Positions 1 through 64,000 of a DNA stretch of 64,000 nucleotides are shown here, piece by piece (positions within the stretch are counted from its first letter, which is position 1; each line of letters opens with the position of its first letter). This DNA comes from Candidatus Bacteroides merdavium (GTDB taxonomy: Bacteria; Bacteroidota; Bacteroidia; Bacteroidales; Bacteroidaceae), in NCBI GenBank assembly GCA_019116805.1, contig DXAV01000089.1, positions 1 through 64,000 of the forward strand, written 5' to 3'. Under the pieces are notes generated by a model, which was given only the letters and a program-made list of their open reading frames with translations, did not search any database and was not told the DNA's origin. The position numbers and the translations under genes are program-made.

Positions 1-913
1 ACATTTTTATTTTATCGGCTGAAAAACAGCCGATAAAATTGTCGTGGCGGGAAATAGTATGGTTACGACTGTTGAGAGTTCCGATGTAGCTGTATTCTCC
101 AGTCTCATGCTTAACCGTACCAACACCTGAACCATCTTTGATTATCAAAATAGATTCACCGTTTACATCAGGTGCTTCTGTATAACCGCTTATACCCGTT
201 GCACCATAAACAGGGAAAGTTCCAGTTTCTGCAACTTGGCTTTCTTGCAATGTGGATGAATTGCAGGAAAGGCAACTTTTTATAAGTGTATTAGGCTTTT
301 GCGAAGAAATAACAGTTTCGATAATCCCCTTAATTAAGGTTTCTAACTTCTCAATGATTTTGTTCTGTGTTGAAATACGGTCATCTATTAACTGTAATAA
401 AGTTGCAATTTTAATTTGCTCATCTTGCGCTGGTTTATATATTGGCATATCAAAAAACACGTCATCTTTAATGCTTACTCGGTCAAATCTAACCCCAGAA
501 TCACCATGAGAATATACATATGAATGCCAAGCAGAACTCTTAAAACGATAATAAAGAAATTTAGGGAATATGTTATGTACAGAAAAACAAAGGTATAAGG
601 GTGATATTATTCCTGCATCTTCCCCCTCATAGATATTAACAGGACCAAATGGAGCTGCGGTTGATTTTCTTGGATTGTAAACAAAGTCACCATTGCATAT
701 AACATAATACCCATCAGTATTTTCCGTATTTGCAATTTCTCTATCGAAGTAATTACCTTGCGGAACAAGACCTAAGTTTGCTGAATTACACAGAACATTC
801 TTAACTATATTTCCTTTATTTTTCTTCGTAATCTTAGTGGCGAAATCACTCAATCTTAATTTCTTCCATTCACCACTAAACTCCGGGAATCGCAAAGCCG
901 GAACATCGCACAC
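1..913 (-). CDS. hsdS: Type I restriction-modification specificity subunit (HsdS), partial, no ATG start
   Basis: The reverse strand is open from about 913 to the left edge (about 304 codons, cut by the window). The N-terminus reads VPALRFPEFSGEWKK, the usual opening of Bacteroidetes HsdS. A first target-recognition domain (about residues 1-150) is followed by the central conserved helix region (PAQDEQIKIATLLQLIDDRI, about 150-200), then a second recognition domain (GTFPVYGATGISGY and later) that runs off the edge. HsdS gives a type I restriction enzyme its DNA target. No ATG precedes the conserved start: an in-frame TAG lies just upstream and only a GTG at 913 could start translation. That suits a silent cassette expressed only after DNA inversion, and the divergent gene at 953 is a recombinase of the kind that does this. 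Family assignment is secure; silent status is inferred. Confidence 0.88.
   Translation of the reverse strand, partial: MCDVPALRFPEFSGEWKKLRLSDFATKITKKNKGNIVKNVLCNSANLGLVPQGNYFDREIANTENTDGYYVICNGDFVYNPRKSTAAPFGPVNIYEGEDAGIISPLYLCFSVHNIFPKFLYYRFKSSAWHSYVYSHGDSGVRFDRVSIKDDVFFDMPIYKPAQDEQIKIATLLQLIDDRISTQNKIIEKLETLIKGIIETVISSQKPNTLIKSCLSCNSSTLQESQVAETGTFPVYGATGISGYTEAPDVNGESILIIKDGSGVGTVKHETGEYSYIGTLNSRNHTISRHDNFIGCFSADKIKM
10..38. repeat. Perfect 12-bp inverted repeat inside hsdS
   Basis: TTTTATCGGCTG (10-21) and its exact complement CAGCCGATAAAA (27-38) flank a 5-nt A loop. It is in frame within the second recognition domain of hsdS and encodes FIGCFSADKI. It could be a recombination or crossover landmark for hsdS shuffling, or chance. 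Confidence 0.6.
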
Positions 914-952
914 TATATTTCTCTAATTATAAGAACCAATTATTTAGAAATC

Positions 953-1879
953 ATGATTCATAAAACAGTTAGAGAAATTGCGGCGGCTTGGAAAGAATAC
1001 AAGCGCCCTTATGTGAAGCAGTCCACGATGGCGGCTTATGTGTTAATCTTGGAGAACCACGTTCTTCCTTATTTCGGAGATGGTGATTCGCTTCACGAAC
1101 AGGAGGTGCAGGCTTTCGTCTTGCAAAAGTTGGAACGTGGTTTGAGCGTTAAAACAGTCAAGGACATTCTGATAGTCCTTAAAATGGTAATGAAATTTGG
1201 GGTCAAAAATGAGTGGATGACCTATTATGAATGGGATATAAAGTACCCCACGACCTCCACCAACAAGGAACTGGAAGTGCTGTCTGTTGCCAATCACCGA
1301 AAGATTCTGAACTACATCCAAAGTCACTTCACTTTTACCAGGCTTGGCATCTATATCAGTCTTAGTACCGGGCTGCGCATCGGAGAAATTTGCGCATTGA
1401 AGTGGAGCGACATCAATGTAACGGACGGCACAATAACAGTAAGTCGCACCATTGAGCGCATCTATATCATTGAGGGAGAGAAAAAGCATACAGAACTTAT
1501 CATCAACACGCCTAAAACCAAAAACTCCTGCCGCGAAATTCCTATGAGCAAGGAATTGTTGGCTATGATTAAACCGTTGAAAAAGGTAGTCAATGAAGAT
1601 TTCTATGTGCTTACCAACGATGAACGTCCAACAGAGCCACGCACATATCGCAACTATTACAATGGTTTGATGGTGAAGCTCGACATCCCCAAACTGAAAT
1701 ATCACGGCTTACGTCATAGCTTTGCCACCCGTTGCATTGAAGCCGGATGCGACTATAAAACTGTCAGCGTATTGTTGGGTCACTCCAACATTTCAACCAC
1801 GCTCAACCTTTACGTCCATCCTAACATGGAACAAAAGAAACGTTGCATTTCCAAAATGTTCAAATCATTGGGAAAGTAG
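953..1879 (+). CDS. Tyrosine recombinase of the hsdS-associated inversion type
   Basis: A 308-residue tyrosine recombinase. The N-terminal SAM-like DNA-binding domain spans about residues 1-95 and the catalytic domain about 105-300. The catalytic set is visible: R142 in TGLRIGE, a lysine near 188-190 (TPKTK), H251 and R254 in HGLRHSF, H277 in LLGHS, and nucleophile Y287 in LNLYVHP. The size is typical of short invertase-type recombinases rather than the roughly 400-residue integrases of large Bacteroides elements. It is divergent from hsdS with about 40 bp between them. In Bacteroidetes such genes lie in type I restriction loci and invert hsdS segments, so phase variation of DNA methylation is the likely role. 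It could instead be the island's own integrase, but the adjacency to hsdS argues for inversion. Confidence 0.9.
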   Translation: MIHKTVREIAAAWKEYKRPYVKQSTMAAYVLILENHVLPYFGDGDSLHEQEVQAFVLQKLERGLSVKTVKDILIVLKMVMKFGVKNEWMTYYEWDIKYPTTSTNKELEVLSVANHRKILNYIQSHFTFTRLGIYISLSTGLRIGEICALKWSDINVTDGTITVSRTIERIYIIEGEKKHTELIINTPKTKNSCREIPMSKELLAMIKPLKKVVNEDFYVLTNDERPTEPRTYRNYYNGLMVKLDIPKLKYHGLRHSFATRCIEAGCDYKTVSVLLGHSNISTTLNLYVHPNMEQKKRCISKMFKSLGK

Positions 1880-1888
1880 AAGTTGTAT

Positions 1889-2452
1889 TCATCTTCTGAA
1901 TATAGCCCATAAGATTACGGCGAGATAACTGATAGCCAAAACTATCACAACGAGTATTAGCCAACGGTTGGAAAGCCAAATGCCTTCATTGCTTTGGAGG
2001 TGTTTGGCCATTTTGATGCTGTGCTTCTCCAACAGCTCTTCTTCGGCCTTGATGTGTTTGGCTGTGCATTGATGTACTTTCGCCAGTTCATCGGTGCCGA
2101 TTTTGGCATGGATGACGGTGTGCTGTTCCGCCTTGACAATGGCACGGTTGATGCCGTCCACGATATTGTCCGCACTGTCCTTTGCCGCAACCAAGGCATT
2201 GAAGGCAGTTCGTTCACGTTGGGCGGTATGCTTCAAGCTGCCGTGTATGTCATACAACTCTTCCTTGAGCGCATTGATTTCTTTCAGCAGATTGCGAAAT
2301 TCGATTAGTTGGCAGTTGATTTCCTGAAGCAGTCCTTCAAGTTCCTGCCTGTCCTGTTCCAACTCATCTTCGGGTGTATAATTGGCAAGCCTCTCACGGA
2401 GAGCCGCCGTATCGGGTTGTTTCATTGCATTACTGTTTTTTAGGTTTGTCAT
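1889..2452 (-). CDS. Coiled-coil protein with C-terminal membrane anchor, mobilization operon
   Basis: A 187-residue protein starting at the ATG that overlaps the relaxase stop (ATGA at 2449-2452), which signals translational coupling; a longer upstream reading is possible but would lie inside the relaxase gene. Residues about 15-75 are Glu/Leu-rich and likely coiled coil. The C-terminus has one hydrophobic segment (LILVVIVLAISYLAVILWAI) followed by basic residues, so it is probably a tail-anchored inner-membrane protein. No enzymatic motif is seen. As third gene of a MobC-relaxase operon it may connect the relaxosome to the membrane or a transfer channel, but this is inference; proteins like it accompany Bacteroides relaxase genes without an established role. 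Confidence 0.8.
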   Translation of the reverse strand: MTNLKNSNAMKQPDTAALRERLANYTPEDELEQDRQELEGLLQEINCQLIEFRNLLKEINALKEELYDIHGSLKHTAQRERTAFNALVAAKDSADNIVDGINRAIVKAEQHTVIHAKIGTDELAKVHQCTAKHIKAEEELLEKHSIKMAKHLQSNEGIWLSNRWLILVVIVLAISYLAVILWAIFRR

Positions 2453-3702
2453 TTGCGTTTTATTCCGCCTTTGGGATGTCTGCCGATTCTGTTTGAAGCG
2501 GCTTGTGCACATCTTCGGGCAAACTCAATCTCATCCTCTTTCGGGTCGCGTCCCCATTTGAGGTCTGACTGAGAGCCGCCACCACCTCCACCTGATGTCA
2601 CCTCATAGGGGGATGCTATAAGGGTGAAGTAAGCCATAGCCAAGTTCTGCAAATCCTGCCAGTTGGCCAGTTCCCGGTAGTCGAACTCATCATTGAAGAA
2701 GTCAAGCACCTTGTCAGGGAGATAACGCTTGTAGGCCTTGCCGTCATAATCAAACTCCGTAGGTTGGCTGTTCGGCTTATAGGTCGTGTAGCCCTCGAAT
2801 ATAGGATTACTTTGCCGTATAACAGGCTGTGGCTTTTGTTGCGTACCATTGGGAACGGACGGCGTCGGTAAAACAGGCTGTTTGGTAGCAGTGCGGACTT
2901 GTTGCGCCTTGTCTTGATGCAGTTTCTCCCATGTCTGCTTGATATGTGATGCGGTCAGATTGCGCCCCTTACCAAGTTCCGATGCCTTGAATTTCGTGTT
3001 ACCTTTAAGAAGCACATAACCACGAATGACATCTTTCTTATCCTTACGCAGATATAGCTCGTAACCTTTGGCGGCAAGCCGTTCCTTGTAACCGTCCCAT
3101 GACCATCTGTCAAGCTCGCGCAAGGCTTCCATACAGTCGGTACTTACTTGGGGTATGTTCGTTTCATGTATGTGCATGGCTGTAGTCCATCTCCTTTGCC
3201 TTGCAATCATTTCCGCCGCCCGTTGTGCGCGCAGGTGTATGGCATGGTCATTGTTGATGTTCCCGTCCTCGTCCACGCGGCTGATGATGGCATGAAGGTG
3301 CGGTATGCCACTCTTAGATTCCTCATGCAGCCACACGGATGATTTGCTGCCTGATATGTTCGTCCTGCTGGAAACTACCTTGCCGTACTTGTCGCGGATT
3401 TCCTGAATGTCGAAAGCGGCGGCGAAATCCTGCCACAGTTGCTGCCAATCCTCCAAAGTGAAGTCCTTGGTATGCTCCATCGCCGGGCTTATCTCCATGC
3501 GGATGACATTGTTCCTGATATTCGGGTGGTTCATCGCGGCGAACTTCATTTCCGTAAAAATGCCTGTCGCGTCCATGCCTTGCGACATGAAGTTGTCACA
3601 GATACGGGTAATCCTTTCGGGGTGTTTCTTGTTTCTCGATTCACCCGACACATACAGCATCGCCCTTATACCGTGGGCTACGGCCTTTGCCTTGGCTATC
3701 AT
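2449..3702 (-). CDS. Relaxase / mobilization nuclease
   Basis: A 417-residue relaxase of the Bacteroides MobP-like group, which nicks one DNA strand at oriT and pilots it in conjugation. The metal-binding histidine motif is visible as H126 plus H135 and H137 in GIPHLHAIISRV. Y17 in the N-terminal AMLYVSG segment is a candidate nucleophile but is not certain. The C-terminal third is less conserved in appearance, with a Pro/Gln-rich stretch (about 265-300) and a glycine run near 367-373, probably linkers. The start overlaps the MobC-like stop by ATGA, and the stop overlaps the next gene by ATGA, so the three genes form a tightly coupled operon. No transfer (type IV secretion) genes are in view, so the element is mobilizable by a helper rather than self-transmissible, as far as this window shows. 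Confidence 0.9.
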   Translation of the reverse strand: MIAKAKAVAHGIRAMLYVSGESRNKKHPERITRICDNFMSQGMDATGIFTEMKFAAMNHPNIRNNVIRMEISPAMEHTKDFTLEDWQQLWQDFAAAFDIQEIRDKYGKVVSSRTNISGSKSSVWLHEESKSGIPHLHAIISRVDEDGNINNDHAIHLRAQRAAEMIARQRRWTTAMHIHETNIPQVSTDCMEALRELDRWSWDGYKERLAAKGYELYLRKDKKDVIRGYVLLKGNTKFKASELGKGRNLTASHIKQTWEKLHQDKAQQVRTATKQPVLPTPSVPNGTQQKPQPVIRQSNPIFEGYTTYKPNSQPTEFDYDGKAYKRYLPDKVLDFFNDEFDYRELANWQDLQNLAMAYFTLIASPYEVTSGGGGGGSQSDLKWGRDPKEDEIEFARRCAQAASNRIGRHPKGGIKRK

Positions 3703-4148
3703 GCTCCGTCCTCCTTCGCTTCTTCATTTGTTGTCCCTGCCGGATAACTGTTGGCCGTCTGTGCGGACTGCAAGAAGTCGGTGACACGGTTCGTGATATA
3801 CGCCACTTTCTCGTACCATTCAAGCATGGTCGGCTGTTGGCGGAAAAGGCGTATCTTCTCATTGTCACTTAACCCATGCAAAGCATTGGCAAAGTTCACC
3901 ATGTCCGTCCTGCAAGCCGCAAGCTGCCGCAAACCATCCAATGCCGCATTGGAAAGCCTCAATCTTGGTTTGTAGCCGAGTGCCCTTGCACGGATGAAGT
4001 CACTGCGTGTCATACCGCATTGGTCGGCGGAACTCTTGATTTGTGCAAGCTCCTGTTCCGTGACTTTGGTGACAACCACCTTGTCACGCCTTGTAACGGG
4101 CTTCTCCTGTCCGGATTGCTGCTTGGAAGTATCTTCTTTATGTGCCAT
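3699..4148 (-). CDS. mobC: MobC-like relaxosome accessory protein
   Basis: A 149-residue protein starting at ATG 4148 (MAHKEDTSK); the longer ORF back to 4223 lacks a sensible N-terminus. The segment VVVTKVTEQELAQIK followed by GMTRSDFIRARALG resembles the ribbon-helix-helix fold of MobC/relaxosome proteins, which bind oriT and assist the relaxase in opening DNA. The rest is helical (LDGLRQLAACRTDMVNFANA). Its stop overlaps the relaxase ATG. The 290 bp just upstream are non-coding, the expected place for the oriT this protein would bind. Basic N-terminus, no signal peptide. Confidence 0.8.
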   Translation of the reverse strand: MAHKEDTSKQQSGQEKPVTRRDKVVVTKVTEQELAQIKSSADQCGMTRSDFIRARALGYKPRLRLSNAALDGLRQLAACRTDMVNFANALHGLSDNEKIRLFRQQPTMLEWYEKVAYITNRVTDFLQSAQTANSYPAGTTNEEAKEDGA

Positions 4149-4438
4149 AACTAATGTCGCTGAAATAATCGTAAAACGGTATCTACAAAAGGGATGGTGC
4201 GAGCCTGCGAGCGGCAAGGACAACGGGCTGTCAGACCGCCCAGAGAGTGTCGTGGTAATATCGTCCGAAGGCGGTAATACCTCGGCATATCTCGAAACTG
4301 AACGCTACCGCTCCATGCCATTCCACACTTCCGCTTGCCACAGCCAAAACAGACTGGTGCCAGTGGAGTGCCGGAGAATGGAACAACGGGAAGCATGTTT
4401 TCGCACTGTGCCGTTGTCTGCTCGGCTTCTGACGGCTC
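4149..4438. other. Non-coding stretch upstream of mob operon, candidate oriT
   Basis: About 290 bp without a credible gene between the MobC-like start and the winged-helix gene stop. It holds short inverted repeats, for example ACTGG-TG-CCAGT at 4353-4364. Position directly upstream of mobC-relaxase is where Bacteroides mobilizable elements usually carry oriT, but no nic sequence is recognised, so this rests on position only. Confidence 0.35.
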
Positions 4439-4876
4439 TTATTCTTCCCTCTGTTTGTAAGGAATAACAGGATTGTCTATGTTGTCATTCTCCGATGTTT
4501 CCCATTGCAATAAGCACGGAAAGGTCATCACGGATGCAACTCTTGAACGGCAAGTGTCGATAAGCCCCATCTCCGTAAGCATAGCAAGCAGGTTGCGTAT
4601 GCGCTTCCTGCCCATGTTCCATTGCGAAGAAAGCTGCTCCTCGGAATACTGCGCCTGACCTGCGGAAAGCATGAGCGGTCTGTGAAAGCCTCTGGCTGCA
4701 CCGTCCGTTAATGCCATCCTTGCCAACAGGTCGCCAAACAACGTAAAGTTGCCTGTTTCCCTGCCGTTGTTATCGGTAGTTGTTCCGCACAGCCATTGCA
4801 CCGCACGGTCGGAAAATCGGAAAGAGAATGATGCAATCTCTGTCGGGTACATGAACCTGTATGTTTCCTTGTCCAT
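4439..4876 (-). CDS. Winged-helix protein of mobilizable element, function unknown
   Basis: A 145-residue soluble protein starting MDKETYRFMYPTEI. Residues 77-106 (YSEEQLSSQWNMGRKRIRNL and onward) look like the helix-turn-helix and recognition helix of a winged-helix domain, as in MarR/GntR-type regulators and plasmid replication proteins. The N-terminal part (FSDRAVQWLCG, FTLFGDLLARMAL) is not recognised. It is co-directional with the mob operon but separated from it by about 290 bp, so it has its own transcription unit or lies upstream of oriT. It may regulate mobilization or act in element replication; neither is shown by sequence. Confidence 0.75.
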   Translation of the reverse strand: MDKETYRFMYPTEIASFSFRFSDRAVQWLCGTTTDNNGRETGNFTLFGDLLARMALTDGAARGFHRPLMLSAGQAQYSEEQLSSQWNMGRKRIRNLLAMLTEMGLIDTCRSRVASVMTFPCLLQWETSENDNIDNPVIPYKQREE

Positions 4877-4924
4877 AAAATCTATAACTTTATAAATGTG
4901 ATATTACTGTTGTTTGAATGGAAT

Positions 4925-4987
4925 GAAGCCGTGCAGGTATAGGCATGGGAACACCGACTTGCCTTTTGTCGTACCCTGCACGGCTTC
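4925..4987. repeat. Long inverted repeat between two island genes
   Basis: GAAGCCGTGCAGGTA (4925-4939) pairs with TACCCTGCACGGCTTC (4972-4987) with one bulged base, leaving a 32-nt loop. It lies downstream of the 163-aa gene and upstream of the winged-helix gene. Could be a terminator with unusual loop, an attenuator, or a protein-binding site for transfer or replication. Confidence 0.65.
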
Positions 4988-5127
4988 GCTGTTTTGAACG
5001 GCGCATGAAAGGTAATAGGCTCGCTAATTACTTGTAGCAGTCATCCAATACGTATCATTCCGAAATAAGGGAAGAAAAACAGGCTGCGTTACCACGGAGC
5101 ATACACCTTTCCACCTTTTGCACACGG

Positions 5128-5619
5128 TCACTTGTTTGCACCGTTGCCGTTAGTGTTGCCCGAAAACGGTTGTCCGAGTGCAGGCCGTTTGTCAAGGCTC
5201 GATACGGCACGGCTGATGTCCGTGGCGTTCACTGCAATGGAAAGCAACGCCTTGTTGACAGTCACCAACTGCCGCTTGTCGCAAAACTCCGTTACACGCT
5301 CCAACAACTTGAACACACGGTTCAACCGATGTTCCTGTGCGTTGTCTGCCGTCAGCCGCTCGTTGTCCGTGCCGCTGTTGAGATAGCGGTTGAGCGCAAG
5401 GCGATCATCCGCTGAAATGCTCTCTGCCGTAGCCTTGCCGTCAGCGATGGCTATGCTCACACGCAGTGCGTCCGCTTCGTAGATGCCCACACTCTCCAAG
5501 AATGTGCGGATGGCCTGTACATCCTTGCCGCTTGCCTCGCGTTTGCGGCTCTCGTTCTTCTTTTCAGTCGGAACAGCCGAAGCTGCTCCGGCTTGTTCCA
5601 TACTCTTGTTCAGTTCCAT
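5128..5619 (-). CDS. Conserved-looking island protein, function unknown
   Basis: A 163-residue hydrophilic protein with no signal peptide or membrane segment. The first 30 residues are low-complexity (Ala/Glu/Lys) and the C-terminus is Asn/Gly-rich (FSGNTNGNGANK); the middle (VQAIRTFLESVGIYEADALR to LLERVTEFCDKRQLVTVNKA) is predicted helical. I do not recognise a family. It lies 33 bp downstream of the excisionase-like HTH gene and probably shares its transcript, which suggests a role in element maintenance or regulation; that is inference from position. Confidence 0.7.
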   Translation of the reverse strand: MELNKSMEQAGAASAVPTEKKNESRKREASGKDVQAIRTFLESVGIYEADALRVSIAIADGKATAESISADDRLALNRYLNSGTDNERLTADNAQEHRLNRVFKLLERVTEFCDKRQLVTVNKALLSIAVNATDISRAVSSLDKRPALGQPFSGNTNGNGANK

Positions 5620-5652
5620 AATACAATTTGCTTTTGATGTGAATAAAAAAGA

Positions 5653-5985
5653 TTATTGTCTTTCGTTCATTTCCTGAATCTTGGCGGCAGCTTCCTCCTT
5701 GATTTCGTCAACGGACTTCGATTTTGCGCCACGCACCCAATCAATCAGTTTTTGCTTCTCAAAGAAGATGAGTTTCCCGGCAGGCTTGAAGTACGGCAAC
5801 TGGTTCAAGTGCGTCATCTTGTACAGGGTACTTTTGGCTACACCGAGAAAGTTCGCCGCTTCCTCCAAGTTCAACACTTCCTTGACCGCATAGCAAAGGT
5901 TTTCCAGTCTGTTCACCCGTTCCTGAAGCTCCGCAATCTTGCGCTCCTGTTCGAGATTCATTTTTGATGTTCTGTTTTCAGTCAT
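5653..5985 (-). CDS. Excisionase-family helix-turn-helix protein
   Basis: 110 residues starting at ATG 5985 (MTENRTSKMN). A longer reading to 6084 passes through a -7 promoter box at 6028-6035, so the shorter start is preferred. Residues about 10-36 are a short coiled coil (ERKIAELQERVNRLENL). Residues 37-84 are an excisionase/MerR-type HTH: LNLEEAANFLGVAKSTLYKM, then LPYFKPAGKLIFFEKQKLIDW. Proteins like this act as excisionases or as DNA-bending regulators in Bacteroides integrative elements. It is the first leftward gene from the right end of the island, where such genes usually sit. Whether it controls excision or only transcription cannot be told. Confidence 0.85.
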   Translation of the reverse strand: MTENRTSKMNLEQERKIAELQERVNRLENLCYAVKEVLNLEEAANFLGVAKSTLYKMTHLNQLPYFKPAGKLIFFEKQKLIDWVRGAKSKSVDEIKEEAAAKIQEMNERQ

Positions 5986-6027
5986 AATGATGTTGTATAT
6001 TATTGGTTTGTTAATCGAATTTGGCCG

Positions 6028-6073
6028 CAAATGTATATGGTTTGATTTGTAAAAGTGTAAGTCAAGCACTTGA
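6028..6073 (-). promoter_or_regulatory. Promoter and small dyad upstream of the HTH gene
   Basis: On the reverse strand TACATTTG (6028-6035) fits the Bacteroidetes -7 box TAnnTTTG, 43 nt upstream of the ATG. Further upstream the dyad TCAAG-CA-CTTGA (6062-6073) is a possible operator for the HTH protein itself. No good -33 box at normal spacing. Confidence 0.5.
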
Positions 6074-6184
6074 TTTATAATCATTTATCATATTGAAAAT
6101 CAACAGTTTTTCTACATTGTACAACGCTGAATATGTCGCTTTGTCCGGTCATTACGCCATGTGGAATTTTTTACCAATTTGCTG

Positions 6185-6313
6185 ATGGAACACACATTCC
6201 GCATTGCAGATAATGGCAGATGGGTTGTACACTGTTCCAAGGCAATGCGCATCGGCGGCAATACCGTAGTGTACAAATGGCATAAAACGGATTTTAACAG
6301 GCCTTTGGAATAA
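6185..6313 (+). CDS. Possible small protein or C-terminal gene remnant
   Basis: A 42-codon reading frame (ATG 6185; an in-frame GTG at 6161 would add 8 residues) with protein-like content: GRWVVHCSKAMRIGGNTVV and YKWHKTDFNRPLE. The open frame extends further upstream to a stop near 6130 without an ATG. It may be the 3' end of a decayed gene or a genuine small ORF. No promoter or ribosome-binding site is evident and no family is recognised. Confidence 0.3.
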   Translation: MEHTFRIADNGRWVVHCSKAMRIGGNTVVYKWHKTDFNRPLE

Positions 6314-6408
6314 GCAACACAAGTCTGTGCATGAAGCACTTGCAGTATCTTCCTGAAAATGCCCATACGGTATAAATGGTTGATTGACAATATATTTATA
6401 GGATTTTG

Positions 6409-6440
6409 TTTGTTTTTCACGGGACAAAATCGTACCTTTG
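6409..6440 (+). promoter_or_regulatory. Outward-facing promoter near island right end
   Basis: TTTG (6409-6412), 20 nt, then TACCTTTG (6433-6440): a full Bacteroidetes promoter reading rightward toward the island end. In the integrated state it faces the truncated MATE gene antisense; in an excised circle it would read into the island's left end, a common arrangement for driving an integrase. Confidence 0.65.
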
Positions 6441-6530
6441 CAAAGAAAAGAGAAGTCCATGACAAGGGATGCCGGGCTTGAAGCGTTCTTGATTTTATTT
6501 TCCTGTGGTTTTGTCCCGTTTTTGTCCCGT
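6419..6530. repeat. Three exact copies of an 11-bp motif near island end
   Basis: TTTTGTCCCGT occurs twice in immediate tandem (6509-6519, 6520-6530) and once inverted (6419-6429, read as ACGGGACAAAA), the inverted copy lying inside the promoter spacer. Short repeated motifs within about 200 bp of an element end are typical of integrase arm-type binding sites. Confidence 0.75.
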
Positions 6531-6563
6531 CTGGGATTTGTCTCACGGAGCAAGATTTTGTAA
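6459..6563 (+). CDS. Possible 34-residue ORF at island end
   Basis: ATG 6459 lies 18 nt after a good promoter -7 box. The frame encodes MTRDAGLEAFLILFSCGF and ends SRSKIL before TAA 6561. It contains the tandem 11-bp repeats, so the coding appearance may be accidental. It may be a leader for a gene joined to this end in the circular form. Confidence 0.25.
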   Translation: MTRDAGLEAFLILFSCGFVPFLSRLGFVSRSKIL

Positions 6564-6611
6564 GTAGCTGGTTTATAAAAAGTTGTAAACGAAGGAAAGT
6601 GCAGAAATGCG

Positions 6612-6635
6612 CTAACCACCAGTAACCACCAAAAT
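6612..6635. other. Island/chromosome junction (candidate attachment site)
   Basis: The MATE coding sequence loses its family pattern after DYMEIIL and stops at 6612. The junction carries a 9-bp direct repeat TAACCACCA at 6613-6621 and 6623-6631. This is where the left-hand island meets host sequence; the exact crossover base cannot be fixed without the other end. Confidence 0.6.
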
Positions 6636-7061
6636 TATCTCCATATAGTCTCGGGCATAAGGTACTGTATCATCGCTACCACCAAAAAAATAGAGAATAG
6701 GATCAAGAAAAGGCATAACCACAAACGTAAATCCCAATCCCAACAGAATGTTCAGCACCAGTACGTTTCCTAATACCCGCTGGGCAGTATCATAGTCTTT
6801 CTGCCCCAATTTAACGGAAACTAATGTAGAAGCTCCCACACCAACCAGCGAACCAAAAGCCGCAGCCAAGTTCATCAAAGGGAAAGTCAGAGCCAGACCC
6901 GAAATAGCCAACGGACCTACACCATGGCCGATGAAGATACTATCGACCATATTGTACAAAGAAGAAGCCGTCATTGCAATGATTGCAGGAACGGCATACT
7001 GCATCAGTAGTTTTCCAATGTTTTCTGTCCCTAACGCCGTGGGAGTTTTTAATCCTGCCAT
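6612..7061 (-). pseudogene. MATE-family exporter, 3' two-thirds missing
   Basis: 149 codons of a MATE (multidrug and toxin extrusion) antiporter, normally about 450 residues. The start at ATG 7061 (MAGLKTPTALGTENIGKLLM) is chosen because TAACTTTG, a -7 promoter box, occupies 7094-7101 inside the longer reading. The first four membrane helices are intact (AVPAIIAMTASSLYNMVDSI; GPLAISGLALTFPLMNLAAA; the VLNILLGLGF segment). The protein ends YMEIILVVTGG, where intact relatives continue with many more helices. The cause is insertion of the mobile island to its left; the rest of the gene should lie at the island's far end, outside this window. The fragment cannot make a working transporter. Confidence 0.9.
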
Positions 7062-7093
7062 ATCAATCTTTCTATCATAGTTGTTTCTGGGGA

Positions 7094-7101
7094 CAAAGTT
7101 A
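7094..7101 (-). promoter_or_regulatory. -7 box for the truncated MATE gene
   Basis: TAACTTTG on the reverse strand, 33 nt upstream of ATG 7061. It excludes the longer start at 7106. Confidence 0.6.
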
Positions 7102-7308
7102 GCCATTTTCGAACAAAACAGCCGTATTTTTCACACCTCTTAAACAAGCTGCAGCCCACTTGCCCAGGCTTAAAAACAGAGCGGACAGCCAGTTCCCGAA
7201 AACACAGCACTAAAAACGAGTTTAACTTTGTTATTCAATCGGTTTGAACCATTTTTAGACAAGACAGGTTGCTGCTCGGACGTACAAACCTAAAAACAGT
7301 GTTTTCGT

Positions 7309-7339
7309 TTTGCGCTTCTCCTGCTTTGCACTATCTTTG
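7309..7339 (+). promoter_or_regulatory. Promoter of the TPR-protein gene
   Basis: TTTG (7309-7312), 19 nt, TATCTTTG (7332-7339), then ATG at 7367. An isolated palindromic core AAAACAGTGTTTT (7293-7305), also found in three intergenic arrays of this window, sits immediately upstream. Confidence 0.75.
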
Positions 7340-7366
7340 CCCTCAAATCGAACTTCCTAACATTTT

Positions 7367-9565
7367 ATGGACGAACAAACGATAAAAGAACAACACAAAA
7401 GTATCATTAACCTGCTAAAAGCCAGAAGGCTGAAAGAAGCCCAGTTCCAATTGGACGCCATGTTGAATACCTGTGGCGACTGGACCTTATGTAACCGACT
7501 GGAGCAAGTCAAGACCTCCTACAATTATATGCTCCAATATATGGAGCAAGGCATTAACGACCCTGAACGCAACAAACTATATATACAACTGTTGGCTGAA
7601 ACGTGGGAGATAGCCGACCAGGCACAACTGATTTTACTCGACGAAGTCATGACCGGCTACTACCAAAAACTCCATCACATGGGCCGTCACTCGGCTCCCC
7701 GCATGGAGGAATGGCTTCATGCGCTGGAAACATTTCAGGACGATGTAGCCGTTTGCCGCTTGATGCCAGACAATCGCCAACGAATGGAGCAACTACTGAA
7801 ACGCCACGAAGACATTAACCAGAACATCTTCCAGACCACTTGGGGCAACAGTGAATGGAGTATCGAAGAAAACGCACAGGCACAAAGTTTTCTGAAATCA
7901 GAGTTACTACGTCCTATAGACCTTTGCCTACTTGTAAGTGCCGTGACGATGAGCTTACAAGAATGCTTTGACATTCGCAAAATCCTATGGTTGCTTGATG
8001 CTTATCTACATCCAGACACGTCGGTTGTCCAACGTGCACTGACCGGTATAGCACTAACCTTGCAGACCTATCCAGACCGTGCTCCACTTTATTCCGAACT
8101 AACGGCACGCCTCTGCCTGCTGGACGAAGACGGACGCTTCGGAAAAGACCTGAACCGTGTTGGTCTCCAACTGCTGCAAAGCCAAGAAACGGAAAAGATA
8201 GACAAAAGGATGCGCGAGGAAATCCTGCCGGAGATGATGAAGAACGTCAGTAAACTGAAAGGTATGAGGTTCAGCATGGACGACACGTCCGACGAGAACG
8301 ATCGCAATCCCGATTGGGAACAAGAATTCGAGAAATCAGGACTCGGAGACAAGATACGCGAGATGAACGAACTGCAGATAGAAGGTGCCGACGTTTACAT
8401 GAGTACGTTCGCCCAGTTGAAGTCGGGTCCGTTCTTCAGCCAATTGCACAACTGGTTCTACCCCTTCGACCTGCTTCATTCCTACATCTTCAATATCCTT
8501 GGTCCCAACCCGATGGGCGATAACGCCATCCTGGCAATGATCCTACAATCTGGCTTTTTCTGCAATAGTGACAAATACTCGCTCTGCTTCACCATGTCCC
8601 AACTACCCCAGGCACAACGCAACCTCATGCTCAACCAACTCACTCCACAAGAATTGAATGAGATGATGGACCAAAACCAGTCACAATCGCTGAAGCAATA
8701 TGCGGAACGGCCGGAAGTTATCTGCAATCAGTACATCCACGACCTTTACCGGTTTTTCAAGTTGAACTATCGTCGCAAGGAATTCCATGATGTGTTCAGG
8801 GAAGATATCACCTTATATAATCTGCCTGTCCTCAAAGATATTTTGGGCAAAGCCGACCTGTTGATCTCTGTCGCAGATTTTCACTTCCGTAAGGAACACT
8901 ACCCCGAGGCACTTTACCTTTACCTGCAACTAACCAACGAGCAAAAGAAAACGAGTGCCGACATCTTCCAGAAAATGGGTTTCTGCTTGCAGAAAGAAAA
9001 AAAATATAAAGAAGCAATAGAAGCTTATCGAAAGGCCGACCTTCTGAAACCCGACCATGTCTGGACCCTCCGCCATCTGGCCACATGCCATCGACAGACA
9101 CACAACTTCCGACAGGCATTGGAATATTATAAAAAAGTAGAAAATATTCAGCCAGAAAATATCAATATATTGTACTTTACTGGAAGCTGTCATGCCGAAC
9201 TGGAAGAATATACTGAAGCACTACAATATTTCTTTAAAATGGATTTTCTGGACAATCACTCCGTCAAGGCCTGGAGAGGAATAGCCTGGTGTTCTTTCAT
9301 GAGCGGGAAGTATGAACAGGCCGGCAAGTATTACCAGAAAATCCTACAGGAAGCGCAACCATTACCCACCGATTGGCTCAATGCGGGTCACACAGCCTGG
9401 GTACAGCACCATCTCCAGCAAGCCGCCAGTTACTATGGTAAAGCCATCAGTCTCTGCGAAAACAAAACTCAATTCATGGAGTTGTTCGACAAGGATCGGG
9501 ATATCCTCATTCGGCATGGTATCCGGGAGGAAGATATGCCGCTGATGTTAGACATCGCCCGCTGA
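7367..9565 (+). CDS. Large tetratricopeptide-repeat protein
   Basis: A 732-residue cytoplasmic protein with no signal peptide or membrane segment. The N-terminal two-thirds is helical and unrecognised. From about residue 490 to 720 it carries TPR units: ADFHFRKEHYPEALYLYLQL, FQKMGFCLQKEKKYKEAIEA, LRHLATCHRQTHNFRQALEY, YFTGSCHAELEEYTEALQYF, GIAWCSFMSGKYEQAGKYYQ and AGHTAWVQHHLQQAASYYGK, each about 34 residues apart. TPRs mediate protein-protein contacts; the partner is unknown. It is a single-gene unit with its own promoter and a strong terminator. It flanks the island insertion and looks like resident chromosome. Confidence 0.88.
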   Translation: MDEQTIKEQHKSIINLLKARRLKEAQFQLDAMLNTCGDWTLCNRLEQVKTSYNYMLQYMEQGINDPERNKLYIQLLAETWEIADQAQLILLDEVMTGYYQKLHHMGRHSAPRMEEWLHALETFQDDVAVCRLMPDNRQRMEQLLKRHEDINQNIFQTTWGNSEWSIEENAQAQSFLKSELLRPIDLCLLVSAVTMSLQECFDIRKILWLLDAYLHPDTSVVQRALTGIALTLQTYPDRAPLYSELTARLCLLDEDGRFGKDLNRVGLQLLQSQETEKIDKRMREEILPEMMKNVSKLKGMRFSMDDTSDENDRNPDWEQEFEKSGLGDKIREMNELQIEGADVYMSTFAQLKSGPFFSQLHNWFYPFDLLHSYIFNILGPNPMGDNAILAMILQSGFFCNSDKYSLCFTMSQLPQAQRNLMLNQLTPQELNEMMDQNQSQSLKQYAERPEVICNQYIHDLYRFFKLNYRRKEFHDVFREDITLYNLPVLKDILGKADLLISVADFHFRKEHYPEALYLYLQLTNEQKKTSADIFQKMGFCLQKEKKYKEAIEAYRKADLLKPDHVWTLRHLATCHRQTHNFRQALEYYKKVENIQPENINILYFTGSCHAELEEYTEALQYFFKMDFLDNHSVKAWRGIAWCSFMSGKYEQAGKYYQKILQEAQPLPTDWLNAGHTAWVQHHLQQAASYYGKAISLCENKTQFMELFDKDRDILIRHGIREEDMPLMLDIAR

Positions 9566-9581
9566 ACAGACATACTGCACA

Positions 9582-9622
9582 TAAAGCTGGCTGGAGTTCC
9601 TATGTCACTCCAGCCAGCTTTA
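9582..9622. terminator. Bidirectional terminator
   Basis: Perfect 16-bp stem: TAAAGCTGGCTGGAGT (9582-9597) and its complement (9607-9622), 9-nt loop. It lies between convergent genes ending at 9565 and 9648 and can serve both. Confidence 0.9.
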
Positions 9623-9647
9623 TTGTACAGGGGCGTCCCCCCTCGCT

Positions 9648-9956
9648 TTATTTCACTTCTTCACCTTTATCGGTAAACAATACCGAGGTCTCCGTCCCAT
9701 CCTCAGACACCAGAGTCAACTTATAAATCCAAGTTTCAGACCCTTCTTCCTGCCGTACAGCAGCCTCTTTCAGCGTCTGTTGGGGATAAGCTTTAGTCAC
9801 CGCATCCACAACTGCTTGGGGCACCTCTTCCAACTTGATGGAAACGAAATCGTCCATTACCTGAAAGGTTGTCACTTCATTGATATTGACCGTCGCTGCA
9901 AAAGCCGCAGTTCCTAAACTCAAAGTCATAGCTGCTACAAAAAACATTTTTCTCAT
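9648..9956 (-). CDS. Secreted PepSY-like protein
   Basis: A 102-residue exported protein. The signal peptide is clear (MRKMFFVAAMTLSLGTAAFA, cleavage near ATV). The mature part, about 80 residues, has the pattern of Bacteroidetes PepSY-like/DUF2874 domains: VPQAVVDAVTKAYPQQTLKE followed by ETWIYKLTLVSEDGTETSVL and FTDKGEEVK, a one-helix plus beta-sheet unit. Such proteins are periplasmic and may bind ligands or inhibit enzymes; their function is mostly unknown. Single gene, convergent with the TPR gene across a terminator. Confidence 0.8.
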   Translation of the reverse strand: MRKMFFVAAMTLSLGTAAFAATVNINEVTTFQVMDDFVSIKLEEVPQAVVDAVTKAYPQQTLKEAAVRQEEGSETWIYKLTLVSEDGTETSVLFTDKGEEVK

Positions 9957-10208
9957 AATCGTAAAGTTTAATCGTTAAAACATTTATTGAATAGAATAGT
10001 TGATCAATCTATCTGACTAACTAAGGACAAACCGAATGCCACAAATACTCCAAGCAAATGATTCCACTGATAAACAACAACTTAAAAGAAAGGTCCAACA
10101 ACTAGCAGTAACGTTCTTGGGGAATTCTGCCACAAAAACTGAGGAAAACCAACTGTAAAAGTCACATAAAATCTACAGCAGTATATATAATATTAAACTT
10201 GTGAAAGG

Positions 10209-11570
10209 TTATGCAACCCTCATCCGGGCCAAGATACGAGGAAAGAAAAAAGCAAAAATCGTGGTACAGCAAATGGCAGCTACTGCATCGGAGATGCCTT
10301 CTGCAGCAAAGACACCCATCACGCCCATCCAGCGGGGAAGCAACAAAGCCAGCGGTACCAACAGAATGACCTTGCGAAGTAAGGCGATAAAGATAGACAC
10401 CTTGGCCTGCCCCAAAGCGACGAACATATTCTGACAAGCACGTTGCAGCCCGAAAATGGTCATACCGGCCAGAAAGACAGGCATCGTGCGGGTCACAGTC
10501 TCCGTCAGATGCGCATCGCTGGTGAAGACAGCCGATACCAATGAAGGGAAAAGTATCATCAGCAATACCAGCAGGAAATTGAAGAGAAACATCACGGTCA
10601 CCACTATCTTAAAGCACTCCTTCACCCGCTCTCGGTTACCGTGCCCATAGTTATAGCTGACCACAGGAACGAAGCCCTGGGCAAAGCCCGTCAGCGGCAC
10701 ACTGACGCAAAGCATGGCCGCTTGCATCACAGCCAATCCACTGACGTAGATATCACCATATCGCTCCAAACTGCCGTTCAGCACAAAGCCCACCAGACTC
10801 TCGGTACTGGCCATAATAAAAGGCGAAAGGCCTAAAGCCAACGTAGCCCCCACAATACGGCGATCCAGCCGCAGATATCTGCGTTCAAGCTGCAGCGAAG
10901 CCCGCCTGGAAGTGAGAAACGCCAATACCCACACGGCACTACATGCCTGCGACAGGATGGTAGCCAAGGCAGCCCCCTTCACCCCCATGCCGAAGGTAAA
11001 GATGAAAAGCGGGTCGAGCGCAATGTTGAGCACAGCTCCGATGATGACCGAGTACATAGCCACGCCCGGACGTCCCTGACAGTTGATAAATGTATTGAGC
11101 CCCACAGCCACCTCAACGAAGAGTGTACCCAGCAGATAGACGGAAAGATAGTCCACCGCATAGGGCAACGTGTGGGCCGACGCGCCGATGGACGTCAGAA
11201 TGGGCTTCATGAAAAGGTAGGAAATAGTCGAAGTAACCGCTGCAAAGAGTACCAACAGCACAAAGCCATTACCCAATATCTTCCCCGCCCGCTCACGATG
11301 CCCCTGCCCCAAAGCAATGGCAGCCAACGGAGCACCTCCTCCGGCCACGATGGCCGAAAAGGCTGAGATAAGGATAATGACCGAACTCGTCACCCCCACC
11401 CCAGCCAACGCATCGGTACCGATACCGGGTATGTGGCCGATGTAGACACGGTCCACCAACGTATAGAGCAGGTTGACCAACTGGGCCGCTACAGCCGGCA
11501 GGGCCATGCGGAAGACCAGCGGCAACATGCGGTCGGTACCCAGACGTTCTTCGTACTGCGTGTTCGGCAT
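10209..11570 (-). CDS. MATE-family efflux transporter, intact
   Basis: A 453-residue inner-membrane antiporter with about 12 hydrophobic helices, full length for MATE. Start is ATG 11570 (MPNTQYEERLGTDRM); a GTG just before adds one residue. Family patterns are LVNLLYTLVDRVYIGHIPG, GGGAPLAAIALGQGHRERAG and GFAQGFVPVVSYNYGHGNRE. MATE proteins export drugs or metabolites using Na+ or H+ gradients; the substrate here is unknown. The start overlaps the Maf stop (TGATG), so it is translated as part of the leftward cluster with maf and kdsC. It is a different subgroup from the truncated exporter at 6612, so it does not simply replace it. Confidence 0.92.
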   Translation of the reverse strand: MPNTQYEERLGTDRMLPLVFRMALPAVAAQLVNLLYTLVDRVYIGHIPGIGTDALAGVGVTSSVIILISAFSAIVAGGGAPLAAIALGQGHRERAGKILGNGFVLLVLFAAVTSTISYLFMKPILTSIGASAHTLPYAVDYLSVYLLGTLFVEVAVGLNTFINCQGRPGVAMYSVIIGAVLNIALDPLFIFTFGMGVKGAALATILSQACSAVWVLAFLTSRRASLQLERRYLRLDRRIVGATLALGLSPFIMASTESLVGFVLNGSLERYGDIYVSGLAVMQAAMLCVSVPLTGFAQGFVPVVSYNYGHGNRERVKECFKIVVTVMFLFNFLLVLLMILFPSLVSAVFTSDAHLTETVTRTMPVFLAGMTIFGLQRACQNMFVALGQAKVSIFIALLRKVILLVPLALLLPRWMGVMGVFAAEGISDAVAAICCTTIFAFFFPRILARMRVA

Positions 11571-12154
11571 CACTCTACAGACTTCAGTTCACGATAGAGC
11601 CGCTGCACAGGCAGACCCATAATATTGAAATAGCTGCCCGAAATATACTCTACGCCTACGAAACCAATCCACTCCTGCACGCCATAGGCGCCTGCCTTGT
11701 CCATCGGTTGGTAGTGGTCTACATACCAGGCGATTTCTTCTTCCGTCAGCTGTGCAAAGCGCACCTCGGTCTGAGCCGAGAAACTGCGCTGCCACTCGGT
11801 CGTCGTGATGCACACGCCGGTAAACACTTCGTGCGTGCGGCCCGACAGGTTGCGGAGCATCTGCAAGGCATCCTCGCGGTCACGTGGCTTACCCAGCACA
11901 CGACCATCCAGCCACACAATGGTGTCAGCCGTTATCATCAGTTCGTCAGCCTGCATCAGGTTGCGGTAAGCAGCAGCCTTCTCACGGGCGATGTATAAAG
12001 GAATGTCTCCGCCCTGCAACGTATCAGGGTAAGATTCATCCACATCGGGCAGGGTACGTACTTCGTAATCGATGCCCAAGCCTGAAAGCAGTTCCTTGCG
12101 GCGGGGTGAATTGCTCGCCAGTATCACTTTGTATTTCTTCAGATTGTCCAACAT
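11570..12154 (-). CDS. maf: Maf-family nucleotide pyrophosphatase
   Basis: 194 residues, usual Maf length. The N-terminal motif ASNSPRRKELL and the central ITADTIVWLDGRVLGKP, with the metal/base-binding Asp in TADTIV, identify Maf/Ham1-superfamily enzymes that hydrolyse dTTP, UTP and modified nucleotides to monophosphates, cleaning the nucleotide pool and affecting septum formation. The C-terminal DKAGAYGVQEW and GSYFNIMGLPVQRLY are also typical. It lies downstream of kdsC and overlaps the MATE start, probably one transcript. Confidence 0.93.
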   Translation of the reverse strand: MLDNLKKYKVILASNSPRRKELLSGLGIDYEVRTLPDVDESYPDTLQGGDIPLYIAREKAAAYRNLMQADELMITADTIVWLDGRVLGKPRDREDALQMLRNLSGRTHEVFTGVCITTTEWQRSFSAQTEVRFAQLTEEEIAWYVDHYQPMDKAGAYGVQEWIGFVGVEYISGSYFNIMGLPVQRLYRELKSVE

Positions 12155-12163
12155 AAACAGATA

Positions 12164-12184
12164 ATGTACAATGAATAATGAAAA
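12164..12184. repeat. Short 7-bp-period repeat between kdsC and maf
   Basis: Three 7-mers in a row: ATGTACA, ATGAATA, ATGAAAA. Same style as the larger heptamer arrays at 38.8, 41.3, 42.3 and 50.2 kb. Confidence 0.45.
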
Positions 12185-12198
12185 TATAAGGGGATCGA

Positions 12199-12729
12199 TT
12201 ACCAGCCGAAAGCTTTCTCATCGGCCATCCAAAGCCCTTGTACCTTGAGCACCTGCTCCACTATGTCGCGCCCCACACCATAGCCACCGTCGGCATACGA
12301 AATATAACGGGCTACAGCCTTCACTTCAGGTGCAGCGTCGCGAGGACAGCAGGGCAGGCCGCAGGTACACATCACCTGGAGATCGGGGATGTCGTCGCCC
12401 ACGTAAAGGATTTCTTCGTCGCGCAAGCCGTAGCGGTCGCGGAAGTCGCAATAGTCGTGTATCTTGACCGAAGAACCCAGATAAATATTCTCTTCCTTCA
12501 GGCCCAGCGAGAGAAAACGGCGACGCACAGCCTCGGTCTTCCCTCCGGTAATAATACCCAGCAGTATGCCCGACTTGGCTGCCAAATGGAGTGAATAGCC
12601 GTCCTTGATATTGACAGTACGCATGGGTTCGCCTTCGGAGCTCATGGGAATGACGTTTGCACTAAGCACACCGTCCACATCGAAGAGCAAAGCACGTATC
12701 TTCTTTAAATCATAATTGATAGTACTCAC
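12199..12729 (-). CDS. kdsC: KDO-8-phosphate phosphatase (KdsC, HAD family)
   Basis: 176 residues. HAD motif I is [13 protein letters not shown], motif II/III include [14 protein letters not shown], and motif IV is [14 protein letters not shown], in the compact C0-type HAD layout of KdsC. It dephosphorylates 3-deoxy-D-manno-octulosonate 8-phosphate in lipid A core synthesis. The start is GTG at 12729: no in-frame ATG precedes motif I, and the nearest upstream ATG is out of frame. A Cys-rich patch ([17 protein letters not shown]) after motif IV is unusual-looking but in the loop seen in this family. Upstream is the DUF2520 gene, separated by a palindromic array. Confidence 0.9.
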
Positions 12730-12774
12730 GATAGGATCATTCGTTTAATTGGGTTTCACTAAAGGTTCCAAAAC

Positions 12775-12840
12775 AGAAAGCATTGTTTTCTCGAGCAGAA
12801 AACGATGAGTTCTTTGCAAGAAAACAGTGCTTTCCTGCAA
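12775..12840. repeat. Array A: three 22-bp palindromic units
   Basis: Units begin at 12775, 12797 and 12819, exactly 22 bp apart, each opening AGAAA and carrying an imperfect palindrome; the third has the core AAAACAGTGCTTT. The array fills the gap between the stop of the DUF2520 gene and the kdsC start. The same core recurs in arrays at 45.0 and 56.1 kb. Confidence 0.75.
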
Positions 12841-12845
12841 AGAGC

Positions 12846-13634
12846 CTATACCAGCCGATGGATATCATCGCTAAGCAGGCGATAGAGTTGCTGCATCTCG
12901 GGTTCATCGACCAACATGTCGAGGTGTTTGCCAATGACGCCCGTGTCGTAGCGTACGGCCGGCCCCGTCTGCGCCAGTCGGGGCGAAAGTTCATGCACCT
13001 TGCGCGCCGTCTCGTCGATGAGGGGCAACATCGCATCGAAAGGCAGGTCATACTTCTGCAGCAGATACTCGGCCAAGGCATACATGTGGTTGGTGAAGTT
13101 GCAGGTGAAAACGGCTGCCAGATGCAGATTGCGCCGTTGTTCGGAAGAGGCTTCCAGCACCTTGCGCGACAAGGCCGAGGCTATCTGCTTGAGGAAATGT
13201 ACTTCCTCGTCCGAGCTTCCTTCCACAAAGACAGGTATCTCGCGGAAGTCCACCAGGCGGCTTTTGCTGAAAGTTTGCAGAGGATAGAACACACCGTAGC
13301 GCTCCACATGCCCCTTCCAAATGTCCATCGGGATGCTTCCGGCTGTATGTACCCAAAGTCCCCTTCCCTTGCCTGCCACCATCTGCGGCAGGAGCTCCAC
13401 CAAGGCGTCGTCCTTAAGCGACACGATGTAGAGCTGAGCATCGGACACCACGCTCGCCAATCTCGTGGTATAGTCGGCTTCCACAGCCTGTGCCAACGTG
13501 CGGGCCGACTCCTCCGTACGGCTATATATCTGCACCACCCGAAAGCCTTTGCGGTAGAAGGCATGGGCCAGATTGGTGGCCAGATTGCCTGCCCCGACGA
13601 ACACGACGGATGTATCTTCTATACTTCTTTTCAT
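12846..13634 (-). CDS. DUF2520-type NAD(P)-binding oxidoreductase
   Basis: 262 residues. The N-terminus has a Rossmann nucleotide-binding motif (VVFVGAGNLATNLAHAF), like pyrroline-5-carboxylate reductase and F420-dependent NADP oxidoreductases. The C-terminal all-helical part (NLHLAAVFTCNFTNHMYALA, then LLPLIDETARKVHELSPR) matches the DUF2520 domain, which follows the Rossmann domain in this family. The substrate is not known. It is the first gene of the leftward run toward kdsC and maf. Confidence 0.88.
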   Translation of the reverse strand: MKRSIEDTSVVFVGAGNLATNLAHAFYRKGFRVVQIYSRTEESARTLAQAVEADYTTRLASVVSDAQLYIVSLKDDALVELLPQMVAGKGRGLWVHTAGSIPMDIWKGHVERYGVFYPLQTFSKSRLVDFREIPVFVEGSSDEEVHFLKQIASALSRKVLEASSEQRRNLHLAAVFTCNFTNHMYALAEYLLQKYDLPFDAMLPLIDETARKVHELSPRLAQTGPAVRYDTGVIGKHLDMLVDEPEMQQLYRLLSDDIHRLV

Positions 13635-13650
13635 AATGGATTTCGTTTCG

Positions 13651-13986
13651 TTATCTCGTAGCTATAAAATAGAGGATGATGCCTATCACCAGCAGTGCCA
13701 ATGGTAGCAGGTAGGCCGACAAAGTGCCCAGCAGAGTGGTTATCAACCCGAAGTTCAACGCCAGCCAGAGACCCGCCAACACCAGGCCGACCGACTTGTC
13801 ATGCTTGACCAGCAGGAAAATAACAGCCGTGTAGAGCAGGAAATTGTCCTTCTGCATGACCCACGGCAACCCCAGCGCCGCAAAGTGCACCAGCTTGTCC
13901 AGCAGGTAGAGCACGCCGAAGACCATCAGTGTGATGCCCGTAGCCTTGTACGTATCCTTGTTATTATTCGCCTTCGCCGCACTCAC
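13651..13986 (-). CDS. Small integral membrane protein
   Basis: 111 residues, three to four hydrophobic helices (ATGITLMVFGVLYLLDKLV, FLLYTAVIFLLV, VGLVLAGLWLALNFGLI, LLPLALLVIGIILYFIATR). It resembles the membrane part of LiaF-like/DUF5668 proteins, with no recognised catalytic motif. It starts at GTG 13986, overlapping the nitroreductase stop by 23 bp, so the two genes are co-transcribed. Function unknown. Confidence 0.75.
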   Translation of the reverse strand: MSAAKANNNKDTYKATGITLMVFGVLYLLDKLVHFAALGLPWVMQKDNFLLYTAVIFLLVKHDKSVGLVLAGLWLALNFGLITTLLGTLSAYLLPLALLVIGIILYFIATR

Positions 13987-14524
13987 CGTTGTTTCCTCCG
14001 TATTTGTTCAGGTGAATTTTTTCCCATTGCAGGTGTTCCTCGTTGAAAGGCTTGCGCTCCATGCCCTTGTGGCCAATGGCAATGATACTAAGCACCTGGA
14101 GTTGCAAGGGGATGTCGAGTACATCACGCACATACTCTTCGGACGTGATGCCCGGCGCCGCAAACCGTTCGCGCACCTGCACCCAGCAACTGCCCAATCC
14201 CAGGTCTTCAGCCTGCAACTGAAGATAGATGGAGGCAATAGAAGCATCCTCTATCCACACGTCACTGCCCAGCGGGTCGGCCATGACAACTACCGCCAGT
14301 GCCGCGTCGGCAATAAACTGCGAAGCCTGTTCCTTGCAACGTGACAACTTCTGAAGCGTTTCCTTATCGTCCACCACAACAAACTGCCAGACATTGCTAC
14401 GCTTCGATGTAGGCGCCATCAGAGCCGCCTTCATCAGCGTCACCACTTCTTCCTGTGTCAATTCTTCGTCCGTAAACTTGCGCATGCTGCGACGGTTCTT
14501 TATCAATTCGCTGAAACTTTCCAT
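13964..14524 (-). CDS. Nitroreductase-family flavoprotein
   Basis: 186 residues from ATG 14524 (MESFSELIKNRRSMRKFTDE); the longer ORF is rejected because a TATCTTTG promoter box lies at 14588-14595. The RRSMRKF motif binds FMN phosphate; APTSKRSNVWQFVVV, IASIYLQLQAEDLGLGSCWV and LSIIAIGHKG are standard for NAD(P)H-dependent nitroreductases. These reduce nitro compounds or quinones; the physiological substrate is unknown. The last residues (GGNNGECGEGE) overlap the next gene. Confidence 0.93.
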   Translation of the reverse strand: MESFSELIKNRRSMRKFTDEELTQEEVVTLMKAALMAPTSKRSNVWQFVVVDDKETLQKLSRCKEQASQFIADAALAVVVMADPLGSDVWIEDASIASIYLQLQAEDLGLGSCWVQVRERFAAPGITSEEYVRDVLDIPLQLQVLSIIAIGHKGMERKPFNEEHLQWEKIHLNKYGGNNGECGEGE

Positions 14525-14587
14525 AACTGAATCATCTATTTGTAGTGAAGAGAATAACCTCTTCCCGATTAAACTTGATAAACGTTG

Positions 14588-14616
14588 CAAAGATACGAGA
14601 ATATTTTCTAAATTTG
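14588..14616. promoter_or_regulatory. Back-to-back promoters for nitroreductase and acyltransferase
   Basis: Reverse strand TATCTTTG at 14588-14595 (for the nitroreductase) and forward TAAATTTG at 14609-14616 (for the acyltransferase, with TTG at 14585-14587). The forward box ends only 7 nt before ATG 14623, implying a very short or absent leader. Confidence 0.6.
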
Positions 14617-14622
14617 CCGTCG

Positions 14623-15609
14623 ATGCCTTTGAAACTGACGACATATCACGCGGGAAGCGACATTCCTCCCTTGCCGGGAAATGACACCTTCCATTCGACA
14701 ACCCTGTTCCGCATCTACGAAGCGACACCAGGTTACAGTCCCCTACTCATCGTGGCCAGTCTCGACGGACAACCCGTAGCCAAGTTGCTGGCCGTTGTCC
14801 GTCGCAGCGTGCGTCTGTTTCCACCAGGCATCATCCATCGTTGCGAAGTCTTCGGTAACGGCGAATATCTGACCGATGAGCTCGACCGCGAAGCCGTCTT
14901 CAGCGACATGCTCCAGCGACTCACCGACGAAGCCCTGCGCAGCTGTTTTCTCATCGAATTCCGTAACCTGCCTGACGCCCGTTTCGGCTACCGCTCGTTC
15001 CGTTCGTGCAGCTACTTCCCCATCAACTGGCTACGCGTGCGCAATTCTCTGCACGACACGCCACGCACCGAAGTGCGTTTCAGCCCGTCGCGCATCCGCC
15101 AGATAAAGAAAGGCCTGAAGAACGGTGCCGAAGTGCGCGAAGCACGTACAACCGACGAAATCAAAGAGTTTGCCCATATGTTGCACCACGTCTATTCGTG
15201 GAAGATACGCCGCCATTTTCCCAGTCGGGAGTTCTTCCGTCAACTGGCCCTACAGGCTACCGATCCGCAACGGCAGAGCCGCATCTTTATTGTTACCTAT
15301 AAGAACAAGATTATCGGTGGAAGTGCATGCATCTATTCCGGTAGCAACGCCTACCTATGGTTTTCAGGTGGCATGCGCAAGACCTACGCCCTGCAATACC
15401 CCGGCGTACTGGCTGTATGGAAAGCCCTCGACGATGCCCGCCAGCAGGGATACCGCCATTTGGAATTTCTGGACGTGGGACTTCCTTTCCGCCACCATGG
15501 CTACCGCGAATTTGTGCTCCGCTTCGGCGGAAAACAAATCAGCACCCGGCGTTGGTTCCGCTTCCGCTGGAAGTGGCTCAACCGGGTGCTGACTTGGATT
15601 TATAAATAA
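14623..15609 (+). CDS. GNAT/FemAB-like acyltransferase
   Basis: 328 residues from ATG 14623 (MPLKLTTYHAGSDIPPLPGN). The layout, two related N-acyltransferase folds, is that of FemAB-like proteins: first half with LLAVVRRSVRLFPPG and SCFLIEFRNLPDARFGYRSF; second half with RFSPSRIRQIKKGLKNGAEV, IFIVTYKNKIIGGSACIYSG and YRHLEFLDVGLPFRHHGYRE. Such enzymes transfer acyl or aminoacyl groups, in some cases for cell-envelope synthesis; the substrate cannot be told. It ends 9 bp before the susG stop, on the opposite strand. Confidence 0.75.
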   Translation: MPLKLTTYHAGSDIPPLPGNDTFHSTTLFRIYEATPGYSPLLIVASLDGQPVAKLLAVVRRSVRLFPPGIIHRCEVFGNGEYLTDELDREAVFSDMLQRLTDEALRSCFLIEFRNLPDARFGYRSFRSCSYFPINWLRVRNSLHDTPRTEVRFSPSRIRQIKKGLKNGAEVREARTTDEIKEFAHMLHHVYSWKIRRHFPSREFFRQLALQATDPQRQSRIFIVTYKNKIIGGSACIYSGSNAYLWFSGGMRKTYALQYPGVLAVWKALDDARQQGYRHLEFLDVGLPFRHHGYREFVLRFGGKQISTRRWFRFRWKWLNRVLTWIYK

Positions 15610-15617
15610 GTATTTGC

Positions 15618-17672
15618 CTATTTCAACTTGAATACAACAGAGGAATAAGCACCCAACTTCACTAGCATCTGCCCTTCCTCGGTTGCCTGCTCCGCACTAC
15701 CCGATACGGCCACAGCTTTTTCCACTTCATCGGTCAGCGGGAACTGCATTTCTGCTCCTCCAAAGTTATGGAGTACCAGCATCTTTTCCTCGCCTTTCGT
15801 CATATACCAGGCTGCCAGCGACTTGTAAGTCTCATTTGTTTCATTATAGACGGCATGCCGGCTCATGGTTCCTTCAGCCAAAGCCGGATAGGTATTGCGA
15901 AGACGTGCAAAAGTGAGGTATGTGTTCAGCAACGAACTTTCATCCGTCTGCTGGTCGGCTACCGACTTTACTGCCGAAGCGACTCCGGCATCCACCTTAT
16001 TGGTATAGGAAGTGGTATAGCTGTCGCCCCACAGCATCGGGGCGCGTACATATTCATCACTTTTTTCCTTGGTACCATACAATCCGAGTTCTTCTCCATA
16101 ATAAATATAAGGAGAGCCAGCCGCCGTCAGCAGCACCGCCGCTGCCAGTCTGCACTTGTCTACCGACTTGCCCAGCTTGGAAGCCGTACGGTCTTCATCG
16201 TGGTTGGACAGCTTTGTCGCCTCAATATAATCACTGCGATAAGACGCATATTCTTGCTGATAACTAAGGATATCCTTGGCAAAATAGCAACCGGTCGCAT
16301 TGTTAATGGCCCACTCCAACCGATACCAGAAAGAGAACTCGAACAAAGCAGGAAGGCCGGCATAATAAGGCGCTACCTCGTTGTGCTCCGAAAGCACTTC
16401 ACCTACCATATAGAAATTATCCGTCTTTCCCGTCTGCTTGTAATACGTATTCATATCATTGTAGAACGTATTCAGGAAACGGGGATTTTCATTGGAAGTC
16501 GCATTGTGGTAGATATGCTTCACTGCATCCAGTCGTAATCCCTCCACTCCTTTATCCACCCAGCCTTTGGCCGCACCGACCATGGCAAGATAAGTTGGAT
16601 TGGTAGCTACGTCATCCACTTTTCCGTAATTCAAATCAGCAAACCAGTCGGTATAGAAATGCGAATGATAGTACCACAAGTTCATCGACTCAAACAGGAT
16701 ATCGGCGGCCGTCTTGTTGTCCAAAGCAAACGGTTCACCCAACTTCACTTTGACTGATTTGGAAGAAGCGCCGTATTTCGTACCGCCGTCCCATGTTGTA
16801 TTGCTGGTGCGAATCAAAAAGCCCCAAGCCGAAGCGAAGTCCACCGTCAAATCGTAGATTCCGTTTCCACGGTCATAGAATTTCTTGCAAACCTCATTAC
16901 CATAATACAGATATTTAGCCCCAGTGGTACTCGTATCGGGATTGTCGGCATCCGGCTTCTCGGCCTCAGTCACCGTCACCGTAGGATGATCGGCATCCGA
17001 CCAGTTGAGCACAAACTTGTAACATCCTGTCATTTCATCGTCAGCCGAAGTGGTCGAGAACCATTCGCCTGCATTATATCCTGCTGCCCCTTCCGTAGCA
17101 ATCATTGGAATCTTCCCAGCTGCAATATCAGCTGCCGGATCCTGTGAAAAGACATAATAATCACGATACTCACTATCGGGCGATGCCTTGGCACTGACAA
17201 ACCATGGATGGTCTTTACCGGTATGATTCATCACATAATCCAGATAAACCTTGATGTCCCGCTGATGTGCTTCCGTCACCAGACGTTCGAAATCGGCCAT
17301 CGTCCCATATTGTGGATTGACCGTTGTATAGTCCGTCACGTCATATCCATGATACGACATGGCAGGATGAATGGGCGAAAGCCAAATAGCCCCTACTCCC
17401 ATCTGCTGCAAATAGTCCAACTTGGCTGTAATGCCATTGAAATCTCCCCACCCGTCTCCGTCGCTATCAGCAAATGAATATACCAGAAGTTGATACGAGA
17501 TGTCAGCTCGCTTCTGATTGTCCCAGCTGTCGGGAGTAACGGTGATGGAAGACCATTCGGTCGGTGTCGGTTCAGATGAAGGAATATCAGATTCTGCATC
17601 CGAACAAGAAACAACTCCTAATACCAGTAAATTTACTAAAAATCTATAGCTAAATCTCAACAAATAATGCAT
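15618..17672 (-). CDS. susG: SusG-type outer-membrane alpha-amylase (GH13)
   Basis: 684 residues. Lipoprotein signal with lipobox LVLGVVSC. GH13 barrel motifs: LDYVMNHTGKDHPWF, GLRLDAVKH with nucleophile D382, VGEVL with acid/base E425, and LSNHDED with D492. The segment at about 215-335 (YKFVLNWSDADHPTVTVTEA and onward) is inserted in the barrel and looks like the starch-binding module found inside SusG. The enzyme cuts surface-bound starch into maltooligosaccharides for import by SusCD. It is last in the leftward susC-D-E-F-G run, separated from the SusF-like gene by a strong hairpin. Confidence 0.95.
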   Translation of the reverse strand: MHYLLRFSYRFLVNLLVLGVVSCSDAESDIPSSEPTPTEWSSITVTPDSWDNQKRADISYQLLVYSFADSDGDGWGDFNGITAKLDYLQQMGVGAIWLSPIHPAMSYHGYDVTDYTTVNPQYGTMADFERLVTEAHQRDIKVYLDYVMNHTGKDHPWFVSAKASPDSEYRDYYVFSQDPAADIAAGKIPMIATEGAAGYNAGEWFSTTSADDEMTGCYKFVLNWSDADHPTVTVTEAEKPDADNPDTSTTGAKYLYYGNEVCKKFYDRGNGIYDLTVDFASAWGFLIRTSNTTWDGGTKYGASSKSVKVKLGEPFALDNKTAADILFESMNLWYYHSHFYTDWFADLNYGKVDDVATNPTYLAMVGAAKGWVDKGVEGLRLDAVKHIYHNATSNENPRFLNTFYNDMNTYYKQTGKTDNFYMVGEVLSEHNEVAPYYAGLPALFEFSFWYRLEWAINNATGCYFAKDILSYQQEYASYRSDYIEATKLSNHDEDRTASKLGKSVDKCRLAAAVLLTAAGSPYIYYGEELGLYGTKEKSDEYVRAPMLWGDSYTTSYTNKVDAGVASAVKSVADQQTDESSLLNTYLTFARLRNTYPALAEGTMSRHAVYNETNETYKSLAAWYMTKGEEKMLVLHNFGGAEMQFPLTDEVEKAVAVSGSAEQATEEGQMLVKLGAYSSVVFKLK

Positions 17673-17730
17673 GATAATCTACTCCATCGGATTATTAGAT
17701 AAATAAAATATTCCATATTAAAATAAAAAA

Positions 17731-17797
17731 TCCACTGGAAAAAGACATTTCCTCAAGAAAGACAAAAATTCTTGCAAAATATTCTTTCTCCAGTGGA
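17731..17797 (-). terminator. Hairpin between susF-like gene and susG, likely partial terminator
   Basis: TCCACTGGA (17731-17739) pairs with TCCAGTGGA (17789-17797); on the transcribed strand the stem is followed by a T-rich run. Because susG lies downstream in the same direction it may reduce read-through and so lower SusG relative to SusE/F. Confidence 0.65.
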
Positions 17798-17833
17798 CTC
17801 TACTAGATTATATCAAAACCCTGACACAATCTG

Positions 17834-18862
17834 TCAATTCTTGGCCAGAACACAATAAATATTATCAGAAGTACTTCGAGTCATATATACAGTAATCGTG
17901 TAGTTTCCAGCTTCTTCTACTGCAATATCAGATCCATCTTGAGTCAGATTGCTGACATCACCACCTAAATTGATATTCCAATCACCGTTAGCTCGGAACT
18001 TAAACTTTCCAGCACCCAAGTTGGTAGTCACACTCCAAGTAGCATCTGTTGCATTATACACCAATGGTGTATCAGTATTCCATCCTCCAACAGTTGCATC
18101 ACCAATGATTCCCCAAGTGGTAGCAGTTACCTTAAGTGCTCCCGTTGCTACATCGGCAACAATATAATAAAATGCAGGAGCAGCTACATTAAAGTTGGTT
18201 CCTTCGCCAAGAGTTATTTCGGGACTGTAAGTAGAGAAATCATTATAGTTATATTCACCATCTGCCCAACTTGCGTCACGGCTCTTATTGAACTTAAAGT
18301 CACCATCCAGATAACTAAATCCTGTATACACTCCATCGAAATTGGGAGAACGCAATGCCGGAGCATTGGAAGTATTCCAACCTTGATGATTACCGGGCAG
18401 ATAAATGAATTCATTGAAATCAACGGACAATGTAACCTTCAACTCGATAGAAGTTGTCGCTTTCATTACAGATACTCCCGTAGAGATAAAGGCACTCAAC
18501 GAACCCGAGATTGTACGCTCGACAGGAGCCTGGCCAAACAATGCAACTACAGCATCAGCCAATTCTGAGACTTTTGCCTTGCCGCCCAAACTCACAGGTA
18601 AATTATAAGTACCGCCCAACAATAATTCATATGAAGATACTACATCAGATTCACCCATACTTACAGAAGGTGTAAACAATACGACAGAATCAGTAGTGAC
18701 CTCTGCCATATTTATAGGATCAGCCGCCACGGCAGACAATGAAACGCTTCTGCCTTCTTCCTGTTCAAAACCTTGTGGCGCCGCCCAATCAGTGTAATCG
18801 CCCTTACATCCCACAAAAGTAAGGACCATGAGGAACAAACTATATAAAGCTTTCTTTTTCAT
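17834..18862 (-). CDS. SusE/SusF-like starch-binding lipoprotein
   Basis: 342 residues. Lipobox VLTFVGC, so surface-exposed in Bacteroidetes. Domain order: N-terminal immunoglobulin-like SusE region (about 50-150, SVVLFTPSVSMGESDVVSSY), then two carbohydrate-binding modules of the SusE/F type: FIYLPGNHQGWNTSNAPAL (about 150-250) and GIIGDATVGGWNTDTPLVYN with GKFKFRANGDWNINLGGDV (about 250-342). The Trp-rich NGDWNINLGG pattern is typical of starch-binding modules. It holds starch at the cell surface. It is shorter than three-module SusF proteins. Flanked by hairpins on both sides. Confidence 0.88.
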   Translation of the reverse strand: MKKKALYSLFLMVLTFVGCKGDYTDWAAPQGFEQEEGRSVSLSAVAADPINMAEVTTDSVVLFTPSVSMGESDVVSSYELLLGGTYNLPVSLGGKAKVSELADAVVALFGQAPVERTISGSLSAFISTGVSVMKATTSIELKVTLSVDFNEFIYLPGNHQGWNTSNAPALRSPNFDGVYTGFSYLDGDFKFNKSRDASWADGEYNYNDFSTYSPEITLGEGTNFNVAAPAFYYIVADVATGALKVTATTWGIIGDATVGGWNTDTPLVYNATDATWSVTTNLGAGKFKFRANGDWNINLGGDVSNLTQDGSDIAVEEAGNYTITVYMTRSTSDNIYCVLAKN

Positions 18863-18890
18863 ACAACTAAAAAATTTATATTTCCGAGTG

Positions 18891-18925
18891 GGTGGGATGT
18901 GCCATCAATTTCAACACATCCCACC
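18891..18925 (-). terminator. Hairpin between susE and susF-like genes
   Basis: Perfect 11-bp stem GGTGGGATGTG (18891-18901) / CACATCCCACC (18915-18925). No long T run follows, so an mRNA-processing or stabilising hairpin is as likely as a terminator. Confidence 0.6.
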
Positions 18926-18933
18926 GTCTCACA

Positions 18934-20130
18934 TCAATCTAAGGAATAAAAGTAATAGAAGCCATTAATGTCATTGAAAAAAACATTATATCGACCGGCC
19001 GGAATGGGGATATTGGCACCTCCATTGGATCCGATGCCATACGGGAAGCTTGCTCCTCCCCAGTTGACACCCCAACCATCAGCACTACCGCCTTCACCAG
19101 GGCCAACTTTGAACTTGGCGGTTGTATCTCCAGAGGTTGTATCCAATTCATATCTCCAAACATGGTTGTTCATTCCTTCTACAGTATTTACCGGAGTCAT
19201 TGCAACATCTGTCCATCCATTAAAATCACCTTGCATCATGATATGATAAACTTCAGGAGCCTCTACCGCCTCAATTGTCAGAACATCTGTAGCTGTATTC
19301 AGCTTGACTGAATAATAGCCACTTGTTGCCACTTGCAAGTTCGAAGAACCACCATCATTCTTCACCGGGCTGTCAATACCAGGAGCAGAAGAATTACCCC
19401 ATTGATCATCCCAACTACCCGGTTTCTTGATTAATTTAAAGCCCTTACCTGCCAGGAAGTAGCCAGTATAGATAATTTCTCCCTGACCAGTGGTTGCATT
19501 ATATTCATATCCATCCACGATAGACATAGGAATCAATGAAACGCCAATATTTCCTGTTCCATCATTTCCCCAAGTACCGTCACCGATGCAATCGCCAACC
19601 AGATACCAAATTTCCGGCTCAGCATTCACAACCGGCATATAATATGGGAACACGGACAACTTGATAGAGTTGGAGTAGCATTGGTAACCGGATGTCAACG
19701 TAGCTCTCAAACGAATGTAAATATTCACGGCTTCATTGGGAACAGTTTCTTCATCGTATCCGCCCAACTGCATAATAGCCCTGTCAATCTGCGAAGTTTC
19801 TACGCCGAATTCACAAGTGGACGAATTTCCGTTCAGCTCGACATAAGTAGCCTCCGTCTCTTCCGTCGCATCATTCCATTTATCGGTCATAGATACTTGT
19901 GCATAGTAAGTAACCGCAGCAGTATAACCATAGTCCGGTTGTTTATAAGTCAATTGTATATGCGAGGACTTCTCCAGGTCGTATACATTGCCACCCAATG
20001 CGGGTGTATTCAGTTCAAATGTATCAGGTTGCTGGACAATGGGATTAGAATCATTATCGTCTTCACAAGCTGTGAACAGACTCAAGCCTATCCCCAGAAA
20101 CAATCCAGCCAATATATTAAGTTTTTTCAT
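18934..20130 (-). CDS. susE: SusE-type starch-binding lipoprotein
   Basis: 398 residues. Lipobox SLFTACED. The N-terminal domain (about 30-165, FELNTPALGGNVYDLEKSSH and YYAQVSMTDKW) is the SusE immunoglobulin-like domain; two binding modules follow (about 170-285, IWYLVGDCIGDGTWGNDGTG; about 290-398, YHIMMQGDFNGWTDVAMTP ending FFNDINGFYYFYSLD). It is surface-exposed and presents starch to the SusCD importer. The gene is 20 bp from susD, same strand. Confidence 0.9.
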   Translation of the reverse strand: MKKLNILAGLFLGIGLSLFTACEDDNDSNPIVQQPDTFELNTPALGGNVYDLEKSSHIQLTYKQPDYGYTAAVTYYAQVSMTDKWNDATEETEATYVELNGNSSTCEFGVETSQIDRAIMQLGGYDEETVPNEAVNIYIRLRATLTSGYQCYSNSIKLSVFPYYMPVVNAEPEIWYLVGDCIGDGTWGNDGTGNIGVSLIPMSIVDGYEYNATTGQGEIIYTGYFLAGKGFKLIKKPGSWDDQWGNSSAPGIDSPVKNDGGSSNLQVATSGYYSVKLNTATDVLTIEAVEAPEVYHIMMQGDFNGWTDVAMTPVNTVEGMNNHVWRYELDTTSGDTTAKFKVGPGEGGSADGWGVNWGGASFPYGIGSNGGANIPIPAGRYNVFFNDINGFYYFYSLD

Positions 20131-20149
20131 ACTTTATTCATTTTATAAA

Positions 20150-21769
20150 TTAATAACCAGGATTTTGGGTCAGGTTGCTATTGTTGGTCAAATCATTTTC
20201 AGGAATAGCAAAAATATTCATATAGCTACCGAACTGGGCACCATCATAAGTACCACCCATCCATTCCCATTTATAGGAAGCCTGTCCACCGAAACGGCCG
20301 AAACGAATAAGATCCATACGACGACGTCCCTCAAACCAGAATTCTTTTGACCATTCGTCCAAAATATTGTCCAATGTATAAACATTCTGAGTAGCCGCAT
20401 TTGCACGTCTGCGCAAATCATTAATCTTTTCTGAAGCATCTGTATTGGCACCGTTCAAGCGAGTAGAGGCCTCGGCATAAGTAAGATAGGCTTCTGCAAT
20501 ACGGAACAATGGCAAATCGGTATTCACATAATCAATGACTTGATTGGGCTGACCGTCCGAACGTACATTTCTAAACTTCACACAACCATAACCGGCAGCT
20601 TGTTCGCTTTCGTCTTCAATAGACGGAGTAAAGCCTTCGCCGTAGAACAGAGCACGGTCATCGTTAGCAGCAGCGGTCATTGCGGCTACAGAGTTGGCTG
20701 CCGGCGCTGCACTGGTTGGGAAGAACTTATCCAACAACTGCTGACGAACTCTTGTACACCGGTTCCAGCTATTATTCGTACCTGAAGGAACGTTAACACT
20801 CATGTCTGAGCTGTAAGCAGCAAGTATCAGGAAGTTCATTCCACCATAGCTTTTAGTAGTTACACCATCAAACAAAACTGGGAAAATCATCTCATAACGG
20901 GCTTCTGTCTCATTATTATCGGCAAGGAACAACATTTGATACGGAGAATAGACTTCGCCTGTAGAAGGGTTAGTTGCCCCCACTGTACAAAGATGATAAT
21001 AACCATTATTGATTACCATATCCGCATAATCCATGGCATCCTTCCAGCGTGCGGTACCTGTGTATACTTCCGCATTCAAATAAAGTCTGGACAACAGATT
21101 CCATACAGCAACTTTATCAACACGTCCATAAGTATTCTGTCCAGGCTCAGCCATAGCATTTACACAATCCAACAATTCAGTTTCGACAAAATCAAAGAAT
21201 TGTGAACGGGTATAGCATTCGGCCAAATCCGAGCTAACGGTTGTCATAAATGCTGCATTGGCATACATATCCATTACATAATAATATTGCAAAGCGCGAA
21301 TAAAGCGTACCTCGGCCCGTCTCATGGTTGTTTCAGGCGTACCATCCTCCGGAACTTGCTCCAAATAAAAGTTACACAATGTAATCGTAAAGTATAAACG
21401 ATAGTAGAAACCTACCGCGAACACATTGCTCGCACCATAAGAATTATGAAGCAAATCGGGTACACCGGCATCCGTTGCCCAAACCCAGTGGGCTTCGTCT
21501 GTTGTAAATTCATTCAGATACCAGGACATACGATAGAAATCGGACTGACCTTCATCAATGTCTGCCACGTCACCGCTTCCGGCAGGACCAGTCTGACCAG
21601 TCAAAGCAAAACTGGCATATACTTTATTGAATAAAGCATCATTGTCTGCCTCCATTGTTTGTTGCGGATTAATTGGAGTGACATCCAAATCACCGACACA
21701 CGATGTATTTCCCATCATCAGTGCCAGACTTGCCGCAAAGATAAATGCTTTTATTTTATTGAATTTCAT
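20150..21769 (-). CDS. susD: SusD-type starch-binding lipoprotein
   Basis: 539 residues from ATG 21769 (MKFNKIKAFIFAASLALM); lipobox MMGNTSC. The family is shown by the TPR-helical pattern: RAEVRFIRALQYYYVMDMYA, GRVDKVAVWNLLSRLYLNAE, LPLFRIAEAYLTYAEASTRL, INDLRRRANAA and WSKEFWFEGRRRMDLIRFGR. SusD sits as a lid on the SusC barrel and binds glycans. It follows susC with 20 bp between. Confidence 0.95.
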   Translation of the reverse strand: MKFNKIKAFIFAASLALMMGNTSCVGDLDVTPINPQQTMEADNDALFNKVYASFALTGQTGPAGSGDVADIDEGQSDFYRMSWYLNEFTTDEAHWVWATDAGVPDLLHNSYGASNVFAVGFYYRLYFTITLCNFYLEQVPEDGTPETTMRRAEVRFIRALQYYYVMDMYANAAFMTTVSSDLAECYTRSQFFDFVETELLDCVNAMAEPGQNTYGRVDKVAVWNLLSRLYLNAEVYTGTARWKDAMDYADMVINNGYYHLCTVGATNPSTGEVYSPYQMLFLADNNETEARYEMIFPVLFDGVTTKSYGGMNFLILAAYSSDMSVNVPSGTNNSWNRCTRVRQQLLDKFFPTSAAPAANSVAAMTAAANDDRALFYGEGFTPSIEDESEQAAGYGCVKFRNVRSDGQPNQVIDYVNTDLPLFRIAEAYLTYAEASTRLNGANTDASEKINDLRRRANAATQNVYTLDNILDEWSKEFWFEGRRRMDLIRFGRFGGQASYKWEWMGGTYDGAQFGSYMNIFAIPENDLTNNSNLTQNPGY

Positions 21770-21789
21770 ATTCCACAAGTTTTAAATTA

Positions 21790-24700
21790 TTAGAAATTAA
21801 GACTAACTCCCAAAATACCCATAAAAGGACGAGGATAAATGTTGCTGTCATATCCACCGTTGACTTCAGGATCCAAGCCTTTATACTTAGTCACAGTAAA
21901 TACATTCTGAGCGGTAAAATAGATTCGTCCACCCAAAGCAAGCGCTCCTATCTTATCGAAGGAATAACCCAATGTTATGTTGTCACATTTCAGGTACGAA
22001 GCGTTCTGGATAAAGTAGTCAGACAAAGCGTCGGTTGAAGAAACTTGTTGCCAATTCTTCGGTCTTGCCATATCCAATACATTGTGCCATGTAGATCCGG
22101 AATAAGTACTGGAAGAAGACAGATTGGAATTGCTACATTCAACAGCATTGTAATTGTAATTACCCAAACTAGCACGCAAAGAGAAACTTAAATCCCAATT
22201 CTTATAAATCAACTTGGAGGTGAGTCCCATCAATACATCGGGATCTGCTTTCTTATAGAAATAACGGTCATCGCCATTGATTACACCATTACCATCACGA
22301 TCGACAAATTCGCCTTCAATGGGCTGGCCATTCTCATCGTAAACCTGCTGATAAGTGTAATAAGCAGTAGACGGCTGGCCTACTGTCCAACCCTTAATAC
22401 CATCCGAGCTTCCTGCACCTACGGCACTGCCACCGTATTGTACAACATAGTCATCGCCCTGACTGGCTACCAGTTCATCGATTTCATTGGAGTTCCAGGT
22501 TACATTATACCCAAGTTCCCAACTCCAGTCCTTCATCTGGATTGCACGCCATGTCAATGCCAGTTCCACACCTTGATTATGCAAGGAACCGATGTTGCTT
22601 GTCAGCTTATTGGAGAAATTTGAACCTGCGGCAATAAACACGGTATTGATCAAGTCCGTTGTTTTACGATAATAATAATCGATATTGGCCGTCAAACGGT
22701 TATTCCAGAAGCCCAAGTCAATACCGGCATTATAGGTTGTTGTTTTTTCCCAGGTCAGATCCGAATTATATGCATCGGGACGATAGGTTATTCCATTGCC
22801 GACAATCGGATAATAGGCGCCTTGAGAGTTAGGAGTATAAGATGCGAAATATGTATAATCGCCAATACCTTCCTGCTGTCCGGTAATACCATAGCCCAAA
22901 CGAAGTTTCATGTCAGACAGTACATCTACATCTTTCAAGAATGCTTCTTCCTTCAAACGCCAGGCCAAAGCAACTGACGGGAATATACCCCAACGATTAT
23001 CCGGGGAGAAACGTGAAGAACCGTCACCACGCAAAGTTGCCGTCAACAGATACTTGTCTTTATAAGAATAGTTCAAACGTCCAAAGAAAGAAACCAGATA
23101 GTTTTCAGTCTTATACAATGTATTCTCCGATGGATTATACTGTTGACCCGGGAATTCTTCGTGAGAGTCTTGATAGTATCCACAATAGAAATAATCAGTT
23201 TCTTTATGGAAGTGCTGCCATTCGTAACCAGCCATGATATCGAAATGGTGGTCTTCCGTAAAATCTTTCGTATATTGCGCATAGGCGTTCAATGAAAGAT
23301 TATAAGTATCCATCGTATTCCAACCATAGTTGCCATAATAATAGTTGCCCGTATTATAGAAATAGGGAGAATAGCTTTGATTGGTTTCTCCCGAAGACAG
23401 GTTCATACCACCATTGACATGCAGACGCAAATCTTCCAATCCATGTACCTTGTAGTCCAACTCCGCATTACCCATCAATACCTTGGACTTACCCGTATTG
23501 GTATGCAGATTCAAGATGGCCACAGGATTACCGACCGCCAGGTTGTTCACGCCATATTGCCAGACAGGATCATAATCTGAAGCATACGGCCACTGCCAGT
23601 ATCCTCCATAATTCTTCTGACCGACTTCCGTATTGTCATACACGGGCTTTGTCGGGTCCATCGAAGCGGCAGCACCGATAGCGCCTTCATCTGCATAATC
23701 GGTATTCGAATACATTCCCTTGGCATTCAGGTTGACATTCAAGTGATTGTCAAAGAATGAGGGAGCGATGTTAAAGCTTGCCGTATAACGCTCAAAATTG
23801 GAGGTTTTCAAGATACCGTTCTGATTGGTATAGCCGAAAGACACGCGGTAGGGCATGTTTTTCAAGCCTCCAGAGACCGTGATGTTATGGTCCGTGCTGA
23901 TAGCCGTACGATAGATTTCGTCCTGCCAATCGGTATTGGCGAACAAGTGGTTGCCGTTTGCATCATAATATCCCAAAGACTGATATTCGGCACTGTTCAA
24001 GAAGTCTTCGTCCGAATAGCCGAACAAGTTCTGGACATAGTCCATATAAGCAGGTCCGTCCAGAACGTCTACCGTATTCTTTACTTTACTAAACGATACA
24101 TTTCCATTGTAGGCAACTTTGGGTTTTGAACCTTTGGAGCCCTTCTTTGTAGTAATCAAAATGACACCGTTTGATGCTCGGGAACCATAGATAGCGGTTG
24201 CGGAAGCATCCTTCAACACTGTAAAGCTTTCAATATCATTCGGATTTACCATGGAAAGCGGATTGGACAAGCCTTGAACGCCATAACTGTCCATAGCCAA
24301 ACCATCGATTACAATCAACGGATCGTTCGAGGCGTTCAAGGAGGAACCACCACGAATGCGGATGGTAGCTCCACCACCCGGCTGACCACCATTGGTCTGT
24401 ACATTTACACCGGCAATCTTACCCTGCATCATGTCCTGAGCATTAGTTACCAAACCTCTGTTCATTTCATCGGGTTTGATAGCTGTTACAGAACCGGTCA
24501 AGTCGTTCTTTTTTACAGAACCGTAACCGATGACCACTACTTCACTCAGAAGTTCGGCATCATCCTCTAACGTAACGACTACCGAAGCTGCAGCAGCCAC
24601 CTCGGCCGTCTTGTAACCTATGAAGGAGACTTGCAAAGTGGCTCCCTGAGGAACCGTCAGTGTAAAGTTACCGTTCAGGTCGGTAATCGTACCGTTCGAC

Positions 24701-24864
24701 GTATTACCTTTTTCCACTACATTCGCGCCTATCACTTCAAGCCCCGTGGCGTCCTTCACAAAACCTTTCACGGTGACCGTCTGTGCATAAGCGCCTACAC
24801 ACAAGAACATCCCTAAAAAAAGGGTAAGAATCATTTGGTAGATTCTAAGATTAACTTGCTTCAT
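21790..24864 (-). CDS. susC: SusC-type TonB-dependent outer-membrane importer
   Basis: 1,024 residues from ATG 24864 (MKQVNLRIYQMILTLFLGMF). Signal peptide ending CVGAYAQ. A CarboxypepD-like domain (TVKGFVKDATGLEVIGANVV) precedes the TonB box region and plug (EVVVIGYGSVKKNDLTGSVT; GGGATIRIRGGSSLNASNDP; VLKDASATAIYGSRASNGVI), then the roughly 700-residue barrel ending in the aromatic FMGILGVSLNF. It imports maltooligosaccharides with SusD, driven by TonB. First gene of the susCDEFG unit, preceded by a promoter, a dyad at the probable start site and a LacI-type operator. Confidence 0.96.
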   Translation of the reverse strand: MKQVNLRIYQMILTLFLGMFLCVGAYAQTVTVKGFVKDATGLEVIGANVVEKGNTSNGTITDLNGNFTLTVPQGATLQVSFIGYKTAEVAAAASVVVTLEDDAELLSEVVVIGYGSVKKNDLTGSVTAIKPDEMNRGLVTNAQDMMQGKIAGVNVQTNGGQPGGGATIRIRGGSSLNASNDPLIVIDGLAMDSYGVQGLSNPLSMVNPNDIESFTVLKDASATAIYGSRASNGVILITTKKGSKGSKPKVAYNGNVSFSKVKNTVDVLDGPAYMDYVQNLFGYSDEDFLNSAEYQSLGYYDANGNHLFANTDWQDEIYRTAISTDHNITVSGGLKNMPYRVSFGYTNQNGILKTSNFERYTASFNIAPSFFDNHLNVNLNAKGMYSNTDYADEGAIGAAASMDPTKPVYDNTEVGQKNYGGYWQWPYASDYDPVWQYGVNNLAVGNPVAILNLHTNTGKSKVLMGNAELDYKVHGLEDLRLHVNGGMNLSSGETNQSYSPYFYNTGNYYYGNYGWNTMDTYNLSLNAYAQYTKDFTEDHHFDIMAGYEWQHFHKETDYFYCGYYQDSHEEFPGQQYNPSENTLYKTENYLVSFFGRLNYSYKDKYLLTATLRGDGSSRFSPDNRWGIFPSVALAWRLKEEAFLKDVDVLSDMKLRLGYGITGQQEGIGDYTYFASYTPNSQGAYYPIVGNGITYRPDAYNSDLTWEKTTTYNAGIDLGFWNNRLTANIDYYYRKTTDLINTVFIAAGSNFSNKLTSNIGSLHNQGVELALTWRAIQMKDWSWELGYNVTWNSNEIDELVASQGDDYVVQYGGSAVGAGSSDGIKGWTVGQPSTAYYTYQQVYDENGQPIEGEFVDRDGNGVINGDDRYFYKKADPDVLMGLTSKLIYKNWDLSFSLRASLGNYNYNAVECSNSNLSSSSTYSGSTWHNVLDMARPKNWQQVSSTDALSDYFIQNASYLKCDNITLGYSFDKIGALALGGRIYFTAQNVFTVTKYKGLDPEVNGGYDSNIYPRPFMGILGVSLNF

Positions 24865-24948
24865 GCACTTAAAAATTAAAGTTAACAATAAAAATTATCT
24901 TTCCAAAATCATGGGGAACGCCGACAAACGCCGACGTACTCAGTGCGC

Positions 24949-24970
24949 ATGGCACACCATGACAAAAGTA
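24949..24970 (-). promoter_or_regulatory. susC promoter with dyad over the start site
   Basis: Reverse-strand -7 box TACTTTTG at 24963-24970, immediately followed by the perfect dyad CATGG-CACA-CCATG (24949-24962), which would cover the transcription start and could be an operator. Leader to the ATG is about 90 nt. Confidence 0.6.
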
Positions 24971-25025
24971 TAAGTTTGGCGTTTATTTTGGTTCAACGAA
25001 AGAAGAAAAGATGCCGATGAAACCA

Positions 25026-25039
25026 TGCAAACGATTGCA
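25026..25039. promoter_or_regulatory. LacI-family operator upstream of susC
   Basis: TGCAAACGATTGCA, a near-perfect dyad with the central CG typical of LacI/PurR-type operators. The exact reverse complement occurs at 29264-29277 by the lacI-type gene. It lies 56 bp upstream of the susC -7 box. Confidence 0.8.
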
Positions 25040-25076
25040 TCATGACGTGCACGGCCGGCATGTCATGAAAAAGAAA

Positions 25077-25109
25077 TCGGGTATCCCCACACGGCGCAGG
25101 GATACCCGA
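25077..25109 (-). terminator. Terminator of the GH53-GH2 transcript
   Basis: Perfect 11-bp stem TCGGGTATCCC (25077-25087) / GGGATACCCGA (25099-25109), followed on the reverse strand by TTTCTTTTTC. It separates the GH2 gene from the susC control region. Confidence 0.85.
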
Positions 25110-25150
25110 CCCGGCTTCAAAAGCCTATAAATATCTGAAAATACGGACCC

Positions 25151-25311
25151 GGCTGACGACTTCTCCGGCGGGTCTTCCTGACGAAGCACTGCATGACCCT
25201 CTGACGAAGTGCTTTCTGAGGGTGTGACGAAGTGCTTCATCAGAGTGTCATGCAGTGCTTCGTCAGGAGGTAAGGAAGTGCTTCGTCAGAGGGTCAGAAA
25301 GCACTTCGTCA
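25151..25311. repeat. Array B: six to seven 23-bp palindromic units
   Basis: Read leftward from the GH2 stop codon, six units of exactly 23 bp (boundaries 25311, 25288, 25265, 25242, 25219, 25196, 25174) and a degenerate seventh. Each is based on TGACGAAGTGCTTCGTCA plus a 5-nt spacer such as CCCTC. The first three units keep the left half TGACGAAG, the next three keep the right half CTTCGTCA, so the whole array is itself a dyad. It contains the GH2 stop and lies before its terminator, so it is transcribed. Confidence 0.85.
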
Positions 25312-27786
25312 GCGCGTCACGTCGAACGTGAGCTTGGCAGACTTCAAACCTTTGGCCTTTGCCTCGAACACCAGCTGGCCGGCTTCGGTACCCGTCTGCA
25401 CGATGGCCGTCAGCTGGCCGCTGAAGGCGTGCATGCGCGGCAGGTGGAAGAGGTCCAGACAGGTGGCGTCACCATTGGCGGCCGCACGATAGGTACCCGC
25501 TCCCTTGACGGAGAAGGTCACCAGGCGGTTGTCGGCCGGGCAGAGGTTGCCGTCCTTGTCCACCACGCGGACGGTGATGTAAGCCAGGTCCTTGCCGTCG
25601 GCCGTGAGCTGCATGCGGTCGGCCACCACTTCCAGGTGATGGGGCTTGCCGGCCGTGCGCACAATCTTCTCTTCGGCGGGGCGGCCGTCCTTGTCGTAAG
25701 CCACAACTTTCAGTTCACCGGCTTCGTAGGGCACATCCATCCACATCAGGCGGTAGCGGCGTTGCAACCACAAAGCATCTTTTTCCTTCAACGAAAGCGC
25801 TGTTTTCGCATCCAGTTTACGCTGCTTTCCGTAGCTCTTCCCATTGACGAAGAGTTCAGCTTCGGGGTAGCTGGTATAGACAAAGACGGGGGTGTTCTCC
25901 CCTTCCCTGCCGGGCCAGGTCCAGTGGGGTAATACATGGAGGGTGTTGTCGCGCTTGTTCCAAAGGCTGCGATAGAGGTAGTAGCGGTCCTTGGGCAAAC
26001 TGGCCAGGTCGATGATGCCGAACACGGAGCTATGGCTGGGCCATGCGTCGGTGTCGTAGGGCGAAGGTTCGCCCAGATAATCGAAGCCTGTCCAGACGAA
26101 CTGGCCGAGTGTCCAGTTGTAATCGTCGGCCAAAGCAAAGTCCTCATCGGGCACATTCGACCACGAGCAGGCCTCCAGATCGTAACCCGAACACTGATGG
26201 TCGTCATACATGGCCTGCTTCTTTAACTCGACAGGGAACTTATAGACGCCACGCGAGCTGACGGTGGAAGCCGTCTCGGAGCCCAGCACCAGGTTTTGCG
26301 GCAACTGGCCGTAAGCCTCCACATAGCGATGCGTGCGGTAGTTGAAGCCAGGCACATCGAGCATGGCGGCAAAGCCATTGCCCAAGACGCAGGATACCTG
26401 ATCCATGCCGCAGGTGACGGGGCGTGTGGGGTCTTCGCGATGGCAGATGTCTTGCAGGAACGAAGCCACCTTGTAGCCTTCAGGGCTGCACTGGGTAGGC
26501 ACTTCGTTGCCAATGCTCCACATCACCACGCTGGGGTTGTTGCGATACTGGCGGAGCATGTTCACCATGTCCTTCTCTGCCCACTCGTTGAAGAAGCGGT
26601 GGTAACCGTTCTCACACTTGGCGATATCCCATTCGTCGAAAGGCTCGAGCATCATCATGAAGCCCATCTCATCGCAGAGCTGCACCAGCTCGGGCGCAGG
26701 CATGTTGTGGGCGGTGCGGATAGCGTCGCAGCCCATATCCTTGAGCAACGTCAGCTGGCGGCGAAGGGCGGCCACATTGATGGCGGCACCCAGCGGGCCG
26801 AGGTCGTGATGATTACATACTCCCTGAAACTTGCGATGCTTGCCGTTGAGGAAGAAGCCCTTGTCGGCCACCAGCTCGATGCTTCGGATACCGAAGCGGG
26901 TGACGTATTCGTCCACCTGACGGCCGTCCACGTATATCTTCGAAGAAGCCTTATATAAATAAGGTGTCTCGGGGCTCCACAACTGAGGCTTGTCCACGAG
27001 GAAGTTCTGCTCGAAGGGCTTGCCGTGGTTGATTTTCATTGTATTGTCCTTCACGGCCACCACCTGTCCCTCGGGCGAAAGGATTTCGGTGACGATACGC
27101 ACATCCTGCCGGCCGGCACCCTCGACGGTAGTCTTCAGGCAGACGGAGGCATAGTCGGCGGCTACGTGGGGCGTGGTGAGCTGGGTACCCCATACGGGCA
27201 CATGCACCGCCTCCGTGGCCACGACACGCACGTTTCTGTACAAGCCCGCACCCGGATACCAGCGGGAAGACTGGGGGCGGTTCTCCAACCGTACGGCCAA
27301 TACGTTCGGCTGACCATCTTTATATATATAAGGTGTAACGTCGCAATGGAAGGAATTGTAGCCGCAAGGCCAGAAGCAGGCTTCCTGCCCGTTGACGTAA
27401 ACACGGGCCTCGCTCATGGCGCCGTCGAAAACGAGCGACACCTGCTTGCCCGCAGGAGCGTCGAACGTGGTACGATACCACCCCACTCCCACGTAGGGTA
27501 AGCCGCCCGTGCGGCCTGTCTTCACCGAAGCGGCCGTCTCGAGGTTCTGCGTCACGGCCACATTCTGCAAGTCGTTGCTACGGTCGAAGGGACCGTAGAT
27601 GGCCCAGTCGTGGGGTACGGTGACCGTCTCCCACTTCGTGTCGTCAAACTCCGGCTTCATGGCTTCGGCCACGTCACCCTTCGTAAATCTCCAGTTCTTC
27701 TCCAACAACGTTTCCGTGCGTTGTTGGGCGGCCACCATCCAGGCCAACAACAAGCAACACAAGGTTGCCAACATTCTTCGATTCAT
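25309..27786 (-). CDS. GH2 beta-galactosidase
   Basis: 825 residues from ATG 27786 (MNRRMLATLCCLLLAWMVAA, a signal peptide ending AQQ); the longer ORF runs into the upstream gene. GH2 layout: sugar-binding domain (WETVTVPHDWAIYGPF; GVGWYRTTF), Ig-like domain, TIM barrel with acid/base E428 in MWSIGNEV and nucleophile E504 in VLGSETAST, and a C-terminal Ig-like region (VFVYTSYPEAELFVNGKSYG; YITVRVVDKDGNLCPADNR). The DYLGEPSPY motif is typical of Bacteroides beta-galactosidases. With the GH53 enzyme 7 bp upstream it would finish degradation of beta-1,4-galactan in the periplasm. Much more GC-rich than the sus genes next to it. Confidence 0.93.
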   Translation of the reverse strand: MNRRMLATLCCLLLAWMVAAQQRTETLLEKNWRFTKGDVAEAMKPEFDDTKWETVTVPHDWAIYGPFDRSNDLQNVAVTQNLETAASVKTGRTGGLPYVGVGWYRTTFDAPAGKQVSLVFDGAMSEARVYVNGQEACFWPCGYNSFHCDVTPYIYKDGQPNVLAVRLENRPQSSRWYPGAGLYRNVRVVATEAVHVPVWGTQLTTPHVAADYASVCLKTTVEGAGRQDVRIVTEILSPEGQVVAVKDNTMKINHGKPFEQNFLVDKPQLWSPETPYLYKASSKIYVDGRQVDEYVTRFGIRSIELVADKGFFLNGKHRKFQGVCNHHDLGPLGAAINVAALRRQLTLLKDMGCDAIRTAHNMPAPELVQLCDEMGFMMMLEPFDEWDIAKCENGYHRFFNEWAEKDMVNMLRQYRNNPSVVMWSIGNEVPTQCSPEGYKVASFLQDICHREDPTRPVTCGMDQVSCVLGNGFAAMLDVPGFNYRTHRYVEAYGQLPQNLVLGSETASTVSSRGVYKFPVELKKQAMYDDHQCSGYDLEACSWSNVPDEDFALADDYNWTLGQFVWTGFDYLGEPSPYDTDAWPSHSSVFGIIDLASLPKDRYYLYRSLWNKRDNTLHVLPHWTWPGREGENTPVFVYTSYPEAELFVNGKSYGKQRKLDAKTALSLKEKDALWLQRRYRLMWMDVPYEAGELKVVAYDKDGRPAEEKIVRTAGKPHHLEVVADRMQLTADGKDLAYITVRVVDKDGNLCPADNRLVTFSVKGAGTYRAAANGDATCLDLFHLPRMHAFSGQLTAIVQTGTEAGQLVFEAKAKGLKSAKLTFDVTR

Positions 27787-27793
27787 AGGCTTG

Positions 27794-28972
27794 TCAGTCT
27801 TTAAAGGCATCCATAATAACAGTAGGGCGGCCGTCTGCGGTAAAGGCACCCAGGCGGTATTGGCCCGGCTTGCACTCGGGCTCCCAGTAGAACACGCCCT
27901 TGCACTTGCCATCGGTATTCTCGCGGCATTCCTTGATGATGCGCGCCAGCTGCTCCCTGCCCTGCTGGAGGACGGCGTCGCTGGCCAGATTGCCCTTGTC
28001 GTCGGCACACTCCATGCCCGTCTCCACCACCATCACGTCGCAACCGTAGCAGGCACTGACAGCCTTGATGTTGGCGATGCAGTCGGTAATTACCTTATTG
28101 GGGTCGGTATATTGATTGCCGTCGGCATCCTTGTTATCCCAGTTGATGCACCAGTAGGGATAGAGCGACATGCCGATCATGTCCCACTTGCCGCCGTACT
28201 TCTTCAGCTCGTCGAAGAACCAGGTGTAGAGCCCCTTGTCGAAACCGTTGTCAAGGTGGACGATGGCGACAGCCTGCGGGAAAACACTCTTCACGGCATC
28301 ATAGCCCGCGTTGATGAAGGCGGCCAGATTGGCCCAGTTTTCCTTAAAGCTCACCTTACGGTTACCGTCATAGTCGATGGTGCTTTCGCCGCTCCACGAG
28401 GCACCGCTGAGCGAGGCATCTTCGTCCCACAACATGCCCGGGCGTATCTCGTTGCCCACCTGCACCCACTTGGGTGTCACGCCTTTGGCCTTCAAGGCCT
28501 GCAGGGCTTCGACGGTGTGGTTCCTGACGGCTTCCTTCAGCTGGCCGAGGTTCATGTCCTTCCAGGCCGCGGGCTTCACCTGCTTGCTGGGGTCGGCCCA
28601 GAAGTCGCTGTAGTGGAAGTCCACCATCACGTCCATGCCCAAGTTCTTGGCCCGCACGGCCTTCACGACCATATCTTCCACGTCGCACCATCCGCCGTGT
28701 TTCGAAGGATCGACCCACACGCGCAGGCGAATGGCATTGAGGCCGCATTCCTTCATCAAGGCGGTGCACTCGCGCTCCTGTCCGGCCGCATTGTAGAACT
28801 TATGTCCCTGGCTCTCCATCTGGGTCACCCAGCTGATGTCGGCTCCGAGAGCAAAATCTGTCGTGACCGAGGGCGTTTCGCCTCCCTCTTCGCCGTCCTT
28901 GGCAGAAGAGCTGCAGGCCCCAAAGAAGAGGACAAGGGCCATAAAGAGGCTGGAAAAAGTAAAATGTTTCAT
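27794..28972 (-). CDS. GH53 endo-beta-1,4-galactanase lipoprotein
   Basis: 392 residues from ATG 28972 (MKHFTFSSLFMALVLFFGAC, lipobox FFGAC); the longer start at 29017 is excluded by a promoter box at 29015-29022. GH53 barrel features: DISWVTQMESQGHKFYN at the start, CGLNAIRLRVWVDPS, acid/base E175 in WVQVGNEIRPG, and nucleophile E317 in MVVETGMEC. It cuts beta-1,4-galactan side chains of pectin, probably at the cell surface. With GH2 it forms the galactan pair usual in Bacteroides, but the adjoining SusCDEFG here is of the starch type. Confidence 0.93.
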   Translation of the reverse strand: MKHFTFSSLFMALVLFFGACSSSAKDGEEGGETPSVTTDFALGADISWVTQMESQGHKFYNAAGQERECTALMKECGLNAIRLRVWVDPSKHGGWCDVEDMVVKAVRAKNLGMDVMVDFHYSDFWADPSKQVKPAAWKDMNLGQLKEAVRNHTVEALQALKAKGVTPKWVQVGNEIRPGMLWDEDASLSGASWSGESTIDYDGNRKVSFKENWANLAAFINAGYDAVKSVFPQAVAIVHLDNGFDKGLYTWFFDELKKYGGKWDMIGMSLYPYWCINWDNKDADGNQYTDPNKVITDCIANIKAVSACYGCDVMVVETGMECADDKGNLASDAVLQQGREQLARIIKECRENTDGKCKGVFYWEPECKPGQYRLGAFTADGRPTVIMDAFKD

Positions 28973-29014
28973 AATTACATGTACTGAATAAAAACGTAAA
29001 AGGATAATTTTATC

Positions 29015-29022
29015 CAAAGATA
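29015..29022 (-). promoter_or_regulatory. -7 box of the GH53-GH2 unit
   Basis: TATCTTTG on the reverse strand, 42 nt before ATG 28972. No clear -33 box. Confidence 0.6.
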
Positions 29023-29138
29023 CGAAATATATCCTAATGATGAAAACATAGCCTCCATTTTATGAGGAAATCCTTTCGGAGTTCGCAGCTTTATACATTG
29101 ATTATCAACACAAAGACTTTCTACCCCTTTCTCAAAAA

Positions 29139-29222
29139 CGGGGAAAAGCTTTCCCTCAGTGAAAGAAAGGCCTTCCCTTTTAAAGAGAAAGGCTTTCCCC
29201 TTTAAAGGGAAAGACTTTCTCA
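29139..29222. repeat. Array C: four 22-bp palindromic units
   Basis: Dyad centres at about 29148.5, 29170.5, 29192 and 29214, 22 bp apart. Cores vary around GGGAAAGGCTTTCCC with short A/T-rich spacers such as TTTAAA. It lies in the divergent gap between GH53 and the lacI-type gene, next to the operator at 29264. A related AAAGACTTT stands at 29112-29120, off register. Confidence 0.75.
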
Positions 29223-29263
29223 CAGCAAAAAACACAGGAAGAAAATCCACCCCGCAGGTCCAA

Positions 29264-29277
29264 TGCAATCGTTTGCA
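29264..29277. promoter_or_regulatory. LacI-family operator in the GH53/lacI intergenic region
   Basis: TGCAATCGTTTGCA, the exact reverse complement of the site at 25026-25039. It lies about 240 bp upstream of the GH53 -7 box and about 120 bp upstream of the regulator's own -7 box. Confidence 0.8.
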
Positions 29278-29372
29278 AAAACAGATAACCCAATAAAATT
29301 CAAGACAGAACACGAATTCAGCCAATTAGCCTAATTTTGCAACAAAAATGTAAAGGCCAGTACACTTTTCCA

Positions 29373-29403
29373 TTGGGCAGACGAGAAATATTGCCTACCT
29401 TTG
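29373..29403 (+). promoter_or_regulatory. Promoter of the LacI-type regulator
   Basis: TTG (29373-29375), 20 nt, TACCTTTG (29396-29403), then ATG 29424. It overrides the longer upstream start at 29337. Confidence 0.65.
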
Positions 29404-29423
29404 GATGGAAAATACCTATACTT

Positions 29424-30428
29424 ATGAACAAACCTCAAATCACCATCAAAGACATCGCACGAGCACTGAATGTATCGCCCTCGACCGTCTCAAGAGCATT
29501 GAAGAACAATCCTGACATCAGCCAGGAAACGCGCGACATGATACATGCTTATGCCAATGAACACAATTATAAGCCCAATGTACAGGCCGTAAACCTAAGA
29601 GCAGGACGCAGCAACACCATCGGCGTCATTGTACCACAGATGGTGCATCACTTCTTCTCTTGTGTATTAAGCGGGATTGAACAGGCCGCTTCTAAAGCCG
29701 GTTACAACATCATTGTGGCACAAAGCAACGAATCGTACGAACAGGAAGTCAAGATAGTCCATTCTTTTCTTGCCGCCCGTGTATGCGGCGTCATCGCCTC
29801 ACTGGCCAAAGAGACAGCCCGATATGACCACTACCAGGAACTGCTGAACAACGACATCCCCATCGTCTTCTACGACCGCATCTGTACAGGTATTAAAACA
29901 GAACGGGTGGTAGTCGATGACTATGCCGGCTCGTTTGCCGCCGTAGAATACATGATACAGACAGGATGCAGACGCATATTCTTCTATGGAGCCGCCCCCC
30001 ATCTGGAAATCACCAAAAACCGACGCAACGGCTATCTGGACGCCATGAAGAAATATAAGATACCGGTGGACGACCAGATGATACTCCTCTGTGACACCCG
30101 CGAACGGGCCATCGCCATCACACCCGATCTGCTGGAAAGCCCTGAACGTCCTGACGGTTTCTTTGCCATCAACGACGAAACAGCCGCCGGCATTCTATAT
30201 GCCTGCAAACTGGTGGGAGTCAAAGTACCCGACGAAGTGTCCATCTGCGGATTTACAGACGGTGCCATCGCTCAAAACACCGATCCCAAGCTGACTACCG
30301 TAGGGCAACATGGCGAAGAAGTCGGCATCAGTGCATTCGGCATCCTGCATGAGAAACTGGAAGGAGACATCAAGGCTTCCAATAAAATCGTACGTACCAA
30401 TTTGATTGTCAGGGGAACGACCAAATGA
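29424..30428 (+). CDS. LacI-family transcriptional regulator of the starch/maltose locus
   Basis: 334 residues from ATG 29424. The LacI HTH is at residues about 5-25 (TIKDIARALNVSPSTVSRAL) with the hinge region NYKPNVQAVNLRAGRSNTIG, then the periplasmic-binding-protein-like sensor domain (IGVIVPQMVHHFFSCVLSGI; GFFAINDETAAGILYACKLV; VSICGFTDGAIAQ). It should bind the TGCAAACGATTGCA-type sites at 25026 and 29264 and respond to a sugar, probably maltose or a maltooligosaccharide given its neighbours. In the reference Bacteroides starch system the regulator is the membrane protein SusR; here a cytoplasmic LacI-type protein takes that position, as in other Bacteroidetes maltodextrin loci. Downstream MFS and GH65 genes are co-directional. 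Confidence 0.9.
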   Translation: MNKPQITIKDIARALNVSPSTVSRALKNNPDISQETRDMIHAYANEHNYKPNVQAVNLRAGRSNTIGVIVPQMVHHFFSCVLSGIEQAASKAGYNIIVAQSNESYEQEVKIVHSFLAARVCGVIASLAKETARYDHYQELLNNDIPIVFYDRICTGIKTERVVVDDYAGSFAAVEYMIQTGCRRIFFYGAAPHLEITKNRRNGYLDAMKKYKIPVDDQMILLCDTRERAIAITPDLLESPERPDGFFAINDETAAGILYACKLVGVKVPDEVSICGFTDGAIAQNTDPKLTTVGQHGEEVGISAFGILHEKLEGDIKASNKIVRTNLIVRGTTK

Positions 30429-30469
30429 ACCGAGAAAAACGAACAATAACAATCATACCATAAAAAGAC

Positions 30470-31831
30470 ATGAAAGCAAAACCTGATTTAAGTTTTTGGA
30501 AGCTGTGGAACATCAGTTTCGGCTTCTTCGGCGTACAAATCGCCTATGCCCTGCAAAGTGCCAACATCAGCCGTATCTTTGCCACGTTAGGTGCCGACCC
30601 CCACTCATTAAGCTATTTCTGGATACTCCCGCCTCTGGCAGGAATCATCGTACAACCATTGGTAGGTGCGGCCAGCGACAAGACATGGACACGCTTCGGA
30701 CGACGTATCCCATATTTATTCATCGGTTCACTCATTGCCGTACTGGTGATGTGTCTGCTACCCAATGCCGGAAGCTTTGGCATGGCAGTCAGCACAGCCA
30801 TGACATTCGGCCTCTTTGCACTCATGTTTCTGGACACCTCCATCAACATGGCCATGCAACCGTTCAAAATGATGGTAGGCGACATGGTGAACGAAAAGCA
30901 GAAAGGTCTGGCCTATTCCATCCAAAGTTTCCTGTGTAATGCAGGAAGCCTCGTTGGTTATCTGTTCCCCTTCTTCTTCGCCTGGATAGGTATCCAAAAC
31001 ACAGCTCCTCAAGGTGTTATCCCCGATTCAGTCATTTACTCCTTCTACATCGGAGCCGCCATCCTTATCCTCTGTGTTATCTATACTTCGGTCAAGGTCA
31101 AAGAAATGCCTCCCAAAGAATATGCCGAATACCATGGCATCAGCGAAGAACAGGAAAAAGAGAAGACCAACATGCTGAAGCTGTTAATCAAAGCACCGAA
31201 AGCTTTCTGGACAGTCGGCCTGGTACAATTCTTCTGCTGGTTTGCCTTCATGTTCATGTGGACTTATACGAACGGTAGCATCGCCGCCAACGTATTCGGT
31301 GCCCCCACCGTTGAAACCGTTGTCAATGGAATTACCAAAGTGGCCCTTGACACTACCAGCCAGCCCTATCAGGAAGCAGCCAACTGGGTAGGCGTACTCT
31401 TTGCTGTGCAGGCCATCGGCTCCGTTCTGTGGGCCATCTGTATTCCCCTATTCAAGAATCGCCGACTGATTTATTCACTCAGCCTTGTGTTGGGAGGTAT
31501 CGGATTCATATCCACCTATTTCATCCATAACCAAAATGTTCTTTTCCTCTCGTTCATTCTGATCGGGTGCGCTTGGGCAGCCATGTTGGCCCTTCCGTTT
31601 ACTATCCTGACCAACGCTTTAAGCGGAAGCCACATGGGTACCTATCTGGGCTTGTTCAACGGCACCATCTGCATCCCTCAGATTGTAGCGGCCGCTCTGG
31701 GGGGTACCATTTTAAGTATGTTCACCCCCGAAGGAAGTCTGCCACCCGAAATCAACATGCTGGTTACGGCAGGTATCATGCTAATTATCGGAGCTTGTTG
31801 CGTCTATATTATCAAGGAAACCAAAGACTGA
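30470..31831 (+). CDS. MFS sugar transporter, maltose/maltodextrin type
   Basis: 453 residues with 12 predicted membrane helices. It resembles the GPH/SLC45-like sugar porters of Bacteroidetes maltose loci: N-terminal FWKLWNISFGFFGVQIAYAL, the QSANISRIF segment, SDKTWTRFGRRIPYLFIGSL between helices 2 and 3, and the central loop with VKVKEMPPKEYAEYHGISEE. It would carry maltose or short maltooligosaccharides across the inner membrane to the phosphorylase encoded next. 41 bp after the regulator, probably the same transcript. Confidence 0.88.
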   Translation: MKAKPDLSFWKLWNISFGFFGVQIAYALQSANISRIFATLGADPHSLSYFWILPPLAGIIVQPLVGAASDKTWTRFGRRIPYLFIGSLIAVLVMCLLPNAGSFGMAVSTAMTFGLFALMFLDTSINMAMQPFKMMVGDMVNEKQKGLAYSIQSFLCNAGSLVGYLFPFFFAWIGIQNTAPQGVIPDSVIYSFYIGAAILILCVIYTSVKVKEMPPKEYAEYHGISEEQEKEKTNMLKLLIKAPKAFWTVGLVQFFCWFAFMFMWTYTNGSIAANVFGAPTVETVVNGITKVALDTTSQPYQEAANWVGVLFAVQAIGSVLWAICIPLFKNRRLIYSLSLVLGGIGFISTYFIHNQNVLFLSFILIGCAWAAMLALPFTILTNALSGSHMGTYLGLFNGTICIPQIVAAALGGTILSMFTPEGSLPPEINMLVTAGIMLIIGACCVYIIKETKD

Positions 31832-31855
31832 TAGCCAGCCCCATCTCCATAAATA

Positions 31856-31908
31856 CTGCGCCGAAAAGCTTGCCAGCCTTCAAAAAGCCGACAAGTTTTT
31901 CGGCGCAG
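31856..31908 (+). terminator. Hairpin between the MFS and GH65 genes
   Basis: 17-nt arms (31856-31872 and 31892-31908, GCGCCGAAAA...TTTTCGGCGC) with one mismatch pair and a 19-nt loop; T-rich but no clean T run follows. It may partly uncouple GH65 from the upstream genes. Confidence 0.65.
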
Positions 31909-31966
31909 CGTTATTATTCTCGTTTTATTTGCTATCTTTACGGCCGTAACCCCAAATACTGACACC

Positions 31967-34279
31967 ATGAAAAGATACCTGAAAACCGACGAATGGAACA
32001 TCATAGAAGACGAATTTCATGCAGACAACCTACGCATGTCCGAAAGTATATTCAGCCTTGGCAACGGGCGTTTCGGCCAGCGGGGCAACTTTGAGGAGCC
32101 CTATAGCAGCGACTGCTATATCGGTTCGTTCGTAGCAGGTATCCCCTTTCTGGACAAGACACGAGTGGGATGGTGGAAAAACGGTTTTCCCCACTACTAT
32201 ACCCGCATCCCCAATGCCGCCAACTGGAGTAGCGTACGCCTGAGACTCATCGACGAGGAACTCGACCTGGCCCAATGGGACGTAAACACCTTCAACCGCA
32301 GGCTTGACATGCACGCCGGAATCTCCTACAGAGACGTTACCACCACCTCACCACGCGGAAACAGCCTAAAGCTCCACGTAGAGCACTTGGCCAACATGGC
32401 GCATCCCGACCTCTGCCTCATCCGATACAGCGTCACCTCCTTGAACTATACAGGCCGTTTGTCACTCATGCCACTCCTTGAGGTGGACCTTAACGACCGT
32501 TCGGAACAGACAGAAGAAAAAATATGGAACCTATTGAATTCGAATACGAGCAATGATTGCGCCTATCTGTGGACACAAACCCGACGCGAAGACGCCCAGA
32601 TATGCTACGCCATGACTTATCAGTTCTACAAGAACAACAAGGAGGCCAACCATAATCCAATACGTATTGAGAAAGGCCGACAAACAGGTTTCAGCCTGGG
32701 AGCCGACGTCAAGCCGGGCGACACCATCACCGTACTGAAATATGTCGCGATAACCTCTTCTCTTTATTATGAAAGACAGGAACTGGTAGAAACCTCCATG
32801 AGCATTGCCCGAAAGGCCAAGGCTGACGGATGGGAAACACTAGTGAATGATCATCGGAAAGCCTGGCAAAAGATATGGGACGAAACGGACGTTATCATTG
32901 AAGGCGATCCTGAAGCCCAACAGGGTATCCGCTACAACATCTTCCAGCTCCACCAGACCTATCGGGGCGACGACCCACGGCTAAACATAGCACCCAAAGG
33001 ATTTACCGGCGAGAAATACGGCGGAAACACTTACTGGAATACGGAATTATGCTGTGTTCCCTTCTTCCTGATGTCCACCCCTCGCAAGATTGTGAAAAAC
33101 CTGCTGATGTACCGCTACAACCAGTTGCCCAAGGCTATCGAAAATGCACGTAAGCTGGGTTTCAAGGATGGCGCCGCCCTCTTCCCGCAGGTGACGAGCA
33201 ACGGCGAAGAATGCCATAGTGAATGGGAAATCACATTCGAAGAGATACATCGCAATAATATTATCGTTTACGCCATCCTGCAACACGCCGCCATCACAGG
33301 TACAACAGACTACATCCTGCACTATGGGCTAGAGGTCATGATTGCCGTCAGCCGCTTCTGGAGTCAGCGGGTCACCTTCTCGCAATTCAAGCAGAGATAT
33401 GTCATCCTGGGTGTAACCGGTCCCGATGAATATCAAAACAATGTGGATAACAACTGGTACACCAACTTCTCCTGTGTCCGTTGCCTCACGATGACTCTGC
33501 ACTATCTGGACGAAATTGCCCAAAAACATCCCGAAGACTATGCACGGATATGCCAAATAACTCATTTGGATTATGAGCACGAAACACCTCTTTGGCGAGA
33601 CATTATCGCACGCATGTACCTGCCCGAAGACAAGGAACGAGGCATTTTCATACAGAACGACGGCTTCATGGACAAGGTCTTACAGACAACCGATACCATT
33701 CCGCCCGACGAACGCCCCATTAACCAACACTGGTCGTGGGATCGCATCCTACGTTCCTGCTACATCAAACAGGGAGATGTTCTGCTGGGACTTTACCTCT
33801 ATTACTACCTGTTCGATATCGAGACTGTGCGACGAAACTTTCATTTCTACGAGCCAATGACCGTACACGAGTCGTCACTATCGCCCCACATACACGCCAT
33901 CTTGGCCGCACGCATCGGCGACATGGAAAAAGCCTACCAGCTCTTCGTACACGCTACCCGCCTCGACCTTGACGACTACAACAACGAAGCCGACCAAGGC
34001 CTGCACATCACCAGTATGCCCGGTTCGTGGCTGGCCATCACACGCGGCTTCGGCGGTATGCAAATAAAGGATAACCTGCTGAGTTTCTCGCCCACCATTC
34101 CCGACCGATGGCAAAAATATACCTTCAAGATCAACTATTTGGGAAGACAACTCCATGTCGAAACCGCGGACGAAGTAATCATTACCCTGCAGGAAGGACC
34201 AGCCCTGAAGCTGAAGGTTTACGAAACCGAATACGAACTGACTACCAAACAACCATTACATGTACGCCGCAAGCCGTGA
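31967..34279 (+). CDS. GH65 maltose (disaccharide) phosphorylase
   Basis: 770 residues, cytoplasmic. Family pattern: N-terminal beta-sandwich (ESIFSLGNGRFGQRGNFEEP), linker, then (alpha/alpha)6 barrel with the catalytic acid E488 in VTGPDEYQNNVDNNWYTNF and the phosphate-binding region SWDRILRSCYIKQGDVLLGL; the C-terminal beta domain ends FKINYLGRQLHVETAD. GH65 enzymes split maltose with phosphate into glucose and beta-glucose 1-phosphate, saving ATP. The partner beta-phosphoglucomutase usual in such loci is not evident: the neighbouring HAD gene is on the opposite strand and looks like another phosphatase. Alternative substrates (kojibiose, trehalose) cannot be excluded, but the context favours maltose. 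Confidence 0.9.
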   Translation: MKRYLKTDEWNIIEDEFHADNLRMSESIFSLGNGRFGQRGNFEEPYSSDCYIGSFVAGIPFLDKTRVGWWKNGFPHYYTRIPNAANWSSVRLRLIDEELDLAQWDVNTFNRRLDMHAGISYRDVTTTSPRGNSLKLHVEHLANMAHPDLCLIRYSVTSLNYTGRLSLMPLLEVDLNDRSEQTEEKIWNLLNSNTSNDCAYLWTQTRREDAQICYAMTYQFYKNNKEANHNPIRIEKGRQTGFSLGADVKPGDTITVLKYVAITSSLYYERQELVETSMSIARKAKADGWETLVNDHRKAWQKIWDETDVIIEGDPEAQQGIRYNIFQLHQTYRGDDPRLNIAPKGFTGEKYGGNTYWNTELCCVPFFLMSTPRKIVKNLLMYRYNQLPKAIENARKLGFKDGAALFPQVTSNGEECHSEWEITFEEIHRNNIIVYAILQHAAITGTTDYILHYGLEVMIAVSRFWSQRVTFSQFKQRYVILGVTGPDEYQNNVDNNWYTNFSCVRCLTMTLHYLDEIAQKHPEDYARICQITHLDYEHETPLWRDIIARMYLPEDKERGIFIQNDGFMDKVLQTTDTIPPDERPINQHWSWDRILRSCYIKQGDVLLGLYLYYYLFDIETVRRNFHFYEPMTVHESSLSPHIHAILAARIGDMEKAYQLFVHATRLDLDDYNNEADQGLHITSMPGSWLAITRGFGGMQIKDNLLSFSPTIPDRWQKYTFKINYLGRQLHVETADEVIITLQEGPALKLKVYETEYELTTKQPLHVRRKP

Positions 34280-34308
34280 CCTTCTCCTTCTGCAGAGGAA
34301 GGTATTTG

Positions 34309-34947
34309 TCAAGGTAACAGTTCCTCCAGGCTTGTCATAATCAGTCGATGGGGATAAGCAGAGAGTTCTTCTGCCGTCGTGACACCGTGGGTGACACCAC
34401 CGAAGCTGACACCGGCTGCCTGAGCCGTCTCGGCATCGACCACACTGTCGCCCACGTAAAGCACCTCTTCCTTGCCGACCTGCAAACGCTCCAAAGCCAT
34501 CAGTACGCCCTCGGGCGAAGGCTTGGCGGCCGACACGTCCTCGCCGCCCACGATGATGTCGAACACATCGTCCAGTCCCTGGGCCACGAGCAGTTCGCGG
34601 ATGCGGTAGCGGTACTTGGTGGAGATGATGCCCACCCTCGCCCCGGCGGCCTTCAGGCGGCGGAGCACACCCGCCGTCTCAGGGAAGAGCACCGTGTTGG
34701 CCGTCATGCAGCCGTCGGCTTCCTTTACATACTGACGGCGGAACTCGGCCAGACGGCCGGCATCGGTCACACCCGTCAGCAGGGCAAAGGAGTCTTCCAG
34801 TGTCTTGCCGATGGTGCGCCTGATGTCGTCGTCCGTCGGCGAGGTATAGCCGTGGCGGTCCAGCACACGGCGATAGCACATGACGATGCCCCGCGACGAG
34901 TCGGCCAGTGTATAGTCGAAGTCAAACAGATAAACCTTGTATTCCAT
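34309..34947 (-). CDS. HAD-family phosphatase, phosphoglycolate-phosphatase-like
   Basis: 212 residues. HAD motif I DFDYTLAD (nucleophile Asp and acid Asp), motif II GIISTKY, motif III lysine in SAAKPSPEGVL, motif IV VLYVGDSVVDAETA; a helical cap spans about 15-80. It fits the phosphoglycolate phosphatase/beta-phosphoglucomutase subgroup. It lies convergent to the GH65 gene, so a role as beta-phosphoglucomutase is conceivable, but motif I (DYT in place of DGV) and the opposite strand make a general phosphatase more likely. 17 bp downstream of the aminotransferase gene and probably co-transcribed with it. Confidence 0.85.
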   Translation of the reverse strand: MEYKVYLFDFDYTLADSSRGIVMCYRRVLDRHGYTSPTDDDIRRTIGKTLEDSFALLTGVTDAGRLAEFRRQYVKEADGCMTANTVLFPETAGVLRRLKAAGARVGIISTKYRYRIRELLVAQGLDDVFDIIVGGEDVSAAKPSPEGVLMALERLQVGKEEVLYVGDSVVDAETAQAAGVSFGGVTHGVTTAEELSAYPHRLIMTSLEELLP

Positions 34948-34964
34948 CTTTCCTCCCAGTCAGG

Positions 34965-36134
34965 TTAGCGCATGTTCACCGCCATCTCCAGCTGTTGCAG
35001 GGCCTTGCGGAGCTGCTGGCGCGGGCAGCCTACGTTGAGCCTCATGAAGCCTCGTCCGGGCTCGCCGAACATGGTGCCCGAGTTCAGGGCCAGGCGGGCC
35101 TTGTCGGCAAACAGGTGCTCCAGCTCCTCCTGGCCGAGCCCCAGGGCACGGCAGTCGAGGAAGATGAGGTAGGAAGCCTGCGGGCGTATCATGCCGATGG
35201 AGGGGATGTGTTCCTTCAGATAGGTTTCGGTAAAGTCGATGTTGCCCTGGATATAGGCCAGCACCTGCTCCAGCCACTCCTCGCCATGCTCGAAGGCGGC
35301 CTTGCAGCCGATGTAGGCAAAGAGGTGCCCCTCGCTGAACTCGCCCGCCTCCATGAAGGCCTGGAAGCGTTCGCGCAGGCCGTCGTCGGGCACGATGGCA
35401 AAGGAGCTCTGCACGCCGGGCATGTTGAACGTCTTGCTGGGTGCCATGAAGGTGACGGAGTTCGATGCGGCGGCCTCGCTCACCGTGGCAAAGGGATGAT
35501 GCTTGTAGGGCGGCAGGGTGAGGTCGGCATGGATTTCATCGGAGATGACCAGCGTACCGCTTTCCCGGCAGATGTCAGCTATCCGGCGCAGCTCGTCCAC
35601 CGTCCATACGCGTCCGCCGGGGTTGTGGGGATTGCAAAGGATGAGCGCCTTGCAGCCCTGCACATCACGGCGCAGACGGTCGAAGTCGATGTGATAATGC
35701 CCGTCGCGCAGGTCGAGCGGCGAACGCACCGCTTCACGCTTCAGGCGTTCGGTGACGAGGAAGAAGGGATGATAGACAGGAGTCATCACCAGCACCTTGT
35801 CGCCCGGCTGCGTGAAGCACAGCAGGGCAAAGGCCTGTCCGCGCACGATGCCCGGCACGAACGTCAGCCACTCGGGACGCACGTCCCACTGGTGGCGCTT
35901 CTGCAACCAGCGGCAGATGGTAGTGTCCCAGCCCTCGCAGGCCGACGTATAGCCCAGCACCTCGTGGTCCAGCCTGCGGCGCAGGGCCTCCATCACAAAG
36001 GGCGGCGTGCGGAAGTCCATGTCGGCCACCCACATGGCCGTCAGGTCGTCGCGTCCCCATACACTCTTCATGCCGTCCCACTTCACCGAATCGGTGCCGC
36101 GACGGTCAATCACTTCGTCAAAATTGTAAATCAT
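34965..36134 (-). CDS. PatB/MalY-type PLP-dependent aminotransferase (C-S lyase)
   Basis: 389 residues, fold-type I. Opening motif YNFDEVIDRRGTDSVKWDGM and WVADMDFRTPPFVMEALRRR are typical of PatB/MalY cystathionine beta-lyase-like proteins. PLP contacts: CNPHNPGGRVWT, the SDEIHADL aspartate, and the Schiff-base lysine in MAPSKTFNMPGVQ. The substrate arginine is in MRLNVGCPR. These enzymes cleave cysteine-S-conjugates or cystathionine to thiol, pyruvate and ammonia. Upstream is a palindromic array and no close promoter box was found. Confidence 0.92.
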   Translation of the reverse strand: MIYNFDEVIDRRGTDSVKWDGMKSVWGRDDLTAMWVADMDFRTPPFVMEALRRRLDHEVLGYTSACEGWDTTICRWLQKRHQWDVRPEWLTFVPGIVRGQAFALLCFTQPGDKVLVMTPVYHPFFLVTERLKREAVRSPLDLRDGHYHIDFDRLRRDVQGCKALILCNPHNPGGRVWTVDELRRIADICRESGTLVISDEIHADLTLPPYKHHPFATVSEAAASNSVTFMAPSKTFNMPGVQSSFAIVPDDGLRERFQAFMEAGEFSEGHLFAYIGCKAAFEHGEEWLEQVLAYIQGNIDFTETYLKEHIPSIGMIRPQASYLIFLDCRALGLGQEELEHLFADKARLALNSGTMFGEPGRGFMRLNVGCPRQQLRKALQQLEMAVNMR

Positions 36135-36242
36135 TTTCCAACTCTTTTTATCGGGTGCCGCACAAGCAGTACCTTCTGTTCATATTTATATTAATAACCT
36201 GATAATCAGTACTCATTTTTTCAGGTCACATTTCCCGAAAAC

Positions 36243-36352
36243 CTGAAAGGTCTTCAGGCCTGACCTGAAAGGGCTTCAGGTAGGGACTGAAGGGTCTTCA
36301 GGCAGGAACTGAAAGGTCTTCAGGTAGTACCTGAAAAATACCTGAAAACATT
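36243..36352. repeat. Array D: five 22-bp palindromic units
   Basis: Units start at 36243, 36265, 36287, 36309 and 36331, exactly 22 bp apart. The first four are 16-bp dyads close to CTGAAAGGTCTTCAGG with 6-bp spacers CCTGAC, TAGGGA, CAGGAA and TAGTAC; the fifth is degenerate. It lies between the CPBP-protease stop and the aminotransferase start. Confidence 0.88.
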
Positions 36353-36377
36353 TGTAAAACTTTCCGCCCGCACTTCA

Positions 36378-36992
36378 TCAGATGGGAAACCAGATGAACA
36401 CCGCCGCATCCCACACGGCATGGGACACGATGATAGCCCACATGCGCCGCGGACAGAGACGGTAAAGGCCGCCCCACACCACGCCGGCTACCAGCGCAGC
36501 CATCACCAGCATGAAGTTGCACGAAGCGGCATGCACCAGCGCATAGATCAAGGTCGTCACCACGAAGCCCGCATCGGGACTCCAGCGGCGGGAGAGCGTG
36601 CGCTGCACGTAGCCCCGCCAGAAGATTTCCTCGGCCGGACCGATCAGCACCAGCATCAGGACGGCAAGCAGCCAGGGCGACTCGCCCGCCTTCATGCCAT
36701 AAATGAGGTTAACCTGCGGACGGGCAAAGTCGAAAAGCCACGACGACACCTTGTCGCCCGTCCAGAAGACGCCCCACAGCACGGCAGCGATGCCCACACC
36801 CAGCAGCAGGTCCTTCCAGCCGCCGTCCGCCTCGCGCCGCCACCCCGCATCCAGACGGAGCGACAGCACGGAGAGGGTCAGGGCCGAGAGGGTCATCATC
36901 AGCCAGAAGTTGACATGCGGCGCCGTCAGGGGCGAGAACATCACCGCCCACAGCACGGCGGCCAACAGGATGGGAAACACCAGCTTCTTCAT
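36378..36992 (-). CDS. CPBP-family (CAAX-like) intramembrane protease
   Basis: 204 residues from ATG 36992 (MKKLVFPILLAAVLWAVMF), which overlaps the menA stop (ATGA), implying coupled translation. Six to seven hydrophobic helices. The CPBP signature is complete: EEIFWRGYVQR (EExxxR), ALVHAAS (first His) and VSHAVWD (second His). The family covers CAAX prenyl-protease-like enzymes and bacterial proteins linked to bacteriocin immunity; the role here is unknown. Pairing with a prenyltransferase gene is suggestive but not proof of a shared substrate. Confidence 0.88.
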   Translation of the reverse strand: MKKLVFPILLAAVLWAVMFSPLTAPHVNFWLMMTLSALTLSVLSLRLDAGWRREADGGWKDLLLGVGIAAVLWGVFWTGDKVSSWLFDFARPQVNLIYGMKAGESPWLLAVLMLVLIGPAEEIFWRGYVQRTLSRRWSPDAGFVVTTLIYALVHAASCNFMLVMAALVAGVVWGGLYRLCPRRMWAIIVSHAVWDAAVFIWFPI

Positions 36993-37882
36993 GACAACAC
37001 ACGGGCCAACACGAACGACAACACAAAAAGCAGGCTGAACAGTAGCTGGAGCTTGGCCGTCAGCTCGTCGAGGCGCGAAATGCCCTCCATGCCCGCCACA
37101 GAGTATCGGCCCATCAGCCGCACATTGCCCAGCGCCGGCACCAGGGACAGCCACACCAGCATCGTCCACCAGGGGAACACACCGCCTGCGGCACATCCGG
37201 CCACCCAGCCGAAGGGAAAGAGCACCTCGGCACAATAGAGGAGCATCGAAGCGCGTCCGCCCAGCGTCATGGCCAGGGTGTGGATGTCAGCCCGCACGTC
37301 GGTCTCCATGTCGCGCGTATTGTTGGCATGCAGGATGGCCACCGTGATAAGCCCCACAGGGACGCCCACCCACATCGTCGACCAGTCTGCCCGGCCCGTA
37401 GCCACATAGGCCGTACCCAGCATGGGCAGCAGGGCATAGGCCACGAAGATGACCACATCGCCCAGCGCGCGGTACTTCAGCGCCGGATAGAGCAGCGTGC
37501 AGGCCGCTCCGCCTATACCTATATATAATAAAGGAAGGCCCGTGCGCACCAGCAGTCCGATGCCTGCCGCCAGCGCCACCACAAGCAGCGAGAGCGACAG
37601 GCGGAAAATCTCCTGCGGGCGGAAGAGGCCGCTCGTCAGCGTACGCACGCCGTGGGTATCTTCGCGGTCCACGTGGTGCTTGTAGTCGAAGTAGTCGCTC
37701 CACGTATTGCCTGCGGCATGAAACACAATGATGTTGAGCAGTGCCCACACACCGTTCGTCCAGTTCACGTCTTGCTGCATCCAGTACAGGTAGGCCAGCG
37801 TCACCGCCACGGGCATCGCCGAAGCGGGAAACGACCAGGGGCGCACGGCCACCAGCCAGTCTTTCAAAGAATGTTTGTCCAT
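36989..37882 (-). CDS. menA: 1,4-dihydroxy-2-naphthoate polyprenyltransferase (MenA)
   Basis: 297 residues from ATG 37882 (MDKHSLKDWLVAVRPWSFPA), chosen because a TACATTTG promoter box lies at 37913-37920. Eight to nine membrane helices. UbiA-superfamily Asp motifs: NTWSDYFDYKHHVDRED and HANNTRDMETDVRA. It prenylates 1,4-dihydroxy-2-naphthoate in menaquinone synthesis, the respiratory quinone of Bacteroides. First gene of a unit with the CPBP protease. Confidence 0.93.
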   Translation of the reverse strand: MDKHSLKDWLVAVRPWSFPASAMPVAVTLAYLYWMQQDVNWTNGVWALLNIIVFHAAGNTWSDYFDYKHHVDREDTHGVRTLTSGLFRPQEIFRLSLSLLVVALAAGIGLLVRTGLPLLYIGIGGAACTLLYPALKYRALGDVVIFVAYALLPMLGTAYVATGRADWSTMWVGVPVGLITVAILHANNTRDMETDVRADIHTLAMTLGGRASMLLYCAEVLFPFGWVAGCAAGGVFPWWTMLVWLSLVPALGNVRLMGRYSVAGMEGISRLDELTAKLQLLFSLLFVLSFVLARVLS

Positions 37883-37912
37883 AAGAAAAGAATAGTTATT
37901 GGTTAGGGGCGA

Positions 37913-37994
37913 CAAATGTACAAAATATCTTTGCCATTTCCCGAAAAAGGGACAAGAATGCAATCGAATATTCCACCTAAAATCTTTAATTTTG
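37913..37994. promoter_or_regulatory. Divergent promoters of menA and the Cof-type phosphatase
   Basis: Reverse TACATTTG (37913-37920) reads toward menA, forward TAATTTTG (37987-37994) reads toward ATG 38017. Both fit TAnnTTTG; -33 boxes are weak. Confidence 0.55.
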
Positions 37995-38016
37995 TCCCCC
38001 GTAAAGAAATGAACGT

Positions 38017-38814
38017 ATGACCAAAGCTCTGTTTTTCGACATCGACGGAACGCTCGTCAGCTTCCGCACCCACGAAATACCCGCCTCGGCCGTCGAGGCA
38101 CTGGCTGCCGCCAAGGCCCGGGGCCACCGCATCTTCATCGCCACCGGCCGCCCGCGCGTCATCATCACCAACCTCGGCGCCCTGCAGAGTCGGGGGCTGA
38201 TAGACGGCTACGTCACCATGAACGGAGCCTACTGCTTTGTGGGCGACGAGGTGATCTACAAAAGCGCCATACCGACCGAGGACGTCCGCACACTTACCGG
38301 CTACTGTGCCCATCGCCACATTCCCTGCATCGTGGTGGGCGAACACGACATCTGCGTCTGCCAGCCCGACGACCGCGTGCGCCAGATCTTCTACGAGCAC
38401 CTCAAGGTGAGCGTCCCCATCCCCGACACGCCCCTCCACGAAGCCATCGACGGCAAGGAAATCTTCCAGCTGACACCCTTCCTCGACGAAGCGCAGGAGG
38501 CGGAAGTATTGCCTTCGCTCTCCTGTTGCGAGATGGGCCGCTGGCATCCGGCCTTTGTCGACGTCACCGCCCGCGGCAATACCAAGCAGCGCGGCATGGA
38601 CGAAATCATCCGCCACTTCGGCATCCGCCTCGAAGACACCCTTGCCTTCGGTGACGGAGGCAACGACATCCCCATGCTGCGCCACGCGGGCATCGGCATC
38701 GCCATGGGCAACGCCCGCGACGAAGTGAAAGCCGCCGCCCGCTACGTCACCGACACGGTGGACGAGGACGGAATTGCCAAAGGCATAATGAAATGGTTAG
38801 CGGTTAGTGGTTAA
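38017..38814 (+). CDS. Cof-type HAD phosphatase
   Basis: 265 residues. Motif I FFDIDGTLVSF, motif II IFIATGRP, large C2-type cap between (about 85-190), motif III lysine in RGNTKQRGMDEI, motif IV FGDGGNDIPMLRHAG followed by GIAMGNARDEVKAAA. Cof-like enzymes dephosphorylate sugar phosphates, flavin precursors or pyridoxal phosphate with broad specificity. The last residues (KWLAVSG) are encoded by the start of the heptamer repeat at 38794, so the natural C-terminus appears to have been rewritten by the repeat. Confidence 0.9.
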   Translation: MTKALFFDIDGTLVSFRTHEIPASAVEALAAAKARGHRIFIATGRPRVIITNLGALQSRGLIDGYVTMNGAYCFVGDEVIYKSAIPTEDVRTLTGYCAHRHIPCIVVGEHDICVCQPDDRVRQIFYEHLKVSVPIPDTPLHEAIDGKEIFQLTPFLDEAQEAEVLPSLSCCEMGRWHPAFVDVTARGNTKQRGMDEIIRHFGIRLEDTLAFGDGGNDIPMLRHAGIGIAMGNARDEVKAAARYVTDTVDEDGIAKGIMKWLAVSG

Positions 38815-38898
38815 CGGTTAGTAACTAACCACTACATACTAACCACTAACCACTAACCACTAACCACTAACCGCTAACCACTAACCGCTAACCGCTGA
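38794..38898. repeat. 7-bp-period array forming a long hairpin
   Basis: Four G-rich heptamers (GGTTAGC, GGTTAGT, GGTTAAC, GGTTAGT; 38795-38822) face about ten C-rich heptamers of the complement (ACTAACC/GCTAACC; 38824-38895). The halves can pair into a stem of nearly 30 bp. It supplies the last six codons and stop of the HAD gene and ends 4 bp before the helicase start codon. Confidence 0.85.
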
Positions 38899-38902
38899 CA
38901 AC

Positions 38903-40651
38903 TTGCCCTCCTTCCTCCCCGACACCAGCAACCGTGAGTTTCAGGACGCCCTGAACCTCGTGAAGTACACCCGCCAGTCGCTCTTCCTGACGGGGAAGGC
39001 CGGCACGGGCAAATCGACCTTCCTACGCTATGTCTGCGACAACGTGCGCAAGAAGCACGTCGTGCTGGCCCCCACAGGTATCGCCGCCATCAACGCGGGC
39101 GGAAGCACCCTGCACAGCTTCTTCAAGCTGCCCTTCCACCCCCTGCTGCCCGACGACCCCAACCTGAGCCTGCAGAAGGGGCGCATCCACGAGTTCTTCA
39201 AGTACACCAAGCCCCACCGCAAGCTGCTCGAGGAGTTGGAGCTGGTCATTATCGACGAGATTTCGATGGTGCGGGCCGACATCATCGACGCCGTCGACCG
39301 CATCCTGCGCGTCTACAGCCACAACCTGCGCGAACCCTTCGGCGGCAAGCAACTGCTGCTCGTGGGCGACGTCTTCCAGCTGGAGCCTGTGGTGAAGGCC
39401 GACGAGCGCGACATCCTGAACCGCTTCTACCCCACGCCCTACTTCTTCTCGGCCCGTGTATTCAGCCAGATAGAACTGGTGTCGGTCGAGCTGCAAAAGG
39501 TGTACCGCCAGAGCGACCCGCAGTTCATCGGCGTGCTGGACCACATCCGCAACAATACCGCCGGCGCCGCCGACCTCCAGCTGCTCAACACGCGCTACAC
39601 CACGGCTGCCGAGCCCGCCGATGCCGACGACCTCTACATCACCCTGGCCACCCGCCGCGACAACGTGGACTACATCAACGAACGCCGCCTCAAGGAGCTG
39701 CCCGGCCAGCCCGAAACCTTCCACGGCGAGGTGCACGGCGACTTTCCCGAAAGCAGCCTGCCCACCCCGCAGGAACTGGTACTGAAGCCCGGCGCACAGG
39801 TCATCTTCATCAAGAACGACTACGAACGCCGCTGGGTGAACGGCACCATCGGCGTGGTGAGCGGCTTCGACCTCGACGGCGAGACGCTCTACATCACCAC
39901 CGACGACGGCCGTGCCTGCGACGTCCGCCGCGAGACGTGGCGCAACATCCGCTACACCTACAACGAAGAAAAGAAGGAGATTGAGGAAGAAGAGCTGGGC
40001 ACATTCACCCAGTTTCCCGTCCGCCTGGCGTGGGCCATCACCGTCCACAAGAGCCAGGGACTGACGTTCGGCCGCGTGGTCATCGACTTTACAGGCGGCG
40101 TCTTCGCAGGCGGACAGACCTACGTGGCCCTGAGCCGCTGCACCTCGCTCGAAGGCATCCGCCTGAGGAAACCCCTCAGCCGTGCCGACATCTTCGTCCG
40201 CCCCGAAATCGTACAGTTTGCCGAACGCTTCAACAACCGCCAGGCCATCGACCGCGCCCTGAAGCAGGCGCAGGCCGACGTGCAATATGCCGCCGCGGCC
40301 AAGGCTTTCGACCAGGGCGACTTCGACACCTTCCTCACGGCCTTCTTCAAGGCCATCCACTCGCGCTACGACATCGAGCGACCCGCCGCCCAGCGCCTCA
40401 TCCGCCGTAAGCTGAACGTCATCAACCGCCTGCGCGAAGAAAACCGTGCCTTGCGTGCCGCCGCCCTCGAAAAGGAGAAGACTCTCGTGAAATATGCCCG
40501 TGAATACATCAACATGGGCGACGAATGCCTGAAGCACGACATGAAGGAAGCCGCCCTGCGCAATTATGAGAAAGCCGTGGCCCTCTGCCCCAAGTTCAAG
40601 GAAGCGTGGAAGAAAATCAAGAAGCTGGACAAGGAAATGCGGAAAGAATAG
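38903..40651 (+). CDS. PIF1-like ATP-dependent DNA helicase with C-terminal TPR-like tail
   Basis: 582 residues. Superfamily 1B helicase motifs: Walker A LTGKAGTGKSTFLRY (about 30-45), LAPTGIAAINAGGSTLHSFF, Walker B LVIIDEISMVRADI, VGDVFQLEPV, and the C-terminal ITVHKSQGLTFGRVVIDF and TYVALSRCTSLEGIRL. The tail (about 520-582, EYINMGDECLKHDMKEAALR then NYEKAVALCPKFKEAW) is a TPR-like hairpin. PIF1-family enzymes unwind structured DNA including G-rich folds. The start is TTG 38903; no ATG occurs before Walker A and the codons upstream are heptamer repeat, so the original start may have been lost or replaced. Confidence 0.9.
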   Translation: MPSFLPDTSNREFQDALNLVKYTRQSLFLTGKAGTGKSTFLRYVCDNVRKKHVVLAPTGIAAINAGGSTLHSFFKLPFHPLLPDDPNLSLQKGRIHEFFKYTKPHRKLLEELELVIIDEISMVRADIIDAVDRILRVYSHNLREPFGGKQLLLVGDVFQLEPVVKADERDILNRFYPTPYFFSARVFSQIELVSVELQKVYRQSDPQFIGVLDHIRNNTAGAADLQLLNTRYTTAAEPADADDLYITLATRRDNVDYINERRLKELPGQPETFHGEVHGDFPESSLPTPQELVLKPGAQVIFIKNDYERRWVNGTIGVVSGFDLDGETLYITTDDGRACDVRRETWRNIRYTYNEEKKEIEEEELGTFTQFPVRLAWAITVHKSQGLTFGRVVIDFTGGVFAGGQTYVALSRCTSLEGIRLRKPLSRADIFVRPEIVQFAERFNNRQAIDRALKQAQADVQYAAAAKAFDQGDFDTFLTAFFKAIHSRYDIERPAAQRLIRRKLNVINRLREENRALRAAALEKEKTLVKYAREYINMGDECLKHDMKEAALRNYEKAVALCPKFKEAWKKIKKLDKEMRKE

Positions 40652-40673
40652 GTACAGGCAAGGGAAAAATCTG

Positions 40674-40681
40674 TATTTTTG
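40674..40681 (+). promoter_or_regulatory. -7 box upstream of the Sua5/YrdC gene
   Basis: TATTTTTG fits TAnnTTTG, 24 nt before ATG 40706. Confidence 0.5.
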
Positions 40682-40705
40682 CAGAAACCAAGCCTCTAAA
40701 ATGCT

Positions 40706-41320
40706 ATGCTTCTGAAACTTTACAACAAGAACAACAACCCTGCCGACCTGCAACACGTGATTGACCTGCTGAACGACGGCGGCCTCATCATCTATCCCAC
40801 CGACACCATGTATGCCATCGGATGCCACGGCCTGAAGGAACGTGCCATCGAGCGCATCTGCCGCCTGAAGGACATCGACCCCAAGAAGAATAACCTCTCC
40901 ATCATCTGCTACGACCTGAGCAGTATTAGCGAGTATGCCAAGGTGGACAACGCCACCTTCAAGCTGATGAAACGCAACCTGCCCGGCCCGTTCACCTTCA
41001 TCCTGAACGGCACCACGCGCCTGCCCAAAATCTTCAGGAACCGCAAGGAAGTGGGTATCCGTATGCCCGACAATCCCATTATCCGAGAGATAGCCCGCCT
41101 ACTGGATGCGCCCATCATGACCACTACCCTGCCCCACGACGAGGATGAGGATATCGAATATGTCACCGACCCCGAACTGATTGACGAAAAGTGGGGCGAG
41201 CGTGTAGATCTTGTCATCGACGGAGGTATCGGAAACATGGAAGGTTCTACGGTAGTGGATTGCACGCAGGGCGAAGCGGAGATTGTACGCCAGGGAGCCG
41301 GATGGCTGGAGGAAGGATAA
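40706..41320 (+). CDS. Sua5/YciO/YrdC-family protein (threonylcarbamoyl-AMP synthase type)
   Basis: 204 residues. Family motifs: GGLIIYPTDTMYAIGCHGLK, the KxxR-like SIICYDLSSISEY region, NLPGPFTFILNGTTRLPKIF and VGIRMPDNPIIREI, then STVVDCTQG. TsaC/Sua5 proteins make threonylcarbamoyl-adenylate for t6A37 modification of tRNA. The short length, lacking a Sua5 C-terminal domain, and details of the motif resemble YciO, so the exact activity is open. Confidence 0.88.
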   Translation: MLLKLYNKNNNPADLQHVIDLLNDGGLIIYPTDTMYAIGCHGLKERAIERICRLKDIDPKKNNLSIICYDLSSISEYAKVDNATFKLMKRNLPGPFTFILNGTTRLPKIFRNRKEVGIRMPDNPIIREIARLLDAPIMTTTLPHDEDEDIEYVTDPELIDEKWGERVDLVIDGGIGNMEGSTVVDCTQGEAEIVRQGAGWLEEG

Positions 41321-41321
41321 A

Positions 41322-41416
41322 AAAATGAAGAATGAAGAATGGAAGCTCTGCTTCCGAATGAAGAATTATTCCGTACGCTTGGAAATTCTTCATTCTTAAT
41401 TCTTCATTCTTCATTT
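41322..41416. repeat. 7-bp-period A/G to T/C hairpin repeat
   Basis: ATGAAGA-type heptamers on the left (from 41325) and their complements (ATTCTTC, ATTCTTA, ATTCTTC, ATTCTTC) on the right up to 41415 can pair, enclosing a second small hairpin GGAAGC-TCT-GCTTCC at 41340-41354. It lies between convergent genes and may act as their terminator. Confidence 0.75.
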
Positions 41417-41424
41417 AAAGAGTT

Positions 41425-42237
41425 TTACTTCAGCAGTGACTCGGGATCCAGATGGTCGGCCTCGATGTCCTTGAAGTAGCGGTACGTGCCCACCTTCAGT
41501 TCGTCGGTAGCGGCATCGTCGCAGATGATGATGCCTTTCTCGTGCATCTGCAGGGCGCTGATGGTCCACATCTGCATCACAGGACCCTCTACGGCATGAT
41601 ACAGGGCGCGTGCCTTGTTGTGTCCGTTGACAATGATCATCACTTCACGTGCGCTGAGCACCGTACCTACGCCTACGGTCAGAGCCGTCTTGGGCACCTT
41701 GTTCACGTCGTTGTCGAAGAAACGGGAGTTGGCGATGATGGTGTCCGTCGTCAGCGTCTTCTGGCGGGTACGCGACGACAGGGAAGAACCCGGCTCGTTG
41801 AAGGCAATGTGTCCGTCGGGGCCGATACCACCCATAAAGAGGTCGATACCACCGTACGACTTGATTTTCTCCTCGTAGCGGGCACACTCGGCGTCGAGGT
41901 CGGCAGCATTGCCGTTCAGTATGTTGGTATTCTCCGGCTTGATGTCGATGTGGCTGAAGAAGTTGTTCCACATGAAGGAGTAGTAGCTTTCGGGATGCTC
42001 CTTCGGCAGACCGACATATTCGTCCATGTTGAAAGTAACGACATTCTGGAAGGATACCAGTCCTTTCTTGTTCAGGTCAATCAGTTCCTTGTACATCCCC
42101 AGGGGAGAAGAACCAGTGGGGCATCCCAGTACAAAGGGTTTTTCTGCTGTAGGATTGGCAGCCTTGATTTTTGCAGCTACATAGTGAGCTGCCCACTTCG
42201 ATACGGATTGGTAATCCGGCTGAATGATTAGTCTCAT
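41425..42237 (-). CDS. nagB: Glucosamine-6-phosphate deaminase
   Basis: 270 residues, usual NagB length. Motifs: [20 protein letters not shown] (phosphate binding), [20 protein letters not shown], and [20 protein letters not shown] with the catalytic Asp/His set. It converts glucosamine 6-phosphate to fructose 6-phosphate and ammonia, feeding amino sugars from mucin or peptidoglycan into glycolysis. The allosteric-site residues of hexameric NagB appear to be present (SSRTRQKTL). Single gene between two repeat arrays. Confidence 0.95.
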
Positions 42238-42272
42238 GTCTGATCAATTTATAAGGTTAGTAATAATAGTAA

Positions 42273-42352
42273 TGGTGAATGATGAATGGTCAATGGTAAA
42301 TGTCCGTCCGGATGGGATGGTTACTAACCGCTAACCACTAACCGTTAACCGC
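42273..42352. repeat. Two heptamer tracts between fprA and nagB
   Basis: First tract: TGGTGAA, TGATGAA, TGGTCAA, TGGTAAA (42273-42300). Second tract: CTAACCG/CTAACCA-type units (42323-42352) running up to the fprA stop, the same sequence family as the array at 38.8 kb. Confidence 0.75.
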
Positions 42353-43552
42353 TTATTCCCGGTCCTTCTTCAGGCGGTTGGCCATGGCACGGGCCAGGTG
42401 CTCGCACTGCTCGTAGGTGATGTCCTTCATGGCCTGCTTCATCTCCACAGGGTCGCCCACGATTTCCAGCTTGCTCTTCTCGGCAAACTCGGCCATACGC
42501 TTCACGGCAGCTCCGGCCCAGGTGAACGAGCCGAACCATCCCAGATAGCGTCCCTTCACTTCGCGGAGCAGTATCTTGGAGAGAAGCGACTCCACTTCGG
42601 GATAAATCTGGTTGCAATACGTGGGGCTGCCCACGATAAGGCCGCGATATTTGAAGATATCTTTCAGTATATATGAAGGATTGCTCTTGCTTACGTTGTG
42701 CATCACAATGTTCTTGATACCTTGGGCAGACAGCTCGGCGGCAATGGCTTCGGCCATCTGCTCCGTATTGCCATACATGCTGCCGTAGGCGATGACCACG
42801 CCTTCCTCGGCCTCGTAGCGGCTCAGGCGGTCGTAAACACCTACAACGCGGGCAATGTTCTCCGTCCACACCGGCCCGTGGGTTGAACAGATGGTCGTAA
42901 TGGGCAGGTGTCCCAGCTTGGCCAGTGCCTTCTGCACGGGGTTGCCATACTTGCCCACGATGTTGGAGTAGTAACGCACCATTTCCTCCCAGTACTTGTC
43001 TAGGTTGATGCGTGTGTCGAGGAAGCCGCCGTCCAGCGTACCGAAGCAACCGAAGGCATCGCCGGCAAAGAGGATGCCGTCGGTTTCGTCGAAAGTCATC
43101 ATCGTCTCGGGCCAGTGGACCATCGGCGTCAGATAGAATTTCAGTTTATGGTGACCCAGGTCGAGCATCGACTCGTCCTTCACCTCGTAGCGGTCGCCCG
43201 TCACGCCATAATAACCCTCGATCATGCCGAAGGTCTGCTTGTTGCCCACGATGACAATGTCGGGGTAGTGCTGCTTGATAAGGCGGATAGATCCCGAGTG
43301 GTCGGGCTCCATGTGGTTGATGATGAGGTATTGGATGGGGCGGTCGCCGATGATGCAACGGATTTTGCGCAAATACGTCTCGAAGAAGCACGCGTCCACG
43401 GTGTCCACCAGGGCCACGATGTCGTCGTCTATCAGATACGAGTTGTAAGAAACACCGTAGGGCAAAGGCCACATTCCTTCGAAAAGGTGTTTGTTACGGT
43501 CGTTCACTCCCACGTAATGTACTTTTCCTTTAATCAATGTTTTCTGATTCAT
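42353..43552 (-). CDS. Flavodiiron protein (oxygen/NO reductase)
   Basis: 399 residues from ATG 43552 (MNQKTLIKGKVHYVGVNDRN); a longer start is excluded by the promoter box at 43599-43606. N-terminal metallo-beta-lactamase-like diiron domain with ligands NHMEPDHSGS (HxExDH), PMVHWPETMM and the Asp/His in GDAFGCFG and STHGPVW; C-terminal flavodoxin domain with FMN loop AYGSMYGNTEQMAEA and VGSPTYCNQIYPEVESLLSK. FDPs reduce O2 to water or NO to N2O with electrons from rubredoxin, protecting anaerobes. No rubredoxin gene adjacent. Confidence 0.95.
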   Translation of the reverse strand: MNQKTLIKGKVHYVGVNDRNKHLFEGMWPLPYGVSYNSYLIDDDIVALVDTVDACFFETYLRKIRCIIGDRPIQYLIINHMEPDHSGSIRLIKQHYPDIVIVGNKQTFGMIEGYYGVTGDRYEVKDESMLDLGHHKLKFYLTPMVHWPETMMTFDETDGILFAGDAFGCFGTLDGGFLDTRINLDKYWEEMVRYYSNIVGKYGNPVQKALAKLGHLPITTICSTHGPVWTENIARVVGVYDRLSRYEAEEGVVIAYGSMYGNTEQMAEAIAAELSAQGIKNIVMHNVSKSNPSYILKDIFKYRGLIVGSPTYCNQIYPEVESLLSKILLREVKGRYLGWFGSFTWAGAAVKRMAEFAEKSKLEIVGDPVEMKQAMKDITYEQCEHLARAMANRLKKDRE

Positions 43553-43598
43553 ACTTTGATAGTCTAATTTGGATTCATTCCAGTCTTGATACGTGGCG

Positions 43599-43606
43599 CA
43601 AAAATA
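43599..43606 (-). promoter_or_regulatory. -7 box of the flavodiiron gene
   Basis: TATTTTTG on the reverse strand, 47 nt before ATG 43552. Confidence 0.55.
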
Positions 43607-43614
43607 CAATATTT

Positions 43615-44544
43615 TTATTGATTATACAACTTTCCCTGCCAGGCGTCCAGTTCTTTCATTCTTTTTTGCAGGCGGTGGTTGAATTCGTAGTTCTTCAGTC
43701 CCCAATCGGGTGCAATGAGCAGCTCTTTGGGCGACTGGGACACGAAGCGCTCCAACACCAGATCAGGGCGCAGACGCTGGATGTAGTCCACCACCAAGGC
43801 GACATACTCGTTCACGTCGTCGAACAGGTGGAAGTCTTCGGGCCGCTCCTCGTACTCGCGCGCCATGCGGGTACCTCGTATCAGTTGCAACTGGTGCAGC
43901 TTCAGGGTGTCGAGTGGCAGACACGAGATGTCCGCCGCCTGTCCCAACATGTCCTCGCGCGACTCGCCGGGCAGCCCCAGGATGACGTGTCCACCTACGG
44001 GCAGCCCACGGGCGGCCGTACGCTCCACGGCGTCCACCGCCGCCTGCCACGTGTGTCCACGGTTGATGCGGCGCAGGGTGCGGTCCAGCGTGCTCTCGAT
44101 GCCATACTCCACCAGCACGAATGTCCCCTTGGCCAGCGTCTCTAGGTAGTCCAGCAAGGCATCGGGCATGCAGTCGGGACGCGTACCGATGACCAGCCCC
44201 AGCACGTCGTCCACCGCCAGTGCCTCCTCGTACTTGCGCTTCAGCGCCTCCAGCTCGCCATACGTATTGGTGTAGGCCTGGAAGTAAGCCAGGTACTTCA
44301 TCTCGGGATATTTGTGCGCAAAAAACCGCTTCCCTTCCTCCAGCTGCACAGCCACCGTCTTCTCTGTGCGGCAGTATTCGGGATTGAACGTCTGGTTGTT
44401 ACAATACGTACATCCTCCGTAACCCACCGTTCCGTCACGGTTGGGGCACGTGAATCCCGCATTAAGTGAAATCTTCTGCACTTTGCCGGGGAAAAAGCGC
44501 TTCAGAAAAGTCGGGAAATCGTTGTAAAGTGTTCTTGTCTCCAT
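43615..44544 (-). CDS. TIGR01212-type radical SAM protein
   Basis: 309 residues from ATG 44544 (METRTLYNDF); a second ATG lies at 44550. The longer ORF is excluded by TATCTTTG at 44553-44560. The cluster motif CPNRDGTVGYGGCTYC is that of the TIGR01212/YhcC family, not the plain CxxxCxxC. Other marks: YFQAYTNTYGELEALKRKYE, GTRPDCMPDALLDYLETL, VEYGIESTLDRTLRRINRGH and HVILGLPGESREDMLGQA. The reaction is not known. The -7 box ends 9 nt before the ATG, so the leader must be very short. Confidence 0.88.
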   Translation of the reverse strand: METRTLYNDFPTFLKRFFPGKVQKISLNAGFTCPNRDGTVGYGGCTYCNNQTFNPEYCRTEKTVAVQLEEGKRFFAHKYPEMKYLAYFQAYTNTYGELEALKRKYEEALAVDDVLGLVIGTRPDCMPDALLDYLETLAKGTFVLVEYGIESTLDRTLRRINRGHTWQAAVDAVERTAARGLPVGGHVILGLPGESREDMLGQAADISCLPLDTLKLHQLQLIRGTRMAREYEERPEDFHLFDDVNEYVALVVDYIQRLRPDLVLERFVSQSPKELLIAPDWGLKNYEFNHRLQKRMKELDAWQGKLYNQ

Positions 44545-44552
44545 TGCCATCC

Positions 44553-44560
44553 CAAAGATA
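44553..44560 (-). promoter_or_regulatory. -7 box of the radical SAM gene
   Basis: TATCTTTG on the reverse strand, directly upstream of the chosen start. Confidence 0.55.
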
Positions 44561-44700
44561 CTCAAAAGCTGGCGAATTACCAAGAGCACAAGCATCATTT
44601 CAGGGCATACACAATCAACAAAATACTTAACAGATTGAAAGACTGAAACATACAAGGGACCAAAAGAATAGGATGTATGCTCTTTAGATATGAGAAAAAC

Positions 44701-44900
44701 AGCGTTACGTTACAATTGTTACAGCGTTACAATTAATTTTTCCCCAATTTTCCACTCCAGACAAAAGAGAATGTTAAATATTTTAATACTATATATATTA
44801 TATATTTATATATAATATATATAGTATTAATTTTCTTTTCCCAGTTTTCCTGTTACAGATTTGCTAATTGTAATTTGTAACAATTGTAACGCGTAACGCT
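44701..44900. repeat. 200-bp nested inverted repeat, A/T-rich, with GTTAC motifs
   Basis: Outer arms: 44701-44723 (AGCGTTACGTTACAATTG...) pairs with 44875-44900, differing by a 2-bp insertion. Middle arms: TTACAATTA near 44728-44736 with TAATTGTAA near 44865-44873. Inner arms: 23 bp perfect, 44783-44805 with 44808-44830, almost pure A/T. All are centred near 44801-44806. GTTAC occurs four times on the left and GTAAC three times on the right. A tract TTTTCCC-AATTTTCC is repeated directly (about 44738-44754 and 44835-44850). No gene fits; it occupies the divergent gap between the radical SAM and DPP-IV genes. Confidence 0.85.
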
Positions 44901-44979
44901 TTTTATGTCTTTTCCTGATTTCAGTAAACACAAAGCTCCGTGCAGACAAAATACAAGCCGAAACGACAGCAATGAACAT

Positions 44980-45070
44980 AGAAAACGCTCCGACGCCCGA
45001 CGAAAAGCACCGCTTCGAGCACACGAAAACAGTGTTTTGCGCCCTGCAAAACAGCATGTTAGTTTTATTA
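44980..45070. repeat. Array E: four units of about 22 bp
   Basis: AAAA-beginning cores at 44982, 45003, 45026 and 45048 (spacings 21, 23, 22). The third is a perfect palindromic core AAAACAGTGTTTT, shared with array A, array F and the single copy at 7293. Confidence 0.65.
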
Positions 45071-45123
45071 ACACGAAACGCCCATCCCGTTAACAGATTT
45101 TCAGACCTTAACAGAGGCTGTTT

Positions 45124-45155
45124 TTTGGTGTTCGGACGAATGTGACGTATCTTTG
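45124..45155 (+). promoter_or_regulatory. Promoter of the DPP-IV-type gene
   Basis: TTTG (45124-45127), 20 nt, TATCTTTG (45148-45155), 34 nt before ATG 45190. Confidence 0.75.
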
Positions 45156-45189
45156 CAATCAATAAGAAAAACAAAAAATAACACACTCT

Positions 45190-47409
45190 ATGAAGCAAAT
45201 CACCATTACCCTGCTCTGCTGCCTCCTGACGCTGGCAGCCTACGCTCAAGGCGGAAAGCCGCTCACACTGAAGGATGTCGTGACAGGCACCTTCCGCGTG
45301 GAAAACATCTACGGAGTCATCCCCATTCCCGGCGACGGCGAGCACTACTCGCAGATGAATGCCGAGGGCACGCAGATCATCAAATATTCCTTCAAGACCG
45401 GCAAGCAGGTGGAAGTGCTGTTCGACGCCGCCACCGCCCGCGAGTGCCCCTTCAAGCGCTTCGACAGCTACAGTTTCTCGCCCGACGGTACGATGCTGCT
45501 CATCGCCACCGAGACGACACCCATCTACCGCCGCTCGTACACGGCTGTGCACTACCTGTACAGCTTGAAGCGCAACCTCGAGGGGAAAATCAACAACGTG
45601 GTGGAGAAACTCTCCGACGGCGGACCGCAGCAGGTGCCTGTATTTTCGCCGGACGGCTCGATGGTGGCCTTCGTACGCGACAACAACATCTTCCTCGTGA
45701 AGCGTTACTTCGGCAACAGCGAAAGCCAGGTGACCAAGGACGGCGAACGCAACAAGATTATCTACGGCACGCCCGACTGGGTCTATGAAGAGGAATTTGC
45801 CTACAACCGCGCCCTGGAGTTCAGCGCCGACAGCAAGATGCTGGCTTTCGTACGCTGGGACGAGAGCGAGGTAAAGTCTTACTCCTTCCCCGTCTTTGCC
45901 GGCGACAAGCCCCACATCAAGGCCTTCGAGAAGTATCCCGGCGCCTATGAATACAAGTACCCCAAGACGGGCGAGGCCAACTCGAAAGTCAGCGTCCACA
46001 CGTTCGACATCAAGAGCCGCGTCATCCGCCAGATTGACGTGCCCCTGGACAAAGACGGATACATCCCCCGCATCCGCTTTACCAAGGACCCCGAGAAACT
46101 GGCCATCATGACACTGAACCGCCATCAGAACCGCCTCGACCTGTACTTTGCCAATCCGCGTAGCACGGTGTGCAAACTGGTGCTCCGCGACGAGAGCGAC
46201 AAGTACATCAAGGAAAACGTCTTCGACCAGGTGGTCTTCTACGACGACCACTTCAGCTTCGTCAGCGAGCGCAGCGGCTACAATCACCTCTACTGGTATA
46301 ACATGACGGGAAGCCTGGCCAAGCAAGTCACTTCGGGTAACTTCGAGGTAAAGGATTTCCTAGGCTACGACCCGCAGGAAGGCTCCTTCTACTACACCAG
46401 CAACGAAGAGAGCCCCCTACGCACCGCCGTCTATAAGACCGACCGCAAGGGCAAGAAACTGAAGCTCTCCACGCAGCAGGGTACCAATTCAGCCCAGTTC
46501 AGCACGGACATGAAGTATTACCTGAACCGCTACACCAGCCTCGACACGCCGATGGTCATCACGTTGAACAACAACCGCGGACAGGTGCTCACCACCTTGG
46601 TGGACAACCAGAAACTCTGTGCCCAGCTGGCCGAATACAACCTGCCGAAGAAGGAATTCTTCAGCTTTACCACTACCGACGGTACCCAGCTGAACGGCTG
46701 GATGATGAAGCCCACCGACTTCTCGGCTTCCAAGAAATATCCCGCTCTGCAATACCAGTATAGCGGCCCCGGCTCGCAACAAGTGCTCGACGCCTTCGGC
46801 ATCAGCTGGGAGACGTTCATGGCCTCGCAGGGCTACATCGTGGTCTGCGTGGACGGACGCGGCACGGGCGGACGCGGCGCCGACTTCGAGAAGTGCACGT
46901 ACCTGAACCTGGGCGTCAAGGAAGCCCGCGATCAGGTGGAGACGGCCCTCTACCTGGGCAGCCTGCCCTACGTGGACAAGAACCGCATCGGAATCTGGGG
47001 CTGGAGCTTCGGCGGCTACATGACTATCATGAGTATGAGCGAAGGTACTCCCGTATTCAAGGCAGGTGTAGCTGTAGCAGCCGTGACCGACTGGAACTAC
47101 TACGACACCGTCTATGGCGAACGCTTCATGCGCACACCGCAGGAGAACGCCGAGGGCTACAAGGCATCGTCGGCCTTCACCCGCGCCGACAAACTGAACG
47201 GACGCCTCCTGCTGGTACACGGCATGGCCGACGACAACGTGCACTACCAGAACTGTGCCGAGTATGCCGAACACCTGGTTCAGCTGGGCAAGCAGTTCGA
47301 CATGCAGGTCTATACCAACCGCAACCACAGCATCTTCGGCGGCAACACGCGCATGCACCTGTACACGCGTCTGACGGAGTTCTTTAATCAGTGGTTAATG
47401 GAAAATTGA
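45190..47409 (+). CDS. Dipeptidyl peptidase IV-type serine peptidase (S9)
   Basis: 739 residues. Signal peptide MKQITITLLCCLLTLAAYAQ, so periplasmic or surface. N-terminal eight-bladed propeller (about 40-480) with the substrate-binding double Glu in DWVYEEEFAYNRALEFSAD; C-terminal alpha/beta hydrolase with S606 in GWSFGGY, the Asp in HGMADDNVHYQNC and His in NRNHSIFGG. It removes X-Pro or X-Ala dipeptides from peptide N-termini, which supports peptide use and can act on host peptides. The last codons (QWLMEN) fall in a TTAATGG/AAAATTG-type heptamer tract. lipA begins 3 bp after its stop. Confidence 0.94.
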   Translation: MKQITITLLCCLLTLAAYAQGGKPLTLKDVVTGTFRVENIYGVIPIPGDGEHYSQMNAEGTQIIKYSFKTGKQVEVLFDAATARECPFKRFDSYSFSPDGTMLLIATETTPIYRRSYTAVHYLYSLKRNLEGKINNVVEKLSDGGPQQVPVFSPDGSMVAFVRDNNIFLVKRYFGNSESQVTKDGERNKIIYGTPDWVYEEEFAYNRALEFSADSKMLAFVRWDESEVKSYSFPVFAGDKPHIKAFEKYPGAYEYKYPKTGEANSKVSVHTFDIKSRVIRQIDVPLDKDGYIPRIRFTKDPEKLAIMTLNRHQNRLDLYFANPRSTVCKLVLRDESDKYIKENVFDQVVFYDDHFSFVSERSGYNHLYWYNMTGSLAKQVTSGNFEVKDFLGYDPQEGSFYYTSNEESPLRTAVYKTDRKGKKLKLSTQQGTNSAQFSTDMKYYLNRYTSLDTPMVITLNNNRGQVLTTLVDNQKLCAQLAEYNLPKKEFFSFTTTDGTQLNGWMMKPTDFSASKKYPALQYQYSGPGSQQVLDAFGISWETFMASQGYIVVCVDGRGTGGRGADFEKCTYLNLGVKEARDQVETALYLGSLPYVDKNRIGIWGWSFGGYMTIMSMSEGTPVFKAGVAVAAVTDWNYYDTVYGERFMRTPQENAEGYKASSAFTRADKLNGRLLLVHGMADDNVHYQNCAEYAEHLVQLGKQFDMQVYTNRNHSIFGGNTRMHLYTRLTEFFNQWLMEN

Positions 47410-47411
47410 AA

Positions 47412-48260
47412 ATGGAACGAGTACGCAAGCCTGAATGGCTCAAGATAAGCATCGGCGCCAACGAACGCTACACCGAAACGAAACGTATCGTCGAGTCGCA
47501 TTGCCTGCACACCATCTGCAGCAGCGGCCGATGCCCCAACATGGGCGAATGCTGGGGACGGGGCACGGCCACCTTCATGATAGGCGGCAACATCTGCACC
47601 CGCAGCTGCAAGTTCTGCAACACGCAGACAGGACGCCCCCTGCCCCTCGACCCACAGGAACCTGCGCACGTGGCCGAGTCGGTGCGGTTGATGAAGCTCT
47701 CGCACGCCGTCGTGACCTCCGTCGATCGCGACGACCTGCCCGACTTGGGCGCTGCTCACTGGGCACAGACCATCGGCGAGATACGCCGGCTGAACCCCGA
47801 AACCACCATCGAGGTGCTGATACCCGACTTCCAGGGGCGCAGGGAACTGGTGGAGCAGGTCATCGAAGTGCGGCCCGACATCATCAGCCACAACATGGAG
47901 ACCGTGCGCCGCATCAGCCCCCTGGTGCGCAGCGCCGCCCGCTACGACACGAGCCTCGAGGTCATCCGCCAGATAGCCGCCAGTGGCATTACGGCCAAGT
48001 CGGGCATCATGGTGGGGCTGGGCGAAACGCCTGCCGAGGTAGAAGAGCTGATGGATGATCTCCGTGCCGCCGGTTGCCAGATCATGACCATCGGCCAGTA
48101 CCTGCAGCCCTCGCATCGCCATTACCCTGTAGCTGAGTACGTCACCCCCGAGCAGTTCAAGCGCTATGAAGAAACGGGGCTGGCGAAAGGCTTCACGCAG
48201 GTAGAAAGCGGACCGCTGGTGCGTTCGTCCTACCATGCGGAAAGTCGCTCCGATATCTGA
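47412..48260 (+). CDS. lipA: Lipoyl synthase
   Basis: 282 residues from ATG 47412 (MERVRKPEWLKISIGANERY); a GTG start inside the upstream gene is possible but unneeded. Auxiliary cluster cysteines are in CLHTICSSGRCPNMGECW; the radical SAM motif is CTRSCKFC. GLGETPAEVEELMDDLRAAG and IGQYLQPSHRHYPVAEYVTP complete the family pattern. It inserts two sulfurs into octanoyl groups on lipoyl-dependent enzymes. It follows the peptidase gene by 2 bp, an unrelated partner but surely the same transcript, and ends at a terminator. Confidence 0.96.
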   Translation: MERVRKPEWLKISIGANERYTETKRIVESHCLHTICSSGRCPNMGECWGRGTATFMIGGNICTRSCKFCNTQTGRPLPLDPQEPAHVAESVRLMKLSHAVVTSVDRDDLPDLGAAHWAQTIGEIRRLNPETTIEVLIPDFQGRRELVEQVIEVRPDIISHNMETVRRISPLVRSAARYDTSLEVIRQIAASGITAKSGIMVGLGETPAEVEELMDDLRAAGCQIMTIGQYLQPSHRHYPVAEYVTPEQFKRYEETGLAKGFTQVESGPLVRSSYHAESRSDI

Positions 48261-48271
48261 AGAAATAAAGA

Positions 48272-48298
48272 AAAGAGGCTGAACAACTCAGTCTCTTT
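48272..48298 (+). terminator. Terminator after lipA
   Basis: AAAGAGGCTGA (48272-48282) pairs with TCAGTCTCTTT (48288-48298) with one G-T pair, followed by a run of T. Confidence 0.88.
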
Positions 48299-48328
48299 TT
48301 TGTTTAAAAAGGAAAAAGCGATACACCC

Positions 48329-49444
48329 ATGAGCCCACAAAGTATTCTATCTTTCAAACACAACATGACATGGGGTTTCATTCCCGTTTTGTTGTCCATG
48401 ATTTTGTCCGAATTTGTTCCGCTGGGTATGGCCATCTATATAGGAGCCATTTTGGCCATCGGGCTCTCCACTTACACCTTCCTTCGGAAAGGAGAACACT
48501 TACCGCAAATTCTGCTCTATGCCATTACCGTTATGCTAGTAATGCTGGCCGCCACCTATTACTTCTACGCCGCAAGCTGCCAGCCGCAATGGTATCCCTT
48601 CACCCTTGAAATAGGTACCCTCCTGCTGATATTGCTTTTTTACCTGAACCGCAAGTCGTTGGTGGCCCATTACGTTTCTTCTCCTAAGAAACACCAGCCA
48701 TCGATCAAAAACATCGAGGCCACTATTGTGTCAGCTCGCGTCGTACTGCTCTTCGGGTTCCTCCATCTATTGGCTCTGTTGTTTGCCCATGCTCCTCTTC
48801 AGGGGAAATCGGATTTCATCCTCCACCATGTGGCACCTCCCGCAGTATTCGTCCTCAGTATCCTGTTCAATCAGATAGGCATCAGCTACTTCAACCGCCT
48901 AATGAGACGGACGGTATTTGTCCCCGTGGTCAATGATGAGGGCGATGTGACAGGCAAGGCCCTGGCATCCGACGCTCTGAGCAAAAAGCAGAAATACATG
49001 ATTCCCTTCGTACGCATGGCCGTCACACTGAACGGCATGCTCTACCTCTGTCCACGCCAACAGAACACCGCTTTCGAAAAAGGCAAGACCGACCTGCCTG
49101 TAGAAGGCTACCTGCTTTATGGCGAAACATTGAAGCAAGGCCTCCATCGCTTGGTACGCCAGGTATTGCCCGACGTACCCCTGCAGGACCTCAAGTTCAA
49201 TTTCAAATATAAGCTGGAAAACAAAGTGACCAACCGGCTGGTCTATGTATTCACATTGACCATCGACCACGAAAGTCAACTGACGAAACACAAGGGACGG
49301 CCAGGCAAACTATGGACCATCCCCCAGATAGAACAAAACCTAGGCCAGAACTTTTTCTGTAGCAGCTTTGAGGATGAATACAATCGGGTATTCTCCATGA
49401 TTGACGAATGTGGCGGAAACTTTTCCGCACACAATGCTCACTGA
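48329..49444 (+). CDS. Membrane protein fused to a degenerate Nudix-like domain
   Basis: 371 residues. Residues about 1-190 contain six hydrophobic helices in pairs (TWGFIPVLLSMILSEFVPLG; MAIYIGAILAIGLSTY; ILLYAITVMLVMLAATYYFY; FTLEIGTLLLILLFYL; VVLLFGFLHLLALLFAHA; APPAVFVLSILFNQIGISYF). Residues about 225-371 look like a Nudix fold (VRMAVTLNGMLYLCPRQ), with the Nudix-box position reading GYLLYGETLKQGLHRLVRQ: G, E and R are in place but the catalytic EE pair is replaced, so hydrolase activity is doubtful. It may be a nucleotide-sensing membrane protein; this is inference. Confidence 0.75.
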   Translation: MSPQSILSFKHNMTWGFIPVLLSMILSEFVPLGMAIYIGAILAIGLSTYTFLRKGEHLPQILLYAITVMLVMLAATYYFYAASCQPQWYPFTLEIGTLLLILLFYLNRKSLVAHYVSSPKKHQPSIKNIEATIVSARVVLLFGFLHLLALLFAHAPLQGKSDFILHHVAPPAVFVLSILFNQIGISYFNRLMRRTVFVPVVNDEGDVTGKALASDALSKKQKYMIPFVRMAVTLNGMLYLCPRQQNTAFEKGKTDLPVEGYLLYGETLKQGLHRLVRQVLPDVPLQDLKFNFKYKLENKVTNRLVYVFTLTIDHESQLTKHKGRPGKLWTIPQIEQNLGQNFFCSSFEDEYNRVFSMIDECGGNFSAHNAH

Positions 49445-50142
49445 TAGAGCAGGAAAATACAGGGAATTTTGGTCAGATCGGGAGTATGTCCCTTCCAATC
49501 CTTTACGCTCCGTGTTTTGATAAACTCTCCTTCGCACGTGATATTGGCAGCAATGCAAAGTTTCGTTTGCGGACGGCAATTCTGAAGAATGTCCTCCAGC
49601 ATCTTGTTGTTGCGATAAGGTGTCTCAATGAAGAGCTGAGTTTGATGTTCGGCATAGACGCGTTGTTCAAGTTGTTTCAATTTCTTGGCGCGTTCGGCTG
49701 GTTCGATGGGCAAATAGCCGTTGAAGGCAAAGCTCTGTCCATTGAAACCCGCCCCCATGACCGAAAGGATAATGGACGAAGGCCCTACAAGCGGTACCAC
49801 CTTCAAGCCCTTGCGTTGGGCAATAGCCACCACATCAGCACCCGGATCGGCCACGGCGGGACAACCCGCTTCGGAAATAACTCCCATGGACAATCCTCCT
49901 TCGAGCGGCTTCAAGTAGCCTGAGATGTCTTCGGGCGACGTATGCTTGTTGAGCGGATAGAAGGTCAGAGCATCGATGTCAATGTCCTTGTCCACCTTCT
50001 TCAGAAAGCGACGGGCCGAACGGACATCCTCCACAATGAAGTGACGGATACCCACTATGATTTCCTTGTTATATCCAGGCAAGACCTTCTCCCAGGGAGT
50101 GTCGCCCAAGGTAACGGGCAGCAGATAGAGTGCGATTTCCAT
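49438..50142 (-). CDS. RsmI-like SAM-dependent methyltransferase (tetrapyrrole-methylase fold)
   Basis: 234 residues. ALYLLPVTLGD at the N-terminus, GLSMGVISEAGCPAVADPGA in the middle (the usual GTPxISDPG loop is altered), VVPLVGPSSIILSVMGAGFN and GYLPIEPAERAKKLKQLEQR identify the TP-methylase superfamily close to RsmI, which 2'-O-methylates C1402 of 16S rRNA. This shorter variant, with divergent first motif, is a Bacteroidetes paralogue; its target may differ. Its stop overlaps the upstream membrane gene's stop by 7 bp, tail to tail. Confidence 0.85.
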   Translation of the reverse strand: MEIALYLLPVTLGDTPWEKVLPGYNKEIIVGIRHFIVEDVRSARRFLKKVDKDIDIDALTFYPLNKHTSPEDISGYLKPLEGGLSMGVISEAGCPAVADPGADVVAIAQRKGLKVVPLVGPSSIILSVMGAGFNGQSFAFNGYLPIEPAERAKKLKQLEQRVYAEHQTQLFIETPYRNNKMLEDILQNCRPQTKLCIAANITCEGEFIKTRSVKDWKGHTPDLTKIPCIFLLYQ

Positions 50143-50155
50143 CGGTTGAATAGAG

Positions 50156-50243
50156 AATTAAAAAATGAAAATTGATAATTGAGCATGGAAAGTTAAAGGG
50201 GTGAAGCCCCATTCTCCATTTTCAATTATCAATTCTCAATTAA
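50156..50243. repeat. 7-bp-period hairpin repeat between fabI and the methylase gene
   Basis: AAAATTGATAATTGAG on the left (from about 50167) faces TTTTCAATTATCAATT on the right (about 50219-50234), with an inner stem GGGG-TGAAG-CCCC near 50200. The A/T heptamers GAAAATT/GATAATT set the period. It may terminate fabI. Confidence 0.75.
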
Positions 50244-50249
50244 AAAAGT

Positions 50250-51107
50250 TTATCCGTAGATGATGTTACCGTTGGCATCCTTGTACTCATCGAGACCTTT
50301 CTCATAAGTAGCCATGGCACGGAGGCTCATACCCACGCTGGAGAAACCACCGTCGTGGTAAAGGTTCTGCATGGTGACCTTGCGAGTGAGGTCGGAGAAC
50401 ATCACGATGCAATAGTCGGCACATTCGTCGGCCGAAGCGTTGCCCAGCGGCGACATACGATTGGCGAAGTCAAACAACTTGTCCATACCTTTCACGCCCG
50501 AACCGGCTGTAGTCATCGTAGGCGACTGAGAGATGGTGTTCACACGCACGTGGTGTTCACGTCCATAAATGTAACCGAAGCTACGTGCAATAGATTCAAG
50601 CAAAGCTTTGGCATCAGCCATATCGTTGTAACCATAGAACGTACGTTGCGCGGCCACGTAGCTCAGCGCCAGGATAGAGCCGTAGTCGGCAATGGCGCCC
50701 AGCTTCTTGGCAGCCTGTATCATCTTGTGGAAAGACACGGCAGAGATGTCCAGTGTCTTGCTCAGCATATCGTAATCCAAATCGTCGTATGTACGCTTCT
50801 TGCGCACGTTGGGAGACATTCCGATGGAGTGAAGCACGAAGTCAACCGGCCCGCCCAACACTTCCATGGAGCGCTTGAATACATTTTCCAAATCTTCTAC
50901 ACTAGTAGCGTCGGCGGGGATTACTTCGCAATGCAACTTCTCAGCCAGGGCAGACACTTCGCCCATGCGGACTGCTACAGGAGTGTTAGACAACGTAATG
51001 GTTGCACCCTCTTCTACAGCTTTTTCTGCAACCTTCCAGGCAATGGACTGCTCATTCAGAGCACCGAAAATAATGCCTTTTTTTCCTTTCAATAAATTGT
51101 AACTCAT
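50250..51107 (-). CDS. fabI: Enoyl-[acyl-carrier-protein] reductase (NADH), FabI type
   Basis: 285 residues from ATG 51107 (MSYNLLKGKKGIIFGALNEQ); the longer ORF is excluded by TATCTTTG at 51133-51140. The atypical SDR cofactor site GALNEQSIAWKVAEKAVEEG and the FabI catalytic Tyr-x6-Lys in YGYNDMADAKALLESIARSF are visible; HSIGMSPNVRKKR is typical. It performs the last reduction in fatty-acid elongation and is the triclosan target in other bacteria. Confidence 0.96.
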   Translation of the reverse strand: MSYNLLKGKKGIIFGALNEQSIAWKVAEKAVEEGATITLSNTPVAVRMGEVSALAEKLHCEVIPADATSVEDLENVFKRSMEVLGGPVDFVLHSIGMSPNVRKKRTYDDLDYDMLSKTLDISAVSFHKMIQAAKKLGAIADYGSILALSYVAAQRTFYGYNDMADAKALLESIARSFGYIYGREHHVRVNTISQSPTMTTAGSGVKGMDKLFDFANRMSPLGNASADECADYCIVMFSDLTRKVTMQNLYHDGGFSSVGMSLRAMATYEKGLDEYKDANGNIIYG

Positions 51108-51132
51108 ACCTATTTTTATAAAGTTTACGCCG

Positions 51133-51255
51133 CAAAGATAGGAAGTTTCCACATAAGTTTCTCGAAAAACAAGGAAAGAAAGTGGCTGAATGACAAAAAA
51201 TACACCTAAACCAACAAATAATACACACAAGACCGAAGACATTACGGTACTTTTG
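51133..51255. promoter_or_regulatory. Divergent promoters of fabI and the GH28 gene
   Basis: Reverse TATCTTTG (51133-51140) reads toward fabI; forward TACTTTTG (51248-51255) reads toward the GH28 ATG at 51285. Confidence 0.65.
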
Positions 51256-51284
51256 CAATGGTAAAATTTAAAAAGATATCACGA

Positions 51285-52856
51285 ATGAACACATTTGTCA
51301 AGAAGTTATTAGTGCTTGCCAGCGCAATTGTCCCCATGGCCTGCGTACAACAAGCAGAAACTACGCAATGCAAAAGCAGCATTGACAACAAGATTTACGA
51401 GAACCTTCCTTTCAGTATGCCCCAAGTCATCCAACCGTCTTTCCCCGACTACACGGTCAATATCAGGGACTTCGGAGCCAAGGCTGACGGCAAGACACTG
51501 AATACCCAAGCCATCAACGACGCCATCAAAGCCGTCAACGAAAAGGGAGGAGGCAAAGTGATCATTCCCGAAGGTTTGTGGCTGACAGGTCCCATCGAAC
51601 TGCTGAGCAACGTCAACCTCTATACAGAAAAGAATGCACTGGTATTGTTTACAGATGATTTCCAGGCTTACCCCATTATAAAGACCTCGTTCGAAGGACT
51701 GGAAACACGTCGCTGCCAGTCGCCCATCTCGGCACGAAACGCTGAAAACATCGCCATCACAGGCCATGGTGTGTTCGACGGTTCGGGCGATAGCTGGCGT
51801 CCTGTCAAGAAAGGCAAGCTGACCTCCTCGCAATGGAAGACGCTTGTTGCCTCGGGTGGTGTGGTGGATAATGACATCTGGTATCCCACCGAAGGCTCCC
51901 TCAAAGGTGCCAAGGCCTGTAAGGAGTTCAACAATCCCGTGGGTATCGAAACCGACAAAGAATGGAATGAAATACGCCCCTGGCTGCGCCCCGTCCTGCT
52001 CAACATCGTGAAAAGTAAGAATGTCCTGCTGGAAGGTGTAACCTTCAAAAACTCGCCCAGCTGGTGCCTGCATCCTCTATCGTGCGAGCACATCACCATC
52101 AACAACGTCAAAGTGTTCAACCCCTGGTATTCGCAAAATGGCGATGCGCTCGACTTGGAATCGTGCAACAATGCACTGATTATCAACAACATCTTTGATG
52201 CAGGCGATGATGCTATCTGCATCAAGTCCGGCAAGGACGAAGACGGCCGCAAACGTGGTGAACCCTGCCAGAATGTCATTGTGAAGAACAATGTCGTCCT
52301 GCATGGACATGGCGGTTTTGTAGTAGGTAGCGAAATGTCGGGCGGCGTGAAGAACATTTACGTGGCCGATTGTACCTTCCTGGGAACCGACGTAGGTTTG
52401 CGCTTCAAGAGTACCCGCGGACGTGGTGGTGTAGTGGAGAACATCTACATTGACCGCATCAACATGATAGATATCCCCCACGAAGCCCTATTGTTCGACC
52501 TTTTCTACGGCGGCAAGGGAGCAGGCGAAGAAACGGAAGAGGAGCTGGCCGGACGCATGAAGGCCGCTATCCCTCCTGTGACCGAAGAGACACCTGCCTT
52601 CCGCGACATCCACATTTCGAACATCACGGCCAGCAACATAGGTCGGGCCATGTTCTTCAACGGCTTGCCTGAGATGCCGATACGCAATGTCAACATCAAA
52701 GACGTTGTCATCAACGGCGCCAAGCAGGGCATTGTCATCAGCCAGGCGGAGAACGTGACCATCGACAACACGCTAGTCGAGACAGAAGGTGAAGTCTTGC
52801 AAGTGAAAGACTCCAAAGATGTGAAGGTCAACGGAAAGACCTATCACAACGAATGA
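51285..52856 (+). CDS. GH28 polygalacturonase, lipoprotein
   Basis: 523 residues from ATG 51285 (MNTFVKKLLVLASAIVPMAC, lipobox VPMAC); the ATG at 51258 would lie at the transcription start. Right-handed beta-helix. GH28 signature residues: DYTVNIRDFGAKADGKTLNT, NGDALDLESCNN (Asp), DAGDDAICIKSGKD (Asp pair) and GHGGFVVGSEMSGGVKN (His region). It hydrolyses galacturonan; whether endo or exo, or rhamnogalacturonan-directed, is not clear. First gene of the pectin-type locus. Confidence 0.93.
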   Translation: MNTFVKKLLVLASAIVPMACVQQAETTQCKSSIDNKIYENLPFSMPQVIQPSFPDYTVNIRDFGAKADGKTLNTQAINDAIKAVNEKGGGKVIIPEGLWLTGPIELLSNVNLYTEKNALVLFTDDFQAYPIIKTSFEGLETRRCQSPISARNAENIAITGHGVFDGSGDSWRPVKKGKLTSSQWKTLVASGGVVDNDIWYPTEGSLKGAKACKEFNNPVGIETDKEWNEIRPWLRPVLLNIVKSKNVLLEGVTFKNSPSWCLHPLSCEHITINNVKVFNPWYSQNGDALDLESCNNALIINNIFDAGDDAICIKSGKDEDGRKRGEPCQNVIVKNNVVLHGHGGFVVGSEMSGGVKNIYVADCTFLGTDVGLRFKSTRGRGGVVENIYIDRINMIDIPHEALLFDLFYGGKGAGEETEEELAGRMKAAIPPVTEETPAFRDIHISNITASNIGRAMFFNGLPEMPIRNVNIKDVVINGAKQGIVISQAENVTIDNTLVETEGEVLQVKDSKDVKVNGKTYHNE

Positions 52857-52911
52857 CGCCAAACGTACAGGTTTCATTCAAGAAAGAACGATATAAAGGT
52901 TTCATTAAGAT

Positions 52912-52948
52912 CGCCCCATGCGGCCTGCCCCACCAGGTCGCTGGGGCG
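52912..52948 (+). terminator. Terminator after the GH28 gene
   Basis: CGCCCCA (52912-52918) pairs with TGGGGCG (52942-52948); inner GCG/CGC and CCTG/CAGG pairs extend the stem, and TCCTTTTTT follows. Confidence 0.8.
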
Positions 52949-53003
52949 AAATCCTTTTTTACAGAGATTTAAAGGAAATCATCGCAAACTATCATTTTTT
53001 TAT

Positions 53004-53011
53004 TACTTTTG
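53004..53011 (+). promoter_or_regulatory. -7 box of the DUF4861 gene
   Basis: TACTTTTG, 32 nt before ATG 53044. Confidence 0.55.
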
Positions 53012-53043
53012 TGACAAAGTAATTCAAAACCCACATACACATC

Positions 53044-54270
53044 ATGAAAAAAGAACTTTTTGCCTTGCTGGGCATCCTTTGCGGTAGCTGCATGCTGACA
53101 ACCGCGCAAGAGACGACACAACTGAAAATCAGACTTGAAAACACAGGCAACCGCATACAAAAGGATGCACCAGTCATTATCAGTCTTGACCAGACAGAAG
53201 CGACCTTCCAGGTGCGTTCGGCTGTAGTTATGGACGGCAAGCAGGAAATCCCCTCCCAGCTGGACGACCTCAACGGCGACCTGAAGGCGGACGAGCTGGC
53301 CTTTGTCATCGACATGCCTGCCCGCACAAGCAAGGAGCTGACCCTCACCCTTTCCTCAGCCAAACCAACCAAACAATATCCCGCCCGCGTATTCGCGCAG
53401 ATGCTGGCACGCGACGCCAAGAACAACCGCCACGCACCCGTACAATCCATCACCGTGCCAGGTACGACAGATTTCTATAGCATGGTACACGGCCACGGCC
53501 CCATGTTCGAATCCGAGCTTGTAGGCTATCGTGTTTACTTCAATGAGAAACAGACTCTTGACCCCTACGGCAAATTCAACAAAGGCATGGAGCTGAAAGA
53601 AAGCCAGTTCTACCCCAACGATGAGCAGCTGGCACGCGGCTTTGGCGACGATGTGCTGCTTGTGGGAAATAGTTGCGGCATCGGTGCCCTCAAGGGATGG
53701 GACGGACAGAAGGCCACCCACGTGGCACCTGTCGCCTTCCGCACGGAGCGCATCCTGGCCTATGGTCCTATCCGCACCATTGCGGAAGTGGAAGCCAAAG
53801 GATGGGAATACCAGGGTAAGGAACTGACCATGACACACCGCTACATCCTCTATGCCGGCCATCGCGACCTGCGCATCGAGACCACCTTTGCAGAACCGCT
53901 GGAGGAAGAAACCTTCTGTACAGGCGTGCAAAACATCATGGGCAATGAAACCGTCTCCTACTCCGACCACAAAGGACTGGTAGGTAGCTGGGGAAGACAC
54001 TGGCCCGTCAACGACACGGTGAAATATGCCAAGGAAACCATCGGAATCGCCACCTACATTCCACAAAAATATGTCCGCAAGGAAGTGAAGGACAAGGACA
54101 ATTTCCTCTACACCGTCTCTGCACCTGGTAGCGACAACTTCTATTACTACACCATGTTCACCTCGCGCAAGGAAACCTTCGGCTACCCCACCTCAGAAGC
54201 GTGGTTCAAATATATGCAGGAGTGGAAAGAAGAATTGGAAAATCCGATAAAACTCACCTTGATACGTTGA
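53044..54270 (+). CDS. DUF4861 protein, secreted
   Basis: 408 residues with an N-terminal signal peptide (MKKELFALLGILCGSCMLTT ending AQE). The mature protein is beta-rich: NRIQKDAPVIISLDQTEATF, LDDLNGDLKADELAFVIDMP, then MVHGHGPMFESELVGYRVYF and GFGDDVLLVGNSCGIGALKG, ending SEAWFKYMQEWKEELENP. This matches DUF4861 proteins, found next to pectin and ulvan degradation genes; a glycan-processing role (possibly a lyase or hydrolase on unsaturated uronates) is suspected but no catalytic residue is established that I can cite. Flanked by GH28 and GH43. Confidence 0.82.
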   Translation: MKKELFALLGILCGSCMLTTAQETTQLKIRLENTGNRIQKDAPVIISLDQTEATFQVRSAVVMDGKQEIPSQLDDLNGDLKADELAFVIDMPARTSKELTLTLSSAKPTKQYPARVFAQMLARDAKNNRHAPVQSITVPGTTDFYSMVHGHGPMFESELVGYRVYFNEKQTLDPYGKFNKGMELKESQFYPNDEQLARGFGDDVLLVGNSCGIGALKGWDGQKATHVAPVAFRTERILAYGPIRTIAEVEAKGWEYQGKELTMTHRYILYAGHRDLRIETTFAEPLEEETFCTGVQNIMGNETVSYSDHKGLVGSWGRHWPVNDTVKYAKETIGIATYIPQKYVRKEVKDKDNFLYTVSAPGSDNFYYYTMFTSRKETFGYPTSEAWFKYMQEWKEELENPIKLTLIR

Positions 54271-54323
54271 GTGAAACACCACCTTCACACGTATAGTAAA
54301 AAAACGATAAATCCCTATCTACC

Positions 54324-56003
54324 ATGAATTTGTCAAATGCTTTATTGGGACTCTGCTTGTTGGCAACCCTGCCATTAGCCGCCCAACAAACAGAGAACTA
54401 CGTATCGAAGGTATGGGTGGCCGACCAGAGCAACGGCACTTACAAGAACCCTGTCCTCTATGCCGACTACTCTGACCCTGACGCCTGCCGCGTGGGTGAT
54501 GACTTCTATATGACTTCGTCGAGCTTTAACTGCCTGCCGGGCCTCCAGATACTCCACTCCAAGGATCTGGTGAACTGGAGCATCATCGGCGCGGCCATCC
54601 CCTATAAACTAACGCCCGAGAGTTTTCCTGAACGGCCCGAACATGGCAACCGCGTATGGGCCCCCTCCATCCGCCACCACAACGGCGAATTCTACATCTT
54701 CTGGGGCGACCCCGACCAGGGCGCCTTCATGGTGAAAGCCAAAGACCCCAAGGGGCCGTGGACAGAGCCTGTACTCGTAAAAGCCGGCAAAGGCATCATC
54801 GACACCTGCCCCTTGTGGGATGACGACGGCAAAGTCTATCTGGTACATGCCTATGCAGGCAGCCGTGCCGAGCTGAAGAGCGTCATCGCCATCTGCGAAC
54901 TGAACGCCGAAGCCACGCAAGCCATCACCCCCTCGCGCATCGTCTTCGACGGCCACGAAGCGCACGAAACGTGCGAAGGCCCCAAATTTTACAAAAAGGG
55001 CGACTATTACTACATCTTCCACCCAGCCGGCGGCGTACCTACGGGTTGGCAGGTCGTACTCCGTTCAAAGAACATTTACGGACCTTATGAATGGAAGACG
55101 GTGCTGGCACAAGGCGATACGCCCGTCAACGGCCCCCATCAAGGCGCATGGGTGGACACGCCGACGGGTGAAGACTGGTTCCTCCACTTTCAAGACGTAG
55201 GTGCCTATGGGCGCCTCGTCCATCTGCAACCCATGAAGTGGGTGGACGGATGGCCCGTCATCGGAGAAGACAAGGACGGCGACGGATGCGGCCAACCTGT
55301 ATTGACACACAAGAAGCCCAACGTAGGCAAGACCTACCCCGTCTGCACCCCGCAGGAGAGTGACGAGTTCGACGGCTACACCCTCTCGCCCCAATGGCAA
55401 TGGCACGCCAACATCAACGAGAAGTGGGCCTACTACGCAGGCGACCAAAGCCTCGTCCGCCTCTATTCCTACCCTGTCGTAAAGGATTACAAAAACCTGT
55501 GGGACGTAGCCAACCTGCTCCTTCAGAAGACACCTGCCCCCAACTTCACCGCCACGATGAAGCTCACGTTCAAGCCCATCAGCAAGTATAAAGGCGAACG
55601 CACAGGCCTCGTCGTAATGGGTCTCGACTACGCTGGCCTCATCCTTGAGAATACGGACAAAGGACTGATACTCTCGCAAGTGGAGTGCCCCAAAGCAGAA
55701 AAAGGCACGCCCGAACAGGTCAACGCCTCCGTCCCCCTGACCGACCCGACCATCTATCTGCGCGTCAAGTTCAGTTGCGACGGCCAAAAGATAGCCGAGA
55801 GTGAAGGTGGTCACGACCTCGTGGTGATGTGCGACTTCAGCTATAGCCTCAACGGGAAGAGCTTCAAGAAGCTGGGCAACCCCTTCCAAGCCAAGGAAGG
55901 CAAATGGATAGGCGCCAAGATAGGAACCTTCTGCACCCGCCCCGCCATCAAAACCAACGACGGCGGATGGGCGGACATCGACTGGTTCCGTATCACCAAG
56001 TAA
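54324..56003 (+). CDS. GH43 beta-xylosidase/alpha-L-arabinofuranosidase
   Basis: 559 residues; signal peptide ending LPLAAQQ. Five-bladed propeller with the three acids: D51 in YADYSDPDACR (base), the Asp in GIIDTCPLWDDDGKVYL, and the Glu in HETCEGPKFYKKGDYYY (acid). A C-terminal concanavalin-like domain (about 345-559, DEFDGYTLSPQWQWHANI; YKGERTGLVVMGLDYAGLI) is typical of the GH43 subfamily that acts on arabinose or xylose side chains. It probably strips pectin side chains in the periplasm. Confidence 0.92.
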   Translation: MNLSNALLGLCLLATLPLAAQQTENYVSKVWVADQSNGTYKNPVLYADYSDPDACRVGDDFYMTSSSFNCLPGLQILHSKDLVNWSIIGAAIPYKLTPESFPERPEHGNRVWAPSIRHHNGEFYIFWGDPDQGAFMVKAKDPKGPWTEPVLVKAGKGIIDTCPLWDDDGKVYLVHAYAGSRAELKSVIAICELNAEATQAITPSRIVFDGHEAHETCEGPKFYKKGDYYYIFHPAGGVPTGWQVVLRSKNIYGPYEWKTVLAQGDTPVNGPHQGAWVDTPTGEDWFLHFQDVGAYGRLVHLQPMKWVDGWPVIGEDKDGDGCGQPVLTHKKPNVGKTYPVCTPQESDEFDGYTLSPQWQWHANINEKWAYYAGDQSLVRLYSYPVVKDYKNLWDVANLLLQKTPAPNFTATMKLTFKPISKYKGERTGLVVMGLDYAGLILENTDKGLILSQVECPKAEKGTPEQVNASVPLTDPTIYLRVKFSCDGQKIAESEGGHDLVVMCDFSYSLNGKSFKKLGNPFQAKEGKWIGAKIGTFCTRPAIKTNDGGWADIDWFRITK

Positions 56004-56034
56004 GGCATAAACCGTCCAAGCCACCCCATAAGAG

Positions 56035-56112
56035 AAACAGCCTTTTCCTGCAAAACGATGCTTTTCGGGCAGGAAAAGGCTGTTTTCTTCCTCGTAAAAC
56101 AGTGCTTTTTCC
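56035..56112. repeat. Array F: about four units of 22 bp
   Basis: Dyad centres at 56058.5, 56080 and 56102.5 (AAAACGATGCTTTT, AAAAGGCTGTTTT, AAAACAGTGCTTTT), with a degenerate unit before them near 56040. Same core family as arrays A and E. It lies between GH43 and the HAD gene. Confidence 0.7.
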
Positions 56113-56145
56113 ACATGCTCCCGACCGCCCTATCGAAATAAATGC

Positions 56146-56153
56146 TACTTTTG
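56146..56153 (+). promoter_or_regulatory. -7 box and strong ribosome-binding site of the HAD gene
   Basis: TACTTTTG at 56146-56153. Before ATG 56188 stands AAGGAGGAGA, a nearly complete Shine-Dalgarno, rare among the other genes in this window. Confidence 0.6.
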
Positions 56154-56187
56154 CGCAGAAAAAGAAGAAACAGAAGGAGGAGACAAG

Positions 56188-56841
56188 ATGAAAAAACTGG
56201 TTATATTCGACCTCGACGGCACCCTGCTGAACACCATCGCCGACCTGGCACAAAGCACCAACCACGCCCTTGCGGCTTTGGGATATCCCACTCACGAGGA
56301 AGCCGCCTACAAGTTCATGGTGGGCAACGGCATCAACAAGCTTTTCGAACGCGCCCTGCCCGAAGGAGAGAAAACGGAAGAAAACATCCTGAAAGTCCGT
56401 AGCCATTTCGTTCCCTACTACGACCAGCACAATGCCGACAAGAGCCGCCCTTACCCAGGCATCCCCGAGCTGTTGTCCCATCTCCAATCTCACCAAGTCC
56501 AGTTGGCCGTAGCCTCCAACAAATATCAGTCGGCTACCGAAAAGCTCGCTGCCCACTACTTCCCCACCATCCGCTTCGCCGCCGTTTATGGCCAGCGTGA
56601 AGGAATAGCCACCAAGCCCGACCCTACCATAGTTTTCGACATCCTGAAGCAGACTTCAATCGCTCCCGACGACACCCTTTACGTAGGCGACTCGGGTGTT
56701 GACATGCAGACGGCCCTCAATGCCCATATCACCGCCTGCGGCGTCACATGGGGCTTCCGCCCACTCACCGAATTGGAAGTCTTCTGTCCGAAACATATTG
56801 TCAACAGAGCAGAAGATATAGCAAATATTGTCTTGGCCTAA
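56188..56841 (+). CDS. gph: Phosphoglycolate-phosphatase-like HAD protein
   Basis: 217 residues. Motif I IFDLDGTLLNTIADLAQSTN, motif II VASNKYQSATEKL, motif III lysine in GIATKPDPTIVFDIL, motif IV YVGDSGVDMQTALNA, with the C1 cap at about 15-80 (FMVGNGINKLFERAL). It removes phosphate from 2-phosphoglycolate and similar molecules. Its position within the pectin locus may be incidental; it has its own promoter and strong ribosome-binding site. Confidence 0.88.
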   Translation: MKKLVIFDLDGTLLNTIADLAQSTNHALAALGYPTHEEAAYKFMVGNGINKLFERALPEGEKTEENILKVRSHFVPYYDQHNADKSRPYPGIPELLSHLQSHQVQLAVASNKYQSATEKLAAHYFPTIRFAAVYGQREGIATKPDPTIVFDILKQTSIAPDDTLYVGDSGVDMQTALNAHITACGVTWGFRPLTELEVFCPKHIVNRAEDIANIVLA

Positions 56842-56867
56842 ACCAAGACTAAACCCGCCTCCTACTT

Positions 56868-56898
56868 CCAGAAACATGTTGCCCAACATGTTTTCTGG
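56868..56898 (+). terminator. Hairpin after the HAD gene
   Basis: CCAGAA-ACATGTTG (56868-56881) pairs with CAACATGTTTTCTGG (56884-56898) with one bulge. A smaller TCTTGG/CCAAGA hairpin (56831-56848) overlaps the stop codon. No clean T run. Confidence 0.65.
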
Positions 56899-56981
56899 AG
56901 GAATATTCTTAAAGTCCACATACATAACAAAAATTCCCACCCTAAAAACAAATATTCCACATACCCTCGTTTACAATCTTA

Positions 56982-56989
56982 TACATTTG
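56982..56989 (+). promoter_or_regulatory. -7 box of the second susC-like gene
   Basis: TACATTTG, about 64 nt before ATG 57053; no clear -33 box, as expected for a regulated promoter. Confidence 0.5.
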
Positions 56990-57052
56990 CAGCAATGTAT
57001 TAACAGTGTGTTCGACCACACTAAATAGAAACTTACTATTTTATTTAATAAC

Positions 57053-60000
57053 ATGCTAAGAATGTCTAACAAGATGAAAACCATGCGCACCGCGCTACTA
57101 ACCCTATTAGTAGCCTTGATATCGCTCAGCGTATCGGCGCAAAATGTAACCGTAAAGGGTACCGTGAAAGACAAAACAGGAGAAACCGTCATCGGTGCTT
57201 CCGTAGTTGAAAAAGGGAATACCAGTAATGGTACCATCACAGACATTGACGGTAACTACACCATCAGTGTACCAGCCAACGCTACCATCGTATTCTCCTA
57301 CGTAGGTATGACAACACAGGAAGCATCTGTCAAAGGAAAGACACAGATCGACATCGTCATGGAAGATGACGCCCAAGCTCTAGAAGAAGTTGTAGTCATC
57401 GGTTATGGTGCCGTCAAACGTAAAGACTTGACTGGATCTGTAGCAACCGTAAGCTCTGATGTATTGGCTGCAGTACCTGTGGCATCAGCAACAGAAGCCC
57501 TGACTGGTAAAATGGCTGGTGTACAAATCACCACGACTGAAGGTTCTCCTGACGCAGAAATGAAAATCCGCGTACGTGGCGGCGGCTCAATTACAGGAGA
57601 CAATACCCCTCTGTTTATTGTAGATGGTTTCCCTGTTGAATCCATTTCCGATATACCAGCTTCAGACATCGAGGACATCACCGTTCTGAAAGATGCTTCT
57701 TCTACAGCCATCTATGGTTCTCGTGGTGCAAATGGTGTAATTCTTGTTACGACCAAATCTGGTAAAGAAGGAAAAATCAACGTCAGCTACAACGCCTATT
57801 ACAGCTGGAAAAAAATAGCCAAAACACTGGATGTACTCGATCCTTACGATTATGCAAAATGGCAATACGAACAAGCGTTGCTGAGAGGAAACAGCTATGT
57901 AGAAGACTATGAAAGCTACTTTGGCTCTTACGAAGACTTGGACATGTATAAGAATATACCTTATAATGATTGGCAAGATTTAACTTTCGGACGAACAGGT
58001 AACACCTTCAACCACAATTTAAGCATAACCGGCGGTAGTGAAAAAATAAAATACGCATTCAGCTACAGCCACATGAACGACAAAGCCATCATGGAAGGTT
58101 CTGACTACAAACGTGACAACTTTAGCTTGAAATTGAACACCAAACCTGTTAAGAACGTAACTCTTGACTTCTCTATCCGTTACTCAGAAACCAATATTGG
58201 AGGTGGTGGAGCTAATGATGTCAGCAGTACTTATGACTCAGATAAACGACTGAAGTACTCTGTCATCTACACTCCGATACCTTTGGAAAACATGGATTCC
58301 TCAGCAGGTAGTTCAGACGATGATTTAGGTAATCTCTATCACCCGTTGACTGCTATCTCGGACAATGATCGCGACCAAGAGCGCAAGACACTGAATATGT
58401 CAGGCAGCTTCGGATGGGAAATCTTCAAAAATTTCAAGTTCAAAACCGAACTTGGATATGATGATTACCGCAATGACGATCTCCGTTTTTATGGACTTAC
58501 CACCTATTATGTAAAGAATGTACCTTCTGCAGAGAACCAAAACCTACCGGCTATTCAAATTGCCAATACCAATCGTCATAAGTTCCGCAACACCAATACT
58601 ATCAGCTACGACTTCTCTGACTTATTCAAAGGAGACAGCCACCATTTGAATGCAATGATCGGCCATGAGTGGATCATCACCAAATCCAGCAAACTTACCA
58701 ATATTGTACATGGTTTCCCCGAAACATTTACAGCTGCTGATGCATGGAAACTGACTTCTATGGGAACCCCCTTCTCTATCGACAATTTCTATGATCCAGA
58801 TGACAAACTCTTGTCCTACTTCGGACGTATAAACTACGACTACCAGAGCAAATATCTATTGAGCGCAACTTTCCGTGCCGATGGTTCTTCCAAATTTGCA
58901 GCTGGCAACCAGTGGGGATACTTCCCTTCAGCAGCTGTCGCATGGCGTGTATCCTCTGAAAACTTCATGGAAGGTACTAAAGAATGGTTGGACGACTTAA
59001 AACTCCGATTTAGCTATGGTACTGCAGGAAACAATAACATTCCTTCAGGACAGATGGTACAAACTTATAGTAACTCTGCTACTTCTTGGATCAATGGTTT
59101 CTCCAACTATTGGGCACCTTCCAAGACAATGGCTAACCCCGATTTAAAATGGGAAACAACCATTACCCGTAACTTAGGTTTGGATTTCACTGTACTTGGT
59201 GGTAAGTTGAATGGTACCATCGAAGCCTATTTGAATACCACAACTGATTTGCTTATCCAATTCCCTGTAGGTGGAACCGGATATGATACACAATACAGAA
59301 ATATGGGTAAGACTGAAAACAAAGGTATCGAAGCAAGCATCAATTGGACTATTGTTAACAAAAAAGATTGGGGAGTAAGCTTCAATGCTAATATCGGCTT
59401 CAATAAAAATACCATTAAAGATCTGGGTATGATGAACGATTTCGGAGCAGAAACCTACTGGGCTTCTTCTGAAATCGGAAATGACTTCTGGATTGCTAAA
59501 GGTGGTTCTGTAGGCCAAATGTATGGTTACCGTTCAGACGGACGCTACGAAGCAAGTGACTTTGTAGGTTATGACGCAGCTACAGATTCCTGGATTCTGA
59601 AAGAAGGTGTAGTAGACGCATCCGCTGTTGTTGGTAAAATCCGTCCAGGCTCCATGAAGCTGAAAAATATAGATGGAAGCGAAGATAACAAAGTTACAAC
59701 CGACGATCGCGAAATTATTGGTGATGCCAACCCGTTGCATACAGGTGGTTTTGGTATTAGCGCATACGCCTATGGTTTTGATCTGAGCGCCAATTTCAAC
59801 TGGAGCTTCGGCAACGATGTCTACAATGCCAACAAAATCGAGTTTACCCAAACAGGTAAATATCAATATCGTAACATGACCTCTGAAATGGCAGATGGAA
59901 AACGTTGGACTAACCTGAGAGCTGACGGTACACTCAGTACCGATTTGGAAGAATTGGCAGCCATGAATGCCAACACAACCATGTGGTCTCCATTAACCGA

Positions 60001-60280
60001 TCGTATGATATTCAGCGACTGGGCTGTAGAAGACGGTTCATTCCTCCGTTTGAACACATTAACTTTGGGATACACGCTCCCGAAATCATTACTGAGCAAA
60101 GTAAAAATACAAAATCTGCGCTTCTACGTAACAGGATACAATCTCTTCTGCCTGACAAGCTACACGGGTTATGACCCAGAAGTATCAACCATACGTAAGA
60201 CTAATCTGACTCCTGGCGTTGATTACTCTGCATACCCAAAGAGTCGTCAATTTGTAGTAGGTGTAAACCTGAATTTCTAA
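57053..60280 (+). CDS. SusC-type TonB-dependent importer of the pectin-type locus
   Basis: 1,075 residues from ATG 57053 (alternatives 57062 and 57074 would shorten the signal peptide, which ends ALISLSVSAQ). CarboxypepD-like domain VKGTVKDKTGETVIGASVV, TonB/plug region EEVVVIGYGAVKRKDLTGSV, MKIRVRGGGSITGDNTPLFI and VLKDASSTAIYGSRGANGVI, then the barrel ending RQFVVGVNLNF. It imports oligosaccharides; neighbours GH28, GH43 and DUF4957 suggest pectic ones. Followed by its SusD partner after 21 bp. Confidence 0.95.
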   Translation: MLRMSNKMKTMRTALLTLLVALISLSVSAQNVTVKGTVKDKTGETVIGASVVEKGNTSNGTITDIDGNYTISVPANATIVFSYVGMTTQEASVKGKTQIDIVMEDDAQALEEVVVIGYGAVKRKDLTGSVATVSSDVLAAVPVASATEALTGKMAGVQITTTEGSPDAEMKIRVRGGGSITGDNTPLFIVDGFPVESISDIPASDIEDITVLKDASSTAIYGSRGANGVILVTTKSGKEGKINVSYNAYYSWKKIAKTLDVLDPYDYAKWQYEQALLRGNSYVEDYESYFGSYEDLDMYKNIPYNDWQDLTFGRTGNTFNHNLSITGGSEKIKYAFSYSHMNDKAIMEGSDYKRDNFSLKLNTKPVKNVTLDFSIRYSETNIGGGGANDVSSTYDSDKRLKYSVIYTPIPLENMDSSAGSSDDDLGNLYHPLTAISDNDRDQERKTLNMSGSFGWEIFKNFKFKTELGYDDYRNDDLRFYGLTTYYVKNVPSAENQNLPAIQIANTNRHKFRNTNTISYDFSDLFKGDSHHLNAMIGHEWIITKSSKLTNIVHGFPETFTAADAWKLTSMGTPFSIDNFYDPDDKLLSYFGRINYDYQSKYLLSATFRADGSSKFAAGNQWGYFPSAAVAWRVSSENFMEGTKEWLDDLKLRFSYGTAGNNNIPSGQMVQTYSNSATSWINGFSNYWAPSKTMANPDLKWETTITRNLGLDFTVLGGKLNGTIEAYLNTTTDLLIQFPVGGTGYDTQYRNMGKTENKGIEASINWTIVNKKDWGVSFNANIGFNKNTIKDLGMMNDFGAETYWASSEIGNDFWIAKGGSVGQMYGYRSDGRYEASDFVGYDAATDSWILKEGVVDASAVVGKIRPGSMKLKNIDGSEDNKVTTDDREIIGDANPLHTGGFGISAYAYGFDLSANFNWSFGNDVYNANKIEFTQTGKYQYRNMTSEMADGKRWTNLRADGTLSTDLEELAAMNANTTMWSPLTDRMIFSDWAVEDGSFLRLNTLTLGYTLPKSLLSKVKIQNLRFYVTGYNLFCLTSYTGYDPEVSTIRKTNLTPGVDYSAYPKSRQFVVGVNLNF

Positions 60281-60301
60281 ACCGTATAAAAGCATAAGAT
60301 A

Positions 60302-62083
60302 ATGAAAAAAATAGTATATATTTCCCTTTTATCATTGTCCTTGACAGGACTGATGTCATCTTGTGACCTGGATGCGCCAAGCCAGTCGGCATTGGATTCC
60401 TCCGTCATTTTTTCCACTCCCTCATTGGCAGAAGCTGCAGTAATGGGCATTCACCAGTCTTTTGGTGAAACCAACTCTTACCGCGGACGTTTTCTTCCTT
60501 ATTATGGCATAAACTCGGACGTGGAATGGATCAACAACATGGAACCAACCAAAATGCCGGATGCTGGAAAATATGATCTGTGTACATATGCGGCTACTGC
60601 AACAAATACACAGATGAATACGACCAACAATGCATATGCCAAATTCTATGAAGGAATTGAACGTGCTAATCAAGCCATCGTCGGTCTTCGCAACTATGGA
60701 AATGTAGAGACCAACGCTACTATGGCTCAACTACTGGGAGAAGCATTAACTCTTCGTGCCGTACTATACCTGGATCTTGTCAAAGGATGGGGAGACGTAC
60801 CTGCACGTTTCGAACCAATAACCACAGAAACCATGTATCAGGGCAGAGCAGACAGAGACGTCATCTACAAACAACTGTTAGCCGACCTTGAAGAAGCAAG
60901 CAACTTAGTAACATGGCCTAACGGAAGCAGTGTAACACAATCCGTAGAACGTGTCAACAAGGCTTTCGTAAAGGGATTACGTGCACGCATAGCTCTTTAT
61001 GCGGGTGGCTATAGCCAGCGTACCGATGGTATCCGCCTGAGTAATGACCCAGAACTTTCACGTACTTCCATGTACACCATTGCCCGTGACGAATGCTTGG
61101 ACGTCATCAATCATTGCCCTTCCTTAGCAAATCTTGCATTTAAAGACAACTTCCTGAGACTCTGCCAAGATGTCGTTTCAGCCGGAGCAGAATCTTTGTG
61201 GGAAATACCGTTTTCTGATGGACGTGGACGTGTTTTATACACATTTGGAGTAAAACATAATGCCAAAGACCAATATACACAGCAAGCTCAAGGTGGTGTC
61301 AATGGTCCTCTGCCCTATTTGTTCTATGACTACGACGTTGAAGATATACGCCGCGACATAACTTGTGTTCCATACGACTGGTCCAAAGAATTAGTAAACG
61401 GACGTTCTAAACAAGAGCTTCGCAGCGTAAAAAGCTGGTGCTTTGGCAAACTCCGTTACGAATGGATGAACCGTATTGTCACTTCAACAAACGATGATGG
61501 TGTCAACTGGCAATATATGCGCCTAGCAGACGTCTATTTGATGGCAGCTGAAGCGATTAATGAGCTTGAAGGTCCAGCTAATGCAGCACAATGCCTAAAA
61601 CCAATCCTAGATCGTGCTCTACCTGCAGCCAAAGTCTCAGCTTATATGGCTAACGCTACCGCAAGCAAAGATGCATTCTTCAATGCGATCGTAGATCAAC
61701 GCGCGTTTGAATTTGCGGGTGAATCGCTCAGAAAAGCAGACTTAATCCGCTGGAATCTGCTGAAAGTCAAACTAGACGAAGCCAAAGACAAAATGATGAA
61801 ACTAGCACGCCGAGAAGCTCCTTACAACGACCTTCCTGAAAAACTATACTACCAAACGGCAGAAGATGGTGAAACGTTGATGATTTATGGTCTAAACCAT
61901 GGTGATACAGACGAGGCAGGCGAAGCACTGGGCTACGAAAGCAACACGACTTGGCTTTCTACAGAAAAACTGGAAGATGCACTCATCAATGCACTCTATA
62001 CTCAAAACCCTGACGAAAACCAAGTTTGGCCCATTTGGCAAACATTCATTGACAGCAGCAATGGTATGTTGAGCAATGACTAA
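60302..62083 (+). CDS. SusD-type glycan-binding lipoprotein of the pectin-type locus
   Basis: 593 residues; lipobox GLMSSC. SusD helical pattern: LGEALTLRAVLYLDLVKGWG, VERVNKAFVKGLRARIALYA, YMRLADVYLMAAEAINELEG, and near the C-terminus IVDQRAFEFAGESLRKADLI and RWNLLKVKLDEAKDKMM. It forms the surface lid of the preceding SusC. The glycan is inferred from context only. Confidence 0.94.
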   Translation: MKKIVYISLLSLSLTGLMSSCDLDAPSQSALDSSVIFSTPSLAEAAVMGIHQSFGETNSYRGRFLPYYGINSDVEWINNMEPTKMPDAGKYDLCTYAATATNTQMNTTNNAYAKFYEGIERANQAIVGLRNYGNVETNATMAQLLGEALTLRAVLYLDLVKGWGDVPARFEPITTETMYQGRADRDVIYKQLLADLEEASNLVTWPNGSSVTQSVERVNKAFVKGLRARIALYAGGYSQRTDGIRLSNDPELSRTSMYTIARDECLDVINHCPSLANLAFKDNFLRLCQDVVSAGAESLWEIPFSDGRGRVLYTFGVKHNAKDQYTQQAQGGVNGPLPYLFYDYDVEDIRRDITCVPYDWSKELVNGRSKQELRSVKSWCFGKLRYEWMNRIVTSTNDDGVNWQYMRLADVYLMAAEAINELEGPANAAQCLKPILDRALPAAKVSAYMANATASKDAFFNAIVDQRAFEFAGESLRKADLIRWNLLKVKLDEAKDKMMKLARREAPYNDLPEKLYYQTAEDGETLMIYGLNHGDTDEAGEALGYESNTTWLSTEKLEDALINALYTQNPDENQVWPIWQTFIDSSNGMLSND

Positions 62084-62112
62084 TCGTATAACCTTCTATA
62101 ACAGGAACCATT

Positions 62113-63687
62113 ATGAACAGATTAAAAAAATATACTTTTGTGTTAGGGCTAGCTTTGGCAGCCCTGACTACAGCTTGTGAAGATCAAAGCGAAGAAATCA
62201 CAAGCATTGATTATAGTCGCCTTTTTGCTCCCATCAACGTAGAAGCACGTGTTACGAACAGGACCAACGTACAATTGACCTGGACACCTACAAAAGGAGC
62301 TACAGCTTATAACATCGAATTGTTTGCAAATGACAGTCTTACTTTTACAGGTTCACCATCTAATACCTATAATGGTATTACTGCTGACCAAATGCCTTAC
62401 CAAATCATAGGGTTAGAAGGAGAGACTCAATATTCAGCCCGAATTCAAGCTATATGCGAAGACGAAAGCAAAGCATCCAAATGGAGTGGCGTTTTCTTCG
62501 AAACTGATACAGAACAAATTCTGTCACCCGTCACAGAAGAGGATTTAACATTCAACTCTGTCACATTACATTGGACTCCAGGACAGACTGCTACAGAAAT
62601 TGTGCTGACGCCTGCTGATGTACCAGCACATGCTGTTACTGCTGAAGAAATATCGGCAGGTGCAGCAACGATCACAGGTTTAAAAGCTGAAACGCAATAC
62701 ACAGCCAAACTGATGAACGGAGATAAGACACGTGGTAGCCAGACATTTACAACACTAATCGATCTGGGAGGTGCCATCGAAGTTAAACCCGAAGATGACT
62801 TAGTAGCCATGATCGCTGCTGCCAATGCAGGAGATGCTTTTGCTCTCCATCCGGGTACTTACACTATTCCAAGCGAAGAAGGAGGTGTAGGTAAACTCAA
62901 TATCAGCACAAGTATAGAAATCAAAGCCGTACGTCCCAGCGATCGTCCTATCATCAATGGATGCATCACACTGAACGACGGCGCATCACTGAGCATTAAG
63001 CAAGTTGTACTCGATGGAAGTAATACAGACGGAAGCCAAGCGTTCGATTTCAAGACCGCAGCAAATTATGACAAGTTAATCGTTGATGATTGTGAAATCA
63101 AAAACTACGGTAAAGGCTTCTATTATGTCAACGTAGCAGCCCAAATTGCAGAAATAACAATCAATAATTGTTTGATTTCAAATATTGAATGCGATGGCGG
63201 GGATATGTTTGACTGCCGAAAAGGTTACATTGCAGCTCTCAACATCTCCAACACAACGGTATGGAACAGCTGTAAAGCGCGTGATTTTGTCCGCTACGAT
63301 GACGCGTCAAGCAGCTTTGCTGGTGCAGCCCCTGTGATTACAATTGACCATTGTACAATTGACGGAGTTAGTAACGATGCCAGCAGACGTTTCTTCTATG
63401 TACGTTTCAAGAACAACAGCATCACATTTACTAACAATATCCTTTCCAATATGAATGCATGCGGAAGAGGATTCTCAGACAGTGGAAATACAGCTATTCC
63501 AACATTTGGCAACAACAACTATTTCAACACAACCAACTTTATCTCTAACGATGGCGGAACTGCTAAATTCTTTGATGAAAAAGGCACAGCCCTTGATCCT
63601 GGATATAAAGACGCCGCTAATGGAGATTTCACATTATCTAACGAAGACCTTATCTATTATCAAGTTGGTGACCCACGCTGGTATTGA
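62113..63687 (+). CDS. Surface lipoprotein with fibronectin-III and DUF4957/DUF5123-like beta-helix domains
   Basis: 524 residues; lipobox ALTTAC. Two fibronectin-III-like domains (about 35-130, VEARVTNRTNVQLTWTPTKG; 135-215, FNSVTLHWTPGQTATEIVLT), then a right-handed beta-helix (about 230-470, LHPGTYTIPSEEGGVGKLNI; LIVDDCEIKNYGKGFYYVNV; VITIDHCTIDGVSNDASRRF), ending DFTLSNEDLIYYQVGDPRW. The layout and final motif match DUF4957/DUF5123 proteins of pectin loci, thought to be glycan-binding or lyase-related surface proteins. No pectate-lyase catalytic set is recognised, so binding is the safer guess. Last gene before a strong terminator. Confidence 0.85.
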   Translation: MNRLKKYTFVLGLALAALTTACEDQSEEITSIDYSRLFAPINVEARVTNRTNVQLTWTPTKGATAYNIELFANDSLTFTGSPSNTYNGITADQMPYQIIGLEGETQYSARIQAICEDESKASKWSGVFFETDTEQILSPVTEEDLTFNSVTLHWTPGQTATEIVLTPADVPAHAVTAEEISAGAATITGLKAETQYTAKLMNGDKTRGSQTFTTLIDLGGAIEVKPEDDLVAMIAAANAGDAFALHPGTYTIPSEEGGVGKLNISTSIEIKAVRPSDRPIINGCITLNDGASLSIKQVVLDGSNTDGSQAFDFKTAANYDKLIVDDCEIKNYGKGFYYVNVAAQIAEITINNCLISNIECDGGDMFDCRKGYIAALNISNTTVWNSCKARDFVRYDDASSSFAGAAPVITIDHCTIDGVSNDASRRFFYVRFKNNSITFTNNILSNMNACGRGFSDSGNTAIPTFGNNNYFNTTNFISNDGGTAKFFDEKGTALDPGYKDAANGDFTLSNEDLIYYQVGDPRWY

Positions 63688-63709
63688 TAATCTGATATCT
63701 ACATAAAAC

Positions 63710-63745
63710 AAAGTCCTGATAACTTCAATTAGTTATCAGGACTTT
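63710..63745 (+). terminator. Terminator of the susCD/DUF4957 operon
   Basis: Perfect 15-bp stem AAAGTCCTGATAACT (63710-63724) / AGTTATCAGGACTTT (63731-63745), 6-nt loop, then TGTTTT. Confidence 0.92.
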
Positions 63746-64000
63746 TGTTTTAATAGTAGGGGTATATCAAACCACATGAATTCGAAACAAAACCAAAAAA
63801 ATAGCAAGTTACCCGTCATGGGCATACCTGCATAGCCTGTAAAGCCCAACTATCGTCGTACTTTTCCTCAAGTCCATAGTTACGCCGCTAAAGTGGGTGT
63901 TTAGCGCGCTAAAGTAGATAGTTACGGAACTCATCTGAACTATAACAGAGACCGCCAAGTGTATGATAATTTTAAGCTCAACGCTCACGTTTATCCCTTG
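63746..64000. other. Non-coding tail of the window
   Basis: No credible gene in the last 255 bp. It contains array G (63857-63940). Confidence 0.6.
63857..63940. repeat. Array G: units of 21 bp with dyad cores
   Basis: CGCTAAAGT recurs 21 bp apart (63886, 63907) and ATAGTTACG 42 bp apart (63876, 63918). The middle unit holds the perfect 14-bp palindrome TTTAGCGCGCTAAA. A degenerate unit ACTTTTCCTCAAGT lies at 63860-63873. Confidence 0.65.

What the first reader, a model, noticed from the sequence alone, without database searches (positions are those of the whole stretch)
25151..25311. Intergenic arrays of 21-23-bp palindromic units, each array with its own palindrome (best case: array B)
Array B is six units of exactly 23 bp, each a variant of TGACGAAGTGCTTCGTCA plus a 5-nt spacer. 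Similar arrays occur at 12775, 29139, 36243, 44980, 56035 and 63857, all between genes, all with a 21-23-bp step and a dyad in each unit, but with different palindrome sequences. Period and architecture are kept while sequence is not, which ordinary repeat families do not do. The step is two DNA helical turns, which would suit binding by a repeated or polymeric protein; as RNA, each unit is a small hairpin. Array B is also a dyad as a whole (three left-preserved units, then three right-preserved). I know of no named element with this description.
Basis: seen in the sequence. Interest (0 to 1): 0.85.

Follow-up and report, generated by a model that had tools for sequence, protein, structure and literature searches.

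The report
Phase-locked palindrome ladders between genes
Bacteroides-type gut bacteria carry many short ladders of palindromes between their genes; the rungs sit 22 or 23 letters apart even where the palindrome itself has changed, which suggests an unknown cell component reads the spacing, although this has not been shown.

Summary
Array B (25179-25311) is six units at exactly 23 bp, one of 32 arrays of one family in fetched own-genome DNA and 30 in fetched Mediterranea massiliensis DNA. A scan of 437 kb of M. massiliensis for any period plus dyad gave 30 intergenic hits, 25 of them at step 22 or 23, against about 0.5 in all from controls; coding DNA gave one hit at 22. Many palindromes share the step, and families differ between genomes. 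'Each array its own palindrome' is only partly right: most belong to multi-copy families. In 20 orthologous family-B pairs spacer sequence is free but length is not: two interior indels, both 23 nt, against 87 in 5694 bp of flank; no out-of-phase units lie beside arrays above chance. Arms do not covary, against compensated RNA hairpins. Family B sits at gene ends and convergent gaps; other families do not. In one related MAG the array rides in a MITE-like element of at least 40 copies, recalling BrickBuilt. Best reading: a ladder of inverted half-sites, spread by a MITE-like carrier and kept as a cooperative DNA-binding platform. The protein is inferred, not found.

The parts
25179..25311 (.). 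Array B: six 18-bp dyads (consensus TGACGAAGTGCTTCGTCA) at exactly 23 bp; units start 25179, 25202, 25225, 25248, 25271, 25294
   Evidence: orthologous array in M. massiliensis (L044/L089)
25309..27738 (-). Upstream gene (GH2 beta-galactosidase-like); its stop codon TGA (25309-25311, minus strand) is the outer end of unit 6
21790..24810 (-). Next gene, SusC-type TonB-dependent receptor, 368 bp from the array
12775..12835 (.). Array A: three F2-type units, 22-bp step. The orthologous site in M. massiliensis holds units of another palindrome (GAAACCATTGGTTTC type) at the same step
29139..29223 (.). Array C: four units, 22-bp step (GGGAAAGGCTTTCCC type), divergent gap, conserved in M. massiliensis
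36242..36324 (.). Array D: four units, 22-bp step (CCTGAAAGGTCTTCAGG); flanked by TTTTTTCAGGT and ACCTGAAAAA arms
45002..45040 (.). Array E: only two F2-like units, 22-bp step
56050..56110 (.). Array F: three F2 units, 22-bp step; the orthologous site is similar by eye but under the scan threshold in M. massiliensis
63867..63929 (.). Array G: three 21-bp direct repeats (CTAAAGTAGATAGTTACG-like), weak dyad

Best explanation
Array B is a ladder of about twelve alternating inverted half-sites (T-S-A-Y-R-M-A-G), on average 11.5 bp apart, belonging to a family of about 30 intergenic copies. It was probably spread by a MITE-like element and then kept, mostly just after stop codons and between convergent genes, because something reads the half-sites at a fixed helical spacing. 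The likely reader is a DNA-binding protein whose dimers occupy neighbouring dyads cooperatively, making a nucleoprotein patch at the border of a transcription unit. Shown: exact step, dyad-symmetric constraint, free spacer sequence with fixed length, no arm covariation, placement at gene ends (family B), conservation at orthologous sites, array-bearing MITE-like copies in one related MAG. Inferred: the protein, the cooperative binding, the boundary role and the order spread-then-kept.
For: 20 orthologous pairs, 2307 array bp: substitution 0.01-0.03 at positions 3, 8, 11, 16; 0.05-0.06 at 7 and 12; 0.17-0.25 at 2, 4, 15, 17; 0.20-0.29 in the spacer; interior indels 2, both 23 nt; flanks 87 in 5694 bp. 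The exact step is not made by the search: clusters taken without any step rule have all offsets in multiples of 23 (21 own arrays; 23 loci), and within 100 bp of the 62 arrays unit-like matches at >=9 bits are 1 in phase and 0 out of phase. Unit number 3:1, 4:4, 5:36, 6:19, 7:2 of 62. Arms independent (F2). 0 of 62 inside genes; convergent 23, tandem 26, divergent 7, undetermined 6, against background gaps 53/190/86. Central TG/CA polarity makes most arrays dyads as a whole, as expected of duplex DNA.
Against: No candidate protein and no binding data. Many families with the same step would need many specificities or a reader that tolerates sequence change. Non-B hits show no gene-end bias: tandem 26, divergent 12, convergent 5, undetermined 8, background 219/91/61 (a few of these 51 hits are simple repeats). 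Arrays fold more stably than shuffles as RNA (family-B group means of z -2.4 to -4.3). Strand symmetry is not perfect: of 26 tandem family-B arrays read in sense, six have only TG centres and none only CA. On the sense strand arms drift towards G-U rather than A-C (95 v 52), though arm composition alone gives that (93.5 v 55).
Confidence: 0.42

Rival explanations
1. RNA reading: transcribed into 3' UTRs, each unit is a small hairpin and the series protects or ends the mRNA.
For: Close to stop codons: 18 of 27 own family-B arrays with a neighbouring 3' end lie within 50 bp of it (counted from the table; 5 further own arrays have no neighbouring 3' end). Folding z-scores negative. Sense-strand G-U excess over A-C (95 v 52). 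A terminator-like module of the G024 tail has five places in the own genome, four within about 0.4 kb of a B array, and five in M. massiliensis, two within about 0.2 kb.
Against: Arms pair less than random arms (0.442 v 0.511 at variable positions; 740 v 764 +/- 11). F2 arms: G-C plus A-T 28 of 82 units, 33.5 expected from the margins (counts, expectation by hand). Sense and antisense fold equally well in tandem arrays. Non-B arrays occur in divergent gaps. RNA hairpins would not need a fixed 5-nt spacer.
Confidence: 0.25
2. Selfish MITE-borne minisatellite like BrickBuilt, without host function; arrays are relics.
For: The tail matches at least 40 places there (40 of 62 candidates were scored). 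An ACGTGANNTCGAC-like end lies near 5 of 20 G024 places at <=1 mismatch, against 12 of 620 random positions; such ends are inverted in some copies and resemble the MITE239 end printed in PMC4596501.
Against: Near the 62 own and M. massiliensis arrays such ends are not above random (2 of 62 v 12 of 620 at <=1 mismatch). Arrays stay at the same sites (26 of 31 array-bearing orthologous gaps have one in both) with interiors free of other-length indels while flanks decay. Neutral relics should collect indels.
Confidence: 0.2
3. DNA-topology device: phased dyads that bend, wrap or extrude DNA (for example a gyrase- or HU-type site) at gene ends; sequence matters little, phase matters.
For: The same 22/23 step in many palindromes; array A differs in palindrome between species without an indel in 62 bp; family-B bias to convergent gaps.
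Against: Very strong conservation of four half-site letters inside family B points to base-specific reading. No curvature or gyrase test was made.
Confidence: 0.13

Closest known systems
BrickBuilt MITE of Porphyromonas gingivalis (PMC4596501)
   Same: 23-nt tandem repeats, intergenic, 19 copies in one strain, Bacteroidales; in G024 the array plus a tail, with inverted ends on some copies
   Different: BrickBuilt has 1-22.8 repeats with leader and tail in its full form; here 3-7 units (55 of 62 have 5 or 6), interior indels only of 23 nt, no TIR-like end above background in Mediterranea, and many other families with the same step. Whether BrickBuilt units are dyads in a locked phase was not tested.
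REP/BIME elements with RAYT transposase
   Same: Extragenic imperfect palindromes in clusters, near gene ends; CGTC-tagged repeats are reported from Bacteroidetes among other phyla (passage of PMC3733652)
   Different: No Y1_Tnp hit in G000, G007 or G024; fixed 23-bp step; CGTC lies inside both arms of the consensus and not at one end (not formally tested)
CRISPR arrays
   Same: Regularly spaced palindromic units
   Different: Spacers only 5 nt and degenerate; units imperfect; many small loci. No cas search was made.
Iterons and Mu/Tn7-type repeated transposase sites (recalled, not looked up)
   Same: Repeats of about 22 bp read by a cooperative protein
   Different: Those are direct repeats at one origin or transposon end; here inverted half-sites at many gene borders

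Membership tests
BrickBuilt-type MITE | 23-nt tandem repeat, intergenic | tested here: met
BrickBuilt-type MITE | Leader and tail with terminal inverted repeats | tested here: not met
   Only one end type was sought: near the window's family in G000/G007 it is at background. A tail and TIR-like ends occur on G024 copies
BrickBuilt-type MITE | Repeat number varies widely (1-22.8) | tested here: not met
   3-7 units, 55 of 62 with 5 or 6
BrickBuilt-type MITE | Sequence similarity to the BrickBuilt repeat | not tested
   no named P. gingivalis sequence was fetched
REP/RAYT | RAYT (Y1_Tnp) gene in the genome | tested here: not met
   0 hits in G000, G007, G024; control genomes ring in 5 of 14. G000 is 85.55% complete; G033, with few B hits, has one Y1_Tnp hit
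REP/RAYT | Extragenic imperfect palindromes, clustered | tested here: met
REP/RAYT | GTAG or CGTC tag at one end of the unit | tested here: inconclusive
   Logo read by eye: both ends alike, T-S-A; CGTC occurs inside the arms
CRISPR | Near-identical repeats with long unique spacers | tested here: not met
   5-nt spacers
Structured RNA family | Match to an Rfam family | tested here: not met
   0 matches at gathering score in the window
Structured RNA family | Compensatory pairing between arms | tested here: not met
   F2 counts
Cooperative protein-binding array | A protein bound to the units | not testable with these tools
   needs pull-down or footprinting

The most novel reading that the evidence does not exclude
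A class of intergenic elements, in Bacteroides-type genomes and perhaps across Bacteroidales, defined by geometry and not by sequence: about three to six dyads at 22 or 23 bp. The palindrome can be exchanged over evolution while phase and site are kept, because a general chromosome component reads inverted half-sites every 11-11.5 bp between genes.
Probability: 0.3. Interest if true: 0.87.

Novelty: new variant of a known kind. Interest (0 to 1): 0.7.

Why it matters
If the density in 437 kb of M. massiliensis (25 arrays) is typical, a 3.9 Mb genome holds about 200 of these ladders, and family B is protected from indels where its flanks are not. A geometry-defined element would point to an undescribed chromosome-organising or transcription-border system in gut bacteria, and it is testable by pull-down with one 133-bp probe.

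Tried and rejected
Tried without result: Rfam on the window (none); Y1_Tnp/RAYT (none in the three main carriers); arm covariation at all unit distances (tandem arrays again); sense-strand G-U excess, which looked like RNA evidence but is explained by arm composition; sense versus antisense folding; empty-site comparison for insertion boundaries (two candidate loci, both only diverged gaps, no clean junction); a MITE239-like end near the G000 and M. massiliensis arrays (not above random positions); the B. thetaiotaomicron near-palindromic promoter motif PM2 (-10/-30 elements, no link seen, its sequence not compared).

Considered and rejected: chance; coding repeats (0 of 62 family-B arrays inside genes); CRISPR; simple minisatellite drift (unit number and phase too fixed); an exact step made by the search rule.

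Weaknesses: own-genome loci and 28 M. massiliensis stretches were chosen for family B, so family counts there are not densities. The PWM families C, I, J leaked into F2 and are not used for counts; families were sorted by eye. Gene calls are from my own codon-bias caller. Family names F2, K, H and so on are mine. Ortholog statistics rest on one species pair: of 32 own arrays 24 had a flank match, 22 were aligned and 20 used; L013/L065 and L011/L099 were dropped because the arrays did not align as orthologs, and L021 and L071 earlier because only the arrays matched. Four of the 20 pairs have small indels in the outermost 9 bp. The script stopped at its last line (saving) after printing its counts; the arrays were recomputed. 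Single hits in G117 and G090 are near the level of their controls. Literature: in the open PMC library showed no description of such arrays; subscription papers are not covered. What I saw of papers: PMC4596501 abstract, sections 5 and 8, first part of section 7; PMC7366714, PMC2267715, PMC3733652 and PMC5771137 only passages from a word search; PMC1590033 a word search with no passage; other papers only as listings.

Full report
What is there. Array B (25179-25311) consists of six imperfect 18-bp dyads with 5-nt spacers at exactly 23 bp. It lies just 3' of a GH2 beta-galactosidase-like gene on the minus strand, whose TGA stop codon is the outer end of the sixth unit, and 368 bp from a SusC-type gene. 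The window is contig C49 of a 2.94 Mb, 99-contig, 85.55% complete assembly.

It is a family. The 18-mer has 53 forward and 55 reverse matches at up to 3 mismatches in the own genome, against 3 and 6 for the reversed pattern. A symmetric PWM chained at 23 bp finds 32 arrays in the 607 kb of own DNA fetched and 30 in the 364 kb of M. massiliensis fetched at that point, with 0 in shuffled and 9 in reversed sequence. Both sets of loci were chosen because they held a match, so these are counts, not densities. Unit numbers are 3:1, 4:4, 5:36, 6:19, 7:2. Similar arrays occur in Caecibacteroides pullorum and an uncultured Bacteroides MAG. Of 148 related genomes searched with up to 2 mismatches 48 have at least one match, but only G000 (20+22), G007 (23+26) and G024 (48+42) have more than four.

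The step is not made by the search. Clusters taken without any step rule have all their offsets in multiples of 23, in 21 own arrays and in 23 loci of named genomes. Within 100 bp of the 62 arrays, unit-like matches of at least 9 bits number one in phase and none out of phase, 0.7 expected by chance.

The step is general. A scan that fixes no sequence (three consecutive dyads plus self-similarity, steps 14-35) over 112 kb of own intergenic DNA gave 33 hits at step 22, 33 at step 23 and at most 4 at any other step, with 2 in a second-order Markov control. Over 437 kb of one M. massiliensis contig, steps 12-40, the intergenic hits were 19 at 22, 6 at 23, 2 at 21 and one each at 12, 14 and 16; the control mean was at most 0.1 per step, and 336 kb of coding DNA gave one each at 12, 22 and 24. 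Four other genomes of the same genus in this collection, 100 kb each, gave 2, 2, 2 and 3 hits at step 22 with quite different palindromes; other steps gave 2, 2, 2 and 2, and the controls 0, 0, 1, 1. A few of these nine look weak by eye. In five genomes of other families of the order, 80 kb each, the class is sporadic: G106 has two 23-bp arrays of one palindrome, G090 one at 23, G117 one at 22, G094 and G096 none at 22 or 23; five control runs summed to between 1 and 5 hits per genome. 100 kb of E. coli K-12 has none.

Families in this genome (hits sorted by eye): B at 23 bp; F2 AAAGCATTGCTTT at 22 bp, 14 arrays including window 12775 and 56050; K TTTAAGCTGGGCAAA, 5; H TATGTTTCAAACATA, 4; D CCTGAAAGGTCTTCAGG, 3 including window 36242; C, I, J and a GTTTTCCCTCG type, 2 each. 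Many share AAA/TTT half-sites, so they may be related by descent. GCAAAGCTTTGC units lie 22 or 44 bp apart at three places in M. massiliensis, while G000 has only scattered single hits, so families turn over.

Conservation. Of 104 own intergenic gaps with an M. massiliensis counterpart, 31 hold an array in at least one species: 26 in both, 3 only in own, 2 only in M. massiliensis (most of these loci were chosen for family B). One own-only case, window 56050, is similar by eye at the orthologous site; another is a weak 21-bp hit. Twenty orthologous family-B arrays, 2307 aligned bp, show dyad-symmetric constraint: 0.01-0.03 substitutions at unit positions 3, 8, 11 and 16, up to 0.25 at 4 and 15, and 0.20-0.29 in the 5-nt spacer. 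Interior indels are two, both exactly 23 nt; a third 23-nt event and six small ones lie in the outermost 9 bp; the flanks have 87 in 5694 bp. So the spacer is free in sequence and fixed in length. Nine non-B pairs give two 1-nt indels, both in one pair, in 558 bp, against 50 in 2251 bp of flank. At window array A the own units read GAAAGCATTGTTTTC, GAAAACGATGAGTTC, GAAAACAGTGCTTTC; the M. massiliensis site has GAAACCATTGGTTTC, GAAACCGATAGTTTC, GAAACCAATGGTTTC. One alignment gives 22 substitutions and no indel in the 62 bp; another, with cheaper gap extension, opens several gaps. The palindrome differs in every unit while the 22-bp step is kept.

DNA or RNA. If units were RNA hairpins, the two arms of a unit should covary. 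At the variable positions they pair in 0.442 of cases against 0.511 for random arms; in tandem contexts 740 pairs against 764 +/- 11 with arms permuted between arrays and 748 +/- 10 within arrays. F2 units show no excess either: G-C plus A-T in 28 of 82, 33.5 expected from the margins (counts, expectation by hand). A sense-strand excess of G-U over A-C (95 v 52) disappears against permutation (93.5 v 55). The centre dinucleotide is TG in left-half and CA in right-half units of most arrays, a dyad of the whole array; array B departs from it, and six of 26 tandem arrays have only TG in sense while none has only CA. These facts suit half-sites read separately on duplex DNA. They do not exclude RNA roles: the arrays fold better than shuffles on both strands.

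Place. None of 62 family-B arrays is inside a gene: convergent 23, tandem 26, divergent 7, undetermined 6, against 53/190/86 among gaps of at least 100 bp in the same loci. Orthologs are counted twice here; own alone gives 11, 15, 2 and 4 undetermined. Non-B hits follow background.

Origin. The tail has at least 40 places in that genome, 40 of 62 candidates having been scored. ACGTGANNTCGAC-like ends lie near 5 of 20 G024 places at up to one mismatch, 12 of 620 at random positions; in some copies they stand inverted at both sides, and they resemble the MITE239 end in Table 2 of PMC4596501. In the own genome the terminator-like part of the tail has five places, four of them within about 0.4 kb of a B array; in M. 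massiliensis two of five (with array positions). No such MITE ends are found near own or M. massiliensis arrays above background. So a MITE-like carrier can spread the array, and in Mediterranea mostly the array alone seems to have been kept.

Verdict. The nearest known things are BrickBuilt and REP/BIME elements; defining features of each were tested and not met for the window's copies. I file it as a new variant of extragenic palindromic repeats, with a fair chance that the geometry-defined class deserves its own name.

Noticed in passing
window 38795-38893, 41385-41415, 42271-42353: Intergenic 7-bp tandem repeats (ACTAACC, ATTCTTC, AATGGTG types); the dyad scan also found step-14 repeats of this kind in M. 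massiliensis.
   Followed up: no
window 25026-25039 and 29264-29277: Two copies of a 14-bp palindrome TGCAAACGATTGCA/TGCAATCGTTTGCA, one before the SusC gene and one before a LacI-family gene (29424-30428); looks like that regulator's operator.
   Followed up: no
window 44778-44831: TA-rich palindromic tract with a counterpart near M. massiliensis C24:410375.
   Followed up: no
window 25078-25108: Strong GGGTATCCC...GGGATACCC stem-loop between array B and the SusC gene, terminator-like.
   Followed up: no
L034: Contig labelled Oscillospiraceae MAG (Lapin-008 bin55) carries a family-B-like array; a misbinned Bacteroidaceae contig seems likely.
   Followed up: no
L162-L182 (G024): MITE-like element of about 500 bp carrying the 23-bp array, a GTCCTGTCACA inverted module and a terminator-like stem, at least 40 places.
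   Followed up: partly
L156:8239 and L156:9678 (G106): Two 23-bp arrays of CTCACAAGTTTGTCAGTTTT in a genome from another family of the order.
   Followed up: no
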